A stretch of 61,870 nt of DNA, from the NCBI GenBank assembly GCA_030693415.1, contig JAUYAR010000178.1, forward strand, positions 1 to 61,870, in the 5' to 3' direction. A program made the position numbers and the translations under genes. Shown here piece after piece: positions 1 to 61,870 of the stretch (its first letter is position 1; every line of letters starts with the position of its first letter). Under the pieces are notes generated by a model that saw nothing but the letters and a program-made list of their open reading frames with translations, ran no database searches and was not told where the DNA came from. The stretch is from Candidatus Cloacimonadaceae bacterium (lineage in GTDB: Bacteria; Cloacimonadota; Cloacimonadia; Cloacimonadales; Cloacimonadaceae).

Positions 1-59
1 ATTTCTCAGCCTTAGAAGCTCCTCCTTCTCTTTTGGTGTCAAATGAATCCGAATCATAT
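1..59 (-). CDS. Putative transposase, N-terminal fragment (runs off the window)
   Basis: Only the first 19 codons are in the window, reading leftward from an ATG at 59-57. The peptide is MIRIHLTPKEKEELLRLRN, basic and helix-rich, like the start of the helix-turn-helix region of IS630/Tc1-type transposases. A near-perfect Shine-Dalgarno (AAGGAGGT) lies six bases before the ATG, and a TTGACA hexamer (minus strand of 103-108) could be a -35 box. A transposase tail lies at the opposite edge of the window, so the contig may be bounded by copies of one IS. The family call rests on a very short peptide and is tentative. Confidence 0.4.
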
Positions 60-593
60 GTACCTCCTTGATACGAAGCCACTTTACCAACAGAGATAGT
101 ATTGTCAAGTTATATTATAGATATTTATGCGGTTTTGCTTAACATTGTTTTTTTGTCAAGAAGCAATCAGTCAAGACCTAAAAATTCCGGTTCTTTCCCC
201 TTAGCATTACGGAGTCAATACGGACTTAGTCCGTAATGAGTCCGTATTGATTCCGTAATGCAAAGGGGGAAGGATGTAGCTGCGGGAATGGGGAGCGGGA
301 CGCAAATTATGCGTAATTTATTGCTATGTTATGTGATTGGACATTTTAGCGTTTGAAGAGGGGTCAAGCCCAAGCTGATGGGCAATGTGCGAGAGTTTTG
401 CGGATCGACCAGGAATGCCGGGTTTGATGAAGGCTTATTTTCCCGCTGCGTCTTCTTCGTCCATGAGATGGAAAGCGAGTCCGCAGGATATCTGTTGTAC
501 CATGGCTGCTCTTGAAGTTCAAATTGCCGCTCTGGATGGGTTTCCAGTGCGGTTTTTAAGCAACTGAGCCGGTATATTTATCTACAAAAATAA
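60..593. other. Gene-free stretch with palindromic repeat copy 1
   Basis: No convincing gene on either strand. It contains the upstream region of the putative transposase, the first copy of a nested palindromic repeat (195-272) and unremarkable sequence after that. A weak minus-strand reading between about 503 and 310 is interrupted by a stop and could be a gene remnant, but I cannot identify it. Confidence 0.6.
195..272. repeat. Nested palindromic repeat, copy 1 of 3
   Basis: The core at 204-261 begins GCATTACGGAGTCAATACGG and ends TATTGATTCCGTAATGC. The two halves are inverted copies about 23 bp long, with a smaller palindrome (CGGACTTAGTCCG) in the left-centre. Flanking TCCCC and GGGGGA extend the symmetry. 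Copies 2 and 3 are near 10138 and 21815. Intergenic, with no ORF inside. Confidence 0.85.
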
Positions 594-1868
594 TCAGATC
601 CAGGTAGTGTTGTTGTAGCGGCGTTTGGGATTGGTGTGGCGGCTGATATGTTTGCCGCTTGGCGGGGCAGTCTTGCCGTCGGAAAAGACTTCTTTCCCTC
701 TGAGCCAGACGGAATCTATCGAGCCGGTGAGCTCGTGTTTGCTGCCGTCCGGAGCCTTGAAAGTAGTGTTGACCTCGGGATCATAGATCATAAAATCGGC
801 ATCGGAGCCCACTTCGATCGCGCCCTTGACGGGATAAAGTCCGAGGCGTTTGGCGGCGTTTTCACTGGTCATTTTGATGCAGGTGGCAAGAGGGACTTTG
901 CGGTTTTTCCAAAGCTCGGAGAGCACCCATAGATAGGAATGTCGCATCAGGCTGTGATGCGTTCCCAGAAAAGCTTCCGTGGTTTCGGGAGCAGCGGCTG
1001 CCGCGGACACGCTGTTTGATAGCATATAGATCTTGTTTGTGCGGAAGAGCTCAAAGAGCAGCTCCTGGTGTTCTTCGAGATCCGCGCTGAGACCGCTGCC
1101 GGGATCGATGCCGCCAAAGACTTTCATCAGGTCGCCGATGCACATGGCAAAAGAGATATCCGAGCGTTTGGAGATGGTGTTGATAAATTCGATGCTTGGA
1201 TAGGACGCCACGCGAGGAATGTGGATGGGGTTTTCCTGCATACGGCGGAGGATCTTTTTGACTCCGTCCAGTTGCGAAGCAAAATCAAAGCTGCCGTGGT
1301 TTTCATAGTCAAAACCCTGAAAGGCAAAGGCGGTGTCGCTTTCGTAGATATCCATAAAGAGATCCATGATCTCCGTAAAGCTGATATCCGGGATGGCGGG
1401 ATTGGGTGACGGAGTGAGCAGCGCGATGCCGACCACGCCTTTTGCCCAAAGCTCCTGAGCGGTCTCCGCGTGATATGGATAATCGCCGATATCGACGTTT
1501 CCCCAAAGCGCCATATCCACATGGGAAGTGCCATTGAGCCGCTGGATGGTGCGCTCCAGATCGTGGAAGTCAAATATGGGAGCGGGACTGAAATAGCTGA
1601 GTTCGCAAAGCGTCGTCCAGCCTCCGGCGAGGGCTGATTTGCTCACTTTGGCGATGCTTTTAGCCGGCTCACCGTCGTGGATGATATGGCTGTGAGCGTC
1701 GATCCCGCCTGGGAGGAGTATCTTTCCCTTCAGATCGATGATTTCGGGGGATTCCTCGGTGGCAATATCGTCTGCGGAAATCTTGACGATGGTCTCGTCA
1801 AAGAGCAGATTCACCCTTTTCAGAGCTGCTGAGGCAGTGGGAAGCGAAGCGTTGATAAATAATTTCAT
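594..1868 (-). CDS. Amidohydrolase-superfamily protein (dihydroorotase/hydantoinase-like), degenerate active site
   Basis: A 424-residue protein with the typical composite N- and C-terminal beta-sandwich halves: an early LPGGIDAHSH metal motif (Asp57, His59, His61) and a late GSDADFMIYDP segment followed by a GS(I)DSVWLRGK ending, as in dihydroorotases, allantoinases and hydantoinases. The later metal ligands expected of the family are not evident. Where DHOases carry a (S/T)DHAPH-type motif this protein has GTHHSLMRHS with no Asp, and the carboxylated-lysine site is not apparent. It is the last gene of the mla-fabI operon, 9 bp after fabI. It may be a non-catalytic or re-purposed member; substrate unknown. 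Confidence 0.75.
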   Translation of the reverse strand: MKLFINASLPTASAALKRVNLLFDETIVKISADDIATEESPEIIDLKGKILLPGGIDAHSHIIHDGEPAKSIAKVSKSALAGGWTTLCELSYFSPAPIFDFHDLERTIQRLNGTSHVDMALWGNVDIGDYPYHAETAQELWAKGVVGIALLTPSPNPAIPDISFTEIMDLFMDIYESDTAFAFQGFDYENHGSFDFASQLDGVKKILRRMQENPIHIPRVASYPSIEFINTISKRSDISFAMCIGDLMKVFGGIDPGSGLSADLEEHQELLFELFRTNKIYMLSNSVSAAAAAPETTEAFLGTHHSLMRHSYLWVLSELWKNRKVPLATCIKMTSENAAKRLGLYPVKGAIEVGSDADFMIYDPEVNTTFKAPDGSKHELTGSIDSVWLRGKEVFSDGKTAPPSGKHISRHTNPKRRYNNTTWI

Positions 1869-1877
1869 TCTACCCCG

Positions 1878-2642
1878 TCAATATGCCATGATGTTGATGC
1901 CGGCATCCACATAGAGCGTCTCGCCGGTGACGCCCGAAGAAAGATCGGAGAGCAGGTAAAGGGCGGATTTTGCCACTTCCTCCTGCGTGATATTTCGCGA
2001 AAGCGGAGAGATTTTTTCGACCCGTTTTTGCATCTGGCTGATCCCGCTGATGGCTGCTGAAGAGAGCGTTCGCAGCGGACCGGCAGAGATGGCGTTGACG
2101 CGCACTCCCTTTCCGCCCAAGCTGTAGGCAAGATAGCGGACGCTGGCTTCCAACGCGGCTTTTGCCACTCCCATCACCCCATAGTTTGGCACCACTTTCT
2201 GGGAGCCGTAATAACTGAGCGTGATCGCAGAAGAGCCTTCATGCAAAAGGGGTTCGGCTTCGCGCATCAGCGCCACAAGAGAATAGACGCTGATGTCCAT
2301 CGCGGTGCTGAATCCATAACGTGAGGTGAGATGGAAAGCTTTGTTGAGCTCTGCCGTGGGGGCATAAGCGATGGAATGAACGATGAAATCGATGTTGTCC
2401 CACACGCTGCGCACCTGGGCAATCAGCTTTTGGATGTCATAATCTTTGGAGACGTCACATTCAAGGCAGAGCTTGGCATTCAGCTCTTCGGCGATGGGCA
2501 CGACGCGCTTTGCCAATACCGGACCGGCATAACCGAGGATCAATTCGCAGCCCCTTTCAGCAAGGGCTTTGGCGATGCCGTAGGCGATGGAATGGCTGTT
2601 CGCGATACCCAGGATCAGGGCTTTCTTTCCTTTCAGGTTCAT
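1878..2642 (-). CDS. fabI: Enoyl-[acyl-carrier-protein] reductase (NADH), FabI
   Basis: Catalyses the last reduction of each fatty-acid elongation cycle (trans-2-enoyl-ACP to acyl-ACP). The 254-residue length is typical. Visible family features are the cofactor-binding start GKKALILGIANSHSIAYGIA, the catalytic Tyr-x6-Lys in PNYGVMGVAKAALEASVRY, and the C-terminal GETLYVDAGINIMAY. The start ATG overlaps the stop of the upstream lipoprotein gene by 4 bp, so the two are translationally coupled. Placement in an operon with MCE/Mla lipid-transport genes ties fatty-acid synthesis to envelope lipid handling, though this coupling is an inference from gene order. Confidence 0.93.
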   Translation of the reverse strand: MNLKGKKALILGIANSHSIAYGIAKALAERGCELILGYAGPVLAKRVVPIAEELNAKLCLECDVSKDYDIQKLIAQVRSVWDNIDFIVHSIAYAPTAELNKAFHLTSRYGFSTAMDISVYSLVALMREAEPLLHEGSSAITLSYYGSQKVVPNYGVMGVAKAALEASVRYLAYSLGGKGVRVNAISAGPLRTLSSAAISGISQMQKRVEKISPLSRNITQEEVAKSALYLLSDLSSGVTGETLYVDAGINIMAY

Positions 2643-3508
2643 TGCTTGTCTCCTTTTTCGATCAATTTCAGATCGGCTTCGACGATCATTAGCATCGCGG
2701 GATCGCCAAACGCAGTGAATATGCGCCGCGCTTTCATCAAGAGAGAAATCGCATCAGCGGAACGATTTTGCGCGAAAGCTATCTTTGCCGCCAACCAATG
2801 CGCATAGCCCAGGGACTGAAAATCTTCATAAAGATAATCCAGCTCGAGGCTCTTGGCGATGTGTTTGCCGGCGGTGGCAAAAGCTTTTATCGAGTAATGA
2901 TAATATGCCAGCGCGTAATGAGCACGTGCGGTGTCGTGCGCGAGGATGGGGTTGCTCTTTGCCAGCCGGCGTCCGGTTTTCTTTGCAAGTTTAGCCAGCT
3001 CTCGGGCGTCATTGGGGTTGGCTTTGCGCAGCCGTGCATCTGCCTGTAAGCGGTAGCTGAGCGTCTGCAAACGCGCTGATGGGGCTAAAGCTTTGTCGTC
3101 CTTTGCCAAAGCCGCGATTCCGGCATAGTCTGCCTGTTTCATCAAAACGTGCAAATCAAGCAAAGTAAAGATGTAGCGCTGTTTCGGATCGATCTTTTCG
3201 ATGATCCAGATCATGCTTTGACGGATGGAATCATATTCGGCAATGTTGCCCGCGTCAAAATTGATCCTGGCAATGCCGGAAAGAGCGAACATTTCACCTT
3301 CGATACCGGCAAAACCGCGAAAATGATTGAGCGCCAGTCGGTAATTGCTCAGCGCGATCTCCTTCCTGCCGGAAAGCTCCTGTTGATTGGCAATGAGCCA
3401 GATATTATCGGCATTGCTTTTTGCCTGTGGCTGAGGGGGCTTGCGTAAGCTGGAACAAGCCGCAAGGGCAAAGATGATCAGGATGCAGCAAACAAGCTTA
3501 ATTCTCAT
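2639..3508 (-). CDS. Lipoprotein with TPR-like helical repeats
   Basis: A 289-residue protein starting MRIKLVCCILIIFALAACSS: a signal peptide with a lipobox ending at Cys18, so it is predicted to be lipidated and anchored in an envelope membrane. The rest is Ala- and Leu-rich, with repeated helix-hairpin patterns that resemble tetratricopeptide repeats (for example around ALSNYRLALNHF and SADAISLLMKARRIF). It overlaps mlaD upstream by 11 bp and fabI downstream by 4 bp. Specific function unknown; in this operon it is a candidate accessory or outer-membrane-side partner of the MCE transporter. Confidence 0.7.
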   Translation of the reverse strand: MRIKLVCCILIIFALAACSSLRKPPQPQAKSNADNIWLIANQQELSGRKEIALSNYRLALNHFRGFAGIEGEMFALSGIARINFDAGNIAEYDSIRQSMIWIIEKIDPKQRYIFTLLDLHVLMKQADYAGIAALAKDDKALAPSARLQTLSYRLQADARLRKANPNDARELAKLAKKTGRRLAKSNPILAHDTARAHYALAYYHYSIKAFATAGKHIAKSLELDYLYEDFQSLGYAHWLAAKIAFAQNRSADAISLLMKARRIFTAFGDPAMLMIVEADLKLIEKGDKQ

Positions 3509-4586
3509 CCGGCATCTCGCTGATTCTGCCTGCGGGAGAAGCCGGCAACGGTGAAGAAGGAGTGATCCCGGATCGCAGCAGGGGGTTGTTGTTCAGCGCT
3601 TCCAGGGTCTTTTTGGCGTTATTTAATGTTTCATTGAGGTTATAGAGCAGGGCGTTCATTTCCGGAGTAGAGCTTTGTATGTGTTGCAAGATGCCCAAGG
3701 TGGCGTCCAGATTGCGGCTCAGATTGGTGATCGTGCTGCCGAGCGGGGTGAAAAGCTTGTCTCCGCTGGGATCGAGCATCCGGATGAGCAGGCTGTCCGG
3801 TTTTTCATAGTTCGGCAGCATCCGGTTGACGGTGATCAGCATCTCATCGACGCGAACCATCTGCTGATCAACGGAAGCGCTGATATCGGCAAGGTTATTT
3901 AGCAAACGGAAGACGGTGCCGGCTTCGGGATTTTTGTCCCGGTTCAGATTCGCGGCAAAGAGGTTCATTTGATTCATGATCGTTTCCAAGTGCGTCATCA
4001 GGGCTTCGGTTTTTTCGCTGGCATCGGCGATGTTGTTGATCGTTCGCATCAACGCGCCTTTGTCCGCGTTGCCGTCTTTGTTCAGCTCGGAGCTGAGTTG
4101 GGCGACGTTTTCAAGGATTTCCGTGATCGTGTCTCCCCTGGTGGGAGCGATGCGTCTGAGCATGGCTTTCCCTTCGGCAAAATCAGTGGACAGGATGATG
4201 CTCTCAGCCGGTAGAGGCTCGTTGGAAAGCGCGTTTGAGATATATTCGAGGGAGGTTTTGTTCGTGATCGGATTGGTGGACCTCAGGATCACGGAATCCT
4301 TCACCATCAACTTGTGGTATTTTTTCAAGACGCTCAGTTCCAGGCGGATGGTGCCATTGTCCGTCAAATAGTATGATTTAAGACGTCCAATCTCAAATCC
4401 TTTGAAGAGCAGGGGTGTTTGCGTAGAGATACCGGTGGCGTTTTCGAGAGTCGAATAATAGATATATTTCCTCTCAAACAGATTTTGCCGCAAGGCGATA
4501 AACACCGCGGCGGTGATCAACAGAACAAGTGGAAGTGCGACGAACACATACACTATCTGTTTGGTGTGTTTAATCTTATACTTCAT
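3498..4586 (-). CDS. mlaD: MCE/MlaD-family lipid-transport substrate-binding protein
   Basis: A 362-residue protein with a single N-terminal membrane anchor (about residues 10-32) followed by an MCE domain. The pattern STLENATGISTQTPLLFKGFEIGRL is the conserved MCE core (G-x-x-x-T-P-hhh-G-h-x-hG). The C-terminal two thirds is a long helical region with repeated Asn/Leu heptads, as expected for the helical barrel of periplasmic MCE proteins, ending in a Ser/Pro-rich tail. MlaD-type proteins form hexamers that bind phospholipid on the periplasmic face of the MlaE permease. It lies in the order permease, ATPase, MCE protein, lipoprotein. Confidence 0.85.
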   Translation of the reverse strand: MKYKIKHTKQIVYVFVALPLVLLITAAVFIALRQNLFERKYIYYSTLENATGISTQTPLLFKGFEIGRLKSYYLTDNGTIRLELSVLKKYHKLMVKDSVILRSTNPITNKTSLEYISNALSNEPLPAESIILSTDFAEGKAMLRRIAPTRGDTITEILENVAQLSSELNKDGNADKGALMRTINNIADASEKTEALMTHLETIMNQMNLFAANLNRDKNPEAGTVFRLLNNLADISASVDQQMVRVDEMLITVNRMLPNYEKPDSLLIRMLDPSGDKLFTPLGSTITNLSRNLDATLGILQHIQSSTPEMNALLYNLNETLNNAKKTLEALNNNPLLRSGITPSSPLPASPAGRISEMPDEN

Positions 4587-4637
4587 CTATCAGTTTTCTC
4601 CAAACTGAGGGGATGATTTTATAGAGTTCAAAATTTG

Positions 4638-5300
4638 TCAAGCTTTTGCTGTGGGGTCGGGAGAAATGGCTTTACAGAAATCGCTCAGATCGATCACTTC
4701 TTTGGCAAAACCGCTGGTAAAATCGTCGTCCGCGCTGGCGATCAGCATCACCATATTTTCCTTCATTTGCGTCAACCCTCGCAGCATCGTGGCGCGCTCG
4801 CTCTTGTTTAGCAAATAATAGGGATCGTCGATCATCAGGATCTGCGGCTTTAACAGTATGGTGCGCACGTAGCTGAGCATCTTCAGCGGTGCCGGACGAT
4901 GCAGCGAAGGGCGCGAACCCAGATCCAGTTTCAGCGAAAAAAGCTCCATCAGGCTCTTCACTTCCCGGTCAAAAACGCTGCTATCCTGATTCGGATTGAA
5001 CCACCGGTAGGGGAGCAAGAGATTTTCCCGCAGGCTGAGATTGGAAAGCATGATCCCCTCGTTGAATACATGGCCAAAGACCTGAGGGATGGCGCGTCCG
5101 GCAAAGTAATCGTCAAAAGCGATCCCGCCGATCCGCAGCGCTCCATCCAATATCGGTTCCAAGCCCACTAACACGCTCAAAATCAAACGTGAAAGATCCT
5201 CGCAGGGATCGAAGAGCACCGTGGTTTTCTTCAACTCAAACTTCAGCGAGAAGTCTCTCATCCCGCTTTCGGTGGAAACATGATCAAATTCTATCTGCAT
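4638..5300 (-). CDS. ABC-ATPase-like subunit of an Mla-type transporter, nucleotide-binding motifs degenerate
   Basis: By position between mlaE and mlaD, and by overall layout, this 220-residue protein corresponds to MlaF. The usual motifs are all altered. The Walker A region reads LFDPCEDLSRLIL with no G-x4-GK(S/T). The signature region before the Walker B reads RPAPLKMLSYVRTILLKPQ with no LSGGQ. Walker B is ILMIDDP with Asp in place of the catalytic Glu. The H-loop region reads LIASADDD without the His. It may therefore be a structural pseudo-ATPase, or energisation may come from an ATPase encoded elsewhere. The ORF is intact, and its start lies 3 bp after the mlaE stop. Confidence 0.7.
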   Translation of the reverse strand: MQIEFDHVSTESGMRDFSLKFELKKTTVLFDPCEDLSRLILSVLVGLEPILDGALRIGGIAFDDYFAGRAIPQVFGHVFNEGIMLSNLSLRENLLLPYRWFNPNQDSSVFDREVKSLMELFSLKLDLGSRPSLHRPAPLKMLSYVRTILLKPQILMIDDPYYLLNKSERATMLRGLTQMKENMVMLIASADDDFTSGFAKEVIDLSDFCKAISPDPTAKA

Positions 5301-5303
5301 CGC

Positions 5304-6068
5304 TTATCCAAACTGCCAGAACAGCCAGGTGATGATGATGTCCGACACCACGATCAGAAAGATGGAATTGACCACCGTGCGGATCGTTCTTTGCGGCACC
5401 TCGGTGGAGGCGTGATGAACGCTGAGCCCCTGATAGCAAGCCGTGATGGAGATGATGAGCCCAAAAACAAAGGGCTTGAGCAGGCTGATGAAGATATTGG
5501 AAAACTTCAACACCCCAAGAAACTCTCCCATAAAAAACCCAAAATTGATCGGATTGAAGAGCCGGGTGAAAAGCCAGCCCCCAAGCACCGCGATGATGTT
5601 GAAATAGATGGTCAGCACGACCATTGCCGCCACCACGCCGATGATGCGCGAAACCACAAGATAGGAGATCGGCGAGATGGAAAATGACCTCAAAAGCGCG
5701 ATTTCACGCCGCACGACCATGTTTCCCAATTCCGTCGAGATCGCCGTTCCGCTTCTGGCGATCACCACCAAGGCAGTGAAGATTCCGCTGAGCTCGTTGA
5801 TCACCACCGTCACCAGGATGTTGTGCACCCAAATGCCCTGACCGAAGGTGCTGAGCAGGTTATAGCCCTGCAGGATGATCAACCCGCCGATCGCCAGAGC
5901 CGTGAATCCGATCAGAGGAAGCGCTTCGTATCCGGTGAACAGAATCTGCCGGAGAATCACGTTTCGGTTCACATGTTGGTTGCCGCGGATGCGCAAGCTC
6001 TGGAGGATGATTTCAATCAGGAAAGAAAAAAAGTCCAAAACGGACTTCTTTTCTGTAGATGAGCTCAT
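5304..6068 (-). CDS. mlaE: MlaE-family ABC transporter permease
   Basis: A 254-residue integral membrane protein with about five or six hydrophobic segments and the conserved MlaE pattern RSGTAISTELGNMVVRREIALLRSFSISPISYLVVSRI, which contains the family's glutamate-rich cytoplasmic loop. MlaE permeases form the inner-membrane core of complexes that move phospholipids between inner and outer membranes. It is the first gene of the operon: the ATPase-like gene, mlaD, a lipoprotein, fabI and an amidohydrolase-like gene follow with small gaps or overlaps. Start chosen at MSSSTEKK, the longest frame. Confidence 0.9.
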   Translation of the reverse strand: MSSSTEKKSVLDFFSFLIEIILQSLRIRGNQHVNRNVILRQILFTGYEALPLIGFTALAIGGLIILQGYNLLSTFGQGIWVHNILVTVVINELSGIFTALVVIARSGTAISTELGNMVVRREIALLRSFSISPISYLVVSRIIGVVAAMVVLTIYFNIIAVLGGWLFTRLFNPINFGFFMGEFLGVLKFSNIFISLLKPFVFGLIISITACYQGLSVHHASTEVPQRTIRTVVNSIFLIVVSDIIITWLFWQFG

Positions 6069-6084
6069 AACTAATGATATTGGG

Positions 6085-6441
6085 TTATCTTAAAATCAAA
6101 GTCTTCTTGGTCGAAGTATATCTGCTCGAATAGTTGACCACTACGTAGTATTTTCCCGCGGGTGTGTAATTGCCGTTGTCACCGGAACGATCCCAATATA
6201 AGACAGTGCTTTCTCCGCCGGGACCCCAATAAAGAGTTTTGATGACTACGCCGGTATCGGTTTCGATGTTCACGCCGATATTGGTATTATGAGTCATGCG
6301 CACGTCGATTGTCGTAAACTTATCCATCGGATTGGGATTGATCTCGATAACAGCTTGGATCGAGGTCAACTGCGCGGACAAAATCCCCGCGACAAGTAGC
6401 AGAACGCCGATTATGAGTAAGCCAATTTTCGTTTTTTTCAT
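6085..6441 (-). CDS. Small secreted protein with a FlgD-like Ig fold
   Basis: The true start is the ATG at 6441-6439 (MKKTKIGLLIIGVLLLVAG), preceded by GAGGAG seven bases upstream. An upstream extension of the frame would only read antisense through the end of the kinase gene. The 118-residue product has a signal peptide, then a segment resembling the FlgD Ig-like/T9SS tail: TGVVIKTLYWGPGG, YWDRSGDNGNYTPAGKYYVVV and a closing KKTLILR. It looks like an isolated C-terminal-type beta-sandwich domain without a cargo protein. Role unknown. Confidence 0.65.
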   Translation of the reverse strand: MKKTKIGLLIIGVLLLVAGILSAQLTSIQAVIEINPNPMDKFTTIDVRMTHNTNIGVNIETDTGVVIKTLYWGPGGESTVLYWDRSGDNGNYTPAGKYYVVVNYSSRYTSTKKTLILR

Positions 6442-6484
6442 TTTAATACTCCTCAAAAAGTAGTGTAATATACTAAAGCAAGAT

Positions 6485-7426
6485 TCATTCCGAATTACCG
6501 GAAGAAGATTGCTCCGCCAGAGCGATGGCGCCCAAAACCCCGGCACGGTTGCCATGTGCCGCCTTTCCCAATGCGCAGTTGTGGATATTAAGCTGCGGCA
6601 GAAAGGTTTCGACGGTTTCCTTGAGCATTCCGAAATCATACAAAGCCGCGTCCATTGCCCCGCCTCCGAAGATCAGGACATCCGGATCGAGCACGATGAT
6701 CAGGTTTGCCGCCGCCCGCGCTAAATAGTTCATACCTTCGCTGACGAGTTTGTCGATCACGGGGAAATCGGCTTTGTGGGCGATGATCTTTCTCAGTCCC
6801 CAGGGTTTTTGATCTTTCAGCTCCGGTTTTTCAGTGGTCAAACATCGCCAGATGCGGCGTTGCAAACCATCCACGGAAGAATATGCCTCCAGACATCCGC
6901 ATCTTCCACAGTTGCAAACCGCTCCGTCTATCGCCATGATGATGTGCCCCAATTCCATCGCGAAACCATGGCTGCCGTGGTAGATTTCACCTTCTTGAAC
7001 GTAGCCGCAACCGATTCCGCTGCCGATGGTGATGCCCACTACCTTTTTGCCGGGATGACGATGAAATGCCTCGCCAAGACACATGAGATTGGCGTCGTTG
7101 TCAACAAACACGGATAGCTTGAGCTCAGGAGGGATGAGTTCCCGCGGATCGCGATTGACCCAGAAAGGCAGATTGGGATTGACTCCCACGATTGTTTCGC
7201 TTTCCCGGTCGATGGTGCCGGGAGTTCCGATGCCGATGGCGCTGATCTTGTCCAGACCCCATTTTTGGTTCACATCTTCAAGAATGGAGCGGAAAACCTG
7301 ATGCAGGCAGGAAAGAGAGCGCTCGGCGATGCTGAAACTGCCAAAATGCAGTAAACCCAGTTGACAGTTGCCAATTCCGTATTTGACGCTCGAAGCGCCG
7401 ATGTCAAAGCCTAAGTAATTCTTCAA
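6485..7426 (-). CDS. ROK-family sugar kinase (glucokinase-like)
   Basis: A 313-residue ROK protein: the phosphate-binding start YLGFDIGASSVKYG, VDNDANLMCLGEAF, the HIIMAIDGAVCNCGRCGCLE zinc-binding signature (Cys-rich CNCGRCGC) and the adenosine-loop segment IFGGGAMDA. These proteins phosphorylate glucose, N-acetylglucosamine or related hexoses. Without an HTH domain it is an enzyme rather than a repressor. The best start is TTG at 7426-7424 (LKNYLGFDIG), since no ATG is in frame before the family core and the upstream frame runs through tRNA-His. It begins 21 bp after that tRNA and is probably co-transcribed with it. Confidence 0.85.
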   Translation of the reverse strand: MKNYLGFDIGASSVKYGIGNCQLGLLHFGSFSIAERSLSCLHQVFRSILEDVNQKWGLDKISAIGIGTPGTIDRESETIVGVNPNLPFWVNRDPRELIPPELKLSVFVDNDANLMCLGEAFHRHPGKKVVGITIGSGIGCGYVQEGEIYHGSHGFAMELGHIIMAIDGAVCNCGRCGCLEAYSSVDGLQRRIWRCLTTEKPELKDQKPWGLRKIIAHKADFPVIDKLVSEGMNYLARAAANLIIVLDPDVLIFGGGAMDAALYDFGMLKETVETFLPQLNIHNCALGKAAHGNRAGVLGAIALAEQSSSGNSE

Positions 7427-7447
7427 TTTTTTGCTCTTTTCATAACG

Positions 7448-7523
7448 TGGGGTGGGTGATGGGAGTCGAACCCACAACGCCCGGAACCACAATCCGGTGC
7501 TCTGCCATTGAACTACACCCACC
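7448..7523 (-). tRNA. tRNA-His (GTG)
   Basis: Cloverleaf with acceptor GTGGGTG/CACCCAC, anticodon loop TTGTGGT (anticodon GTG), T-loop GTTCGACTC and encoded CCA. The gene also encodes the extra 5' G (G-1) opposite discriminator C73, the identity element for histidine tRNA. Confidence 0.95.
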
Positions 7524-7561
7524 ACGTGTCGGCATCTATTAGTTTAATATCTGTGAATGCA

Positions 7562-7638
7562 TGGCACGCCAGAAGGGATTCGAACCCCTGACCCGCAGCT
7601 TAGAAGGCTGCTGCTCTATCCTACTGAGCTACTGGCGC
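7562..7638 (-). tRNA. tRNA-Arg (TCT)
   Basis: Acceptor GCGCCAG/CTGGCGT, anticodon stem CAGCC with loop CTTCTAA (anticodon TCT, reads AGA/AGG), T-arm GGTTCGAATCC and encoded CCA. It lies between tRNA-Met and tRNA-His in a single minus-strand cluster. Confidence 0.95.
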
Positions 7639-7650
7639 ACAAAAAAAAAC

Positions 7651-7728
7651 TGGTAGCGGCGCAGGGATTTGAACCCCGGACCTGCGGATTATGATTCCGA
7701 CGCTCTAACCAGACTGAGCTACACCGCC
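7651..7728 (-). tRNA. tRNA-Met (CAT), probably elongator
   Basis: Acceptor GGCGGTG pairs with CGCCGCT; discriminator A and encoded CCA. The anticodon loop is ATCATAA (CAT). The anticodon stem lacks the three G-C pairs of an initiator. An elongator Met is most likely; a lysidine-modified Ile2 tRNA also has a CAT anticodon and cannot be excluded by eye. Confidence 0.88.
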
Positions 7729-7747
7729 ACAGTTTATTCTGTATCAA

Positions 7748-7770
7748 AGGAAACAGCCTCGCTGTTTCCT
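7748..7770. other. Perfect hairpin between tRNA-fMet and tRNA-Met
   Basis: AGGAAACAGC and GCTGTTTCCT form a perfect 10-bp stem around a 3-base loop. No strong T-tract follows on either strand, so it is more likely a processing signal or partial terminator inside the tRNA operon than a full terminator. Confidence 0.6.
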
Positions 7771-7781
7771 GGATTTAAAAG

Positions 7782-7857
<76 letters not shown>

Positions 7858-7871
7858 TCAAAGTGAGGACC

Positions 7872-7899
7872 ATTAAAATTTGGGCAGCTTTTCTGTCAA
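7872..7899 (-). promoter_or_regulatory. Sigma70-type promoter of the tRNA cluster
   Basis: On the minus strand TTGACA (7899-7894) and TTTAAT (7877-7872) are separated by 16 bp. The initiator tRNA starts 15 bp downstream of the -10 box. Geometry and near-consensus boxes support a strong constitutive promoter. Confidence 0.75.
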
Positions 7900-8043
7900 G
7901 CAAAAGATTGGAAAGCTTGGGTCTCGGTGGATAATAAAACTCCCTTTCGCATTTTCGCGCTTGACATGGCGGCAATTCCCCAAGATTGTCCACCTGCGAA
8001 AAGGACACGCATCATCGGCAAAATCAAAATAACAGGATAGAAT

Positions 8044-8817
8044 ATGAAACTCTCATTGTGGTCATGGAACGTAAACGGCTTGCGCGCCGTGCTGAACAAG
8101 GACTTCAACGCAGTGCTCAGACGCGAGCAGCCGGACATTATCGGTCTGCAGGAAACCAAGCTGCAGGAACACCAGATCCCTCAAGATATCTTTGAACTGC
8201 AAAAATACCACAAATACTGGTCGCATGCCGAGCGCAAAGGTTATTCCGGCACCGCGATACTTTCCCTGCCCAAGCCCATCAAGGTGGAATTTGGACTCGA
8301 CAACGAAGAATTTGACCGCGAAGGCAGAACTGTGATCTGCGAATACGAGAGTTTCATCCTCTTCAACATCTATTTCCCGAATGGACAGAGAGATGACGAG
8401 CGGCTGGACTATAAACTGCGCTTTTATGATCAGTGCCTGAGCGTGATGGAAACAAAGCGAGCCACCGGAAAAATGGTGCTCGTGACCGGAGACTACAACA
8501 CGGCGCACAAGGAAATCGACCTCGCCAATCCCAAAGAAAACGAGAAGTATTCAGGCTTTTTGCCCATTGAGCGCGCCTGGCTGGACAAAATCGCCTCCCG
8601 GGGTTGGGTGGATACCTTCCGCAGGTTCAATGACGAACCGGATCAGTATTCTTGGTGGAGCTACCGAGTCTCTGCCAGAGCGCGAAATATCGGCTGGCGC
8701 ATCGATTATTTCTTCGTCAACGCAGAACACCAGGACAGGGTCGTATCCGCCGGCATCAGACAGGACATCATGGGTTCGGATCACTGCCCCGTTACGATTG
8801 ACATCATTTTACCTTAA
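8044..8817 (+). CDS. xthA: Exodeoxyribonuclease III
   Basis: A 257-residue ExoIII/AP endonuclease: LWSWNVNGLRA at the start, the catalytic LQETKLQ (Glu of the metal site), NIYFPNGQ, TGDYNTAH, WRIDYFFV and the terminal GSDHCPV with the catalytic His. It nicks DNA at abasic sites and removes 3' blocking groups in base-excision repair. It diverges from the tRNA cluster and is convergent with the next gene, overlapping it by 14 bp at the 3' ends. Confidence 0.93.
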   Translation: MKLSLWSWNVNGLRAVLNKDFNAVLRREQPDIIGLQETKLQEHQIPQDIFELQKYHKYWSHAERKGYSGTAILSLPKPIKVEFGLDNEEFDREGRTVICEYESFILFNIYFPNGQRDDERLDYKLRFYDQCLSVMETKRATGKMVLVTGDYNTAHKEIDLANPKENEKYSGFLPIERAWLDKIASRGWVDTFRRFNDEPDQYSWWSYRVSARARNIGWRIDYFFVNAEHQDRVVSAGIRQDIMGSDHCPVTIDIILP

Positions 8818-9589
8818 ACACATAGCAGCGATCGAAATACTGATCTCCCCAGCCATAATTTAGCTCATAAGTTCCTTTGCCATACTTGAAATCCAGCACC
8901 ACAGAAAACTCCCCCCCGTTTTTCCAGTTCAGTTTGACCGGAACGTAGCCCAAAACGTAGCTGCGCTCGGTGAGCATCACCCGTGTTTTGGGATCAGGCA
9001 GTTTCAGAGAGGCTTTGAAATCCCCTCGCGATTCCGGCGAAAGATATTCATATTCAAGCACATAGCAATTTTTTTGGGTAAAGCTTATGGGCATGGCACT
9101 CTTGAGCTTCACGATCGCCACTCCGAAATTTTGCGTGGAATATAGCTTCGCCCCCATAAGCACCACTCCCACACCAAGGTGCGTATATTCCGGAGTGAGA
9201 ATGTTTTCACGGTGGCTGGGTGAATTCATCCAACCGGTAACGATATCCTCAGGGCTGTATTTACGGGTCGATATTTCGTGCATGGCAAGGTTTTCTCCCG
9301 TTGACGAGGAAAGCAGTTCCGGATAATACTTGTCCTTGCGTCCGCCTACTTCCAAGCCCTCTTTATCCTTGTGATCAAAGAAGTTATGTCTTGCCATATT
9401 GTTGCTGTGATGTTTTGCCAAAGCGGCGAGGCCGTCTTCATAGACGAGAGCTTTGAGACCATATTTTAGCCGCTGGACGTTGGTTAGTTCAAAGATGCGT
9501 TGCTCAAATTGCTTGACCGGTAAGGTCTTCGCGCCTAATATTGATATCAGTATCCATATCGCGATGCAGGAGAAGATGTATTTTGCCAT
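8804..9589 (-). CDS. Secreted CAP (SCP/PR-1) domain protein
   Basis: A 261-residue protein with an N-terminal hydrophobic signal segment (about residues 1-20), then a CAP domain. Visible CAP signatures are RLKYGLKALVYEDGLAALAKHHSNNMARHNFFDH (first His region), GENLAM, WMNSPSHRENIL (second His region) and THLGVGV. The C-terminal 110 residues form a separate beta-rich domain of unknown type. CAP proteins of bacteria are extracytoplasmic, with roles in cell-envelope binding. Convergent with xthA. Confidence 0.85.
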   Translation of the reverse strand: MAKYIFSCIAIWILISILGAKTLPVKQFEQRIFELTNVQRLKYGLKALVYEDGLAALAKHHSNNMARHNFFDHKDKEGLEVGGRKDKYYPELLSSSTGENLAMHEISTRKYSPEDIVTGWMNSPSHRENILTPEYTHLGVGVVLMGAKLYSTQNFGVAIVKLKSAMPISFTQKNCYVLEYEYLSPESRGDFKASLKLPDPKTRVMLTERSYVLGYVPVKLNWKNGGEFSVVLDFKYGKGTYELNYGWGDQYFDRCYVFKVK

Positions 9590-9610
9590 GTCAGTCCCTT
9601 ATCCGACGAG

Positions 9611-10069
9611 CTAAAAATCGAGCTCCAGCTTGACCGAAGTCCCATCGAAACGGAGGTTTAACTTGCTTTTCCGCGCCTCGAAATCATAGAGATGCGCGTC
9701 CACATAGGCATCGATCACCGAAAGGGCGGCGGTGATCCCGATCCACCAAATGTCATTGCTGAGCTTGTCTTGATATTCATTTCGCAGGGCACGGTATTGT
9801 TGTTGGTAGATGGCGTCCGTGGTCGAATCCACAAGCTTCTGATAGTCTGCCCGCTTGCCGTTGTGATAGATCGCGGAACCGATCAACCAGCTCTGAACTC
9901 CGATCACAAGCCCAGCTTTGACATACTTCTCATTATAGACCTGTCCCCCGCCGGGCAGCATCGCGGAATAAAGCATCGCACGGTATGGCTCTTTCGTCTT
10001 TTCAGCAAAAAGCCCGCTCCCAGCGCAGAGTAAGAGCAACATGATCAGGCACAATTTCGTTATTTTCAT
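9611..10069 (-). CDS. DUF5683-type membrane protein
   Basis: The start at 10069 (MKITKLCLIMLLLLCAGSG) has AGGAAA upstream; the frame extends seven codons further without a better site. The 152-residue product has a signal peptide, then AMLYSAMLPGGGQVYNEKYVKAGLVIG, the hallmark proline/glycine motif of DUF5683, and a second hydrophobic stretch ISNDIWWIGITAALSVIDAYVDAHL. This family is common in Bacteroidetes-like envelopes; its function is not established. Confidence 0.7.
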   Translation of the reverse strand: MKITKLCLIMLLLLCAGSGLFAEKTKEPYRAMLYSAMLPGGGQVYNEKYVKAGLVIGVQSWLIGSAIYHNGKRADYQKLVDSTTDAIYQQQYRALRNEYQDKLSNDIWWIGITAALSVIDAYVDAHLYDFEARKSKLNLRFDGTSVKLELDF

Positions 10070-10137
10070 CACAATTTCCTCGGTTCTCACTTTCAGGCTT
10101 GGGGATAATTGTCAACGTAATTTTTCCCTTCGCTCTC

Positions 10138-10207
10138 CATAGCATTACGGAGTCAATACGGACTTAGTCCGTAATGAGTCCGTATTGATTCCGTATTGCT
10201 ATGGGGG
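10138..10207. repeat. Nested palindromic repeat, copy 2 of 3
   Basis: Same core as copy 1, starting GCATTACGGAGTC at 10142 and ending with CCGTATTGC. Outer symmetry is CCATAGC/GCTATGG. It sits between two divergent genes (DUF5683 protein and efp), so it cannot be a terminator for both. Confidence 0.85.
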
Positions 10208-10308
10208 AAGATGTGAGTGGGTGAGCACGATTAAAAAAATGCCTTGCCAAAATATCGGGAGAAAAAATCATGGCTTTCTTAGTATAAATGTTTGAGGATC
10301 GAATCGAT

Positions 10309-10872
10309 ATGGCTTCAATGTCAGATGTTAGAAATGGAATGATAATCGAGTTCAAGGACGATTTGTATGAAGTGGTTGATTTCCTTCATGTCAAACCGGG
10401 AAAGGGCTCCGCGTTCATGCGCACCAAGCTGAAAAACGTCCGCACGGGCAAGGTGTTGGAAAATACCTTCCGTGAAAACGACAATTTCAACGAAGTCCGC
10501 GTGGAACGCAACAAGAAAGAATACCTGTATCGTGAAGGCACTTTCTTCATCTTTATGGACTTGGAAAACTACGAGCAGATGCACGTGGACGAAGCTGTGA
10601 TCGGCGAACGCGAAAAGCTGATGATGGACAACATGGAAGTGATGATCGTTCAGACGCCCAGCGGAGAAATCCTGGACGTGGAGCTGCCGATCAACGTGGT
10701 GCAAACCATCGCTGAATGCGAGCCGAACGTCAAAGGCAACACCGCTTCCGGCAGTGGAAAAATCGCCTACACGCATACGGGTCTGAGATTAACCGTGCCC
10801 TTCTTCGTCGAGGTCGGCGACAAGATCAAGATCGACACGAGAAACGGCGAATACATAGAACGAGCGAATTAA
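10309..10872 (+). CDS. efp: Translation elongation factor P
   Basis: A 187-residue EF-P. N-terminal KOW-like domain with MSDVRNGMIIEFKDDLYEVVDFLHVKPGKGSAF: the PGKG loop carries the lysine that reaches the ribosomal peptidyl-transferase centre. The C-terminal OB domain ends GLRLTVPFFVEVGDKIKIDTRNGEYIERA, the EF-P signature. The factor relieves ribosome stalling on polyproline. The start was chosen at MASMSDV, matching family length, with GAGGA 10 bases upstream; seven further codons are open upstream. No lysine-modification gene (epmA/epmB) is nearby. Confidence 0.93.
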   Translation: MASMSDVRNGMIIEFKDDLYEVVDFLHVKPGKGSAFMRTKLKNVRTGKVLENTFRENDNFNEVRVERNKKEYLYREGTFFIFMDLENYEQMHVDEAVIGEREKLMMDNMEVMIVQTPSGEILDVELPINVVQTIAECEPNVKGNTASGSGKIAYTHTGLRLTVPFFVEVGDKIKIDTRNGEYIERAN

Positions 10873-10912
10873 AGGATAGATTCCACCGCGGTGGGGTCTG
10901 AAAGAGGATAAA

Positions 10913-11122
10913 ATGGGAAAAGTAAAAAGCTTTGCCGCCAAACTTGCACACGAAGCCTCCAATGAAGGCAAGGTCATGTGCCCGGTTTGCAAAACCGAAG
11001 TGAAAAAGATCAAAGCGGTCATGAACAAAAAGAAAGGAACGGCCGGTTGGTCTCCCCGCTATGAATTTATCAAGGTTTGCAAGTGTAACGAAGCCGACTT
11101 TATGGCTGGCAAGACCATCTAA
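10913..11122 (+). CDS. Small conserved-looking zinc-ribbon-like protein
   Basis: A 69-residue basic protein with CPVC at residues 23-26 and KVCKCNEADF near the C-terminus. The paired Cys-x2-Cys and Cys-x-Cys arrangement suggests a zinc-binding ribbon, as in small ribosome- or RNA-associated proteins. It is 40 bp after efp with AGAGGA upstream of the ATG, and is followed by a strong terminator, so the two genes probably form one transcript. I do not recognise a named family. Confidence 0.6.
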   Translation: MGKVKSFAAKLAHEASNEGKVMCPVCKTEVKKIKAVMNKKKGTAGWSPRYEFIKVCKCNEADFMAGKTI

Positions 11123-11154
11123 GACAAGGTTATACGTTATTTGCGCAACATAGG

Positions 11155-11201
11155 CTCGTTCGCCGCGGTGGAGAATCCGCCTCTGCGAACGAGTTTTTTT
11201 T
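11155..11201 (+). terminator. Rho-independent terminator after the efp operon
   Basis: CTCGTTCGC and GCGAACGAG form a 9-bp stem with an inner GCGG/CCGC pairing, followed by eight T residues at 11194-11201. Confidence 0.9.
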
Positions 11202-11320
11202 ATTGACGCCAATCATAGCTTACAATAGATGGTGTCTGAGTTTTATATCAAGCTGCCCGAAGCGGAGCCCTTGTTTTTTCTTTCTTGCATAAGTCAAAAC
11301 CCTGAAGGGGGAAATCACCG

Positions 11321-14300
11321 ATGAATTCAGGTTACAAGAGATATACTATCCTGATGGCGCTTTGCGCTCTGGCATTTGGTCTTTTTGCGCTCGTGCCGCC
11401 GCATCCGAAGTATCATCAGATTCCGGCAAACTATACTGCCACGCGCATTGAACTGCCCGATTTTGCTATCGGGCAAAAAGGGATGCCGCGCCCAAGACAG
11501 ATACCCAACAACATTCTGGTTCTGAGGGTTCAATTCCCGGATGTCCACTTTCAAGCCGCGGGTGGCTATCCTGATTTTCTGATGCACGACGAAGCTTTTT
11601 TTGACCGTTGGATGCTGCATCTCAGCGATTTCTTCGCCGATGCCTCACATAATCAGTATGAACTGAACTACACGCTGCCGCCACAGGTCTTCACCCTGCC
11701 GCAAGCGATGGGATATTACGGTGGGGACACCAGCGAAGCCATCGACGCAAGAATCGCGGAACTGGCGAGAGACCTCGTCGATATGGCGGATCCGATCATC
11801 GACTTCAGTCAATATGGCGGACTGATCATCTTCCATGCCGGCAGCGGTCAGGAATCCGACATCAGCGGCATCCGCAGAGATCAGATCTGGTCAACCTTCC
11901 TCACGCGGAAAAACCTGCAAGCCGCTTTTGACCCTGAAAACAACAACTATCCAGGGCTGGCGACATCCGACGGAGCAATTCTTACGAATATCGTCATCAT
12001 TCCCGAAAGCGAATTTCAGGATTATTTCCCCACCCAGGGACAGCAGGACGCAGAAGCTTATCTATTCAGCATCTACGGCGTGCTGGCACATCAATTTGGA
12101 CATCTGATCGGCTTGCCCACCCTCTTTGACAACGATTCCTCAAACGGTCGTTCCCAGGGCATTGGAAACTGGGGTTTGATGGGCACGGGAGTCTGGAACG
12201 CCAGCGGCTATGTTCCCGCTCAGGTGAGTGGCTGGTGCAGGGATTTCCTCGGTTGGGAGGATACCATTACCATCGTTGAAGACCGCGAAAACATCACGAT
12301 CGACCATTTTCTCGATCACGAAAGCGGTAAAAACCGGCTCTATAAGATTCCGATCTCCGAGGACGAATATTTCCTGATCGAAAACCGCCGGCAAAATCCG
12401 GACGACAGCATTAATCCCTATAACGGCATGCCCAGCTACACTTTCAAACTGCTCGCGGCGGGCGTCCAGGATTACTATGATAACTATCCCCTGCTGCCAT
12501 ACTTTAACTTCATGGAAAACAGATACATCGGCAGTGAGTGGGATTTCTTTCTACCCGGACTCGGCGGACCACTTCCTTCGGGAATGAACCAACCGGTGGA
12601 CGGCTCCGGACTGCTGATCTGGCACATTGACGAAAACGTCATCCGCGAGACCTTTACCCTCAATTTCGATAAAAACCGCATCAACGGCAATGCTTTGCAC
12701 AAGGGAATCGATCTCGAAGAAGCTGATGGCATCCAGCATCTGGACACTTCAGCTTATGATATCTACAAGTGGGGCAGTCCTTACGACACATTCCGCCAGG
12801 GCAACAACGCCTATTTCGGCAATCAGACGCATAACGGTCTGCTCTCGCTACCCACTGCCGTAAGTTATTATGGCGGGATACCCTTGGAGATCTATGATAT
12901 CAGCTCCGCCGGCAATCAGATGAGCTTTTCCGTGAGTTTCGGCTGGAAGCTCGATGCCAATTTCAGCGGCGCCAATCCCATCAACGCTTGCATGGTGGAT
13001 TTTGACGGAGACGGCAGTGCGGAGATATTTTATCCCATGCCGGATGGCAGCTTGAATATCTGGAAAGACGAGACCATGATGAGCGGCTTTCCCCTTCAGC
13101 GTTTGCCAGTCGCGAAACACTACGTCTGGGACGCCACGCATTTCTATATCCCCATGCAAGAGCAGAATATGGTGCGCGTCTATCGGCTTGGAAATGACTC
13201 CGGACAATATGTCTTCACCCAAACGGGTTGGGGCTGGGCGAGCCATCCGGTCGATAGCGGATCGCAGCTTTTTATTCCCTTAAACAACGCCCTCAGCGGA
13301 AACGGCGCCCTTTACAGATATAACAAAAGCACCGGTACTTCTTCGGTGATCGCCAATTTCAACCAACCGATCGCCACGAATATGATCCTCTTCCGTGAGC
13401 AGCTCTATCTTTTGACAAAACCGGTTTCCGGACCGGGCACTTTGTGGCGGTATGACACTGCGGAACAATCTTTGATCCTGCCCGGTGCAATCCTCGATGT
13501 GCCTGCCGATTCCACGATTGTGGGCATCTATATGGCACCGATAGTTCCCCCAAGCACGAATGGCGAGCTCATCCTGCAGACACCAAACTCCATCTATCTG
13601 TATGACATGAATTTGAATCTGCTGCCGGGCTTTCCCTTTGTGCACGATATGAATGTTTCGGCTCCCCTTTCCTTGTCCGATATAGACAAAAACGGCAGCC
13701 TGGACATCCTCCTCGGAGGGGAAAACGGTATCATTGTGTTGGACTATTCCGGCTCGCTGTTCAGTCCGGCACAGCTCAATCGTCCCAGTTCGGTTGATAC
13801 AGCCATAAATGGCGGTTTGGTCGCTTTTGACCTCGATGGAGATGGCAAAATGGAAATGGCGGGGTCTTTTATCAATAACCGCCTGATGGTGTGGGAAGAT
13901 AACTTCAAGCCCAAGAACGGTTTCCCAGTTTCTTTTTCGGATCGCAGCCGCAATCTGCCGATGATTGGAAAAGCTTCGGACAATGTCATCTATCTTTGGA
14001 GCGCTTCGGACAACGGCAAGATATTCCGCCAACCCTTACCACAAGCACGGATGGAGGATATCGACCCAGGCTGGATCGTCGAATATGGCAATCTTTCCCG
14101 CCGCGCCTCGAGAGATCATGGCAGCCTGCCAAATCAGTATCAGACGGACAAGACCTTCGTTCCCGGCGAGCTCTATGTCTTCCCAAATCCACTTAAACCG
14201 CTTTATGGTGACAAACTGAGCCTCAACCTCATGACGAACCGGGATGCCGAGGTCGAGATAGAGATATATGACGTGAGCGGGGCTTTGGTCTATCGGCAGA

Positions 14301-14437
14301 AAGCCTTTGCCAGAGCATATTTGCGCAACCGGGAGATCATCGACATTCCGGAGGCGAAACTTGGAAACGGCGTCTATATCGTCGTCGTTTCCGCAAATAA
14401 ACAATCCATCCGCACCAAGTTCGCGGTGCAGAAATGA
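11321..14437 (+). CDS. Secreted M6-metalloprotease-like protein with FG-GAP repeats and sorting tail (HQFGH)
   Basis: A 1038-residue exported protein with a signal sequence (about residues 8-25). The region to about residue 420 matches M6 (immune inhibitor A-like) peptidases, including GLPTLFD and GNWGLMGTGVW, but the metal site reads HQFGH (residues 257-261): the general-base Glu of HExxH is Gln (codon CAA). Three FG-GAP-like Ca-binding motifs follow (DFDGDGSAEIF, DIDKNGSLDIL, DLDGDGKMEMA). The last 90 residues, starting VFPNPLKPLYG with IYDVSGALVY and a closing KFAVQK, resemble a T9SS/FlgD-like C-terminal domain. Probably a surface protein with little or no peptidase activity. First gene of a three-gene cluster. 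Confidence 0.75.
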   Translation: MNSGYKRYTILMALCALAFGLFALVPPHPKYHQIPANYTATRIELPDFAIGQKGMPRPRQIPNNILVLRVQFPDVHFQAAGGYPDFLMHDEAFFDRWMLHLSDFFADASHNQYELNYTLPPQVFTLPQAMGYYGGDTSEAIDARIAELARDLVDMADPIIDFSQYGGLIIFHAGSGQESDISGIRRDQIWSTFLTRKNLQAAFDPENNNYPGLATSDGAILTNIVIIPESEFQDYFPTQGQQDAEAYLFSIYGVLAHQFGHLIGLPTLFDNDSSNGRSQGIGNWGLMGTGVWNASGYVPAQVSGWCRDFLGWEDTITIVEDRENITIDHFLDHESGKNRLYKIPISEDEYFLIENRRQNPDDSINPYNGMPSYTFKLLAAGVQDYYDNYPLLPYFNFMENRYIGSEWDFFLPGLGGPLPSGMNQPVDGSGLLIWHIDENVIRETFTLNFDKNRINGNALHKGIDLEEADGIQHLDTSAYDIYKWGSPYDTFRQGNNAYFGNQTHNGLLSLPTAVSYYGGIPLEIYDISSAGNQMSFSVSFGWKLDANFSGANPINACMVDFDGDGSAEIFYPMPDGSLNIWKDETMMSGFPLQRLPVAKHYVWDATHFYIPMQEQNMVRVYRLGNDSGQYVFTQTGWGWASHPVDSGSQLFIPLNNALSGNGALYRYNKSTGTSSVIANFNQPIATNMILFREQLYLLTKPVSGPGTLWRYDTAEQSLILPGAILDVPADSTIVGIYMAPIVPPSTNGELILQTPNSIYLYDMNLNLLPGFPFVHDMNVSAPLSLSDIDKNGSLDILLGGENGIIVLDYSGSLFSPAQLNRPSSVDTAINGGLVAFDLDGDGKMEMAGSFINNRLMVWEDNFKPKNGFPVSFSDRSRNLPMIGKASDNVIYLWSASDNGKIFRQPLPQARMEDIDPGWIVEYGNLSRRASRDHGSLPNQYQTDKTFVPGELYVFPNPLKPLYGDKLSLNLMTNRDAEVEIEIYDVSGALVYRQKAFARAYLRNREIIDIPEAKLGNGVYIVVVSANKQSIRTKFAVQK

Positions 14438-14451
14438 TATGGAGAGCGTGC

Positions 14452-15360
14452 ATGATGAAACACTTTAGATTGATCCTGATCCTGAGCCTGCTTTTTGGCT
14501 CGGCACTATGTGCCCAGACGCATGAAAACACAGGCTTGTATGGCTACAAATTCCTCAACATCAGCACCAATCCGCTAAGCTTGGCATTGGGCGGACGCGG
14601 CATTCATGCCGGAGGAAATCTTGCCGCATTCATCAACCAACCAGCCAGCGCAGCAATCGAAAGCCACCGCAGCGCTGGAATCTCCCATACCGCTTGGTTG
14701 GACGACATCAAATATAATAACGTCTTCTATTCCCAATCAGACCGGCTCACGCATTTTGGACTCGCACTGCGCAATCTGGATTACGGCGAGATCGAAAACC
14801 GGGACGTAACCGGCAACCTGATCGGCTACTATTCACCTTTGGATATCAGCTTGATGGCGAGCTATGCCTATCGCATGGGTCCCGCGACCTATTTTGGCTT
14901 GAACGGCGGAGTCATGTATCAAAAGCTGAATACCGCCTCCAGCTATGGCGTCCATGCCGATCTGGGTATGACCCTTCTGCCTCCGGTGCGGGATAGCAGA
15001 TTATCCTTTTCGTTTCGGAACCTGGGCACGTCTTCCAAAATGGAAGACGTGGAGACGCGGATGCCGATCACCTTTGAGACAGACCTCAGCAAAGCTTACA
15101 CATTTGAGAGCGGCAAGCTCATCCTTGAAGCCAGCGCAGTCAAGCCCATCGACGCAGACTGGAAAGGGATCTTCAGCTCGGAACTGGAAATCTATGAGAT
15201 GATCGCGCTGCGCGGAGCCTACAAATTGAATCACTCGGCGGAAAACTTCAGCACCGGCATCGGAATCAAGCTGCTCGGGTTGCAGATCGATTATGCCTGG
15301 GCGCCTTTCACGAAGGGACTGAACGACGTCCACGCCTTCGGAGTATCCTACAATTTCTAA
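14452..15360 (+). CDS. PorV/PorQ-family outer-membrane beta-barrel protein
   Basis: A 302-residue protein, start at ATG 14452 with GGAGAG upstream. A signal peptide (MMKHFRLILILSLLFGSALC) is followed by TGLYGYKFLNISTNPLSLALGGRGI and NLAAFINQPASAA, the N-terminal pattern of PorV/PorQ-type barrels (loss of NP-x-A motif is conservative). The remainder alternates aromatic and polar residues and ends in HAFGVSYNF, a C-terminal barrel strand. In type IX secretion PorV shuttles cargo with C-terminal domains. It lies between two such cargo-like proteins, consistent with that role here, though this is an inference. Confidence 0.75.
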   Translation: MMKHFRLILILSLLFGSALCAQTHENTGLYGYKFLNISTNPLSLALGGRGIHAGGNLAAFINQPASAAIESHRSAGISHTAWLDDIKYNNVFYSQSDRLTHFGLALRNLDYGEIENRDVTGNLIGYYSPLDISLMASYAYRMGPATYFGLNGGVMYQKLNTASSYGVHADLGMTLLPPVRDSRLSFSFRNLGTSSKMEDVETRMPITFETDLSKAYTFESGKLILEASAVKPIDADWKGIFSSELEIYEMIALRGAYKLNHSAENFSTGIGIKLLGLQIDYAWAPFTKGLNDVHAFGVSYNF

Positions 15361-15366
15361 GCTGAT

Positions 15367-15557
15367 GGGTGGAAGGGTGGAAAGGTGGAGCTGCGCCGTT
15401 CGAAAGCTTCGCCGCAATGACGGATGTCCCCGGCTGTCGCAAATTAAAGGCTCAGTGTTAGCGGATTTGTCCGCAAGGGAAGTCCGACCCGTGCGCGTAT
15501 CACATTCCATTGGCGCAGCTCCACCCTTCCACCCTTCCACCCTTCCACCTTTCCACC
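15367..15557. repeat. Inverted repeat built of iterated GGTGGAAGG units
   Basis: The left arm at 15367-15397 reads GGGTGGAAGGGTGGAAAGGT then GGAGCTGCGCC. The right arm (15512-15557) is its inverse, GGCGCAGCTCCACCC followed by iterated CTTCCACCC units. About 115 bp separates them. The right arm would be read as protein if the subtilase start were extended upstream. Confidence 0.8.
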
Positions 15558-15578
15558 AAAAATAAGGATTTATCACGC

Positions 15579-18500
15579 ATGAAGAAAATACTCTCGTTAA
15601 TACTGCCGGCGTTGATGGCTTTGAGCTGTCTGGCGGCTTTGAATATGGAAATCACGCCTGGAGTGCTCTTGTTCAAAACAACGCAGCCGATATCCGTGCG
15701 ATCGGATCGCACCGGATTGACAGCTTTCGACAGCTATCTTGACCAACTTGGCGCGTCTAACATCATTCCCATCAGCGGGATGCACACCAATCGCTATTAT
15801 CAGGTCAACATAGCTGTTGATCCGGATTGGACAGCACTTAAAAATGGTCAGTACAGCTTTACCGGCATCGAATACGCGCAGCCAAACTTTCTCAGGAAGA
15901 TGCACCTGACTCCGAACGATCCGCTCTATCCTCTGCAATTTCACCATATTACATCCAATCCCCAAGCCTGGAACTACAGCACCGGCAGCTCGCTCATCGT
16001 GGTGGGTATCGTGGATTCAGGATTGCTATTTGAGCATCCGGATCTAAATGCAAACATCTGGATCAACCAAGGCGAGATACCAAATAACGGCATCGACGAT
16101 GACGGTAATGGATATATCGACGATTGGTGGGGCTGGGATTTTTCGGATGCACCGGAAATGTCGGACGTCGGCATCGGCGATTTTACCGGTCAGGACAACG
16201 ACCCCACGGATGAAAACTATCACGGCACCCACGTTGCCGGAATAGTCGGTGCGGTTGGAAACAACGGCATCGGCATCAGCGGAGTGGCATGGAACGTGAA
16301 ATTGATGGCGATCCGTGCCGGTTTCAGAACCACTCAGGGACAGGGTTATCTGCAGGATGATGACGCCGCAGCGGCAATCATTTATGCTGCGGACAACGGC
16401 TGCCACGTCCTCAACCTCAGTTGGGGGGATCCAAACTATTCCGCCATCATTGCCGACGCCTGTCAATATGCCTATGACAAAGGCGTCACAATTGTCGCCT
16501 CCGCTGGTAACGATCCGGGACCGATCCTCAGTTATCCTGCAAGACTTTCCACCGTGATTTCCGTCGGAGCGGTGAATAAAACCCGCAACCTGGCAGGTTT
16601 TTCCAGCTATGGAGTCGATCTCGAACTCGTCGCTCCCGGAGAGCAGATTCTCAGCACCTACAAACTGGAAGCGGGTGAGCAGTATTTCGAGCAAAGCGGA
16701 ACTTCGATGTCCTCGCCTTTTGTGGTGGGTGCCGTCGCGCTGCTATTGTCTTTGCATCCGGGTCTCTCACCCGATCAAGTGCGCAGCCGTTTGCTAAACT
16801 CCACGGACGACCTCGGCGCCCCGGGCTTTGATCAATTCTACGGTCATGGTCTTTTGAACTCGCGCAAACTCCTTGAAAACACCAATCCTCCTTTGGTGAC
16901 CATCACCGATCCTCAGGAATTTGACGGAGTTTCGGACAGCTTTGACATCGTGGGAACCGTCCAAACACAGAATTTCTTCCGCTACTCGGTGATGTATTCC
17001 ACCAAGAATGCTCCTTCGTCGCTGGATTGGATGGACGTGACCAATCACACAAACCTCCCCGTCTATCACACCGCACCCGTCACCAACGGAACCTTGGCGC
17101 ATTTCTATCTGCCGGAACTGATGCCGGAAGGGAAATACCTGATTCGCATCCAGTATGAAAACATGAACGGCGGAAAATACAACTATTATCGAACCGTGCA
17201 ATACGATTACAGCGCGCCCTGGCTGGTTCAGAACTCGCTGCAGAACTTCAAACGCTATGACAAACAAAATCTTCGCTACTACATATCCGCCAAGTTCAAC
17301 GAACCGGTGCGCACCGAACTGAAGATCATCGCTGCCGACGGCTCCATTTTTGACGTCTATGGCATTGCGCAGGACAGCTTGCACGTGTGGGCAGTGCCAC
17401 CGCAAGTATCACCGGGCAGCATCGACATCAGCGTCAAAGCCACTAACAAAAGCAACCTCAGCATCGTGACTCCGCTCTATCCCGCATTCATGAACATCGT
17501 CTATGAATCGGTGCCCAACTATGGATTCCAACATGAAGTGGTCGGCTCCCCCCGCGTGCCTTTGGCAAAAACATTTGACTACAACGGGGATGGCAGCCCC
17601 GAATACGTCGCCATGGATCTGCCGATTAGCGGATATGGAAACGTCTTTGCCTTCCAACCTGAGGCTGGAGGACACGTCGTCAAGCACAATTTTAACGATT
17701 CATTTTGGCTGCTGGGTGCCGGAAACACAAACAACCTGGGACAGGAACTGCTTACCCTGAGAGCTGACCGGGCGATTTTGCTGGAAACGATTGCCACCCA
17801 AACCTATCCCGGCACCGCCATCTGGGAAGAAGGTGCCATCACCGGAGGCATTTTGGCAGATTATTCCGGAGACGGCGTGGACGACATCCTGTTAGTCAAA
17901 AACCTGCCCGCAGAACGCGTTATCCAGCTTTACAAACGCTCCGCCGCGGGAGTTATCAGTGCCAAAAACACCCTGCGCAACACCACGTCCACCAATCTGC
18001 GCAACACCTTCGTTCCCTCCATCATCGTCAAAAACTTTGATACCGACAACCAACGTGACATCCTCACCGCCGACACCGACGGAGATATCATGATGTTTGA
18101 AGTGACAAACGACAATCTTCATGAAATGAGCTGGACGACACGCCTGCCTGTCGGAAACACCTATCAACTCACCAGCGGTGATTATGACGGCAACGGTCGC
18201 CAGGATTTTTTCGTGGGCGGATACTATCGCGATATCCTCAATCCCAACCTCAATTTCTGGTATTTTGAAGGCTTCAAATTTGCTTCAAACAACAACTACA
18301 CGAGCATGGGCTCCATTATGTTCAACGAAGTCCTCTCCCAAAACTCCGTCCAGTCCTTTGATTTGGACAACGACGGCAAGGATGAGATCATTCTGGCAAT
18401 ATCCCCCAACCTCTATGTCCTGAAATACATCAATGGACAATTTAAACCGGTCTTCAGCGAAAACAGCTTTCGCAGCTATACCACCCTCGCCTATAAAGAT

Positions 18501-19757
18501 GCCAACAACCGTGCCTATTTCATTACCAACTATAAGGTTAGCCCAGATTCCATCGCTGCTGTGCAGTGGACTGCGGAAGATCCTTTCACCGGACCCCCGG
18601 CACCGGCAAACCTGCTCTGCGTTCCGCTTGATCATCAAAGAGTTAAACTCACTTGGGTGGATAACACTGCAGCTTCTTTCCGCATCTACCGCAAGGACGA
18701 TCAAAACAATGTCATCTTGATCGACAACGTCCTCGGCAACGTCTATGAGGATAGCGGACTCGTTTCCGGAAAGACCTACCGCTATACCATCACGGCGGTT
18801 AACCACTCATTCAGTCCGCCGGAAAGTATCCCGTTGCTGTGGCAAACCGCGATCCCCAATCCCCTGCCAGTGCTTGTCAGCATAGATATCGTCGGCAGCA
18901 AGGAATTGCGCCTCATCTTTGATCAGCAGATGTCAAACGACGCGCTCAATCCGGGATGCTATAACCTCGACCACAACATGGGGATACCGCTTTCCGTGAA
19001 CAGCATTTTCAATCATTACGGTTTGCAGGTTCGTTTCCGTCAAGCCTTCCCGGCGATCACGGAGATGTTTACTCTGGCATTGCGCAATGTGAAAGGCATT
19101 ACCGGCGTGGCGCTACCCGTCAATAGCTATACTTTTGCCTACGTGGCGGATGTGGAAGCTCCCAAAATATCCGAAGTGAAAGTGCTTCCGGGTGAAAAAA
19201 GCGTGCAGATCACATTCAATGAAGAGATTATGCCCGCCGGAGCGATCCATCCCCTGAACTATCAACTGCATCTTCCATCAAACGATCTCCAAAATTCGAT
19301 CGACACCATTTCCCACAACCAGGACGTCATCATCATCACCCTCAATTCCAAGCTGAAACCGAGCAGTAGCGCATATTATCTCACCGTGCACAACCTCAGC
19401 GACCTTTTCGGAAACACGATCTCGCCCCAGCACAACATTGCCCGTTTCGCGCTCACAAACATCAAGAATCTCAAAAACCTCACCGTTTACCCCAATCCCG
19501 TGAAGCCTTCGCTCCATCAATCCTGCGCCTTCATCAATTTCCCCGCCGGGAAAAAGGGCAATATCTCAATCTACGACACTTCCGGAGCGTTGGTTTTCAG
19601 CAGCGCCATCGGTCCCTTCAACCCGGAGATCAACAACATCACCTGGCGTTGGAACATCTCCAACAACAGCGGACGCAAAGTCTCCTCCGGCATCTATTTC
19701 TATGTAGTGGAAATGGATGGAGAGATCGCGCGCGGTAAACTCGCCGTATTACGTTGA
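15579..19757 (+). CDS. Secreted subtilisin-family (S8) serine protease with C-terminal sorting domain
   Basis: A 1392-residue protein. The start at 15579 (MKKILSLILPALMALSC, signal peptide, AAGGA 13 bases upstream) is preferred over a frame extension into the repeat. A prodomain-like region covers residues 25-110. The catalytic triad is Asp146 (GIVDSG), His215 (HGTHVAG) and Ser376 (GTSMSSP), with oxyanion Asn311 in the SAGND segment. The middle carries FG-GAP-like repeats (DYNGDGSPEY, DYSGDGVDDIL, DNDGKDEII) and a fibronectin-like segment. The tail (TVYPNPVKPS, YDTSGALVF, SGIYFYVVEMDG) is a T9SS/FlgD-like domain. Predicted cell-surface protease for extracellular protein breakdown. Confidence 0.88.
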   Translation: MKKILSLILPALMALSCLAALNMEITPGVLLFKTTQPISVRSDRTGLTAFDSYLDQLGASNIIPISGMHTNRYYQVNIAVDPDWTALKNGQYSFTGIEYAQPNFLRKMHLTPNDPLYPLQFHHITSNPQAWNYSTGSSLIVVGIVDSGLLFEHPDLNANIWINQGEIPNNGIDDDGNGYIDDWWGWDFSDAPEMSDVGIGDFTGQDNDPTDENYHGTHVAGIVGAVGNNGIGISGVAWNVKLMAIRAGFRTTQGQGYLQDDDAAAAIIYAADNGCHVLNLSWGDPNYSAIIADACQYAYDKGVTIVASAGNDPGPILSYPARLSTVISVGAVNKTRNLAGFSSYGVDLELVAPGEQILSTYKLEAGEQYFEQSGTSMSSPFVVGAVALLLSLHPGLSPDQVRSRLLNSTDDLGAPGFDQFYGHGLLNSRKLLENTNPPLVTITDPQEFDGVSDSFDIVGTVQTQNFFRYSVMYSTKNAPSSLDWMDVTNHTNLPVYHTAPVTNGTLAHFYLPELMPEGKYLIRIQYENMNGGKYNYYRTVQYDYSAPWLVQNSLQNFKRYDKQNLRYYISAKFNEPVRTELKIIAADGSIFDVYGIAQDSLHVWAVPPQVSPGSIDISVKATNKSNLSIVTPLYPAFMNIVYESVPNYGFQHEVVGSPRVPLAKTFDYNGDGSPEYVAMDLPISGYGNVFAFQPEAGGHVVKHNFNDSFWLLGAGNTNNLGQELLTLRADRAILLETIATQTYPGTAIWEEGAITGGILADYSGDGVDDILLVKNLPAERVIQLYKRSAAGVISAKNTLRNTTSTNLRNTFVPSIIVKNFDTDNQRDILTADTDGDIMMFEVTNDNLHEMSWTTRLPVGNTYQLTSGDYDGNGRQDFFVGGYYRDILNPNLNFWYFEGFKFASNNNYTSMGSIMFNEVLSQNSVQSFDLDNDGKDEIILAISPNLYVLKYINGQFKPVFSENSFRSYTTLAYKDANNRAYFITNYKVSPDSIAAVQWTAEDPFTGPPAPANLLCVPLDHQRVKLTWVDNTAASFRIYRKDDQNNVILIDNVLGNVYEDSGLVSGKTYRYTITAVNHSFSPPESIPLLWQTAIPNPLPVLVSIDIVGSKELRLIFDQQMSNDALNPGCYNLDHNMGIPLSVNSIFNHYGLQVRFRQAFPAITEMFTLALRNVKGITGVALPVNSYTFAYVADVEAPKISEVKVLPGEKSVQITFNEEIMPAGAIHPLNYQLHLPSNDLQNSIDTISHNQDVIIITLNSKLKPSSSAYYLTVHNLSDLFGNTISPQHNIARFALTNIKNLKNLTVYPNPVKPSLHQSCAFINFPAGKKGNISIYDTSGALVFSSAIGPFNPEINNITWRWNISNNSGRKVSSGIYFYVVEMDGEIARGKLAVLR

Positions 19758-19843
19758 GGGATCGGAGATTTTCTTTCACCACAGAGGAGCGGAGGGATCA
19801 GGGAGAGTGTGGCGGAGAATCGGTTTTTTAAGCATCTGAATAT

Positions 19844-19882
19844 ATCGCTGCTGTCGCCGACGGAGACGTCGGCGTCTCATGA
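19844..19882. repeat. GCCGACGG-palindrome repeat, copy 1
   Basis: ATCGCTGCTGTCGCCGACGG followed by AGACGTCGGCG and CTCATGAT; GCCGAC/GTCGGC forms a hairpin. Three related copies lie at 21544-21573, 21615-21656 and 21674-21702. Confidence 0.75.
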
Positions 19883-19886
19883 TTAA

Positions 19887-21404
19887 TCAACGTGGAGCCT
19901 GTATAATCTCAGAGCCACGGATGTTCACTCCCTGTTCGCATAATCTCACCATCTCTTCCAGCGTCTCATCTTGCCACTGTCGGGCTTTGGTCGTGTCCGG
20001 GACATCGTTGCAGAGGATGACGAAGGCATAGAGTTTGCCGTCACTTGCAGTAAAATATCCGGCAATATTGCTGATACCGCGCATGGAACCGGTTTTGGCA
20101 AATACTTTTTCGCGGGCGGGGCTTTCCACCAAACGTGTTTTGAGGGTTCCGTCGGTGCCGGAGATCGCGAGGGAGGAGAAGAAGTCTTTGAACCATGGCT
20201 GTTTCTGGGCAAAGACGAGGAGCTTGCCAAGGTAGCTTGCCTTGAGTAGGTTTTTGCGCGAGAGTCCGCAGCCATCGACCGCGCTGATGGAATTTGAAAC
20301 AACTCCGGTGGTGGCGGCGAAGCTTCTGATCTTATCCTGAGTGCTTGCAATGCCGCCACTTAGCTGGACGTAGAGCATCTCCCCCATCAGGTTTGAGCTG
20401 CGTTTCATGCAGACGCCCACGATGTCTTTCAGCGGTGGTGATGGATGGTTGAAAAGCGTTTCCATTTGTGCGTTTGCGGGGAAAGCGGAATCGAAGGATG
20501 CATGACCGGAGATTTCGATGCCTTTTTCCTTGAAGTATTGCATCATTACTCCGGAAGCGAAAGCATGCGGATCTGGCACCGCGGCTCGTACCCTGTAAGT
20601 GCTTTCCAGAGGTATGGTTCCGCTGATTAGGATATGATTTGGCGTATCCGTCGCGTTGATCGAGACATCTGCTTTGACCCCTTGCATCGAAGTCTTCACT
20701 ATGTTGTCAAATCTGAGGTAAGAGTATCCGCCTTCGACACTTATCGTGGTTTCACAATCCATCGTATCCCCTGCCGTGATCTCATAGATGATGGCGTTTT
20801 CATTGAAGGAAAAAGGTGCCGAAATTGCTGCATAGCCATAGGCATAATCCCCCCTGTCCCAGGTGGTGGAATCGCGGTAAACGGGGAATTTGCCGACGTT
20901 GATGACCACGTTGCCATTGATGCTTTTGATGCCGTGAGTGCTCAGCGAATCCGCCCAATGCTCAAATATCCGGTGCGCTCCTTCAAGATAGAAATCCGTC
21001 GTCCAAGCGGGATCGCCGTCCGCGATGATGACAAGGTCTCCGTTGAGGCATTGTTCGACAATCTCTCCCCGATAGCCAAAGCGAGTGACAAATTGATGTC
21101 CGGAGCCCATTTCATGCAGCGCGGCAGACAAGGTGTACAGCTTTTGCAGGGACGCAGGGATCAGATTCGCGTCGGCGTTTCTAACAAAGACCTCTTTGCC
21201 AGCCTCCAGCTCCCATATTCCCAGCGCCACAGTCGCGCCACTGATCAAAGGCGAGCGCAGCAGTGCGTCCAGTTTTTGCGTCAGACTATCTGCATCCACG
21301 GTATAAACGGCGGCGATAATGCTGCTGATCTGCAATAAGATCAATATGATAAGCAGACAACGTAAGCTGCCGCCGGTGATGGTTTTGCGGCTGTCATAAT
21401 TCAT
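19887..21404 (-). CDS. dacB: D-alanyl-D-alanine carboxypeptidase/endopeptidase, PBP4-like (S13 family)
   Basis: A 505-residue protein starting at ATG 21404 (GGAG seven bases upstream); an N-terminal hydrophobic segment (residues 14-32) is a signal or anchor. The penicillin-binding motifs are in order: SLQK with Ser85 as nucleophile, SSN (in MKRSSNLMGEM) and KTG (in FAKTGSMRG). A long insert between SxxK and SxN, with the beta-rich domains typical of DacB, supports family S13. It trims or cleaves peptide crosslinks in peptidoglycan in the periplasm. The transcript is minus-strand and stands alone. Confidence 0.9.
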   Translation of the reverse strand: MNYDSRKTITGGSLRCLLIILILLQISSIIAAVYTVDADSLTQKLDALLRSPLISGATVALGIWELEAGKEVFVRNADANLIPASLQKLYTLSAALHEMGSGHQFVTRFGYRGEIVEQCLNGDLVIIADGDPAWTTDFYLEGAHRIFEHWADSLSTHGIKSINGNVVINVGKFPVYRDSTTWDRGDYAYGYAAISAPFSFNENAIIYEITAGDTMDCETTISVEGGYSYLRFDNIVKTSMQGVKADVSINATDTPNHILISGTIPLESTYRVRAAVPDPHAFASGVMMQYFKEKGIEISGHASFDSAFPANAQMETLFNHPSPPLKDIVGVCMKRSSNLMGEMLYVQLSGGIASTQDKIRSFAATTGVVSNSISAVDGCGLSRKNLLKASYLGKLLVFAQKQPWFKDFFSSLAISGTDGTLKTRLVESPAREKVFAKTGSMRGISNIAGYFTASDGKLYAFVILCNDVPDTTKARQWQDETLEEMVRLCEQGVNIRGSEIIQAPR

Positions 21405-21543
21405 CGATCTTCTCCGGATTCTATTTGGCAAGCATGGCAATTCAGGACGCGGATTTTGACAATGATTATTTTGGGTGGAAAGGTGGGGCAGAGATGAGAG
21501 ATGAGAGATAAGAGATGTTTGTCGGTGAACAGGTGACCGGAAT

Positions 21544-21702
21544 ATGGATCTACCGACGTCCCCGTCGGTTCATGTCCGCCGGTCAGTTTACGAAATTGGC
21601 AGATGTGTCATAAGCATCGCTGCTGTCGCCGACGGGGACGTCGGCGTTCCATGATGTAGCGTTGTATGAGGTTATGGATTTACCGACGTCCCCGTCGGTT
21701 CC
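21544..21702. repeat. Cluster of three CCGACGTCCCCGTCGG palindromes
   Basis: Copies at 21544-21573 and 21674-21702 read ACCGACGTCCCCGTCGGTT. The copy at 21615-21656 reads GCCGACGGGGACGTCGGCG in the opposite orientation. Each is a hairpin-forming palindrome, shared with 19844-19882. Confidence 0.75.
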
Positions 21703-21814
21703 GGTGCGGCAGCCCCAACAGGAACGACACCAACACCTACAGCGTCAATTCCGGAAATCTGCCATTATCATCCAACTGCTTTTAAATTCAAACTCTTACA
21801 CGTTCAAATCATAT

Positions 21815-21896
21815 CCTTCCCCGTGAGCATTACGGAGTCAATACGGACTTAGTCCGTAATGAGTCCGTATTGATTCCGTATTGCTATGGGGGAAGG
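21815..21896. repeat. Nested palindromic repeat, copy 3 of 3
   Basis: CCTTCCCC/GGGGGAAGG outer arms enclose the same core as copies 1 and 2 (GCATTACGGAGTC near 21827 to CCGTATTGC). It ends at, or one base before, a beta-barrel gene remnant at 21898. Confidence 0.85.
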
Positions 21897-21897
21897 C

Positions 21898-22224
21898 AAT
21901 CCGAAAGTCAGTGGTCATTTCATAACAGCGCTGGGTACCGATTTTAACGACAAAGAAAGCCAGTAAGTGTTTGGTCTTGGCGGGATAGTGAGTTTCTCCA
22001 AGCGCACTTCGGGGATTGAAGAAATCTACCATTCGCCGGGAAAAAAGTATAGTCTTGATCCGGATGACGATTCGGAAGATAGTTATAGTGCTGAGATAGG
22101 GCTTATCGGCATCCGTTTCAAGGGACAAAATATAAGCTGGGATATGGGCGCGTTTCGTCCGCTTAAATACTGGGGTGAGGATTTTTTTGCGTTACCCTTT
22201 ATCAAGGCAACATATATATATTGA
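21898..22224 (+). pseudogene. Remnant of an outer-membrane beta-barrel protein gene
   Basis: An open stretch with an in-frame TAA at 21964-21966 encodes the end of a barrel-like protein: before the stop VSGHFITALGTDFNDKES, after it GLGGIVSFSKRTSG and a closing YWGEDFFALPFIKATYIY with aromatic C-terminal residues typical of a last beta-strand. The 5' part is absent; palindromic repeat copy 3 abuts its left end, so the rest was probably lost in a rearrangement there. No start or ribosome site is evident. Confidence 0.55.
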
Positions 22225-22234
22225 AATTGGAATT

Positions 22235-22295
22235 GGTGAACGGGTAAGTAGGTGAACAGGTGAGGGGCACAGTCTCACCTGCTCACCCGTTCACC
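22235..22295. repeat. Inverted repeat of iterated GGTGAAC units
   Basis: Left arm GGTGAACGGGTAAGTAGGTG and then AACAGGTGAG; right arm CTCACCTGCTCACCCGTTCACC. Could act as a terminator-like hairpin downstream of gpmA on the minus strand, but no T-tract follows. Confidence 0.65.
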
Positions 22296-22366
22296 GACAA
22301 ATATATCTCTGCTCTTGCTCAGCTTTCACTCTGCTTTCCTCTGTGTTTATCTCATCTCTCATCCAG

Positions 22367-23116
22367 TCACCCCTTCCTTTTTGCCTGATTCGCCACCGCG
22401 GCTTCGGCTTTGGCGACTTCCTCAGGATCGGCGAGATAATAGCGTTTGGAGACTTTCAGACCGGCGTCAAATTCATAGACCAGGGGGATGCCGGTGGGGA
22501 TGTTCAATGAAACGATGTCCGCATCGCTGATGTTGTCCAGGGATTTGACGATGGCGCGGAGGCTGTTTCCATGCGCGGAGACGATCATCCGGCGTCCGGC
22601 ATAGATGCGTGGGACTATGATCTCGTTCCAGAAAGGGAGGCTGCGTTTGCAGGTGTCTTTGAGAGATTCCGCCAGAGGGATTTGATCGGGTGAAAGAGAC
22701 GCATAGCGAGGATCTATACCTGGAAAACGGGGATCGTCACCGGTGAGAGGAGGCGGCGGAATATCATAGCTGCGGCGCCAAATGGACACTTGTTCGTCTC
22801 CATAGCGGGCTGCAGTTTCGGCTTTGTTCAATCCCTGCAAAGCTCCGTAGTGTCGTTCGTTTAGACGCCAGTCGTTGTGGATGGGCAGATACATCATATC
22901 CATCTCGTCGAGGGCGATCCAAAGAGTGCGGATGGCGCGTTTAAGCACTGAAGTCCAGGCTTCGTCAAAGATGAAACCTTCTTCCTTGAGGCGTTTTCCT
23001 GCCGCGTGTGCTTCCTGCACGCCTTTTTCGGAGAGATCGACGTCCGTCCAGCCGGTGAAGAGGTTTTCTTTGTTCCAGATGCTTTCTCCGTGGCGGATCA
23101 GCACTATCTTATACAT
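22367..23116 (-). CDS. gpmA: 2,3-bisphosphoglycerate-dependent phosphoglycerate mutase
   Basis: A 249-residue GpmA: the phosphohistidine motif [10 protein letters not shown] (His9), [11 protein letters not shown], the substrate motif [16 protein letters not shown], and the second His in [10 protein letters not shown]. It interconverts 2- and 3-phosphoglycerate in glycolysis and gluconeogenesis. Its ATG overlaps the stop of the upstream cobalamin adenosyltransferase gene by one base, giving a tight unit with that gene, ridA and the HisS-like gene. Confidence 0.95.
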
Positions 23117-23673
23117 TATCTATCTCCTTTGCATTCAATCCTATCTGATGTTCTTTTATAGGTGAGCGCGCCTTCGAAAGCTTCGATATGGCGCGCCATG
23201 ATAAAGAAGAAATCGGAAAGGCGGTTCATGAAGCTCAAAATCTCTTCCGAAACCTCTTCATGGCGGGAAAGGGAGATCACGCGGCGTTCCGCTCTGCGGG
23301 CGATGGTTCTGCAGATATCGAGTTTTGCTGAAGCGGGTGTGGAGCCGGGGATCACGAACCCTGTGACCGGAGTCTGGGTTTCAAAAGCTTTGATCCGTTC
23401 GGTGATTTCATCCACGTCGTTTTCGCAGATGGGATACGGATAGACCGCAGTCGGCGAAGCGAGCTCTCCCATCACGCGGTAGAGCTTGTTTTGCAGATCG
23501 ATCAGCAGTTCCTGCAATTCGGGATTGGCGAGCAGATGTTTGGCATCGCCAATGTGGGCATCCAGCTCGTCGATGCTGCCATAGGCGTCCACGCGGGCGT
23601 CGTCTTTCCAGATTCTTTCTCCGCTGTAGAGGGATGTCTGTCCTCGGTCTCCGGTTTTGGTGATGATGCTCAT
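23116..23673 (-). CDS. Cob(I)alamin adenosyltransferase, PduO type
   Basis: A 185-residue PduO/CobO2-type enzyme. The N-terminal ATP site [38 protein letters not shown] is diagnostic, and the RRAERRVI segment is the conserved Arg-rich helix. It makes adenosylcobalamin from cob(I)alamin and ATP for B12-dependent mutases, fitting an amino-acid or propionate-type metabolism. It is 4 bp after ridA and touches gpmA. Confidence 0.93.
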
Positions 23674-23677
23674 GGAT

Positions 23678-24049
23678 TTATCTCATCGCGATCAGCGAGA
23701 TTTCGATCAAACCGTCTTTGGGCAGCCGCGCAACCTCCACTGCTTCCCTGGCGGGATAGGGCTGGCTGAAAAAGCGGGCATAGATATCGTTCATTGCGGC
23801 AAAATTGTTCAAGTCCTTCAGAAAGACGCTCACTTTGACGGCGTTTTCCATGCTCATACCGGCAGCCGCGAGGATGGCTTTGAGGTTTTCGAAAACCAGT
23901 TCCGCCTGTGCCTGAAAGGACTCAGCCATGATGCCGGTTGCGGGGTCGATGCCAAGCTGTCCTGAAATAAAGAGCGTCTCCTTGTGCAGCACCGCCTGGG
24001 AATATGGACCTACCGCCGCGGGGGCGTGATTTGTCGATATGGGTTGCAT
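23678..24049 (-). CDS. ridA: RidA-family reactive enamine/imine deaminase
   Basis: A 123-residue RidA (YjgF/YER057c/UK114) protein: GPYSQAVLHKETLFISGQLGIDPATG near the N-terminus, NAVKVSVFLKDLNNFAAMN, and the active-site PAREAVEVARLPKDGLIEI with the conserved arginine. RidA hydrolyses enamine intermediates from PLP-dependent amino-acid dehydratases. It lies in a cluster of amino-acid and B12 genes downstream of the HisS-like gene. Confidence 0.93.
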   Translation of the reverse strand: MQPISTNHAPAAVGPYSQAVLHKETLFISGQLGIDPATGIMAESFQAQAELVFENLKAILAAAGMSMENAVKVSVFLKDLNNFAAMNDIYARFFSQPYPAREAVEVARLPKDGLIEISLIAMR

Positions 24050-24071
24050 ATATTTCTCCTGATTAAATCTG

Positions 24072-25355
24072 TCATTCCATGTTCAAAGCCTTACGTGCGA
24101 TCTGCACAGCTTCGATGATATGATCCAGCGCCACGTATTCCTGATGTTCCTTGCCGAGGTTATTCAACAAAATCTTTCCCTCGCGGATGTTTTCCTCGCG
24201 GATGAGAATCATCAGGGCGCAGCCTTTTTTTCGGGCGCGGCTCAGTTCCTTTTCCGTGGATGTGATTTCGGCGCCGATCACGGTTCTGATCCTCTGGGAG
24301 TGAAGTTCGTGGGCGATTTGGAGCATCATCATCTCCATCTCCGGGGACTGGGAACTGATATAAACCGAGAAAGATTTGGTGCTTGTGCCGAAGCCGCCGC
24401 GCTCCTCAAGGATGTGAAAGACCGTATCCAAATTGATATAGAAGCCCACGGCGGGGATCTTCTTGTTGGTGATGAGTTCCGAAAGATAGTCATATCTGCC
24501 GCCGCCGCCAACGATGATCTCACTCCCGCCGTGGCGGATGACGAAATCGAAGACGGTTTCGTTGTAATAGGCGAAGTTCTTGAAGAGATAGGGATCGACG
24601 CCATAACGGTGTCCCAGATTTGCCTGGATCTTCTTGATCTTCTGGAAGTTATCCTTGCATTTGGGGCAGAGATATTTTGTGATCTGAGGTCCTTTGCTCA
24701 CGTCGTGAACGCATTTGGGATCGAGGCAGCGGGTGTCCTCAAAGGGATTGGTCTTGAGGTTTTCGATGCAGGCGGTGCAATAAGCGGCGCTATGATCATC
24801 CAGATAAGCTTTCAGATCGGCAAAATATGACTGGCGGCATTCCTCGCAACCATAGCTATTTAATTTGAGGGAGACGTCCCCTAACCCGATACCTTCGCAG
24901 AGCTTGATTCCGAGGCTGATCACCTCATTTTCGGACAGGATGCTGTCGCTGCCAAGCATTTCCACTCCGAGTTGATAGAATTCCATCGGCTGGTGGTTTT
25001 TGTCCTTGCGAAACATAGGTCCGTGGTAATAGAAACGGTGAATCTCGCCCTTTTTATAGATGCGGGCGGTGTGGTGCAGCACGCTGATCGTGCCTTCGGG
25101 ACGCAGACTGAGCAGGCTGATATCGTTATCCGGCTGGGAAAGATTGAGGGTATTGTCCACGACTTCCTCTGCTTTGTGTCCATGCATCAGGGCTGTGATG
25201 CCATCCCGCAACACGCGATAATCCTGCAGCACGGAAAGGCGGATCTCCTCATAATCGTGCATCGCCAGAACGCCGTCAAGCTGCTGCTCAAGCAGCTTCC
25301 ATTTCCACACGTCCTCGGGCATAAACTCGTGAAAGTTGAGCGGATCAGTTGCCAT
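24072..25355 (-). CDS. hisS: Histidyl-tRNA synthetase-like protein, divergent histidine motif
   Basis: A 427-residue class II synthetase with the HisS layout. The start at 25355 (MATDPLNFHEFMPEDVWKWK) has AGGAGAG just upstream and matches the family N-terminus. It keeps LRPEGT, a HisS-type Cys-rich insertion (YGCEECRQ, CTACIENLK, CLDPKC, LCPKC), GGGRYDYL motif 3, and an anticodon-binding domain. It diverges in two places: the histidine motif RGLDYYTxTVFEF reads KNFAYYNETVFDF, losing the catalytic Arg and Asp, and motif 2 reads FRKDKNHQPMEFYQ in place of FRHERPQxGRYRQFHQ. It may be a genuine but variant enzyme or a paralogue. No other HisS is in the window. Confidence 0.7.
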   Translation of the reverse strand: MATDPLNFHEFMPEDVWKWKLLEQQLDGVLAMHDYEEIRLSVLQDYRVLRDGITALMHGHKAEEVVDNTLNLSQPDNDISLLSLRPEGTISVLHHTARIYKKGEIHRFYYHGPMFRKDKNHQPMEFYQLGVEMLGSDSILSENEVISLGIKLCEGIGLGDVSLKLNSYGCEECRQSYFADLKAYLDDHSAAYCTACIENLKTNPFEDTRCLDPKCVHDVSKGPQITKYLCPKCKDNFQKIKKIQANLGHRYGVDPYLFKNFAYYNETVFDFVIRHGGSEIIVGGGGRYDYLSELITNKKIPAVGFYINLDTVFHILEERGGFGTSTKSFSVYISSQSPEMEMMMLQIAHELHSQRIRTVIGAEITSTEKELSRARKKGCALMILIREENIREGKILLNNLGKEHQEYVALDHIIEAVQIARKALNME

Positions 25356-25425
25356 CATCTCTCCTAAAATATGTGCTGAAGATATTATGCGTTCAAAAGG
25401 GTATTTTGTCAATATAAATCGGTTT

Positions 25426-25470
25426 GATGGACAGCGAGGACAGCCGCGGGGCGACTGTCATTACGATCAT
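25426..25470. repeat. GGACAGTC-type intergenic repeat
   Basis: GACAGCGAGGACAGCCGCGG followed by GGCGACTGTCATTACGATCAT. Two related copies with GGAGGGATGAG...TACGAT occur at 31415-31463 and 31479-31520. Confidence 0.6.
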
Positions 25471-25505
25471 AGGCACATCAATGTGAAAACCGGATTAAGC
25501 CCTTT

Positions 25506-27170
25506 TTACAACCTTCCAACTATCTCGCTCTCGATCTTATCCGCGAGGATATTGCAGTTATCGATAATGAGACGAGATTTTGCCAAGATATCGGCTTTGA
25601 AACGGTCGTCGGTGATTCCGGCAAGGTTGATGAGGATGTTGTAATATGCGGCTTTTGCAGCGGTGAGTGCTGTGAGCGCTGCCACTCCGGCATCGGAAAG
25701 AGCGTTGGTGTTGCCCACTTTTGCCACTTCTTCCGCCAGTTGGATCGCCTGCAGGGATAGCTCGAGTGTTTCAAAGGGAACAAGGATTGCTGTTTGAGTG
25801 GTCATTTCTATCATTTCATTACGCGCCGCGATCTCTTCATCGGTCTTTTTTGGCAGACGCATGGCGTCCATCATGGCATAGAAGGCTTCGGTGTCTTTAT
25901 CGATGCACTGCAAGGCTTTCAGCTTGATGTCCTGTCCCGCGGGAGCCAGTTCGCGCACCTTGTCCTGCACAGCTTCATAGCCTTTTTTATCAATCGTGAG
26001 GTTGGAAACCATGGCAGACAGGGCTCCGGACAAGGCTGTGCAAAGCGCAGCGACGCTTCCACCACCGGGAGCGGGCGCGTCTGTGGAGAGCAAATCCGCA
26101 AATTCATCTATCTTCATAGAGACGAGGCTGTCTTTTTTGGCGATGGCATATTCGATCACCTTTTTTTCCAGGTCGAAGGGTGCCAGTTCCGCTAATCCCA
26201 TGGATTGGATGGCGGTTTCCATGATCATCTTCTCCGGGATGCCGGTGCTTTCGTTCATCTTCTCAAGATAGTATTTTCCAGAATTGATCAACGCGGTTTT
26301 GGGGATCAAGCCCACAATCTCGCTGCCGGTGACCTGGACGCCCATTTCGGAGGCGAGTTCGCGCACTTTATCCAAAACCAGGTGTGCCGGAGTGATGTTG
26401 TAATTGGTCAGATTGATGCTGATCTGGGCGCGGTTGTAGGTATCGATGTACCAGCCCACCGCTTTACAATGTGAAAAAAAGCCGGGGATGGTGATCTTGT
26501 TGCCCTTTTCGTCTTTTAGCTGCTTGCCGTTGGAGTCGCGGGCAGGTTTTCCGCTTTCACGGATGGAAAGAGCGATGTCGTGTGCTTTCTTTTTATCGCG
26601 GGTATTGAGATTGACGTTGTAGGCGATGAGAAACTCGCGGGCGCTGATCGCGGTAGCCCCGGAACGGGCGTTGAAAACGTGGGGACCAAAATCCGGTTTC
26701 CAGGCTGGATCCTTGGCTTTTTCAGCGAGGGCTTCATATTCTCCGCTGCGCACGGTTGCCAGGTTGCGCCACTCCGGTTTGTTAGCTGCGTTTTCATACA
26801 GATAGACGGGAATGCCCAGTTCCTCGCCCACGCGTTTACCAAGTTTGCGGGCATAATCGGCACATTCTTCCATGCTCATATCCGAGATGGGGATGAAGGG
26901 ACAGACGTCTGTGGCGCCCATGCGAGGATGCGCACCGTGATGTTTGCTCATGTCGATCAGTTCTGCTGCTTTTTTGATGGCGAGAAAAGCGGCGTTGACA
27001 ACCGCTTCCGGTTCGCCTGCCATAGTGAAGACGGTGCGGTTTGTATCCGCTCCGGGATCGACGTCCAGAAGGACTACGTTATTCACCCCGCGGATTTCGG
27101 CAGCGATGGCGTCAAGGACTGCCTGGTCTCTTCCTTCGCTGAAGTTGGGGACGCATTCCATCAATTTCAT
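25506..27170 (-). CDS. ftcD: Fused glutamate formimidoyltransferase / formiminotetrahydrofolate cyclodeaminase
   Basis: A 554-residue two-domain protein. Residues 1-300 are a formimidoyltransferase (LMECVPNFSEGRD, HHGAHPRMGATDVCPF, NLTNYNITPAHLV), and residues 350-554 are a cyclodeaminase (LLSTDAPAPGGGSVAALCTALSGALSAMV, GVAALTALTAAKAAYYNILINLAGI). Together they move the formimino group of formiminoglutamate, from histidine breakdown, to tetrahydrofolate as methenyl-THF. Bacteria often encode the halves separately; the fusion resembles vertebrate FTCD. Histidine-degradation partners (hutH, hutU, hutI) are not in the window. Confidence 0.93.
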   Translation of the reverse strand: MKLMECVPNFSEGRDQAVLDAIAAEIRGVNNVVLLDVDPGADTNRTVFTMAGEPEAVVNAAFLAIKKAAELIDMSKHHGAHPRMGATDVCPFIPISDMSMEECADYARKLGKRVGEELGIPVYLYENAANKPEWRNLATVRSGEYEALAEKAKDPAWKPDFGPHVFNARSGATAISAREFLIAYNVNLNTRDKKKAHDIALSIRESGKPARDSNGKQLKDEKGNKITIPGFFSHCKAVGWYIDTYNRAQISINLTNYNITPAHLVLDKVRELASEMGVQVTGSEIVGLIPKTALINSGKYYLEKMNESTGIPEKMIMETAIQSMGLAELAPFDLEKKVIEYAIAKKDSLVSMKIDEFADLLSTDAPAPGGGSVAALCTALSGALSAMVSNLTIDKKGYEAVQDKVRELAPAGQDIKLKALQCIDKDTEAFYAMMDAMRLPKKTDEEIAARNEMIEMTTQTAILVPFETLELSLQAIQLAEEVAKVGNTNALSDAGVAALTALTAAKAAYYNILINLAGITDDRFKADILAKSRLIIDNCNILADKIESEIVGRL

Positions 27171-27184
27171 GGATTACCTCATCG

Positions 27185-28438
<1,254 letters not shown>

Positions 28439-29506
28439 TTATTCATTTACCTTCTCGTTTCGCCATGCCATTCTCAGCGATGTGATAAAGTCATCTATCT
28501 CTCCAGCCAAAAAAGCGTCGAGGTTATAGCTTGTCAAGTTAATTCTGTGATCGGTCACCCGGGACTGGGGGAAATTGTATGTTCTGATCTTGGCGGATCG
28601 GTCTCCGGTGCTCACCTGCGCCTTGCGGGAAGTGGCGATTTCCTGTTCCTGGCGGCTGATCTCATTGTCCAAAAGTCGGGCACGCAATACTTTCATCGCC
28701 TTCACCTTGTTTTTGAGCTGGGATTTCTCATCCTGACAGGTGACCACGATGCCGGTAGGAATGTGGGTAATGCGCACCGCGGAATCTGTCGTATTCACGC
28801 TTTGACCGCCATTCCCGGAGCTACGATAGACGTCCACGCGGATCTCGGCATCGTTGATCACGACATCGATTTCCTCGGCTTCGGGAAGCACTGCCACGCT
28901 CACCGCGGAGGTGTGGATGCGTCCTCCGGATTCCGTCACTGGGATGCGTTGCACGCGATGAACGCCGCTTTCAAAACGCATCAAACCATAGGGCTGATCT
29001 CCGGAAAGCTGAAAGATGATCTCTTTAAATCCGCCCAAACCGGTTTCGCTGCTATCCAAAAGTTGCAGTTTCCAGCCTTTCTTTTCCGCGTAGTAGCTGT
29101 ACATGCGATAGAGGTCGGCTACAAAGAGCGCCGCTTCCTCACCACCGGTTCCGGCACGGATTTCGATGATGGCATTTTTATCGTCAATGGGGTCTTTGGG
29201 GTTGAGCAGATCGCGCAGCAGCAGTTCGGCATCTGCCAGTTTAGCTTCCAGATCGGCAAGTTCGTCCTTTGCCATGTCTTCCATATCGGCATCACTTTCC
29301 GTTTCAAGGATATGATGCGCATCGAGGATGTGTTGTTCGATTTCCTGATAGCGGCTCCAGGTTTCGTTGATTTCGCTCAGTTCCTTGAATCTGCGCATCA
29401 ACGTGCGAAAGCGGCGTCCGTCTGAAATGATCAGGGGATCGGAGACGCTTTCCTGCATTTCTTCCAATTCTTGCCTAAGGGAATCGAGCTTGTCTCTCGG
29501 AATCAT
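28439..29506 (-). CDS. prfA: Peptide chain release factor 1
   Basis: A 355-residue class I release factor. [21 protein letters not shown] contains the GGQ peptidyl-hydrolysis tripeptide, and [19 protein letters not shown] contains PVT in the place of the PxT stop-codon reading motif that defines RF1 (UAA/UAG). Overlaps the DUF1385 gene upstream by 4 bp and is followed immediately by the CNNM gene. Confidence 0.95.
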
Positions 29507-30483
29507 TTTTTTCCGCTCAAGAGCACCACGTTGTGTTCGCTATAATCCAGACCCAGCGCGGCTTTCATCGCCACTAACGCTGTTTCGACCATGCTGTCAT
29601 CCGGGGGCTGGGTGGTGATCCTCTGCATTGCCATGCCGGGGATCGTCATCAGTTTCACGATCGGGTGTTTGATGTTGCGTCCGCTGAATTTGAGCACTTC
29701 GTAGCTGACGCCGGAAATGATTGGAATCATTAGAAAATGGTATCCCAGACGCAGGAACATCGGCAGCGGACCCTTGAGGATGAAAGCGGAAACGAGGGTG
29801 TCCGTGATCGAAAATATCAAGATCGCGATCAGCAGCACAAAGAACATAAAGCTCGTGCCACAACGCGGGTGGATGGTGCTGTTCTTTTGGATCTCGGCGA
29901 TCAAAAGTTCGTTGTTTTTCTCGTAGGCGCTCACGTTTTTATGCTCCGCCCCGTGATATTGAAAAAGGCGGCGGATGTCCTTCATCAGGCTGATCAGCCA
30001 TACATAAAGCACAAAAAACACAATCCTGATCCCTCCGGCGAAGAGGTTGAAAAAGAAATCCTGTCTGGAAAGCTTCATCCAGTCCGAAAGCTTGTAGGGT
30101 AGCAGTCCGAATAGCAGAAAGGCAAGCCCGAAAGCGAAGATATAGCTGAATATCTCCTCCGTCTTTTGCGCCGCCTTGGATTTGACTTTCACGGTTTTGC
30201 CATTTTCCTTCTCCGTTTCGATCAGATCGAGCTCAAAGCGGGTGGCGGAAAAGGTGAGGGTCTTGATGCCGATGATCATCATCTCGATCAGGGACACAAA
30301 ACCACGAATGATGGGAAGCTTAAATAGCTTCACCGTCTGGGTCTTGCTGATAAAGGGGGTCTTGAGCAGTTCAATGCTTCCATTTTTACGGCGAATAGCG
30401 GTTGCCAGAGTTTCCGGCCCGCGCATCATCACGCCTTCGATGACGGCTTGACCGCCAACACTGATTTCTTGTTTATTTGTCAT
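29503..30483 (-). CDS. DUF1385 (YqhQ-like) membrane protein
   Basis: A 326-residue protein with the family start [16 protein letters not shown], a motif [14 protein letters not shown] and [20 protein letters not shown]-type membrane segments ([11 protein letters not shown]), with about four hydrophobic stretches. DUF1385 proteins typically lie between rpmE and prfA, exactly as here. Function is not firmly established. Confidence 0.92.
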
Positions 30484-30585
30484 AATCTATTCCTTTGTGT
30501 CTCCGGTTTAGTCGCGATCATTGGGGTTGTCACACATCATCGGCTTCAGCCGGTAACCACAAATATCGATCGCGATCGGCAGATA

Positions 30586-30632
30586 AATAAAAAACGCCAT
30601 TTACCTGCTCAAAGCATCGGCAAAATGGCGTT
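30586..30632 (-). terminator. Rho-independent terminator after rpmE
   Basis: On the minus strand AACGCCATTT and AAATGGCGTT form a 10-bp stem with a 20-base loop, followed by a run of six T. It lies 17 bp after the rpmE stop, separating rpmE from the DUF1385-prfA unit. Confidence 0.85.
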
Positions 30633-30648
30633 CTAAGATGGTTTTATT

Positions 30649-30870
30649 CTACTTTTCGTCTTTCAGATCGTCTTTCAGGTTATATTTCTTATTGAATTTT
30701 TCGACCCGACCGGCGGTATCGATGATCTTCTGCTTGCCGGTGTAAAACGGATGGCACACGCTGCAGATCTCGACCTGCACATTACCCTTGGTGGAACGCG
30801 TTTCGAAGGTGTTCCCGCAAGCGCAACGAACGGTCACAACCTCATATTTAGGATGAATTCCCTGTTTCAT
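30649..30870 (-). CDS. rpmE: 50S ribosomal protein L31
   Basis: A 73-residue zinc-binding (C+) L31: [24 protein letters not shown] with CAC, then [30 protein letters not shown] with [10 protein letters not shown]. The CxC and CxxC pairs mark the zinc-containing version, which sits at the ribosomal subunit interface. It has its own terminator, and the upstream 30871-31529 region holds repeats. Confidence 0.96.
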
Positions 30871-31529
30871 TTATCTTGCTCCTTGATGAAATTAACTGAA
30901 TTTGAGCCAAGAAAATCCACGTGCGCTATGTGTCAACAAGTTTTTCCCAACCTGCTTATGCCATATCCTTTTACAAATGGCTCGATCCTGCTTGGGGACT
31001 ACCTCAATTCAAGAGGACTCGAGGCTTTCTTATACTGCATTTCCATATAATCTCTCTCTGCTGCAACCAATTTTATCGGTATTTTTGGGGCTGTGGCTCT
31101 CATCCCAAAGCATCTATCGTGAAACATCCATCACAACTATCGCTCTATCAACATCTTCAACATCTATACTGTCACGCAGCATCGGCATGCTGCGCTACAT
31201 CCAAAGTGTTAATTAAGCCTTAATCAAGCGTTAATCAAGCGTAATAAAACTAACGCTTGATTAACGCTTGATTAAGGCTTGATTAACGCAGCCAAGGCGG
31301 AGAGCAGTGTAGCGCCACATGCCGATGCTGCGGAAACGAAGAGTGGATACGAAGAGTGGATACGAAGAGCCAGGCGGAGAATAACCAATGAGTATGGCAA
31401 TGAAAACTAATCACGCTTGGAGGGATGAGCCCCGAAGGCAATCGAGGCGGTTGCCTTTACGATAAACGTAGCACACTGCTTGGAGGGATGAGGACAGTCC
31501 AGGCGACTGTCACTACGATTTTATGTCTT
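30871..31529. other. Repeat-rich gene-free region between rpmE and mnmE
   Basis: About 660 bp. No convincing gene. It contains the 25-bp/28-bp nested inverted repeats (31175-31332), iterated GAGTGGATACGAA near 31340, and two GGACAGTC/TACGAT-type repeats (31415-31463 and 31479-31520). Confidence 0.7.
31175..31332. repeat. Nested inverted repeats: 28-bp perfect IR inside a 25-bp near-perfect IR
   Basis: The inner arms (31215-31242 and 31253-31280) are a perfect 28-bp inverted repeat, AAGCCTTAATCAAGCGTTAA continuing with TCAAGCGT, with a 10-base loop; the left arm repeats TTAATCAAGCG. The outer arms (31175-31199 and 31308-31332) match at 23 of 25 positions and carry CGCAGCATCGGCATG. The whole can form an extended cruciform. 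Confidence 0.9.
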
Positions 31530-32906
31530 CTATTTGCCGATGCAGAAATTGCCGAAAATCCGCTGAAGCATATCGTCCGGAGTGATGATCCCGAGAATCT
31601 CTTCGATGGCGGAACTGGCGGTGATCAGATCAAAGGCAACGAATTCAAAACCGGCGTCCTCCGCGAGAGCGTCCTTGGCTTTTCTTAGGGAATCGAGGCT
31701 GCGTTCAAGAGCTCCGAGGTGGCGGGTATTGGTGATCAGCGGACGATTGACGATTTCCTGAGGCAGCTCAAAGCGGGATATAATCGCAGCGGAGAGGGCG
31801 TCCAAGCCATTTTCCATCACGATGGAAGCTGGGACATGGGGAACTCCGGAAAGAAACGTTTCAAGTTTCGAAGGATCTACCAGATCGGTTTTGGAGAGGA
31901 CAAAGAGACATTTCATGCGAGTTTCTTGAGGTAGTGAAGGCGAATATAACTCAGGAGGCTCACTCCCCAAAACCTGATCCGCGGGAATCAGATATAGAAC
32001 AAGATCGGCTTCCTTCATCAGTTCAAGGCTGCGGTCAATGCCGTGTCGCTCGATTTCGTCAGCGCTTTCGCGGAGTCCCGCAGTGTCGTAAAGCACAATG
32101 GTGTATCCATTTAGAGAAAAACTTTCTTCCAAATAGTCTCTGGTGGTTCCTGGATGGGGGGTCACGATGGCACGGTTGTGTTTCAAAAAAGCGTTGAATA
32201 GTGATGATTTGCCGGAATTAGGCGCTCCTGCAAGGCAGATTCTGATGCCGTCGCGGATATATTTGCCACTATTTCCTTCCATGCAGAGAGCGCCTGTCTT
32301 GGCGCAAAGCATGTCGATCCTGGTTTTCAGGTCGTCGAGATCGATCTGAGGAAGATCCTGATCAGAAAAATCGATGGCGAGTTCACAGCGCATCCTTGCT
32401 TCCGTGATCTCGTCCAAAATGCCTTTCAAATGCGCGGAAAGAATGCCCTGCGCCTGCATCAATGCAGCGGTTTCAGCTTTGGCGCTCCTGGCGTTGATGA
32501 GGTCGTTCACCGCTTCGGCACGGGCAAGATCGAGTTTTCCGTTCAAGACCGCACGCAGGGTAAACTCTCCCGCTTTGGCATGCCGCGCATGACGCAATAG
32601 CACTTTCAGGATTCTGGACGCGAGATGGGGATTGCCATGGCAGGAGATTTCCACGCTTTCCTCGCCGGTGTAGCTGTAGGGTGCGCGAAAAACGCTGATC
32701 AGCACTTCGTCGATGGGGATGCCCTCCTCGTCGTGAAAAATGCCATGCACAAGGGTGTGGGAAGTCGCTTTGAGCAGCTTTTTACGCGGACGGAAATGCT
32801 GTGCTGCGATGCCAACGGAGTTTTTTCCGGAAAGCCTTAGCACCGCGATGGCTGCGCTTCCCGGTGGTGTGATGAGAGCAACGATGGGATCAGAGAGGAA
32901 GATCAT
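31530..32906 (-). CDS. mnmE: tRNA modification GTPase MnmE
   Basis: A 458-residue MnmE. N-terminal formyl-THF-binding domain (DPIVALITPPGSAAIAVLRLSG), central G domain with GAPNSGKSSLFNAFL (P-loop), TPHPGTTRDYLEE and DTAGLRE, and the terminal Cys-containing FCIGK. With MnmG it builds the 5-carboxymethylaminomethyl group on wobble U34 of certain tRNAs. Start ATG follows family length; 292 bp separate it from dxs upstream. Confidence 0.95.
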   Translation of the reverse strand: MIFLSDPIVALITPPGSAAIAVLRLSGKNSVGIAAQHFRPRKKLLKATSHTLVHGIFHDEEGIPIDEVLISVFRAPYSYTGEESVEISCHGNPHLASRILKVLLRHARHAKAGEFTLRAVLNGKLDLARAEAVNDLINARSAKAETAALMQAQGILSAHLKGILDEITEARMRCELAIDFSDQDLPQIDLDDLKTRIDMLCAKTGALCMEGNSGKYIRDGIRICLAGAPNSGKSSLFNAFLKHNRAIVTPHPGTTRDYLEESFSLNGYTIVLYDTAGLRESADEIERHGIDRSLELMKEADLVLYLIPADQVLGSEPPELYSPSLPQETRMKCLFVLSKTDLVDPSKLETFLSGVPHVPASIVMENGLDALSAAIISRFELPQEIVNRPLITNTRHLGALERSLDSLRKAKDALAEDAGFEFVAFDLITASSAIEEILGIITPDDMLQRIFGNFCIGK

Positions 32907-32915
32907 GGCTTAGAG

Positions 32916-33097
32916 AGGTGGAAAGGTGGAAAGGTGGAAAGGTGTGCCTGTAGCGCAGCATGCCACTGCTGCGGAGGTGGAAAGGTGCTTCAGAGATGAG
33001 AGATGAGAGATGAGATAAGCTGGCGCCGAACGAAAGCAATCAGCAGCACATGGTTCATCTAACATCTCACGTCTCATAACTCACTCTCTCATCTCTC
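32916..33097. repeat. Iterated GGTGGAAAG and GAGATGA repeats
   Basis: Three successive GGTGGAAAG units from 32917, one TGTAGCGCAGCATGCCACTG-type repeat (32949-32974) related to the outer arm at 31308, a fourth GGTGGAAAG, then GAGATGAGAGATGAGAGATG and, about 40 bp on, inverse TCTCATCTCTC. No gene. The region continues as low-complexity CTCTGCTCTTG to 33198. Confidence 0.7.
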
Positions 33098-33198
33098 TGC
33101 TCTTGCTCTGCTCTTGCTCTGCTTTCCTCTGTGGTGAAAATCTTCTCTGATCTCTCTGTTTCTCTGTGGTGAAAACCTTCTCTGAATCTCTCTCAACT

Positions 33199-35055
33199 TC
33201 AAACACTCTCTTTGATCCGTTCATATAGTTTTTCCGGAGTAAAACCGATGAGTTCGTTGAGCAGGGAGGTCTTGCCATGGGTGACAAACTGGTCTGGATA
33301 ACCGAAATTGATCACCTTTACGTCATGTTCTACAAGCAGTTGAGCGATGCGTGAACCGATCCCGCCGATGATGGAATTGGTCTCGAAAGTGAAGATGCGG
33401 GAACAGGTCTTGGCGAGTCTGTTCAGCATTGTTTCGTCCAGAGGTTTGATCGAGCGGAGGTTGATCAACGCAGGTTGATGCCCATCATCGCGCAGTTTTT
33501 GCCAGACCTCTTCAGCGATTGGCAAAGCGTCGCCGCAAGCCACCAGAGCGATTTCTTTGCCGCTATGCACTGTCTTCGCCTTGCCGGGCATGAAACTCTC
33601 AAGTGCTTTTCCCGTGCAAAATGCGGTGCCGCGGGGATAGCGGATGGCGATGGGTCCTTCTGTGTAGGTCGAGGCAAAGCGCATCATGGCGTCCAGTTCT
33701 TCTGCCGTGGCGGGAGCGAGGATGATCAGGCTTGGAATATAGTTTAAAAATGAGATGTCGAAGGCGCCATGATGAGTGGCTCCGTCTTCTCCGACAAGTC
33801 CGGCGCGATCAATGCAAAAGACTACCGGCAGACGCGGCAAAGCCACATCGTGGATCACCTGATCGAGGGCGCGCTGCATGAAAGTGCTATAGATCGCGAC
33901 GAAGGGTTTTAAGCCCTTGCAAGCCATTCCGGCGGCAAGAGTTACGGCATGCTGTTCAGCGATTCCGACGTCGAAGAAACGTTCCGGAAATTCCGTTTCA
34001 AAGCGGGTGAGTCCGGTTCCAGCACTCATCGCGGCTGTGATACCGGTCACGTTTTTGTTCGCCTTGGCGATCTCGCAGAGGCTTTTCCCAAATATCTCCG
34101 ACCAGGATTCGCTGCCGCTGCAGATTTGCATTCCGCTGCTGCTTTCGAAGGGTCCGACGCCGTGGAACAGCGATGCATCCTTCTCCGCGGGGATATAACC
34201 CTTGCCTTTTTGGGTGACGACATGGAGCAGGACGGGGCCGACCATGTAATTCTTGACGCGGCGGAAGATGGAAGTAAGCTGTTTGATGTCGTGTCCGTCG
34301 ATAGGTCCGACGTATTTGAAGCCGAGGTCCTCAAAGATGATATTGGGCACGAGGATGTTGATCATGGATTCCTCAAGCTTTTGAGCGCCATAGATAAAGC
34401 GGCGCCGGATGCTGTTTGGAAGGCTCTGGCTCATCTCCCAGATCTGCTGTTTGAGGGCGTTGTAGGATTTGCTTGCCATCATGTGCGCCATGTATTTCTG
34501 CAAGCCGCCAACGTTTTTGGAGATGGACATTGCATTGTCGTTGAGAATCACGATAAAGCGGTTTTTTTGCAGGTGCCCGGCGTGGTTGAGCGCTTCGAAG
34601 GACATGCCTCCGGTGAGGGCTCCGTCTCCGATCACGGCGATGTTAAAGTTGTTATCCTTATTCAGATCGGAGGCGCAAGCCATACCCAACGCGGCGGAGA
34701 TGGAAGTGCTGCTGTGGCCGGTGCTGAAGGCGTCAAAGGGGCTTTCGTCCCGATTGGTGAATCCGCTGATGCCGCCCAAGCTGCGAAGCGTCTCAAAACG
34801 GTCGTTTCTGCCGGTGAGGATCTTCCAGGCATAGCTTTGATGTCCGACATCCCAGACGATGCGGTCTTTGAGGGGATTGAAGATGTGCAAAAGAGCGATG
34901 GTGAGATCGACCGTTCCAAGGCTGGGAGCGATGTGTCCGCCGGTCTTGGAAACCACGTCCACAAGGCGTTTGCGCAGTTCCTTGGCGAGGGTTTTGAGCT
35001 CAATCAGGCTGAGTTTCTTGATCTCAGAGGGGGAGGCTATGTTTTCCAAAATCAT
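33199..35055 (-). CDS. dxs: 1-Deoxy-D-xylulose-5-phosphate synthase
   Basis: A 618-residue DXS: the TPP site GHSSTSISAALGMA, GDGALTGGMSFEALNHAGH (GDG...N motif), and the transketolase segment DRAGLVGEDGATHHGAFD with the conserved arginine region. It condenses pyruvate and glyceraldehyde-3-phosphate, the first step of the MEP isoprenoid pathway. It is at the 3' end of the BatA-PAP2-PlsY unit, 14 bp after the BatA gene. Confidence 0.95.
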   Translation of the reverse strand: MILENIASPSEIKKLSLIELKTLAKELRKRLVDVVSKTGGHIAPSLGTVDLTIALLHIFNPLKDRIVWDVGHQSYAWKILTGRNDRFETLRSLGGISGFTNRDESPFDAFSTGHSSTSISAALGMACASDLNKDNNFNIAVIGDGALTGGMSFEALNHAGHLQKNRFIVILNDNAMSISKNVGGLQKYMAHMMASKSYNALKQQIWEMSQSLPNSIRRRFIYGAQKLEESMINILVPNIIFEDLGFKYVGPIDGHDIKQLTSIFRRVKNYMVGPVLLHVVTQKGKGYIPAEKDASLFHGVGPFESSSGMQICSGSESWSEIFGKSLCEIAKANKNVTGITAAMSAGTGLTRFETEFPERFFDVGIAEQHAVTLAAGMACKGLKPFVAIYSTFMQRALDQVIHDVALPRLPVVFCIDRAGLVGEDGATHHGAFDISFLNYIPSLIILAPATAEELDAMMRFASTYTEGPIAIRYPRGTAFCTGKALESFMPGKAKTVHSGKEIALVACGDALPIAEEVWQKLRDDGHQPALINLRSIKPLDETMLNRLAKTCSRIFTFETNSIIGGIGSRIAQLLVEHDVKVINFGYPDQFVTHGKTSLLNELIGFTPEKLYERIKESV

Positions 35056-35069
35056 GGGTTTCTCCTGGG

Positions 35070-37016
35070 TTATACGCTTGGGCTTTTGGGTAGTCTGGCT
35101 TCTTCAAGCTTGACGATTATGATTTCCACCGCCATCAGGAGCAGCGCGGCGATAAGCAGAAACTTCCAGATGTCGTGTCCGAGGCGGGTGTGAAAGAGGC
35201 TTGCCTGCCAGTTTTCGCCCAGGACTTTGATGTGTTTTAGCTTACTAAAGTCCATGGGGACAAATTCGCTTTCGGAGCGCGGAATATTGACCGCCACGTG
35301 AGTCTGAGAGCCATCCGGCAGATCCAGTTTGTAGATTCCGGGACGCGCTGGCCGGTATGCGCGTCCGGCAAGATGGAGCTTATTTTTATCCGGAAGAGTG
35401 ATCGTATCGGCAGAGAGGATGTCTCCGATCAAATTGCTCTGTCCCGCGGCACGTGCTTGTCCGGCATATTCTATGCTGCGATAGGCAAAGACAGGATAGG
35501 CGGGATCGAGGAAGAAAGTGCTGTTCGCCACCGCGGGATCGAAAGCCCAAAGCAGCATGTTGTCCTTTGCCAAAGCGAGAGCCTCGCGTCCGGCAGACAA
35601 AAGTGGAATAGCGGATCCGGCTGAAATGCTCCAATAATCCGTGATCTTGCTCTTACCGATGCTTTTGTCCGCGATGATGGAGCTGACATAGTGATGTTTG
35701 TTCACGTAGTCGATGCTGGCATTGGAGCTTTGCCAGGCACCGATGGAAGCGGTAAAGAGACTCCCTATGAGGTTCTTGTAATCCTGCGAAAGAGACCGAT
35801 CCAGACAGAAAAGGACACCGTGTTTGCGCTTCTGCAGCGCGAGGATAAACTCCCTCAAACGGGGAGATAGCGAACCGGGGGCATAGAACACAAAAAGTTG
35901 ATACTGCTCGATGCGGGAGAGATTTAGCTGCTCTGGTCTCAGCATGTCCACACCTTTGCCGACATAGACACGCAGCATGGAATCCAGATAGAAAGGCAAC
36001 GAACTCTGAGCGCTGACCACCGCGATGCGCGGGTTCAGATGGAAGGGAAAGGAAAAATAGGCTCGGTTGTCATGCAGGAGACGATCATCCGCCACTTCGA
36101 CGTAGCCGCTCTGCCAGCCATCGCTTTGTAGATCGATGGCGAGGCTTTGATTGAGGCTTTGGCGGGCAGGGATAGAGACGAATTTCTCCGCTATCTTGAT
36201 GTCGCCAAGCACTATGCGCACAAGGACGTTTTCGCGATCCTGCACGCCGTGGTTGGTTAGGATAAATTCGATCGTCTGCTGACGTTTCTTTTCCACTAAT
36301 TGGGCGATGGGCTTGGCATCACGGCAGCTAAGGTTTTCCACGGGGTTGGTCTTGACGATGGGAATGAGGTGGATGGGCAGGCTCGAGAAGGCAGGATATT
36401 CATGGCTCTGTCCATCGGTCAAAAGATAGATTTCGCGGTTTGAGAGCTGGGTTTCCGCCAGCTTGCTTTCCGCATGGTTCAGCATATCGGAAAACGAAAT
36501 AGGGCTGAAACTCACTTCGATGAGATCAAGCACCTCTTCGGGTATCAAACCTGCATAGATCTGCGAATGCAGATTGTTCCAGCCTTCGTCCGAAGTGATC
36601 AGGATCAATCTGTCCTGAGGGTTGCAAAGGGCATTGATCTTTTTGATGGCATCCCGGGCGCGGTCAAGATTGCTGCGCCCTTCATGGACATAATCCATGC
36701 TATAGGTGGTGTCCAGCAGGATGGCGATGGCGGTGGGAGGATGCTTTTTGGAGGGTTTGAACCGATCCGAACGGAAGAGCGGACGCGCCACTGCTAGCGC
36801 CACCAAGAGAATGATCAGCATGCGGATAATCAGCAGGAGGATATTCTTGAGCTGGGTGCGTTTCTTTTCTTGTTCCATGCTCATCTTGATGAAACGCAGG
36901 GAGGAAAAGATCACCTGCTTGGGCTTCTTTTTTGCCAACAGCCAAATGAGCAGCGGCAGCACAGTGGCGGCAGCAAAGATCAATAAGCCGGTGTTTAGAA
37001 AGCTGAGCTGAAACAT
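35070..37016 (-). CDS. BatA/VWA-domain membrane protein
   Basis: A 648-residue protein with the BatA-type start MFQLSFLNTGLLIFAAATVLPLLIWLLAKKKPKQVIFSSLRFI, a second membrane segment (about residues 60-80) and a von Willebrand factor A domain with a DTTYS metal-site-like motif (LLDTTYSMDYV) and STDGQS-like LLTDGQSHE. A C-terminal membrane helix follows (FLLIAALLLMAVEIIIV). BatA-like proteins in FCB-group bacteria sit in envelope stress or regulatory operons. 3 bp after the barrel gene upstream. Confidence 0.82.
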   Translation of the reverse strand: MFQLSFLNTGLLIFAAATVLPLLIWLLAKKKPKQVIFSSLRFIKMSMEQEKKRTQLKNILLLIIRMLIILLVALAVARPLFRSDRFKPSKKHPPTAIAILLDTTYSMDYVHEGRSNLDRARDAIKKINALCNPQDRLILITSDEGWNNLHSQIYAGLIPEEVLDLIEVSFSPISFSDMLNHAESKLAETQLSNREIYLLTDGQSHEYPAFSSLPIHLIPIVKTNPVENLSCRDAKPIAQLVEKKRQQTIEFILTNHGVQDRENVLVRIVLGDIKIAEKFVSIPARQSLNQSLAIDLQSDGWQSGYVEVADDRLLHDNRAYFSFPFHLNPRIAVVSAQSSLPFYLDSMLRVYVGKGVDMLRPEQLNLSRIEQYQLFVFYAPGSLSPRLREFILALQKRKHGVLFCLDRSLSQDYKNLIGSLFTASIGAWQSSNASIDYVNKHHYVSSIIADKSIGKSKITDYWSISAGSAIPLLSAGREALALAKDNMLLWAFDPAVANSTFFLDPAYPVFAYRSIEYAGQARAAGQSNLIGDILSADTITLPDKNKLHLAGRAYRPARPGIYKLDLPDGSQTHVAVNIPRSESEFVPMDFSKLKHIKVLGENWQASLFHTRLGHDIWKFLLIAALLLMAVEIIIVKLEEARLPKSPSV

Positions 37017-37019
37017 TGT

Positions 37020-38060
37020 TTAGGGGAGACCGATCCCGAGGGAAAAGAGATATTCGCTTTCGCGCAGCTTCATGCCGCGGTTGTTCATGGAAAAATCAAA
37101 GCGGAAGACATTGTAGTTATAGCCGGAGCCAAGCGTGTAATTGATATTCGAAGTGCCGTAAAAATCCTGGCTATAAAGCCCCAGGCGCAGCACCAGTCCC
37201 TGGCTTGTGGAATCGCCCTGCAGGTTTTGGCTGCCCCAACTCCAGGTGTTTTGAAAGCCGAAGTGGATGGAGGTGTCCGTCTGTTTGCTGGTCTTGCCTT
37301 GAACCCCGCCCATGAGGATGCTGCTGCCGCTGGCATATTGGACACCGAGCGCGACACGGCGTTGGATGGGTTTGGAATCATAGTTTTCCCAGTAAAGTCG
37401 GGAAAAGAGGTCGTATGCAGTCAGCCCAAAGGTAAAATCCTCTTCGCGCATGGTGAGACCGACGTCCGTGGAAAAGCCCTTGACCTTATCATCGATAAAG
37501 GCATCCCGCACGAGATTGCTGCCCACGCGGTGTTCTTTCAGATAGACCAGTCTGCCGGTGAGATACTTGATATTGATCCCCGCGCGGATGGATTGCCAGG
37601 AATCGTCCTTTGCCGCCAGCGACATCTGCACTTTGTCTAATTGATAGTCATAATAGCGGCTGCTGTCGCCCCCTGCGGTGATTTCGCTGATGTGGACGCT
37701 TGCCACAGGTTGATAGGTCCAGGCGGCTTGTTTGGTGACGAGGGAGAAATACTTAAATTGCTTGGGTTTGAGCGCGTTGCTGATTTGAGTGGCTTCCCAG
37801 AAGCCCATAGCCTTTTCGTCCGCCACACGGAAGGAGGTGACCAAGGCGCTGATCTGATTATCCGCTAACAGCGCAGGATTGGAATAAGAGCCATAATAAT
37901 CCCCCCCATTGGTGATATTCATGCCACCCAAACCGATCGCCATGGGGCTCACGTTGTTTTCCGGGATCGCATAGTCATATTCCCTGATTGGCAGAGCCGG
38001 CTGTTGAGCGATCAAAACGGTGCAGAACATTAGTGTCAACATGAATAAACATATCTTCAT
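37020..38060 (-). CDS. PorV/PorQ-like outer-membrane barrel protein
   Basis: The start at 38060 (MKICLFMLTLMFCTVLIAQ, signal peptide) has GGAGAAA 8 bases upstream and forms an ATGA overlap with the PAP2 stop, so it is coupled. The 346-residue protein shows SPMAIGLGGMNITNGGDYYGSYSNPALLAD, the PorV/PorQ-type Gly-rich N-terminus with an NPALL motif, then alternating barrel strands ending in SEYLFSLGIGLP. It is probably an outer-membrane beta-barrel; exact role unknown. Confidence 0.7.
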   Translation of the reverse strand: MKICLFMLTLMFCTVLIAQQPALPIREYDYAIPENNVSPMAIGLGGMNITNGGDYYGSYSNPALLADNQISALVTSFRVADEKAMGFWEATQISNALKPKQFKYFSLVTKQAAWTYQPVASVHISEITAGGDSSRYYDYQLDKVQMSLAAKDDSWQSIRAGINIKYLTGRLVYLKEHRVGSNLVRDAFIDDKVKGFSTDVGLTMREEDFTFGLTAYDLFSRLYWENYDSKPIQRRVALGVQYASGSSILMGGVQGKTSKQTDTSIHFGFQNTWSWGSQNLQGDSTSQGLVLRLGLYSQDFYGTSNINYTLGSGYNYNVFRFDFSMNNRGMKLRESEYLFSLGIGLP

Positions 38061-38968
38061 GGAGTTTCTCCCTGTATTTTTCGATGAACGAAGAGTGCGA
38101 GGTAATAGCCCAAAATGCCGATGCCCACCCCCGCCACGGCGTCGATGAACCAGTGATAATGACAATAGACGGTTGCTAAAGTGAGAAAGAAAGTGATCAC
38201 GGCAAAGATGTAGCCCAGGGGACGAACAAATTTGAGCGCCGCGATGGTGAGCACGACGGTGATACCCACATGCGAGGATGGAAAAGCTCCGCCGAGGTGA
38301 ACGGTATTGCTATAGATAAATACCATGATGTGGGTGAAGACGCCGGCGCGGTAATGCTTTGTCATCTCCATCGCTTCCGGAAAGAAACGTCCTCCCACCA
38401 CCGGCAAAAATGAATAAATCCAGTAGCAAAGATAGAACACGAAAGTGAGGTTGAAGATCAGCTCCTTGAAGGCGGCTTTCTTCTTGAAATAGAGATAGAC
38501 CGGCAGTCCCGCGATCATCAAATAATAGCAGAAATAAGCGAAGTGAAATAGCTCGGATACCGCCCAGTGGCTAAATCTCTGACCCCAGACCATCGATGGA
38601 TAATAGCCGAAGAGCTGATGGTCGATCTTGTGGAACAATGGATCCAGCCAATCGGCAAAGATGACGCGGTTCACGGCATAGCTGGATGTGAAGAAATAGC
38701 CGAAGAGCAGCACCGGATATATGCTGCGCACAAAGCTCAGCGCGCTGTGCATCCGCGGTTTCGTTACCGGATCGAGATTTTGCTGCGCCCATGCCATCAA
38801 AAAGACCAGCGCGAGGATGGAAAGATATGCCGGCAGATGGAGATAGACGTCCGTGGCGCGGGAAAGCCCAATCAGCATATAGAGCACGAACCAGCCACAG
38901 AAGGCGATCGTGATCTTGTCGATGGCGCTAAAGCAGGGACTATTGGTTTTCAGGAATCGCTCTGTCAT
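38057..38968 (-). CDS. PAP2-superfamily membrane phosphatase/transferase (AUR1-like)
   Basis: A 303-residue protein with about six membrane segments. The signature region LGGAFPSSHVGITVVLTIAA and YCHYHWFIDAVAGVGIG supplies the PSSH and H-x3-D motifs of type 2 phosphatidic-acid phosphatases and inositol-phosphorylceramide (AUR1-like) synthases. It acts on phospholipid or sphingolipid head groups or undecaprenyl-type phosphates; substrate not determinable. It overlaps the GNAT gene upstream by 29 bp and the barrel gene downstream by 4 bp. Confidence 0.85.
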   Translation of the reverse strand: MTERFLKTNSPCFSAIDKITIAFCGWFVLYMLIGLSRATDVYLHLPAYLSILALVFLMAWAQQNLDPVTKPRMHSALSFVRSIYPVLLFGYFFTSSYAVNRVIFADWLDPLFHKIDHQLFGYYPSMVWGQRFSHWAVSELFHFAYFCYYLMIAGLPVYLYFKKKAAFKELIFNLTFVFYLCYWIYSFLPVVGGRFFPEAMEMTKHYRAGVFTHIMVFIYSNTVHLGGAFPSSHVGITVVLTIAALKFVRPLGYIFAVITFFLTLATVYCHYHWFIDAVAGVGIGILGYYLALFVHRKIQGETP

Positions 38969-40067
38969 AGATCCGATAGGTCTTATATGCCACCGCGTCC
39001 AGCATTTCCGCCACGCGGTTCATCATTGTGTTGTTTTCCAGCACCCAGGAGAATTCCGCACGGAAAAAGCCTTTGGGCAAGCCGTTTTTATATTGGTGAT
39101 AGTAGAAAAGTGTGTCGATGCCGCGTCCCTGAAACTCTTTGATCACGCCCATGGTGACGACTCTGGCGCTGGAGATCCTGCGTTTTGCCAACAGTGCTTT
39201 GATGATGGTGATCGGATTGACGCGCCCATTCATGACCTTCAGCACTTCGTTGTAGTTTGGCAGTCCGAGACTGAAACCGGCAGGTTTGCCATCCACTTCG
39301 GCGATAAAGATGATGTCCGGATCCGCCATGGGAAGCAGTTCCTTGACGATGTGTCTGAATTCCTGCTCAGTCATGGGGACGTTTCCCCAATTGTATTCCC
39401 AGGCTTTGGTATAGATGTCAAAGAGGGTTTCGATGTCTTTTTTGAGCTGTTTCTTATTTCTGCTGAGAGAGCGGATGGTGGCTTTGCTGCGCCGCTGAAG
39501 CAATGGCGCCACTTTGGCGATGCGTTCCGGCATGGTCTCATTGATGCAAAGATAGGCATACATATCCATGGTTTTTTCCAAGCCCCAGCCCTCGCAAAGT
39601 TTCTGATAATAACGTTTGTCATGCCGCATCAGCACCATTGGAGGATCGTCGAAACCATCTGTTAGGAGACCGCATTCTTCATTGACGGAGAAATTCATCG
39701 GTCCGCGCATCGAGGTCTTGCCGCGATAGCGGTTCCACTCCAAGGCAGCATCGAAAAGAGCGTTGGCAACTGCTTGATCCTCAACGCATTCAAAGAAACC
39801 GAAGAAACCAATGTTGTCGTTGTGTTCCTTATTGTGTTCAGTATTGGTCTGCGCGGAAATCCTGCCCACGACCTTCCCATCCTTGAATGCCAGAAACAGC
39901 ATCACTTCCGAATGCAGGTAGAAAGGGTTTTTGCGCGGATCAAAGAACTTCTTTTGTTCCGAAATCAAAGGCGGAACCCAGTTCGGATCGCCTTTATAGA
40001 GTTCAAAGGGCAGCATGATGAAGGCTTTGATGTCCTTCTTGTTTAAGACCGGTTTGATCCTGATCAT
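38940..40067 (-). CDS. GNAT-like acyltransferase-family protein
   Basis: A 375-residue protein whose N-terminal half has FELYKGDPNWVPPLISEQKKFFDP and the GNAT-fold VGRISAQTNTEHNKEHNDNIGFFGFFECVED, as in YghO-like N-acyltransferases, and whose C-terminal half has GVIKEFQGRGIDTLFYYHQYKNG, a GNAT acyl-CoA pyrophosphate-loop-like Gln/Gly motif. So it may contain two GNAT modules. It overlaps the PAP2 gene by 29 bp and follows plsY by 40 bp, suggesting lipid-linked acylation, but substrate is unknown. Confidence 0.7.
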   Translation of the reverse strand: MIRIKPVLNKKDIKAFIMLPFELYKGDPNWVPPLISEQKKFFDPRKNPFYLHSEVMLFLAFKDGKVVGRISAQTNTEHNKEHNDNIGFFGFFECVEDQAVANALFDAALEWNRYRGKTSMRGPMNFSVNEECGLLTDGFDDPPMVLMRHDKRYYQKLCEGWGLEKTMDMYAYLCINETMPERIAKVAPLLQRRSKATIRSLSRNKKQLKKDIETLFDIYTKAWEYNWGNVPMTEQEFRHIVKELLPMADPDIIFIAEVDGKPAGFSLGLPNYNEVLKVMNGRVNPITIIKALLAKRRISSARVVTMGVIKEFQGRGIDTLFYYHQYKNGLPKGFFRAEFSWVLENNTMMNRVAEMLDAVAYKTYRIYDRAIPENQ

Positions 40068-40107
40068 ATATTCCTCGCAAGCGCGATTATTGGAGTGTAA
40101 AAAGGGA

Positions 40108-40752
40108 TCAGATCTCGCCCAGTTTCTTGGACACGATAAAGTTTAGAATGCCCATCAGCAAAGAGATCCCGAGCAGGATGGTGACAAAGTGCGGAGGCAA
40201 CTCCCTGCGAAACCAGGGGATGAATGAAAAGAAGACCTGAGTGAGGATCACCGGCAGGATCACTATCAGGTATTGCGCAAAGCGTATCTGCTTATAGATC
40301 AGCACGATCAGCCAGGCGAGAACGACCGTGACCAGCATCGGCAAAAAAGCGAAATATGCCACAAAACCGATATATGTGAAGATCCCCCGTCCGCCACGAT
40401 AACCGTGAGTGATCGGCAGAGTGTGCCCCACCAACATCGCCAAGCCATAGATCAGCATAAAGTTCGCGCTATAGAGCAGATCCAATCCCTCGAGGGTCAT
40501 CATCGGCTCGCAAAATCTCAAAACGCTCTCCACCACAGCCAGATAGAGCATTGCTTTGACCACGTCTAACGCGCCCACTAACACTCCCATCGGTTTTGAA
40601 ACATTGCAATAGATGTTTTCTGTGTCTGCAAAACCGGTGCCGATCTTGAAGATATTGAGGGAGCGTGCCGATTTTGCCACGATCCTTGCGGTTGAAAAAC
40701 AACCGTACATATAGGATAGCAGCGCGATCAAGAGCGCGAGGAGATAGATCAC
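40108..40752 (-). CDS. plsY: PlsY-like glycerol-3-phosphate acyltransferase, divergent motifs
   Basis: A 214-residue membrane protein with the PlsY layout: five to seven hydrophobic segments, first motif region CFSTARIVAKSARSLNIFKIGTGFADTENI, and glycine-rich YRGGRGIFTYIG corresponding to the canonical KGGKGVAT. The first motif keeps GTG and N but loses the canonical GSGNPGATN, and the third family motif is not recognisable, so it is a divergent paralogue. Canonical PlsY makes lysophosphatidic acid. The start overlaps the YggS stop by 4 bp. Confidence 0.65.
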   Translation of the reverse strand: MIYLLALLIALLSYMYGCFSTARIVAKSARSLNIFKIGTGFADTENIYCNVSKPMGVLVGALDVVKAMLYLAVVESVLRFCEPMMTLEGLDLLYSANFMLIYGLAMLVGHTLPITHGYRGGRGIFTYIGFVAYFAFLPMLVTVVLAWLIVLIYKQIRFAQYLIVILPVILTQVFFSFIPWFRRELPPHFVTILLGISLLMGILNFIVSKKLGEI

Positions 40753-41459
40753 CGTCTGCCTCCGCGATCCCTTTCTCCAAATAGGATCGAGCCCAGGCGC
40801 AGCAGGTTCGAACCCTCTTCCAGGGCGATCAGATAATCATCGCTCATGCCCATGGAGAGATACTTCATCTCCACGTTGGGGATATTCTCACTTTTGAAGT
40901 GTTCAAAGAGTTCCCGGAGCATGCGAAAATAGGGTCTCGTCTCTTCCGGATCAGGATCGTTGATGCCGATGGTCATCAAGCCCTTAATGCGCAAAAATGG
41001 GAATTCCGCGATCTGCAATACGGTCTCGCGGGCGTTTTCAAAACTGACTCCGCTTTTGCTCTCTTCCGCGGTGGTATTCACCTGCACGAGAATGTCCTGA
41101 ATCATGTCCCGGCGTTGAAGCGCCTCATTGAGTTTTTCCGCGATTTCCACGGAATCGATTGAGTGGATCAGAAAGGGTTTGAGCGCGATCAACTGATTGA
41201 TCTTGTTGGATTGCAGGTGTCCCACAAAGTGAAAGCCGGCATAGGTTTGACGCAGATTCGGTATCTTGCGTACGGCTTCCTGAACCTTGTTTTCGCCGAT
41301 GTGAGCGATGCCGTTTTTGAGGGCTTGGTTGATCGTCTCCACCGGATGAGTCTTGGTGATCGCCACCAGGATGATCTCATCGGGACTTTTGCCAAGCTCT
41401 TTCAGTTTGGCGGCAAGCTCGGTCTTCACTCTGTCTATGCTTTCCCAGATACGGGCCAT
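40749..41459 (-). CDS. yggS: YggS/PLPBP-family pyridoxal-phosphate-binding protein
   Basis: A 236-residue PLP-homeostasis protein: ILVAITKTHPVETI carries the PLP lysine (Lys in AITK), HIGENKVQEAVRK, FHFVGHLQSNKINQL and MKYLSMGMSDDYLIALEEGSNLLRLGSILFG. It buffers free PLP. It is first in the plsY unit. The upstream region (41460-41978) has no gene, so a promoter lies there, though I could not identify one with confidence. Confidence 0.93.
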   Translation of the reverse strand: MARIWESIDRVKTELAAKLKELGKSPDEIILVAITKTHPVETINQALKNGIAHIGENKVQEAVRKIPNLRQTYAGFHFVGHLQSNKINQLIALKPFLIHSIDSVEIAEKLNEALQRRDMIQDILVQVNTTAEESKSGVSFENARETVLQIAEFPFLRIKGLMTIGINDPDPEETRPYFRMLRELFEHFKSENIPNVEMKYLSMGMSDDYLIALEEGSNLLRLGSILFGERDRGGRR

Positions 41460-41978
41460 TTATTCTCCTTTTTCGCATGTTTAAAGTCTTATCTCAGGGA
41501 CTTTTTGTGTTCGCAGCCACCACTCGGCGGGCGCGTCTATGCAAAGGCAATCACACCATTTTTGCACATCTAATCCATCTTTCCACAAGGCACAGACTGT
41601 CAAGAATAATCTCGAAACGCGGACGGGAAAACTGGCCAACGGATAAACCTGCAATGATTTAGTTTGTGGTTTGGAACGGCTTTCCTTCTTTTCCGGATAA
41701 TTCGATCAAAAATAGACTGAATGCAGGCGGGAAGCATCTTCGGCATACATATCAACATGCAATTTCGGCAAATATGACTACGCATGTTTCTCACCTGATA
41801 ACATTACTTAAGGTATTTATCGGACGAATTTGTGCGGGAGTTTTGTCTATAGTTGTTCTTGAAGCTTGAGGCTTGAGCTGTCTTTGGGAGCGTCTTTGTG
41901 CGGATTTTCTCTTTCCGCAGCATCGGCTATCTATATTTTTGTGAATAAAAAGCTATCCTACAATAATGGAGGCGGTGC
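41460..41978. other. Gene-free stretch between divergent genes
   Basis: 519 bp between YggS (minus) and the surface-protein pseudogene (plus). It contains a half copy of the CCGCAGCATCGGC repeat (41915-41927). No further feature seen. Confidence 0.55.
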
Positions 41979-44842
41979 ATGACCAAGCTGATAAAAATAG
42001 CGCTGTTGCTCTGGATCGCAGGCGCTGCCCTGAACGCGGAGCTTGCCTGGCAGGCACCGGTTGTCATCCAGCAGTTGGATAACATCGATTTTCGCGAACA
42101 AGGAGTTGCCTGTGCAAACGGCAACACCCTTCTGCTATGGATGCAGGTGATAGAAGGTGAATCCAAGGTCTGCCTCCGTCTCTACGATCAGCAGATGCAG
42201 GCGTTGTGGCCCCAACCTCTGATGTTTGATGGTCGTTCCAGTTTCTGGAATTTTGTGACCGAGACCAGTGACGGGGCGTTCATCCTGATAGGCATGCGCA
42301 GCAACGGGGTCCATGCCTGGAAGATAGGTGCCGACGGCTCGCATCTGTGGAATCCGCTGGGGATTCAGATACATTCAAACTCCGGCTCAAACACCCCAGT
42401 CTTTCCTGAAATTGCTCAAGATATGTCAGGCGGAGCGTATTTTTGCTGGTGGAATCAGACTTACGATAGCAGCCGGCTTCAGCATGTCAATGCCTCTGGC
42501 GTAGTATCCCTTCCACTGACTGGGATGCCGCTGGATAGCAGTATTGGTAATGTGCACGCGAAAATGCTTGTACTGGCCGGATAACAGCGTTATTGTCGCT
42601 TACAGGATGCCGAATCAGCTCAGGATGAAACGCTTTACGTCTTCCGGAACCATGGTCTGGCCCCAACCGATAACTGTGTCCGGCGCATTTTACCCGCATC
42701 CCATGATCTGTGAGTTTACCGATGATAGTTTTGCATTGTCCTGGTGGGATAATGAGGGCTTGAATATCCAGCGCTACAATCATGCCGGAACTGCGCTCTG
42801 GAGCCAGCCTACACAGATATTTGCCGATTAGCCGAGTGGTTGGAGCGACAGAACCCATGTGTTTTCGGGTTCGGATGGTTCAGTATTCATCGCTGCTTCG
42901 ATATGGAACTCGCCCTACCGTATCCAGAAAGTAAACAACGCTGGTCAGCTTCTTTTCGGCACAGGTTTGGAAATTGACGGTAACAGCACCCAATTCCTGC
43001 CGGATAACGCGGGGGGGTGCTACATCGGAAGTGTTTACAGGGATGTCTTTCTTGCACACATTAACAGCGCAGGTATGCACAATTGGCAGATCACCGGACT
43101 GCCGATCTGCACGGAAGGCAGTTCCCAGCAATACCTCTGGGGAAAATTCTATGACAATAAAGTCCTGCTGGTTTGGATGGATAACCGCTCTTTGGTCAGC
43201 GGAATATATGCCCAGGTGATCGAAACGGACGGGGACATGGTTTTTCAGGAGAACGGTCTGCCGCTGCAAAACGGACTGAATTGGGAGATCCAAGGTGCCC
43301 AGACCAAGAAGATGAGCGATAAAACCGTGGTTGTCTGGATGCAACGGGATCAATACAATGGAAACTACCGCATCAAGATGCAGATGATCCATGCCAACGG
43401 ACTGCCCCAGTTCCCCCAAGGTGGCATCGATTTGACAAGAAACTGCCTCAACCAAAACACACTTGCTCTGCCGGAAATCTTCGTCACGACCAATGATGAG
43501 GTCTTTGTTTCCTGGTGGGATTCAAGCATCCCCGGTGATACCGTGTTCAAAACCCAATTATTTAGCACGACTGGAGATCCACTCTGGGGTGCCGGCGGTC
43601 TGACCATTTCTTCTTTGGGTGAAGATTCCCAGGTTTCCCTTATTAACGATAGTTTTTACATCGTCTTTAGCAAAACCATGCCCAATAATACTATCAGGAT
43701 CTGGGGACAGAAGATCACGAACGGATCCCTTGCCTGGCCTGACGGGGGAATCCAGTTGGTTGCCGACCATCCCGAGTATCCAGATGCTTCACAGACATAC
43801 TTGAGATCGCACAAGGATTATCTGGTCTGGAACCTGGAAAACTCCCCCAGAGAAGTTTTTGCACTGCGCTTTACTTCCGAAGGCACGCCCGCGCAGGGAT
43901 TCGCGCCCTGGGGAAAGCAGATATCACAGCGTCAGGACAATTACTCCATCGGTACCCGGAACACTGGACTGATCAATGACAAGCTGTATTGCGGCTGGTA
44001 TGAATCTTACCATGTCGGCGAAGGAAATTACAATGTGGTTTATATCCAGCAGGTAGTTTCACCCGATGGGGCGCTCCTAATCAACTCTCCCGGTTTGACC
44101 CTGGCAACCATGGGCATAAATATTGGTTTTACGACAGACGGGGTTTTGAATGGCTGGCATTATGGCCATCTTTACGATCTATATAAATACTCCAGCGCGG
44201 GTGAATTGTTGTCCTTTCAACAATTATCCCTGACGGCTGCCGGGCAAAACGTGACAACCCGTTTTTTGACGGGATTTGAAGATGGCAACATGGTGCTGCT
44301 GGCAAGAATTGGCTCAAGCGTTCTGGGCAATGATAGGTACTATTTTATCAACCCGGAGGGATAAATGATCCAGCCAGCGCAAAACGGACTGTTTGCTCCA
44401 CCCTTTGGCGCTTTGAATGTAATTTCCGTTTCCTCAGATCCAAATTGCATAAATGTCATGGGGGGGGGCTTCTTCTCTCCCCTACCAGAATATAAACTCG
44501 CTCATACTGCAGAAGATACTTCCCGCCGGGAGTTCTGCTCCGGAAGACGAATTGATCCCCTCACCCGGGCTCGAACTATGGCAGAATGCACCCAATCCCT
44601 TTGCGTCGATCACAAAATTCGTCTGTGAGGCGAAGGAAAGCACGGAAGCCGAAATCGCCGTTTACAACATCAGGGGGCAGAAAGTCCGCAAGATCCATTC
44701 AGGGATACTGGAACGCGGGAGCACGGAATTCAGTTGGGACGGCTTTGATGATAACAAACGTTTCGTGGCTAACGAAATATACCTGATCCGCGCCCATAAC
44801 GGTAAGAGTTCCAGACTGATCAAAGTATTGAAGTTGCGCTGA
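41979..44842 (+). pseudogene. Broken gene for a large secreted surface protein (two stops, two frameshifts)
   Basis: Starts MTKLIKIALLLWIAGAALNAE (signal peptide, GGAGG upstream). The reading breaks at an A run (42561-42564, insertion; before it NVHAKM, afterwards CLYWPDNSVIVAYRM), continues to TAG at 42829-42831, goes on in frame to TAA at 44362-44364, then shifts at G9 (44460-44468). The last frame ends with the sorting-like tail ENAPNPFASITK, IAVYNIRGQKVRKIH and a closing KVLKLR. Roughly 950 residues when joined. Repeated WQ/W-rich motifs (for example SWWDSSIPGD, YCGWYE) suggest an exported beta-rich protein. Function unknown. Confidence 0.8.
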
Positions 44843-44964
44843 ATATCTTGTCCCTATGCCGTGAATCCTTTACCGGCAACTTAGCACGGCATTCTTTTAT
44901 CCCGCTGGTGCAAAAATTGCATGTTGTATGATGAATTTCTTTTTTGTAACCGATGGAGATATTG

Positions 44965-47262
44965 ATGAAAAGACTAATATTGACGATCTTAATGCTGGCA
45001 GTGACGGCACTTGCGCTTTTCGCGGAACTGCCCACCTGCTATTATAACTACGCTCAGATATCGCAGATGCTGGATAATTATCAGTCCCAGCATCCAGATA
45101 TTGCCAGAAAGCACCTGATCGGCTTTTCTCAACAAGACAATGTCCCGATCTATGCCATGCAGATATCGGACAACGTGATGCAGCAGGAGGAGGAACCCGC
45201 TCTGCTGTTTGTGGGTCAAGTCCATGCCGAGGAAGTGCTCGGAGTTCAGATTGTGATGAGCAACATCCATCAGATTCTCAACCAGCGCTATCAAACCCCT
45301 TTTTCCCAGTGGATCGCCCAGTTGGACATGTGGTTCGTTCCCACACTCAATCCAGAGGGGCACAACGTCGTCACGGCTAATCTGGATACCTCCTACCGCA
45401 AAAACAAACGTGACAACAACAACAACGGTATATTTGACTATAGCCCGCTGGTGGGATATGATATCGATGGAGTGGATTTGAACCGCAACATGGACTTTAA
45501 CTGGGTTCATGGCGACTCTCTGATGCAGGGCGGCGGACTCGAAGTTTGGGACTATTATCGCGGACCGGCAGCGGAAAGCGAAAGCGAATTGCAGGCGATC
45601 AAAGCACTCAGCGATCAGAAGAAATTTGTCTATTCCATAGCGTGGCACTCCTCCCGCACGGGAAACTTTTCAGAAAAGGTATATTATTCCTTCAACTGGA
45701 AAGAAATCCGCCCTAGCCCGGATATCGTTTTCTTTGCGTCGATCGCCAATGGCACCGGTGCTCAGATCATCAAGGAAGCAGGCGGAGCCAGCTATGAAGT
45801 CTCTCCCAATCTCAGCCGCAAAGGCGCTTTTCATGACTGGATGTATCAGCGATATGGCACTGTCCAGCTTTTGATCGAAGCCGGCACTCGCAACCTGCAG
45901 CCGGATTCACTCCTGATGGTCAATACCGTCGATCGCTGCAAACTGGGCGTCTGGTGGATGCTAAACCGCTCCCTTCCATTCTCCTCAAGCGTTCCTTCTA
46001 GTTCGATGCTCACCGGAAACATCCGCGACGCGGTCACAAACCAGCCCCTCGAAGCCCAGATCATCATCGAGGAACACAACGCTCCCTGGTTTCATCCCCG
46101 CACTTCTCATCCCGTAACCGGAAGATATTGGAGACCGCTAACCACCGGACTATACACGATCCGGGCAAGAAAAACGGGCTATTATGACAACGTCATCAAC
46201 AGCGCCATGGTCAACAACGGTTCCTGGACGGTCCGCAATATCCTGATGCAGCCAAAACCGGCTTCTCAGCTCATCGGAACTGTGCGCAGCAGTGGAACTC
46301 CGCTCAACGGCAAGATCATCATTTATGGAATCGAGACGGATACCGTCAATTTCAACGGCAATTTCGTTCACAACAGCTTTGTGGGAACATACCCCATCGA
46401 AATCAGCGCGGAGGGATACTTCCCCTATATTGGAACGGTCGAACTCACACCCGGACAGAATCAACACCAGTTTGAGCTCAGTCCGGCACAGATTCTTTTT
46501 AGCGAAAACTGGGAAGAGGGCACGTCAAACTGGCAGATTCAAGGTCCCTGGCTGCGTCAAAACGAGCTTTCCGTCTCGGGATTTGCCATCACCGATAGTT
46601 GGGGCGGCAGAGGGCTCTATGAGATGAATTGTGACGTCTGGATTCAAACCGCTTCGCCAGTTTTTATCGCCACGACAAATAACGTGCTGCTCAGTTTTGA
46701 ATCCCATCTCTACACAGAATGGGTTCACGACCCCGTCCTCGTCCAAGTTTCCACCAACGGCGTGGATTGGCAGACGCTTTGGACAAAGTCCGGACGCCAC
46801 GACGTCTTCAAAACGGAATATGTCCCCCTCAGCGATTTTGCCGGACAGAGCGTCTGGATCAGATTCCGGCTCACCGATCAATCCAACCATGTGGAACTCA
46901 CCGATCCGGGCTGGACGATAGACAATATCCGGATCATTTCCGGTTTTTCCTCTCCAAACGAGGACAATCTCAATCCCGCGTTGCCGCTCAGCGCACTCTA
47001 TCCCAATTTTCCCAATCCTTTCAACCCGGAAACCACGATCAAATATAGCCTCGCGGCACAAACACCGGTGAGTCTCGAGATCTTCAACATTCGCGGTCAG
47101 AAAGTGCGCAGCCTGGTCAATTCCACCATGCGGGCTGGCAATCATTCCATCGTCTGGAATGGTCGCGATGATCTTGGCTCCTCAGTCTCCAGCGGTGTCT
47201 ATCTCTATCGCATGCGCGCCGGGGATTATGACAAAACCATCAAAATGATGCTGATGAAATAA
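44965..47262 (+). CDS. Secreted M14 zinc carboxypeptidase with C-terminal sorting domain
   Basis: A 765-residue protein, start at 44965 (MKRLILTILMLAVTALALFA, signal peptide; GGAG 7 bases upstream). The M14 domain has zinc ligands in GQVHAEEVLGVQI (HxxE), IAWHSSRTG (His) and catalytic Glu in LLIEAGTRN. Beta-sandwich repeats with carboxypeptidase-regulatory-like and lectin-like segments follow (SNWQIQGPW, VQVSTNGVDWQT). The tail LYPNFPNPFNPETTIKYSL, LEIFNIRGQKVRSLV and a closing KMMLMK is the classic FlgD-like/T9SS-like C-terminal domain. Probably a secreted carboxypeptidase for peptide use. Confidence 0.9.
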   Translation: MKRLILTILMLAVTALALFAELPTCYYNYAQISQMLDNYQSQHPDIARKHLIGFSQQDNVPIYAMQISDNVMQQEEEPALLFVGQVHAEEVLGVQIVMSNIHQILNQRYQTPFSQWIAQLDMWFVPTLNPEGHNVVTANLDTSYRKNKRDNNNNGIFDYSPLVGYDIDGVDLNRNMDFNWVHGDSLMQGGGLEVWDYYRGPAAESESELQAIKALSDQKKFVYSIAWHSSRTGNFSEKVYYSFNWKEIRPSPDIVFFASIANGTGAQIIKEAGGASYEVSPNLSRKGAFHDWMYQRYGTVQLLIEAGTRNLQPDSLLMVNTVDRCKLGVWWMLNRSLPFSSSVPSSSMLTGNIRDAVTNQPLEAQIIIEEHNAPWFHPRTSHPVTGRYWRPLTTGLYTIRARKTGYYDNVINSAMVNNGSWTVRNILMQPKPASQLIGTVRSSGTPLNGKIIIYGIETDTVNFNGNFVHNSFVGTYPIEISAEGYFPYIGTVELTPGQNQHQFELSPAQILFSENWEEGTSNWQIQGPWLRQNELSVSGFAITDSWGGRGLYEMNCDVWIQTASPVFIATTNNVLLSFESHLYTEWVHDPVLVQVSTNGVDWQTLWTKSGRHDVFKTEYVPLSDFAGQSVWIRFRLTDQSNHVELTDPGWTIDNIRIISGFSSPNEDNLNPALPLSALYPNFPNPFNPETTIKYSLAAQTPVSLEIFNIRGQKVRSLVNSTMRAGNHSIVWNGRDDLGSSVSSGVYLYRMRAGDYDKTIKMMLMK

Positions 47263-47342
47263 AGCTTGATCTTGAGATGCCCAGTGAAAAGGGTTTCTCG
47301 CAGGTTTCATGCGGAAAATCTGGAACTAACCCCATTGATAGT

Positions 47343-47600
47343 ATGAAAAGCGGTAAAATCGTCGATATTGAGTGTCGGTGCGGTTTTCGGCTCTTCCGCT
47401 ATTTCAAGGCGGGCAAGGGCAGGATTATCAAATGTATGATTCCAAGAATCACCGAGGATTTCGTTGGTCTAAAAGGCACTCAAACATATTCCAAACCTTT
47501 GTGTCCCGCCTGCAAAAAAGAGCTGGGAATCATCATGATGATTCACGGCGAACCCGCGCTGAAACTGAATCAGGGCAGCATCAAGAGCATCAGGATATAA
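47343..47600 (+). CDS. Small Cys-rich zinc-ribbon-like protein
   Basis: An 85-residue protein, start at 47343 (MKSGKIVDIECRCGFRLF); the open frame extends another 22 codons upstream, and neither start has an obvious ribosome site. ECRCG near residue 11 and PLCPACKKE near residue 53 give two Cys pairs, consistent with a zinc ribbon. No family recognised. It lies between the M14 peptidase and the PP2C phosphatase. Confidence 0.5.
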   Translation: MKSGKIVDIECRCGFRLFRYFKAGKGRIIKCMIPRITEDFVGLKGTQTYSKPLCPACKKELGIIMMIHGEPALKLNQGSIKSIRI

Positions 47601-47688
47601 AAAAGTGCTTGACATATATCCAAGCCTGAGCACTCATGCAAAGAGAAAGTATTTCCGCAATTAACGAAATCAAAGCTATGGAGATAAT

Positions 47689-49176
47689 ATGGCGAAAATA
47701 ACTGCACATATCAGCGTGGGCGCGCTGTCCGACATCGGTCTCAATCCCGCCCGCACAAAGAACGAAGATTATTATGGACGTTTCGATGGAGACTATGGCA
47801 CTCTTTTTATAGTGTGCGACGGCATGGGCGGGCACGAAGGCGGAGAGATCGCTTCCCGCATTGCGGTGGAATCCATCAAGAGCTATTTTGACGATTACTT
47901 TGTTCCCACGGAAGAGATCCCCATCATCGTTCAAAGCATCGATCATGCGCATCAAAACATCCTGGCGACCGCCTCTCGTGATATCGCCATGCTGGATATG
48001 GGATCCACCCTCGTGCTGCTGCTTATCAAAGGTAGTCAATTCTGGTATGCCCACAGCGGCGACAGCAGGATCTATATGCGCAGAGGCGATTCCATCAACC
48101 GTCTCACCAAAGACCACTCCGAGGTTCAGGGCTTGGTGGATACCGGCGTCATCAGTCCTGAGCAGGCAAAGGAACATCCCCGCCGAAACGTGATCAGCAA
48201 GGCTTTGGGACACACAAACTATACTCCGGACGTCTCAGGACCCCACGTTCTCTATCAGGACGACGTCTTTTTGCTCTGCACGGACGGACTCACTGAATAC
48301 GTTGCGGATGAGGAAATCATGGAGTATATGAGCGAGGATCCGCAGATTTCTTGTCAGATATTGATCGAACTCGCCAAACAACGCGGTGGCGCGGACAACA
48401 TCACAGCTCAGATGATCCGTGTGGTCCACGGTGCCGTTGAAGGCGGAATGAGCGTCGCACCGAAAAAAGCCTCGGTCAACTTCAAAAAATATGGCATCAG
48501 CGCGTTCTTTGCATTGACCGCTATCTTCATCCTCTGGCAGATCGGCAAAGCAATCGTGGACCGCGGCGCAAGGGATAAAAAACCGGAAATCGTTGTTTCC
48601 GGTGATCGCGTGATCCCTGAAGTCATCTCTCCGAAAGAAAAGAAAAATGAACAGCCCAAGGCAGAGAAACAACCGGCTCCGACCACCCAACCCGTCAGCG
48701 TTGCCGGACTCGAAGCCCAATTGGAAAAAGAACTCAGCGTGGTTCCCGCAGGGGCTGCATACACCGAATTTCTGGCAAAACTCAATCAGGCAAATCCTAG
48801 TGCCGGACTGCCCACGCAGCTCAAGTTTATCCGCGAACCCAAGGAAAAGCGCAGCATCTTCGTCGTGCCCGGCAAGACCATCTATATCGCGTTTCGCCAT
48901 CTGGCAAACGTCGAGAAAGTGCCGGGAGACCAATTCTTTGCCTTGATCAGCATCGCCGCGGCGATTGGAATAAGCTATTCCGGCGGATTGCAGGATTATG
49001 ATCAGCTCTATTTTGCCGGCGCGACCGGAGCCATCCCGGATAATGTCTATGGCAAGGCGACTGAGCTGTATATCAAGACTACCGGAGCGGACAAATTCCG
49101 CTTCGCAAGAAACATTTCCACCTTGAAACCTCGCTTGAAACAGGCGAATCTCGCCCTGCACTACGTAGCGCAATAA
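47689..49176 (+). CDS. PP2C-family serine/threonine phosphatase with membrane helix and C-terminal domain
   Basis: A 495-residue protein. Residues 1-245 are a Stp1-like PP2C catalytic domain with the metal aspartates in SDIGLNPARTKNEDYYG, FIVCDGMGGHEGG and DVFLLCTDGLTEY, and RGGADNITAQMI near the end. A membrane helix (about residues 266-288, GISAFFALTAIFILWQIGKAI) is followed by a Lys/Pro linker and about 150 residues of extracytoplasmic domain. It probably reverses Ser/Thr kinase signalling at the membrane. No partner kinase in the window. Confidence 0.88.
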   Translation: MAKITAHISVGALSDIGLNPARTKNEDYYGRFDGDYGTLFIVCDGMGGHEGGEIASRIAVESIKSYFDDYFVPTEEIPIIVQSIDHAHQNILATASRDIAMLDMGSTLVLLLIKGSQFWYAHSGDSRIYMRRGDSINRLTKDHSEVQGLVDTGVISPEQAKEHPRRNVISKALGHTNYTPDVSGPHVLYQDDVFLLCTDGLTEYVADEEIMEYMSEDPQISCQILIELAKQRGGADNITAQMIRVVHGAVEGGMSVAPKKASVNFKKYGISAFFALTAIFILWQIGKAIVDRGARDKKPEIVVSGDRVIPEVISPKEKKNEQPKAEKQPAPTTQPVSVAGLEAQLEKELSVVPAGAAYTEFLAKLNQANPSAGLPTQLKFIREPKEKRSIFVVPGKTIYIAFRHLANVEKVPGDQFFALISIAAAIGISYSGGLQDYDQLYFAGATGAIPDNVYGKATELYIKTTGADKFRFARNISTLKPRLKQANLALHYVAQ

Positions 49177-49238
49177 CTACCTTGCTTTGTGTCATAGATA
49201 TCATTTTGACAGGCAAAACAGTCTGACAGAGTATTGTT

Positions 49239-49913
49239 TTGCAGGAATTCAATGGTATTCCAATCCGGATTCTGCGCTCCCGGCGCAAGACCACAACGGT
49301 CTATTTCAAAAGGGAAGGAATCCTTGAAGTGCGCACTCCATTAGGCGTTAGCGACGCAGCGATCGAAGCTTTCCTGCACAAAAAAAGCGCCGTCATCCTC
49401 AGGAAATATCAGCTTTTTCAAGAGCGCCTTTCCCTCAAAAAAGACTATTCCGACGGCGAGAAGATACTCCTTTTGGGAGAGGAGATCGAAATACGTTTTG
49501 TCGATGAGGTTGCTTTTGTCTGGCGTCAGACCGATATGCTGCTCGTCAACCGCAGCTATGAATCCAAAATCACTGACGTGCTCAAACATTGGTATCACGC
49601 CAAAGCTGAATATCACATCCTGAACCGAGCCAGGGAGTTGGCAAAACTCCACGGCTACAAACCCGGCAAGCTCCGAATCTCCAAAAACAAACGCCTCTGG
49701 GGATGCTGCACTCACAAAAACTGGCTCTCCTTCGATTACAAACTCGTGATGGCGCCTCCGATCGTTATCGATTATGTCATCCTTCACGAACTGGCGCACA
49801 TCGATCATAAAAACCACTCCAAAGAGTTCTGGGACTTGGTGGAATCTCTGATGCCGGAATATCGAAATCACCTTGCCTGGCTGAAAAAGAATGACAAACA
49901 CATGAGTATCTGA
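49239..49913 (+). CDS. YgjP/DUF45-family metallopeptidase-like protein
   Basis: A 224-residue protein from a TTG start; no ATG fits the frame and a stop lies just upstream at 49224. SKNKRLWGCCTHKNWLSFDYKLVMAPPIVIDYVILHELAHIDHKNHSKEFWDL has the YgjP-type HELAH-x-DHKNHSKEFW zinc motif. These proteins are predicted zinc metallopeptidases; E. coli YgjP is the reference member. Monocistronic by position. Confidence 0.88.
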   Translation: MQEFNGIPIRILRSRRKTTTVYFKREGILEVRTPLGVSDAAIEAFLHKKSAVILRKYQLFQERLSLKKDYSDGEKILLLGEEIEIRFVDEVAFVWRQTDMLLVNRSYESKITDVLKHWYHAKAEYHILNRARELAKLHGYKPGKLRISKNKRLWGCCTHKNWLSFDYKLVMAPPIVIDYVILHELAHIDHKNHSKEFWDLVESLMPEYRNHLAWLKKNDKHMSI

Positions 49914-50115
49914 GAGCGATCTGACCTCAAACCCGAACCCTCTATAGCAAAACTCTTTTCACCATCTCCTTGCCAATCTTTACCATTTAAAAATGTATAT
50001 GCTCGCCCTACAGTTAGTTAGATAATTCATGGTCACTACACGTGTTGGGGTTTGGGGATCTTTCTTTTGATCGAATTGATACTTTGAATCGCCAGGGATG
50101 TGAATAAGCTGGACT

Positions 50116-51120
50116 CTATAGAGCCAATGTAAACGGGACAATTCTGAGAGAGGCTTTTGGCTTAACACTAAAGCCCAGCCACATAATCAACAAAGGCAAG
50201 AGCAGGCTGATCCAGAAAACCATAATTCGCCGCGGACGAGGATTGAAAACGAGCTGAACCAAGACTGGATACTGATCCCGGCTTTGCCAGCGCTTTTGGT
50301 AATACTCCAGTTTCGGATGCGGCTTAACTGCTGCAAGCTCCAACAATTGGCGAATATGTTTCTGATGGTAATTCCTGCCCGCCTTCTGCTTTCTGATACC
50401 ATAATAGCTGAAACCGTGATAGTCAAACTTGTCCAGATTCGATACCAAAGACTCGAAGCCTCTGTCAAACAGTTCCTTAGCCTCTATATTCCCACTTTGT
50501 TTGTAATAGAAATCCAATTCCAGTAAAACGCTCATCATCCCATTCAGCACGTATGGATCTACACTTGAAGGATATTCCATGAACCAGAGACCGCCATCTT
50601 CCATCTTCAGAACCAGATGCGATTCCGGTTTTATGGTGTTGAGCGCCTTGGCGGCAAGCTCCATCCACTTTCCCCCCGGTTCAATCTGATGGCGTCTAAC
50701 AAACACAGTGAGAACGACTGATTGAGCCAGTCCCGATTGCCATGGCGCTTTGAGATTATAACCAGGCAGATCGAATCTGTAGGGCAACCAGAGAGTGGAA
50801 TCCCCGATCTCCGCATTATCCACCAACCAATCGCTCAGCTTGAGGAAACGCTTAATGTTGCGGGGCTCATTGTCAAAATCCTTTTTTGCCTGCACTGCGA
50901 TAAACAGCGGATTGTATTGTATGCCATAGGCACGATAGGACTGCACAGGGATGCCGTCGTAATCGAATAACTGAATCTGATTCAGTGGTTTGCCGGTTAG
51001 TAGGGCGCTGTATTTTTCGCCCATGGAAATGATCCATCCCTCGCCATATTGCCAGAGCACTGCGTGTAAAATGATGATGACAAGAGCGCTGAAAAGCTTA
51101 TATCGTTTAATTGTGTTCAC
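50116..51120 (-). CDS. Membrane-anchored D-glucuronyl C5-epimerase-like protein
   Basis: A 334-residue protein; GTG start at 51120 overlaps the upstream permease stop (GTGA). Residues 10-25 and 300-320 are hydrophobic anchors. Between them, YGIQYNPLFIAVQAKKDFD, LPYRFDLPGYNLKAPWQSGLAQSVVLTVFVRR, WFMEYPSSVDPYVLNGMMSVLLELDFYY, LFDRGFESL and YHQKHIRQL match the C-terminal domain of glucuronyl C5-epimerases (heparan/alginate-type). The N-terminal beta-sandwich of the animal enzyme is absent. It might edit a surface polysaccharide; no sugar-nucleotide genes lie nearby. Confidence 0.8.
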   Translation of the reverse strand: MNTIKRYKLFSALVIIILHAVLWQYGEGWIISMGEKYSALLTGKPLNQIQLFDYDGIPVQSYRAYGIQYNPLFIAVQAKKDFDNEPRNIKRFLKLSDWLVDNAEIGDSTLWLPYRFDLPGYNLKAPWQSGLAQSVVLTVFVRRHQIEPGGKWMELAAKALNTIKPESHLVLKMEDGGLWFMEYPSSVDPYVLNGMMSVLLELDFYYKQSGNIEAKELFDRGFESLVSNLDKFDYHGFSYYGIRKQKAGRNYHQKHIRQLLELAAVKPHPKLEYYQKRWQSRDQYPVLVQLVFNPRPRRIMVFWISLLLPLLIMWLGFSVKPKASLRIVPFTLAL

Positions 51121-52388
51121 TCCATGTAATAAATCGCTTTGATCGGATCTATTCTTGCCGCTTTGATGGCAGGATAGATACCGGAGATTACTCCAACGAG
51201 GAAGGAGAAAGAGAGCCCCACCGCCACGCCCTGGATGGGCAAAAAGAGCGGAAAATCGATCGCTTGGGAGATGATGATCAGGATCAGCCAGGCACTGAAG
51301 ATACCCAAAATAGCGCCGATCATCGCCAGGGTGACTGCTTCGAAGATAAAATAGAAGAAGATGTCGCTCTCGGTGGCGCCGATGCTTTTGCGCACTCCAA
51401 TCTCCGTCATGCGCTCTTGGATCGAAATCAGAAGCGTGCTGAAAAGCCCGATTCCGCCTACGATCAAAGAGATGGAAGCGATGGCAAAGAGGGTGATATT
51501 CCATTTTTTCATCACCGAATCCATTTCCGCAGTGACGGTGAGCAGCACGTCACCGATATCCATAAAGCTGAAATTGGGAAACATATTGTGCCGCGAAAGC
51601 AGGAGCTGCCGCGCCTGGGTCTTCATCCTGCGAAATTGCGCCTCGTTTTCCCCCTGCATATAGATCATGTGCAAGCCTTTATTTGTGCCGAAATGATGCA
51701 CGCCATAGCGGAGCGGGACAAAGACGGATTGCAGATCCTGACTGCGGTCGGAGGAATTGAAATTCATCCCACCGCCGGAATTGAGCTCGTCGTCGGCAAG
51801 CACACCAACTACGGAAAAGCGGTATTTACCCAACGAAATGGTCTTCCCCACCGGATTCTCATCGCCATATTGCTCTTTGGCAAAGATGGAACCCAGCACC
51901 GCCACGGGGAGAAGATTGTCGTTTTCATAAGAGTTATAGTATCGCCCAAGGAGGATGGGATAGGATTTGTTGACAAAGAAATCGGCATCCGTGGCACGCA
52001 GACGAACATATTTGTCCTGATTGCCGAGCCGGATCAGCACGTTGTTTTCGATCATGCCATACATGCTTTTGTGGGGGATGTTTTCTCTCAAGGCGAGCAG
52101 GTCATCATAATTTATCATCTGCACGCTTTGATTGGCGCGCCGGATCGCTCTGCTCAAGCCGCGAGGACCGCTCACCCTACTCACTCGGTCGGCGGTGATA
52201 ACGATCGAATAGTTCCAGCCCATGCCCTCCATGTTGTTCTTGACCAATGCTTTGAGGGCATAGACGCTGGAAAACATGCTCACCACGGCAAGCACTCCGA
52301 TCACGATGCCCGTGAGGGTCAACAGTGAGCGCAATTTATGGCTCAAAATGCTCTGCACGGCGCTGCGCAGCGCATCCGCGAAATGCAT
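51117..52388 (-). CDS. MacB/FtsX-type ABC transporter permease
   Basis: A 423-residue protein; start at 52388 (MHFADALRSAVQSILSHKLRSLLTLTGIVIGVLAVVSM), 7 bp after topA with GGAG in the topA stop region. N-terminal membrane helix, a periplasmic domain with the MacB-type pattern (NKSYPILLGRYYNSYE, VAVLGSIFAKEQYGDENPVGKTISLGKYRF), then a FtsX-type triple helix (ITLFAIASISLIVGGIGLFSTLLISIQERMTEIGVRKSIGATESD, with ATESDIFFYFIFEAVTLAMIGAILGIF). The ATPase subunit is not in the window. It belongs to the topA transcript. Confidence 0.88.
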   Translation of the reverse strand: MHFADALRSAVQSILSHKLRSLLTLTGIVIGVLAVVSMFSSVYALKALVKNNMEGMGWNYSIVITADRVSRVSGPRGLSRAIRRANQSVQMINYDDLLALRENIPHKSMYGMIENNVLIRLGNQDKYVRLRATDADFFVNKSYPILLGRYYNSYENDNLLPVAVLGSIFAKEQYGDENPVGKTISLGKYRFSVVGVLADDELNSGGGMNFNSSDRSQDLQSVFVPLRYGVHHFGTNKGLHMIYMQGENEAQFRRMKTQARQLLLSRHNMFPNFSFMDIGDVLLTVTAEMDSVMKKWNITLFAIASISLIVGGIGLFSTLLISIQERMTEIGVRKSIGATESDIFFYFIFEAVTLAMIGAILGIFSAWLILIIISQAIDFPLFLPIQGVAVGLSFSFLVGVISGIYPAIKAARIDPIKAIYYME

Positions 52389-52395
52389 TAGGGTT

Positions 52396-54615
52396 TTACT
52401 CCATTTGGGTTTTGCATTTGGGGCATTCTTTGTATTCCCCTCTGTCCTTGTGATATTTCTCATAGATAAACTCGTTGCCGCAGGTCGGACATGGGATCGG
52501 CAGCGGTTTGTCGTTCGTGATCCACTTGCATTCCGGATAGCGGGTGCAGGAATAGAAGGTTCTGCCTTTCTTGTTCTTGCGCTGCACCACTTCGCCGGTT
52601 TTGCATTCAGGACAGGCGATTCCAGTGGTTTTGGGCTTGGCAAACTTGCATTTGGGATAGGCACTGCAGGCGATGAACGCACCATATTTTCCGGTACGTT
52701 CCATCAATAGGCTGCCGCATTGGGGACATTTCTCCTCCAAAATCTGCGGTTCGAGGATCTTGACGTTGCCATCTTTATCCCGGGTGAAACTCTTGCTGTT
52801 CTTGCACTTGGGAAATTTGTTGCATGCCAGGAACTCTCCGCCTTTGGAGCGCTTGATCATCATTTTACCCTCTTTGCAGACCTCGCAGAGGATGCCGCTA
52901 TCCTGCTCAAAGGAGCCCTTGTCTTTCTTCAGATCGATTTCTCCAATCAGCTTTTGAAGCTGGTCATAATAGGTCTTGACGAGTTCGTGCCAGACGATGC
53001 GGCTGAGCTCTACCTCATCCAGCTTGTCCTCCATTTGCGCAGTGAATTTGACGTTGAAGATGCTGTCGAAACGCTCCACCAGAAAGCGGTTGACGTCGTT
53101 GCCGAGGTCGGTGGGAACAAATGATTTCTTTTCCATGCCCACGTATTTGCGGACGCGGATGGTGCTGATGATGGAAGCATAGGTGGAGGGCCTGCCGATT
53201 CCTTTGGCTTCCAGCTCTTTGATTAAAGAGGCTTCCGTGAAGCGCGACGGCGGTAAAGTGAAGTGCTGGGAAGAAACGATATCCGAATGCTCGAGCGCGT
53301 CCGTTTTCCGGTAATCGGGATGGATCTGCTCGCCCAGAGGGATATTGACGTGGGGATAGGCTTTGAGAAAGCCTTCTTCGAGGATCTGATTGCCACTGGC
53401 GGAAAATATCGCCTTGCCGATCTCTATCTGCGCAGCAGAGTTTTGCAGCTTGACCGGTTTCATCTGGGTGGCGACAAAGCGTTGCCAGATCAGGGTATAA
53501 AGCCGGAGCTGTTCTCTGGAGAGAAAATTCGCCACGCTTTCGGGAGTGTGGAAAACATCGGTCGGGCGGATCGCTTCGTGGGCGTCCTGAGCGCTGCTTT
53601 TGTTCTTATAAACCCGGGTGGAGCAATGCTGCAATTCGACGCCGAAACGGTCTTTGATCAAGTCTTTGCAGCTCGCGATCGCTTCATCCGCGATTCTCAA
53701 CGAATCCGTTCTCATGTAGGTGATCAGACCGGTGCTTTCTCCGCCGAGTTCGATGCCTTCATAGAGCTGCTGGGCGATGCTCATCGTGCGCAGTGCTTGG
53801 AATCCGAGCAGCTTGGATGCCTCCTGCTGCAGGGTGCTGGTGATAAATGGCGGGGGCGGTTCCACGTTTTTTATGGAACGTTTGATTTCGGCAAGCAGAG
53901 CTTTCTGGTCTTTGGTCTGCGTGGCGAATTCAAGGGCGGTCTTTTCATCCGTGATCTCGATCTTTTTGCCGTCCCATTTCTCAATCGAAGCCTTGAATGG
54001 AGGCAGTCCGTCTTTCCAAAAATCCGCTTCCAGTTTCCAATACTCCTTGGGATCGAAAGCTTTGATCTCCGCTTCGCGCTCGCAGATCAGACGCAAGGCT
54101 ACGGATTGCACTCTGCCGGCGCTGAGGTCTTTGGCAATCACTTTCCACAAGAGAGGCGATACCTGATAGCCAACGATGCGGTCGAGGATTCTGCGCGCTT
54201 GCTGAGCGTCCACCTTGGGCATATCGATCTCGCCGGGATTGGCGATGGATTCGTTGATCGCCTTGGAGGTGATCTCATTGAAGACGATGCGGTGGAGCTG
54301 TCTGCCGGCAAGTTCTTTTTCCAAAAGCTGCGAAAGGTGCCAGGCGATGGCTTCTCCCTCGCGATCATGATCGCTGGCGAGATAGACTGCTTCGGCGGCT
54401 TTGACCGCTTCGCGGAGTTCGCTGATGACCTTGGCCTTCTTTTTGTCCACTACGTAGTCGGGACGGAAGTCGTGGGCGATATCGACACCCATTTCGTGTT
54501 TGGGCAGATCCCGCACGTGCCCCATCGAAGCTTTCACGACGAAACGGTTTTGCAGGAACTTGGCGATGGTGCCGGCTTTTGCCGGAGATTCTACTATGAT
54601 GAGTGATTTGGGCAT
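52396..54615 (-). CDS. topA: DNA topoisomerase I
   Basis: A 739-residue TopA: Toprim domain at MPKSLIIVESPAKAGTIAKFL, the catalytic Tyr region GLITYMRTDS, and the KPVKLQ/ADLYPHVNIP core. Four C-terminal zinc fingers are visible (CEVCKEGK..CNKFPKC, CPQCGSLL..CSAYPKC, CPECKTGE..CTRYPEC, CPTCGNEF..CPKC). It relaxes negative supercoils. The next gene downstream is the permease at 52388. Confidence 0.95.
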   Translation of the reverse strand: MPKSLIIVESPAKAGTIAKFLQNRFVVKASMGHVRDLPKHEMGVDIAHDFRPDYVVDKKKAKVISELREAVKAAEAVYLASDHDREGEAIAWHLSQLLEKELAGRQLHRIVFNEITSKAINESIANPGEIDMPKVDAQQARRILDRIVGYQVSPLLWKVIAKDLSAGRVQSVALRLICEREAEIKAFDPKEYWKLEADFWKDGLPPFKASIEKWDGKKIEITDEKTALEFATQTKDQKALLAEIKRSIKNVEPPPPFITSTLQQEASKLLGFQALRTMSIAQQLYEGIELGGESTGLITYMRTDSLRIADEAIASCKDLIKDRFGVELQHCSTRVYKNKSSAQDAHEAIRPTDVFHTPESVANFLSREQLRLYTLIWQRFVATQMKPVKLQNSAAQIEIGKAIFSASGNQILEEGFLKAYPHVNIPLGEQIHPDYRKTDALEHSDIVSSQHFTLPPSRFTEASLIKELEAKGIGRPSTYASIISTIRVRKYVGMEKKSFVPTDLGNDVNRFLVERFDSIFNVKFTAQMEDKLDEVELSRIVWHELVKTYYDQLQKLIGEIDLKKDKGSFEQDSGILCEVCKEGKMMIKRSKGGEFLACNKFPKCKNSKSFTRDKDGNVKILEPQILEEKCPQCGSLLMERTGKYGAFIACSAYPKCKFAKPKTTGIACPECKTGEVVQRKNKKGRTFYSCTRYPECKWITNDKPLPIPCPTCGNEFIYEKYHKDRGEYKECPKCKTQME

Positions 54616-54631
54616 GAGCTATCCTTTGTTT

Positions 54632-54861
54632 GGTGGAAAGGTGAAAGGGTGGAAGGGTGGAAAGGCGAATCCGACGTGGAGCCGGGACTCAGCATGTCCA
54701 TATCTATTTAATAATTGCGTATATTTAAGACTCTCGCCCATGCGGGGAAAACACACAGCACAAAAAAATCTATCTTTACCAAGCTCAGTTTCGTTAATCA
54801 AACAACAGAGGTCAAAGCCGGCGCAGCCACCTTTCCACCTTTTCACCTTTCCACCTTTCCA
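54632..54861. repeat. Inverted repeat of iterated GGTGGAAAG units between topA and secA
   Basis: Left arm (54632-54666) GGTGGAAAGGTGAAAGGGTG and then GAAGGGTGGAAAGG; right arm (54827-54861) is inverse: CCACCTTTCCACCTTTTCAC and then CTTTCCACCTTTCCAC. About 160 bp lies between. It is the fourth locus of this repeat type in the window. Confidence 0.8.
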
Positions 54862-54868
54862 CGTCATA

Positions 54869-57800
54869 TCAATTCCCCACCTCTTCTTTTCCGCAGCATT
54901 TCTTATATTTTTTGCCGCTGCCGCAGGGGCAGGGATCGTTTCTGCCGACGCGTTCGGCTACTCTGACGGGGCGCTGTTTTTCTTCGGTGGGTTGATATCC
55001 GCCAGAGAATTGGGGCGGAACGCTGACGTTTTGGGTGAGACCCGCTTCGGCTTGTTGTTGAGCGAGGAGAAAGGCGTTGATGTCCTCGTGTTTGAGGTCG
55101 GCATTGCGCAGCAGGCTGTCCATTTGCTCTTGGGAGAGGATGTAGGTGGTAAACACTTTTTTGGTGACGGCTTCCTGGATGCGGGTGATCAGGCTCTGGA
55201 AGAGATCAAAGCTTTCGCGTTTATATTCGATCAGGGGGTCTTTGTTTGCATAGGCGCGCAGATAGACGCCTTCCTTGAGCAGGTCCATTTCGTGGAGGTG
55301 ATCCCGCCATTCGTCATCGACCACTTCGAGGAGGGCGCGGCGCTCGATATTGCGGAGGTTTTCATCGCCGAGCTGGCGTTCCTTGTTTTCATAGGCGTTT
55401 CGGCATATCTCCAGGAGCGTGTGTTCGAGCATTTCACGGTTGAGGTGGTCGCTTTCCAGATCGCTGACGGAGACTGAGATATTGAGGCTGGTCTTGAACC
55501 AATGACAGAGGCGCTCCAGGTTCCAATCCTCGGGATAGCTGTCCGGCGGCAGGTGCAGATTGATGATGGCGATCACGGTTTCCTCGATCATTTCCACGAT
55601 CTCGTGTTTCATGCTGAAGCCTTTGAGCACACTGCGGCGATAGGAATAGATCACTTCGCGCTGCTGGTTCATCACCTCGTCATATTTGATCAGGTTTTTC
55701 CGGATCTCAAAGTTGTGTTCCTCCACCCGCTTTTGAGCGCGTTCCACCGCTTTGGACATCCAAGGATGGCGAATCGCGTCTCCGGGTTTGAGCCCCATCT
55801 TCATCATCATCGGCGCCACGCGGTCTGAGCCAAAGAGGCGCATCAGATCGTCCTCAAGGGAAAGGTAGAATCTGGAGGTTCCCGGATCGCCCTGCCGTCC
55901 GGCGCGTCCTCGAAGCTGACGGTCGATGCGTCTGCTTTCGTGGCGTTCGCTGCCGATCACATGCAAGCCGTCCAGGGGCAATCCATAGAGAAATTCGTCA
56001 TTGATTCCGGATGGCAAGCCGCGATATTCCTCGATCGGCTTGGTCACGACGCCGGTGCCGAGCTTGATGTCCGTTCCGCGTCCCGCCATGTTGGTGGCGA
56101 TGGTCACTGCTCCCGGCTGTCCGGCATAGGTGATGATTTCCGCCTCGCGTTGGTGTTGACGTGCGTTGAGGACGTTGTGGGGGATGTTTTTGCGTTTGAG
56201 CAGGCGGGAAAGCACTTCGGAGACTTCCACGCTCACGGTTCCCACCAGGACGGGTTTTTTGCGTTCGTGCCAATAGGAGATTTCGTTGATGATCGCCTGG
56301 TATTTTTCATTTTTGGAGAGGTAGATGACGTCCTCGTGGTCGATCCTGGTGACTTCCACGTTGGTGGGAATCGCCATCACGGGGAGCTTATAGATCTCCA
56401 TGAATTCGGATTCTTCGGTGACGGCGGTTCCGGTCATCCCCGCAAGTTTTTCAAACATGCGGAAATAGTTTTGCAGGGTGATGGTGGCAAAGGTCTGGGA
56501 TCCGGCTTCGATGGTGACGTTTTCCTTGGCTTCGAGTGCTTGGTGGAGCCCGTCCGAAAATCTGCGTCCTGGCATCTGGCGTCCGGTGAATTCGTCCACG
56601 ATGATCACCTTGTTGTCGATCACGACGTATTCCTGGTCGTTTTCATAGAGGGTGAAGGCACGCAGGAGTTGGTTGATGTTGTGCAGTTTTTCGCTTTTAT
56701 CCATGAAGCGGTTTGTCATCAGGGTCTTTTGTTTTTGACGCTCGGTCTCGCCGGCATATTCTTTTTCGTCGATTTCCTGAAGGAGCTCGTCCAGGCTTTG
56801 GACGATGAAGAGGTCTTTTTCGTGGCGGGCGAGCATGTCGCGTCCCTTGTCGGCGAGATCGACGCTGTTTTGGCGTTCTTCCACCACATAAAAGAGGTTT
56901 TCGTCCAATTCGTGCATCTTTTTGTCGCGCAGGTAGATGCCTTCCATGTCGCTAATCATTTTACGCAGTTCGCCTTCCTGGGAAAGCTTGAGAAAAGCCT
57001 TGTTGCGTGGGGTGCCGCGTTTCACCAAAAGGAGTTTTGTGGCGAGGGTTTCGCTATCCGGCTTCGGGCTTGCCATGTTTTCGCGGATCTCGCTCAGGAG
57101 TCTTTGCACAAGTGCGTTTTGGGCTTGGACGACCTGCATGATCATCGGGCGCAATTCACTGTAGAAATTTTTGTCCTGCCCGATCGGACCACTGATGATC
57201 AGGGGAGTTCTGGCTTCGTCCACGAGGATGCTGTCCACTTCGTCCACGATGGCATAATAGAAATCCCGCTGAACCAATTGGGAGCGGTGAACCGCCATAT
57301 TGTCGCGCAGGTAGTCAAAGCCAAATTCGCTGTTCATGCCATAGGTGACGTCGCAGAGATATGCTTCCTTGCGCTGTTCGAAGGTCATGCCGGTGGTGAT
57401 GCAGCCCACTTTCATGCCGTGAAAAGTGAATATCGGACTCATCCATTCGGCATCGCGGCTGGCGAGATAGTCGTTCACGGTCACCAGGTGCGCGCCTCTG
57501 CCAACGAGTGCGTTCAGGAAGAGGGGCAGGGTCGCCACCAGGGTCTTTCCCTCGCCGGTCGCCATTTCGGAGATCTTTCCGTCGTGAAGGGTCATTGCTC
57601 CGATGAGTTGGACGTCAAAGGGCACCATGTTCCATTCGACTTCGTGTTCACGCACGGGGAAGGAGATTCCCATCATCCGGCGGCAGGTGTCTTTCACGAT
57701 GGCGAAGACTTCCGGCAGATAGGCGTCCAAGGTGGATTTTGTCAGGGCTTTCAGTTCCTTTCGGGTTTCGTCGATGCGTTTGTCCAGGTGGCTGCGTTCG

Positions 57801-58036
57801 CTTTCATCGGTTTCTTCGCGATAGTTGGTTTCCAGCTCCTCCTGTCCGGTTATCAGAGGCGCGAGCTTTGCGGATATTTCGTCTCTGATCTGGGCAATGC
57901 GTTGGCGCAATTGTTCGTCGTCATATTGGGCAAGTCCATTGAAAACGTCACTGATTTCGTCCACGATGGGGTAATAGCGTTTCAGATCCTGCGATGACTT
58001 GTCGCCGAAGAGCTTGCGCAAGAATTTTTCCAACAT
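54869..58036 (-). CDS. secA: Preprotein translocase ATPase SecA (long form)
   Basis: A 1055-residue SecA. [22 protein letters not shown] N-terminus, Walker A [32 protein letters not shown], Walker B-like [33 protein letters not shown], and C-terminal SEC-C zinc motif [20 protein letters not shown]. It drives Sec-dependent export at the inner membrane. The extra length over E. coli SecA (901) falls between about residues 290 and 470, as in FCB-group SecAs. Monocistronic; the region 58037-58561 upstream holds its promoter, which I could not assign. Confidence 0.94.
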   Translation of the reverse strand: [1055 protein letters not shown]

Positions 58037-58561
58037 AAATATATCTATCCTTTGCCGATGCCACGCGCAGCAAGCCCCGCGGACACCATAATATGCATGT
58101 TTCTCATAATGGGAACACAGAAAAAATCCCCTGCCGATTGTGTCAATAGATTTGAGGATTTTGGGGTGAGCGGCGGCACATCACCACAAAACCTGGAGAA
58201 TAAAGATGCCCTCATATATATAGGGGTGACGGTCGATGTATGAGATTTACAACCGACTGAAAAAAAACAAGTAGTGAGCAAAGCAAGATGATAATATTTT
58301 ACTATATGGGATTTATAATTTACTTATAATCCGTGACCTTTAGCATTCATTATTGCGTCGCCACGGAACGTTTTGTTTTGATCGGTCAGCCTGCTCATGC
58401 CCCATTTGTGTTCCTGATGGCATTCCCTGCTCTTTTGTGTTTTACTCGCTTCAGCAGGGTACCTCTTCACGGTGTCTTTTCCTATCAGTACTCATTAGAC
58501 GACAATAATGTGGATTTGGTGATGCTAATTTGGTTTTGCTTCGATCTTAATTTCATGTTAT
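58037..58561. other. AT-rich gene-free stretch before the 3' island
   Basis: 525 bp separating secA from the methyltransferase gene. Composition is visibly more AT-rich than the rest of the window, especially 58200-58340. A plus-strand reading at 58333-58632 overlaps the methyltransferase end and has no family signature. I saw no tRNA or att-site motif. Confidence 0.5.
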
Positions 58562-59833
58562 TTATAGCTTTGGTGAGAATGTCTGCATTACTATCTGAAG
58601 TTCAATATCGGAATAAACGACTTTTTCCATAAAAGGTTCTTCGGAAACCACTGAATCTAGACTCACACCGCCTAAACAATGATGGAATTTGCTTAAAGAG
58701 TATTTATTCAGCTTCCTTATGCCCAAAAAATCCAATATCTCATTAAGAAAGACGAACTGAATATCAACATGAACGCCATTCAGATGGGTTTGAGTTTCAA
58801 TTGAATAATTATGAACCTGAGCCGTTAAGTCTTCATTCGACACTACGTAGAATGGGATGCAGGTTGAATCAGGAACATCTACTGAAACTAAATATATATT
58901 GGTGTGGATTGAGTCAAATATTCCTTTCCCTAACATATTCAAGCTTTTGAGTTTTCTCAGTTTTAAGTTGCTTTCTCTGAATGACTGTATCTTATGACTA
59001 TGAGTTTTGAGTAGTTTCTTTCTATTAATCCAATAATGCGCAGCATATTCGTGAATAACTTTTTCACATAGAAATTTATAGCTTAAGTTAATGTCAATGC
59101 CATAAGCATCCCTGCCCATTTCGTGAGCAATGGCTAAGACAGACCCAGATCCGGCAAAAGGATCTAGAACCGTGTCGCCAACATTGCTTGCCAAAGTTAT
59201 TATTCTCTCAATCAGAGGAAAGGGTAACGGGCACAAATGGTGTTTTTTGTACTTTCCCCATCCTCGCATTTGCGTAGTATAAGACCATAGATTCGATGGC
59301 GACTTACCTAAATTATTGTATCTTTCAGGATAGTTTATCCACCAATTTTTTAAGTTGTCAACATCTCGTATTTGGTCAATATTGAAAGTCATGCACTCTT
59401 TTTTAGAGTAAAATAACACATACTCAAACTGATTCCGAAATTTTCCAACACTGTTCCATGGTAGATTTTTCACCTTATCCCAAATTATTACATCCTTTAA
59501 AATCCAAGTCCCAGGTTCATACAATTTCTGCATCTTTGAATTAACGTCGAATGGTAAGGTAATGGTTCTGCCGTCTCTCTTTATGGTGTCCATAATCAGC
59601 CATAGAGTAGCATTATCATCGGATAACAAGTAGCAATCCTGTAGAGCAATAACGACATCTTTTAAATAATCTTCATAGTCAATTTGTCCGTATCCAATTT
59701 GCTTAGGTGTACCTTCATAATCTAAAACATCATAATAGGGAGGAGATGTAATAATCAAATGTGGCTTAGGGAATTCTCCTGTCAGATAGATGTTCTGAAT
59801 ATTCCGAGTGTCGCCAACAATATAATTAATCAA
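58562..59833 (-). CDS. Site-specific DNA methyltransferase (SPPY type)
   Basis: A 423-residue beta-class type DNA methyltransferase. Catalytic motif IV TSPPYYD at residues 29-35, SAM-binding motif I DPFAGSGS at residues 224-231 after IV, HHLCPLPFPLIERI before it and YGIDINLSYKF after it. This order and the SPPY tetrapeptide fit N4-cytosine or N6-adenine enzymes. About 170 C-terminal residues form an extra domain of unknown type. It overlaps the O-methyltransferase-like gene by 4 bp, and is the last gene of an AT-rich cluster. Confidence 0.85.
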   Translation of the reverse strand: MINYIVGDTRNIQNIYLTGEFPKPHLIITSPPYYDVLDYEGTPKQIGYGQIDYEDYLKDVVIALQDCYLLSDDNATLWLIMDTIKRDGRTITLPFDVNSKMQKLYEPGTWILKDVIIWDKVKNLPWNSVGKFRNQFEYVLFYSKKECMTFNIDQIRDVDNLKNWWINYPERYNNLGKSPSNLWSYTTQMRGWGKYKKHHLCPLPFPLIERIITLASNVGDTVLDPFAGSGSVLAIAHEMGRDAYGIDINLSYKFLCEKVIHEYAAHYWINRKKLLKTHSHKIQSFRESNLKLRKLKSLNMLGKGIFDSIHTNIYLVSVDVPDSTCIPFYVVSNEDLTAQVHNYSIETQTHLNGVHVDIQFVFLNEILDFLGIRKLNKYSLSKFHHCLGGVSLDSVVSEEPFMEKVVYSDIELQIVMQTFSPKL

Positions 59834-60801
59834 ATCAATCCTTCGTAATACGTGGGTATATATCGGTAGTATTTAACGTATGCTTTCCACTCACTCAACT
59901 TTAATTCAACACTAGTCAATGATATTATTTCCTCGGCAGTTACTGTATCAGACCCAGGCGTGTCGTCAGCACGAACACATTTTTCTATTTGTTTTATGAT
60001 AGAATCAAAGTGTATCTTTTCTTTGTATGTCAGAAGAGGAATGGAAATTTCCTCGATATGCTGACTGCACCTATTTATCAAAACGTGTTTTGTGGCTAAA
60101 TTTTTCAAACATTTCTCATCGTTTAGAAATATTCCTCCAAGTGTATACATTTTTGCCCCGTCACGGTAGGTGAAAGAGCACAATTTGTAAAATTGGGGTT
60201 TTCTCAAAATGCTCGCATCAGCAAATATGTTTAAAACAACATCTTGAACAATGTCTTTTATCTTAAAATCTTTCATGTTTGCTTTAAGTTCAACTGTAAG
60301 GTATTTATCATACTTGTCAAATATTCGTTTTTTTTCTGCTTGTGTACCATCAGACCCTTGCGAGGAAATATTTAAGGTCACAAAAACTATATCTTTATCT
60401 TTACATCGACGAGCGATTTCTATTGAATCATCTATCAAACAACCTGAGCTAATAAGAGATGTATCATAGTCAAGCCAGATAAGATGGTTCTTGCTTTCCC
60501 AATTATATTTTTTAAAGAATTCTGTCGATAACAGAGGTTCGAAAGTTATATAATCATAAGGACAATTGAATTTAAGTCTAGATGTTTGTTTTGAGTCGTC
60601 AAGGGATGTTAGTTTTTTTATGCCCAACATTTTATGCATCATTATGAAGTCATAATAGTAGATTGACCCCATGCCTATATAATGATATTTAGAAATTGGT
60701 AAGCCGATGTTATGCAGAATGTCAATAATGATCTTCCTCTCGACCTGCTTGTTGGGACGCAGGCAATAGTTAATCCTGGTGAAACTATCTGTCTTATTCA
60801 T
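59830..60801 (-). CDS. O-methyltransferase-like protein of the 3' island
   Basis: A 323-residue protein beginning MNKTDSFTRINYCLRPNKQVERK, then KYHYIGMGSIYYYDFIMMHKMLGIKKLTSLDD, a glycine-containing loop and Asp that resemble a SAM-binding Rossmann motif, and HLIWLDYDTSL at the end of a strand. Sequences of this general kind are commonly called putative O-methyltransferases in defence-like loci, but the fold assignment is mine by inspection. It overlaps the ATPase remnant by 8 bp and the methyltransferase by 4 bp, indicating co-translation. Confidence 0.6.
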   Translation of the reverse strand: MNKTDSFTRINYCLRPNKQVERKIIIDILHNIGLPISKYHYIGMGSIYYYDFIMMHKMLGIKKLTSLDDSKQTSRLKFNCPYDYITFEPLLSTEFFKKYNWESKNHLIWLDYDTSLISSGCLIDDSIEIARRCKDKDIVFVTLNISSQGSDGTQAEKKRIFDKYDKYLTVELKANMKDFKIKDIVQDVVLNIFADASILRKPQFYKLCSFTYRDGAKMYTLGGIFLNDEKCLKNLATKHVLINRCSQHIEEISIPLLTYKEKIHFDSIIKQIEKCVRADDTPGSDTVTAEEIISLTSVELKLSEWKAYVKYYRYIPTYYEGLI

Positions 60802-61750
60802 CTATTAGTTCCTCCAATTTGACATAGTAATCAAATACCCTATCACCAACATCCCTATTGGATTTCACACCTAAGCGCTCTTTAACCAAGTCTACGATAC
60901 CCTTTTCTTTCACAAAACTGATCGTTTCCTGCTCTTTCTTGGTCGGCGTTAGCTTTAAAGAAAAATTTTTGTTTTTCAATGTTTTACTAATAGAAAAACC
61001 TTTGATCGTGCTTTGTGATTCCTTATCAATGTCCTCCAATTCGGCCGTTATCTCACTTTCTTTTTGAACTTGTTTTTCGTGTTTATTACTCAAATATTTA
61101 ATGATCGGGCTAGCGGCAAGCATCATTTCGCCAATAATTTTTACGTAAACTGAATTGTCAGTATTCAAAGCATTTTTCGCAGTGTTCAATGGCAGTGACG
61201 ATGGATCGTTGGATTCAATGAAGACAAGCCCAACAAATTGATTGTATAGGTTGTGATATTTAGGAAGATACCCTTTGATATCCTTGCCCCTCCACCCCGT
61301 AAGAAAAGAAGTGTCATTTGGCAGTATTAATCTTTTGTTGCAAAACAAATTCCACCCGATGAATGCAGCTTTCCCCTGTGTTGCTTTATTAGTGTCAATA
61401 TAACAAATAACTTTGTAGTCAACATCGTTATACTTACCGACTCTAGCACTTAGACTGTCTTTTGTTGCGTATTTAGGCGTATCTAAATCAGGAGCATCAA
61501 TTTCAATATTATTAAGATGAATCGTGATATGATCTTTTATAATTAAGCAATATGTTATTCTGATTCTATCGATTAACTTGTCATGGAAAGCCGATGAAAC
61601 AAGTATCTCGGAGATTTCTTCATTCAGATGATTGATCTGGATTATTGTCCCTTGATCCTCTTCGCCCATTTGTGATTTACTATACGTAAAAGGGATTTTC
61701 CAATCATTTTTTTTCTCCCATTTTGCAACATCTAGTAGAGCGTCCCATAA
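60794..61750 (-). pseudogene. 5'-truncated GHKL/MORC-like ATPase gene
   Basis: An open frame from 61750 to a stop at 60794 with no good start at its upstream end; the first ATG (61669) is internal. It reads LWDALLDVAKWEKKNDW, then MGEEDQGTIIQINHL, and later AFIGWNLFCNKRLILPNDTS, NQFVGLVFIESNDPSSLPLNTAKNALNTD. This is the second domain (S5-like fold with the conserved NTAK lysine) and tail of Hsp90/MORC-type ATPases. The N-terminal ATP-binding half with the Asn and Gly-box motifs is missing, and transposase tail sequence begins 9 bp beyond. Confidence 0.6.
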
Positions 61751-61758
61751 TTAACGTT

Positions 61759-61870
61759 CTATAATTGAACTTCATTCATTTTATACTTCCATCTAAACAC
61801 GACCGGTGTTTTATTGATTTCATCCAACCCTTGGTAGATGCGTTCGACCAGTTCTTGCTTTGATCCAACT
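61759..61870 (-). CDS. Putative transposase, C-terminal fragment (runs in from beyond the window)
   Basis: The reading enters at the window edge and ends at TAG 61761-61759: GSKQELVERIYQGLDEINKT, then PVVFRWKYKMNEVQL. The helix plus (F/V)xWKYK ending resembles IS630-type transposase C-termini. Between its stop and the ATPase remnant are only 8 bp, so the insertion sequence ends there. Both edges of the window thus carry parts of a transposase, possibly of one IS. Confidence 0.5.
   Translation of the reverse strand, partial: VGSKQELVERIYQGLDEINKTPVVFRWKYKMNEVQL

Follow-up and report, generated by a model that had tools for sequence, protein, structure and literature searches.

The long inverted repeat between the minus-strand genes rpmE and mnmE in this Candidatus Cloacimonadaceae bacterium consists of two unrelated repeat families joined together, outer GTAG REPs and an inner quasi-palindrome. 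On balance, it is probably a copy of a dispersed and non-autonomous intergenic repeat, composite in structure and of mobile type, that has been amplified in this genome by a RAYT. We infer movement of the repeat from sequence comparisons. The DNA analyzed (“the window”) is the whole of a 61,870-nucleotide contig, C178, from a genome of 2.81 Mb in 185 contigs. The relevant features of the window are as follows:

30652 to 30870, minus strand: rpmE (ribosomal protein L31; PF01197, E 2.4e-35), downstream of the element in the direction of transcription
31175 to 31198, minus strand: left REP, an exact copy of GTAGCGCAGCATGCCGATGCTGCG (0 mismatches), GTAG end towards the palindrome
31208 to 31242, plus strand: left arm of the inner palindrome, with 11-bp units at 31209-31219, 31220-31230 and 31231-31241
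31243 to 31252, no strand: asymmetric loop AATAAAACTA, known from the window's genome only and, relative to its flanks, inverted compared with most copies
31253 to 31287, minus strand: right arm of the inner palindrome, with 11-bp units at 31254-31264, 31265-31275 and 31276-31286
31309 to 31332, plus strand: right REP, 2 mismatches, GTAG end towards the palindrome
31332 to 31369, no strand: short tandem repeat with 2.9 copies of a 13-bp unit, at the right REP's outer end
31530 to 32906, minus strand: mnmE (Pfam TrmE_N, MnmE_helical), upstream of the element in the direction of transcription
32950 to 32973, plus strand: solo REP with 2 mismatches, located in the mnmE-dxs interval and adjoining an 8-bp tandem array at 32916-32944
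41915 to 41927, minus strand: half of a REP (13 nt), which may be a remnant or may match by chance

The inner arms that a first-pass annotation had called exact over 28 bp (31215-31242 and 31253-31280) were found on re-checking to be perfect reverse complements at 28/28 positions, and over a longer extent (31208-31242/31253-31287) the repeat covers 35 nt at 97%. The outer arms (31175-31199/31308-31332) match at 23 of 25 positions, as had been reported, and both the third copy of the outer motif (32949-32974) and its 13-nt half copy (41915-41927) are present. What was described there as an internal TTAATCAAGCG duplication is in fact a set of three 11-bp units of the TTAATCAAGCG type in each inner arm, arranged around the loop AATAAAACTA. 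Perfect 28-bp arms with loops of up to 20 would be expected ∼2e-11 times by chance in DNA the size of the window. The DNA folding energy of the element region is −69 kcal/mol, versus −23.7 ± 2.9 for shuffled sequences.

The outer arm is a short palindrome with a GTAG tag at one end, the two features by which GTAG REPs are defined (PMC3733652, PMC8266576). Allowing up to 3 mismatches, GTAGCGCAGCATGCCGATGCTGCG occurs 187 times in the window's own genome, and the reversed pattern, used as a control, occurs 0 times. These copies are mostly dispersed, and REPs located beside palindromes are intergenic. RAYT transposases are the presumed movers of REP sequences of this kind. The search of the genome returned three Y1/RAYT-like transposase genes, whose Pfam or NCBIfam matches are all weak; one of the three is flanked by the window's REP:

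Contig C45 (locus L013), 946 to 1587: Y1_Tnp gene, RAYT-like, with REPs on both sides at 312-335 (3 mismatches) and 1863-1886 (1 mismatch)

The match of this gene to the NCBIfam RAYT model is weak and below the cut-off. Its REPs point GTAG-outward, whereas those at palindromes point GTAG-inward, and thus the composite unit does not reproduce the C45 arrangement. The outer (3′) flanks of REPs are rich in locus-specific short tandem repeats, with 43% of 49 REPs reaching a tandem-repeat score that is reached by 3% of random stretches; such repeats occur in the window at 31332-31369 and 32916-32944, and also at REP flanks in loci L252-L289.

Using a 201-bp query, ∼40 separate places were matched throughout the window's own genome, which rules out the local duplication that had been offered as a fallback. 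A search for further copies gave at least 39 inner palindromes in addition to the 187 outer motifs. All counts of junctions are based on the 39 palindromes that could be read in context. None of the 39 lies inside a called gene: 17 are between tandem genes, 7 between divergent genes and 6 between convergent genes, and 9 (mostly near contig ends) are unassigned. A REP is present within 140 bp of the center of 30/39 palindromes, where ∼0.7 such neighbors would be expected from REP density (187 REPs × 280 bp / 2.81 Mb × 39). REPs are present on one side in 26 of the 39, and on both sides with shared junctions in 4. The GTAG end is directed towards the palindrome in 35/35 cases, mostly 49-51 or 60-61 bp from its center, and at 38 bp in copies that are one 11-bp unit short.

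All copies in this genome have one loop in common, which is absent from every other genome examined; a single local origin is therefore probable. Of 14 informative copies, 11 have the short REP flank on one and the same side of this asymmetric loop. In the other three (the window, L255 and L282) it lies on the opposite side, and so the loop of these copies is inverted with respect to its flanks; the arms may have recombined, or template switching may have occurred between them. Note that this is the only hint in favor of the recombination target that the first-pass annotation had proposed.

In the mechanism that we favor for this genome, a RAYT-type (Y1/HUH) transposase would act on single-stranded REP hairpins, and REP-palindrome-REP units would have been multiplied with the palindrome as cargo. 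The loop found in all copies of this genome and in no other fits such local amplification. The scheme would follow the model of REPINs (PMC3116915); one reservation is that the GTAG ends here point inward. Elsewhere, and more tentatively, the palindrome family may spread by means of another agent that recognizes its sequence.

The two families are independent, since each occurs apart from the other: genomes that yielded no palindrome (e.g. G050-G052) contain related REPs, and palindromes are present in genomes without the window's REP. Of 50 genomes from the window's Cloacimonadota family, 27 contain the inner repeat. The other 23 gave no match, and among them are near-complete genomes from genera in which it is otherwise present. 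When 125 genomes of the phylum were searched, a single genome outside the family matched, and this match was marginal. An exact 25-mer from the center matched 111 stretches in a public genome collection, and among the 80 of these matches that were listed all but two are titled Cloacimonadota or Cloacimonetes. One exception, L189 (MWEH01000198.1, titled “Firmicutes bacterium ADurb.Bin080”), is 92% identical over 1.3 kb to G015, a member of the same Cloacimonadota family; it is therefore probably mis-binned and would then not indicate spread beyond the phylum. The second is an “Atribacteria” contig, L148. The inner palindrome is thus essentially confined to one Cloacimonadota family. No description of Cloacimonadota inverted repeats was found in the literature searched, and this family-specific repeat has apparently not been described previously.

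Copies in relatives occupy different places. All 83 assignable copies are intergenic (34 tandem, 27 divergent, 22 convergent, 0 inside genes), and no pair of relatives' loci has both neighbors in common. The dxs-mnmE gene order is conserved; among 30 mnmE loci read, a palindrome adjoins mnmE only in the window and in G054. Five genomes (G005, G024, G055, G002 and G062) carry palindromes without a Y1_Tnp match, so the inner family as a whole cannot be attributed to RAYT; the reverse case, a Y1_Tnp match where the palindrome was not found, is seen in G013 and G051. In G054, a Y1 gene lies 187 bp from a palindrome.

Of the three guesses made in the first-pass annotation, a MITE-like element is nearest, being borne out by the many intergenic copies at non-orthologous places and falling short in that neither a target-site duplication nor a parent transposon was found and two families are joined. 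A possible alternative, to which we give a distinctly lower probability than to RAYT amplification of a composite, is that the inner palindrome alone is a self-sufficient MITE-like element moved by another transposase, with REPs having inserted beside it or the palindrome having inserted 5′ of REPs. Like a MITE, the palindrome is short, non-coding and dispersed with terminal inverted repeats, and in most genomes it occurs without REPs. One internal-deletion derivative with intact tips is present at three G021 loci, which is consistent with tip-dependent spread, and the constant direction of the GTAG ends is what targeted insertion would give. Against this, scans over offsets and lengths gave no consistent signal of the target-site duplication expected of a MITE, and the tips are less conserved than the center. 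Moreover, a search of five genomes with half-arms recovered no larger element with the palindrome's ends, only deletion derivatives and fragments. No viral contigs bearing the palindrome were found.

The consensus of 118 copies is an odd-length quasi-palindrome of ∼117 bp that reaches to ∼±58 bp, with the tip AAGCAAGGAAGA. GATTAA is strongly conserved at +11, +22 and +33 on both arms and the 5-bp spacers are variable. Conservation of the center is in part a selection effect of the 25-mer search, although copies obtained by similarity search show the same pattern. The 11-bp phasing places the sites on one helix face and suggests an array of GATTAA sites for protein binding. It is conceivable, although unlikely, that the palindrome serves as a mobile platform, offering seven helically phased GATTAA-type sites (the center plus three per arm) to a putative dedicated DNA-binding protein of this bacterial family, and that in each genome it joins the palindromic repeat that happens to be active there (REPs here, others in STCSWMC_36 and UBA5835). 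A further alternative, which we consider quite improbable, is that the array is a selected binding platform for a regulator or a chromosome-organizing protein and that its dispersal is secondary. Units are lost in whole 11-bp steps, which together with the conserved sites and variable spacers would argue for a functional platform of this kind. However, the palindrome is missing from the results for 23/50 family genomes, near-complete ones included, neighboring genes are not common between loci, and copies occur in all gene orientations.

Several observations on flanking and related repeats were also made. Several UBA5835 loci (e.g. L059, L067, L090, L115, L139) share a unit several hundred bases long that looks non-coding and contains the palindrome centrally, and at STCSWMC_36 loci (e.g. 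L158, L163, L190) a repeated flank rich in hairpins lies immediately beyond the palindrome tip; no obvious common flank was seen for HGW-Cloacimonetes-3 copies. In G042, an IS200-like Y1 transposase gene is preceded by ∼21 copies of an 11-bp GATTRAGCARG-type unit (L100 1642-1872, contig C5). The period equals that of the palindrome units, and together with the Y1 gene near a palindrome in G054 this looked like a link, but the unit differs beyond GATTAA. The same genome has a small array of the 11-bp unit GATTAAAGAAT outside any palindrome (L299 2785-2824, contig C19). In the window, an 11-bp tandem unit, AGTCCGTAWTG, occurs three times at each of 228-260, 10166-10198 and 21851-21883.

That the element is a structured RNA, as had also been suggested, or a bidirectional transcription terminator is very improbable despite its highly stable fold: Rfam searches of the window returned tRNAs only and no family at the element, 27 of the 83 relatives' copies lie between divergent genes with no preference for gene ends, and arm mismatches in transcription-oriented copies are equally G-T (51) and A-C (48). 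In shuffling analyses, pairing of arms within a copy was generally no better than pairing between arms of different copies from the same genome. Apparent covariation between arms, calculated across all copies, disappeared under within-genome shuffling, except at the innermost variable spacer in two genomes. The conserved feature appears to be the phased GATTAA sequence and not the hairpin structure as such, which favors recognition as DNA.

The composite can be compared with three known systems. The outer arms resemble the repeats of REPtrons, in which GTAG REPs are associated with a RAYT (PMC3733652, PMC8266576), in their GTAG tag, short palindrome, ∼190 mostly dispersed copies and REP-flanked RAYT-like gene. 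They differ in having a long unrelated palindrome as their neighbor, towards which GTAG is directed, and in that RAYT models match below the curated cut-off. As in REPINs and BIMEs (PMC3116915, PMC8266576), two inverted REPs and a spacer could form one long hairpin, and junctions are repeated at several loci. Unlike in these elements, the spacer of ∼110 bp is a separate dispersed family that elsewhere occurs without REPs, the GTAG ends point inward and most copies carry a single REP. The third comparison is with bacterial MITEs such as the ERIC-like intergenic palindromes, which are named in PMC3733652. When compared by description, these differ from the inner palindrome, which has 11-bp phased GATTAA sites and for which no target duplication or parent transposon was found. 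The inner palindrome is otherwise like ERIC-like palindromes, which are intergenic quasi-palindromes of ∼120 bp with tens of dispersed copies, confined to one bacterial family.

These results document REP/RAYT repeats together with a second, family-specific palindrome in a poorly studied phylum, and provide a natural example of a dispersed repeat that seems to be carried along by another. Because several copies are located at contig ends, the family probably adds to the fragmentation of assemblies. The analysis also cautions against taking such long palindromes for RNA genes, and the phased GATTAA array offers a concrete bait for a putative binding protein.
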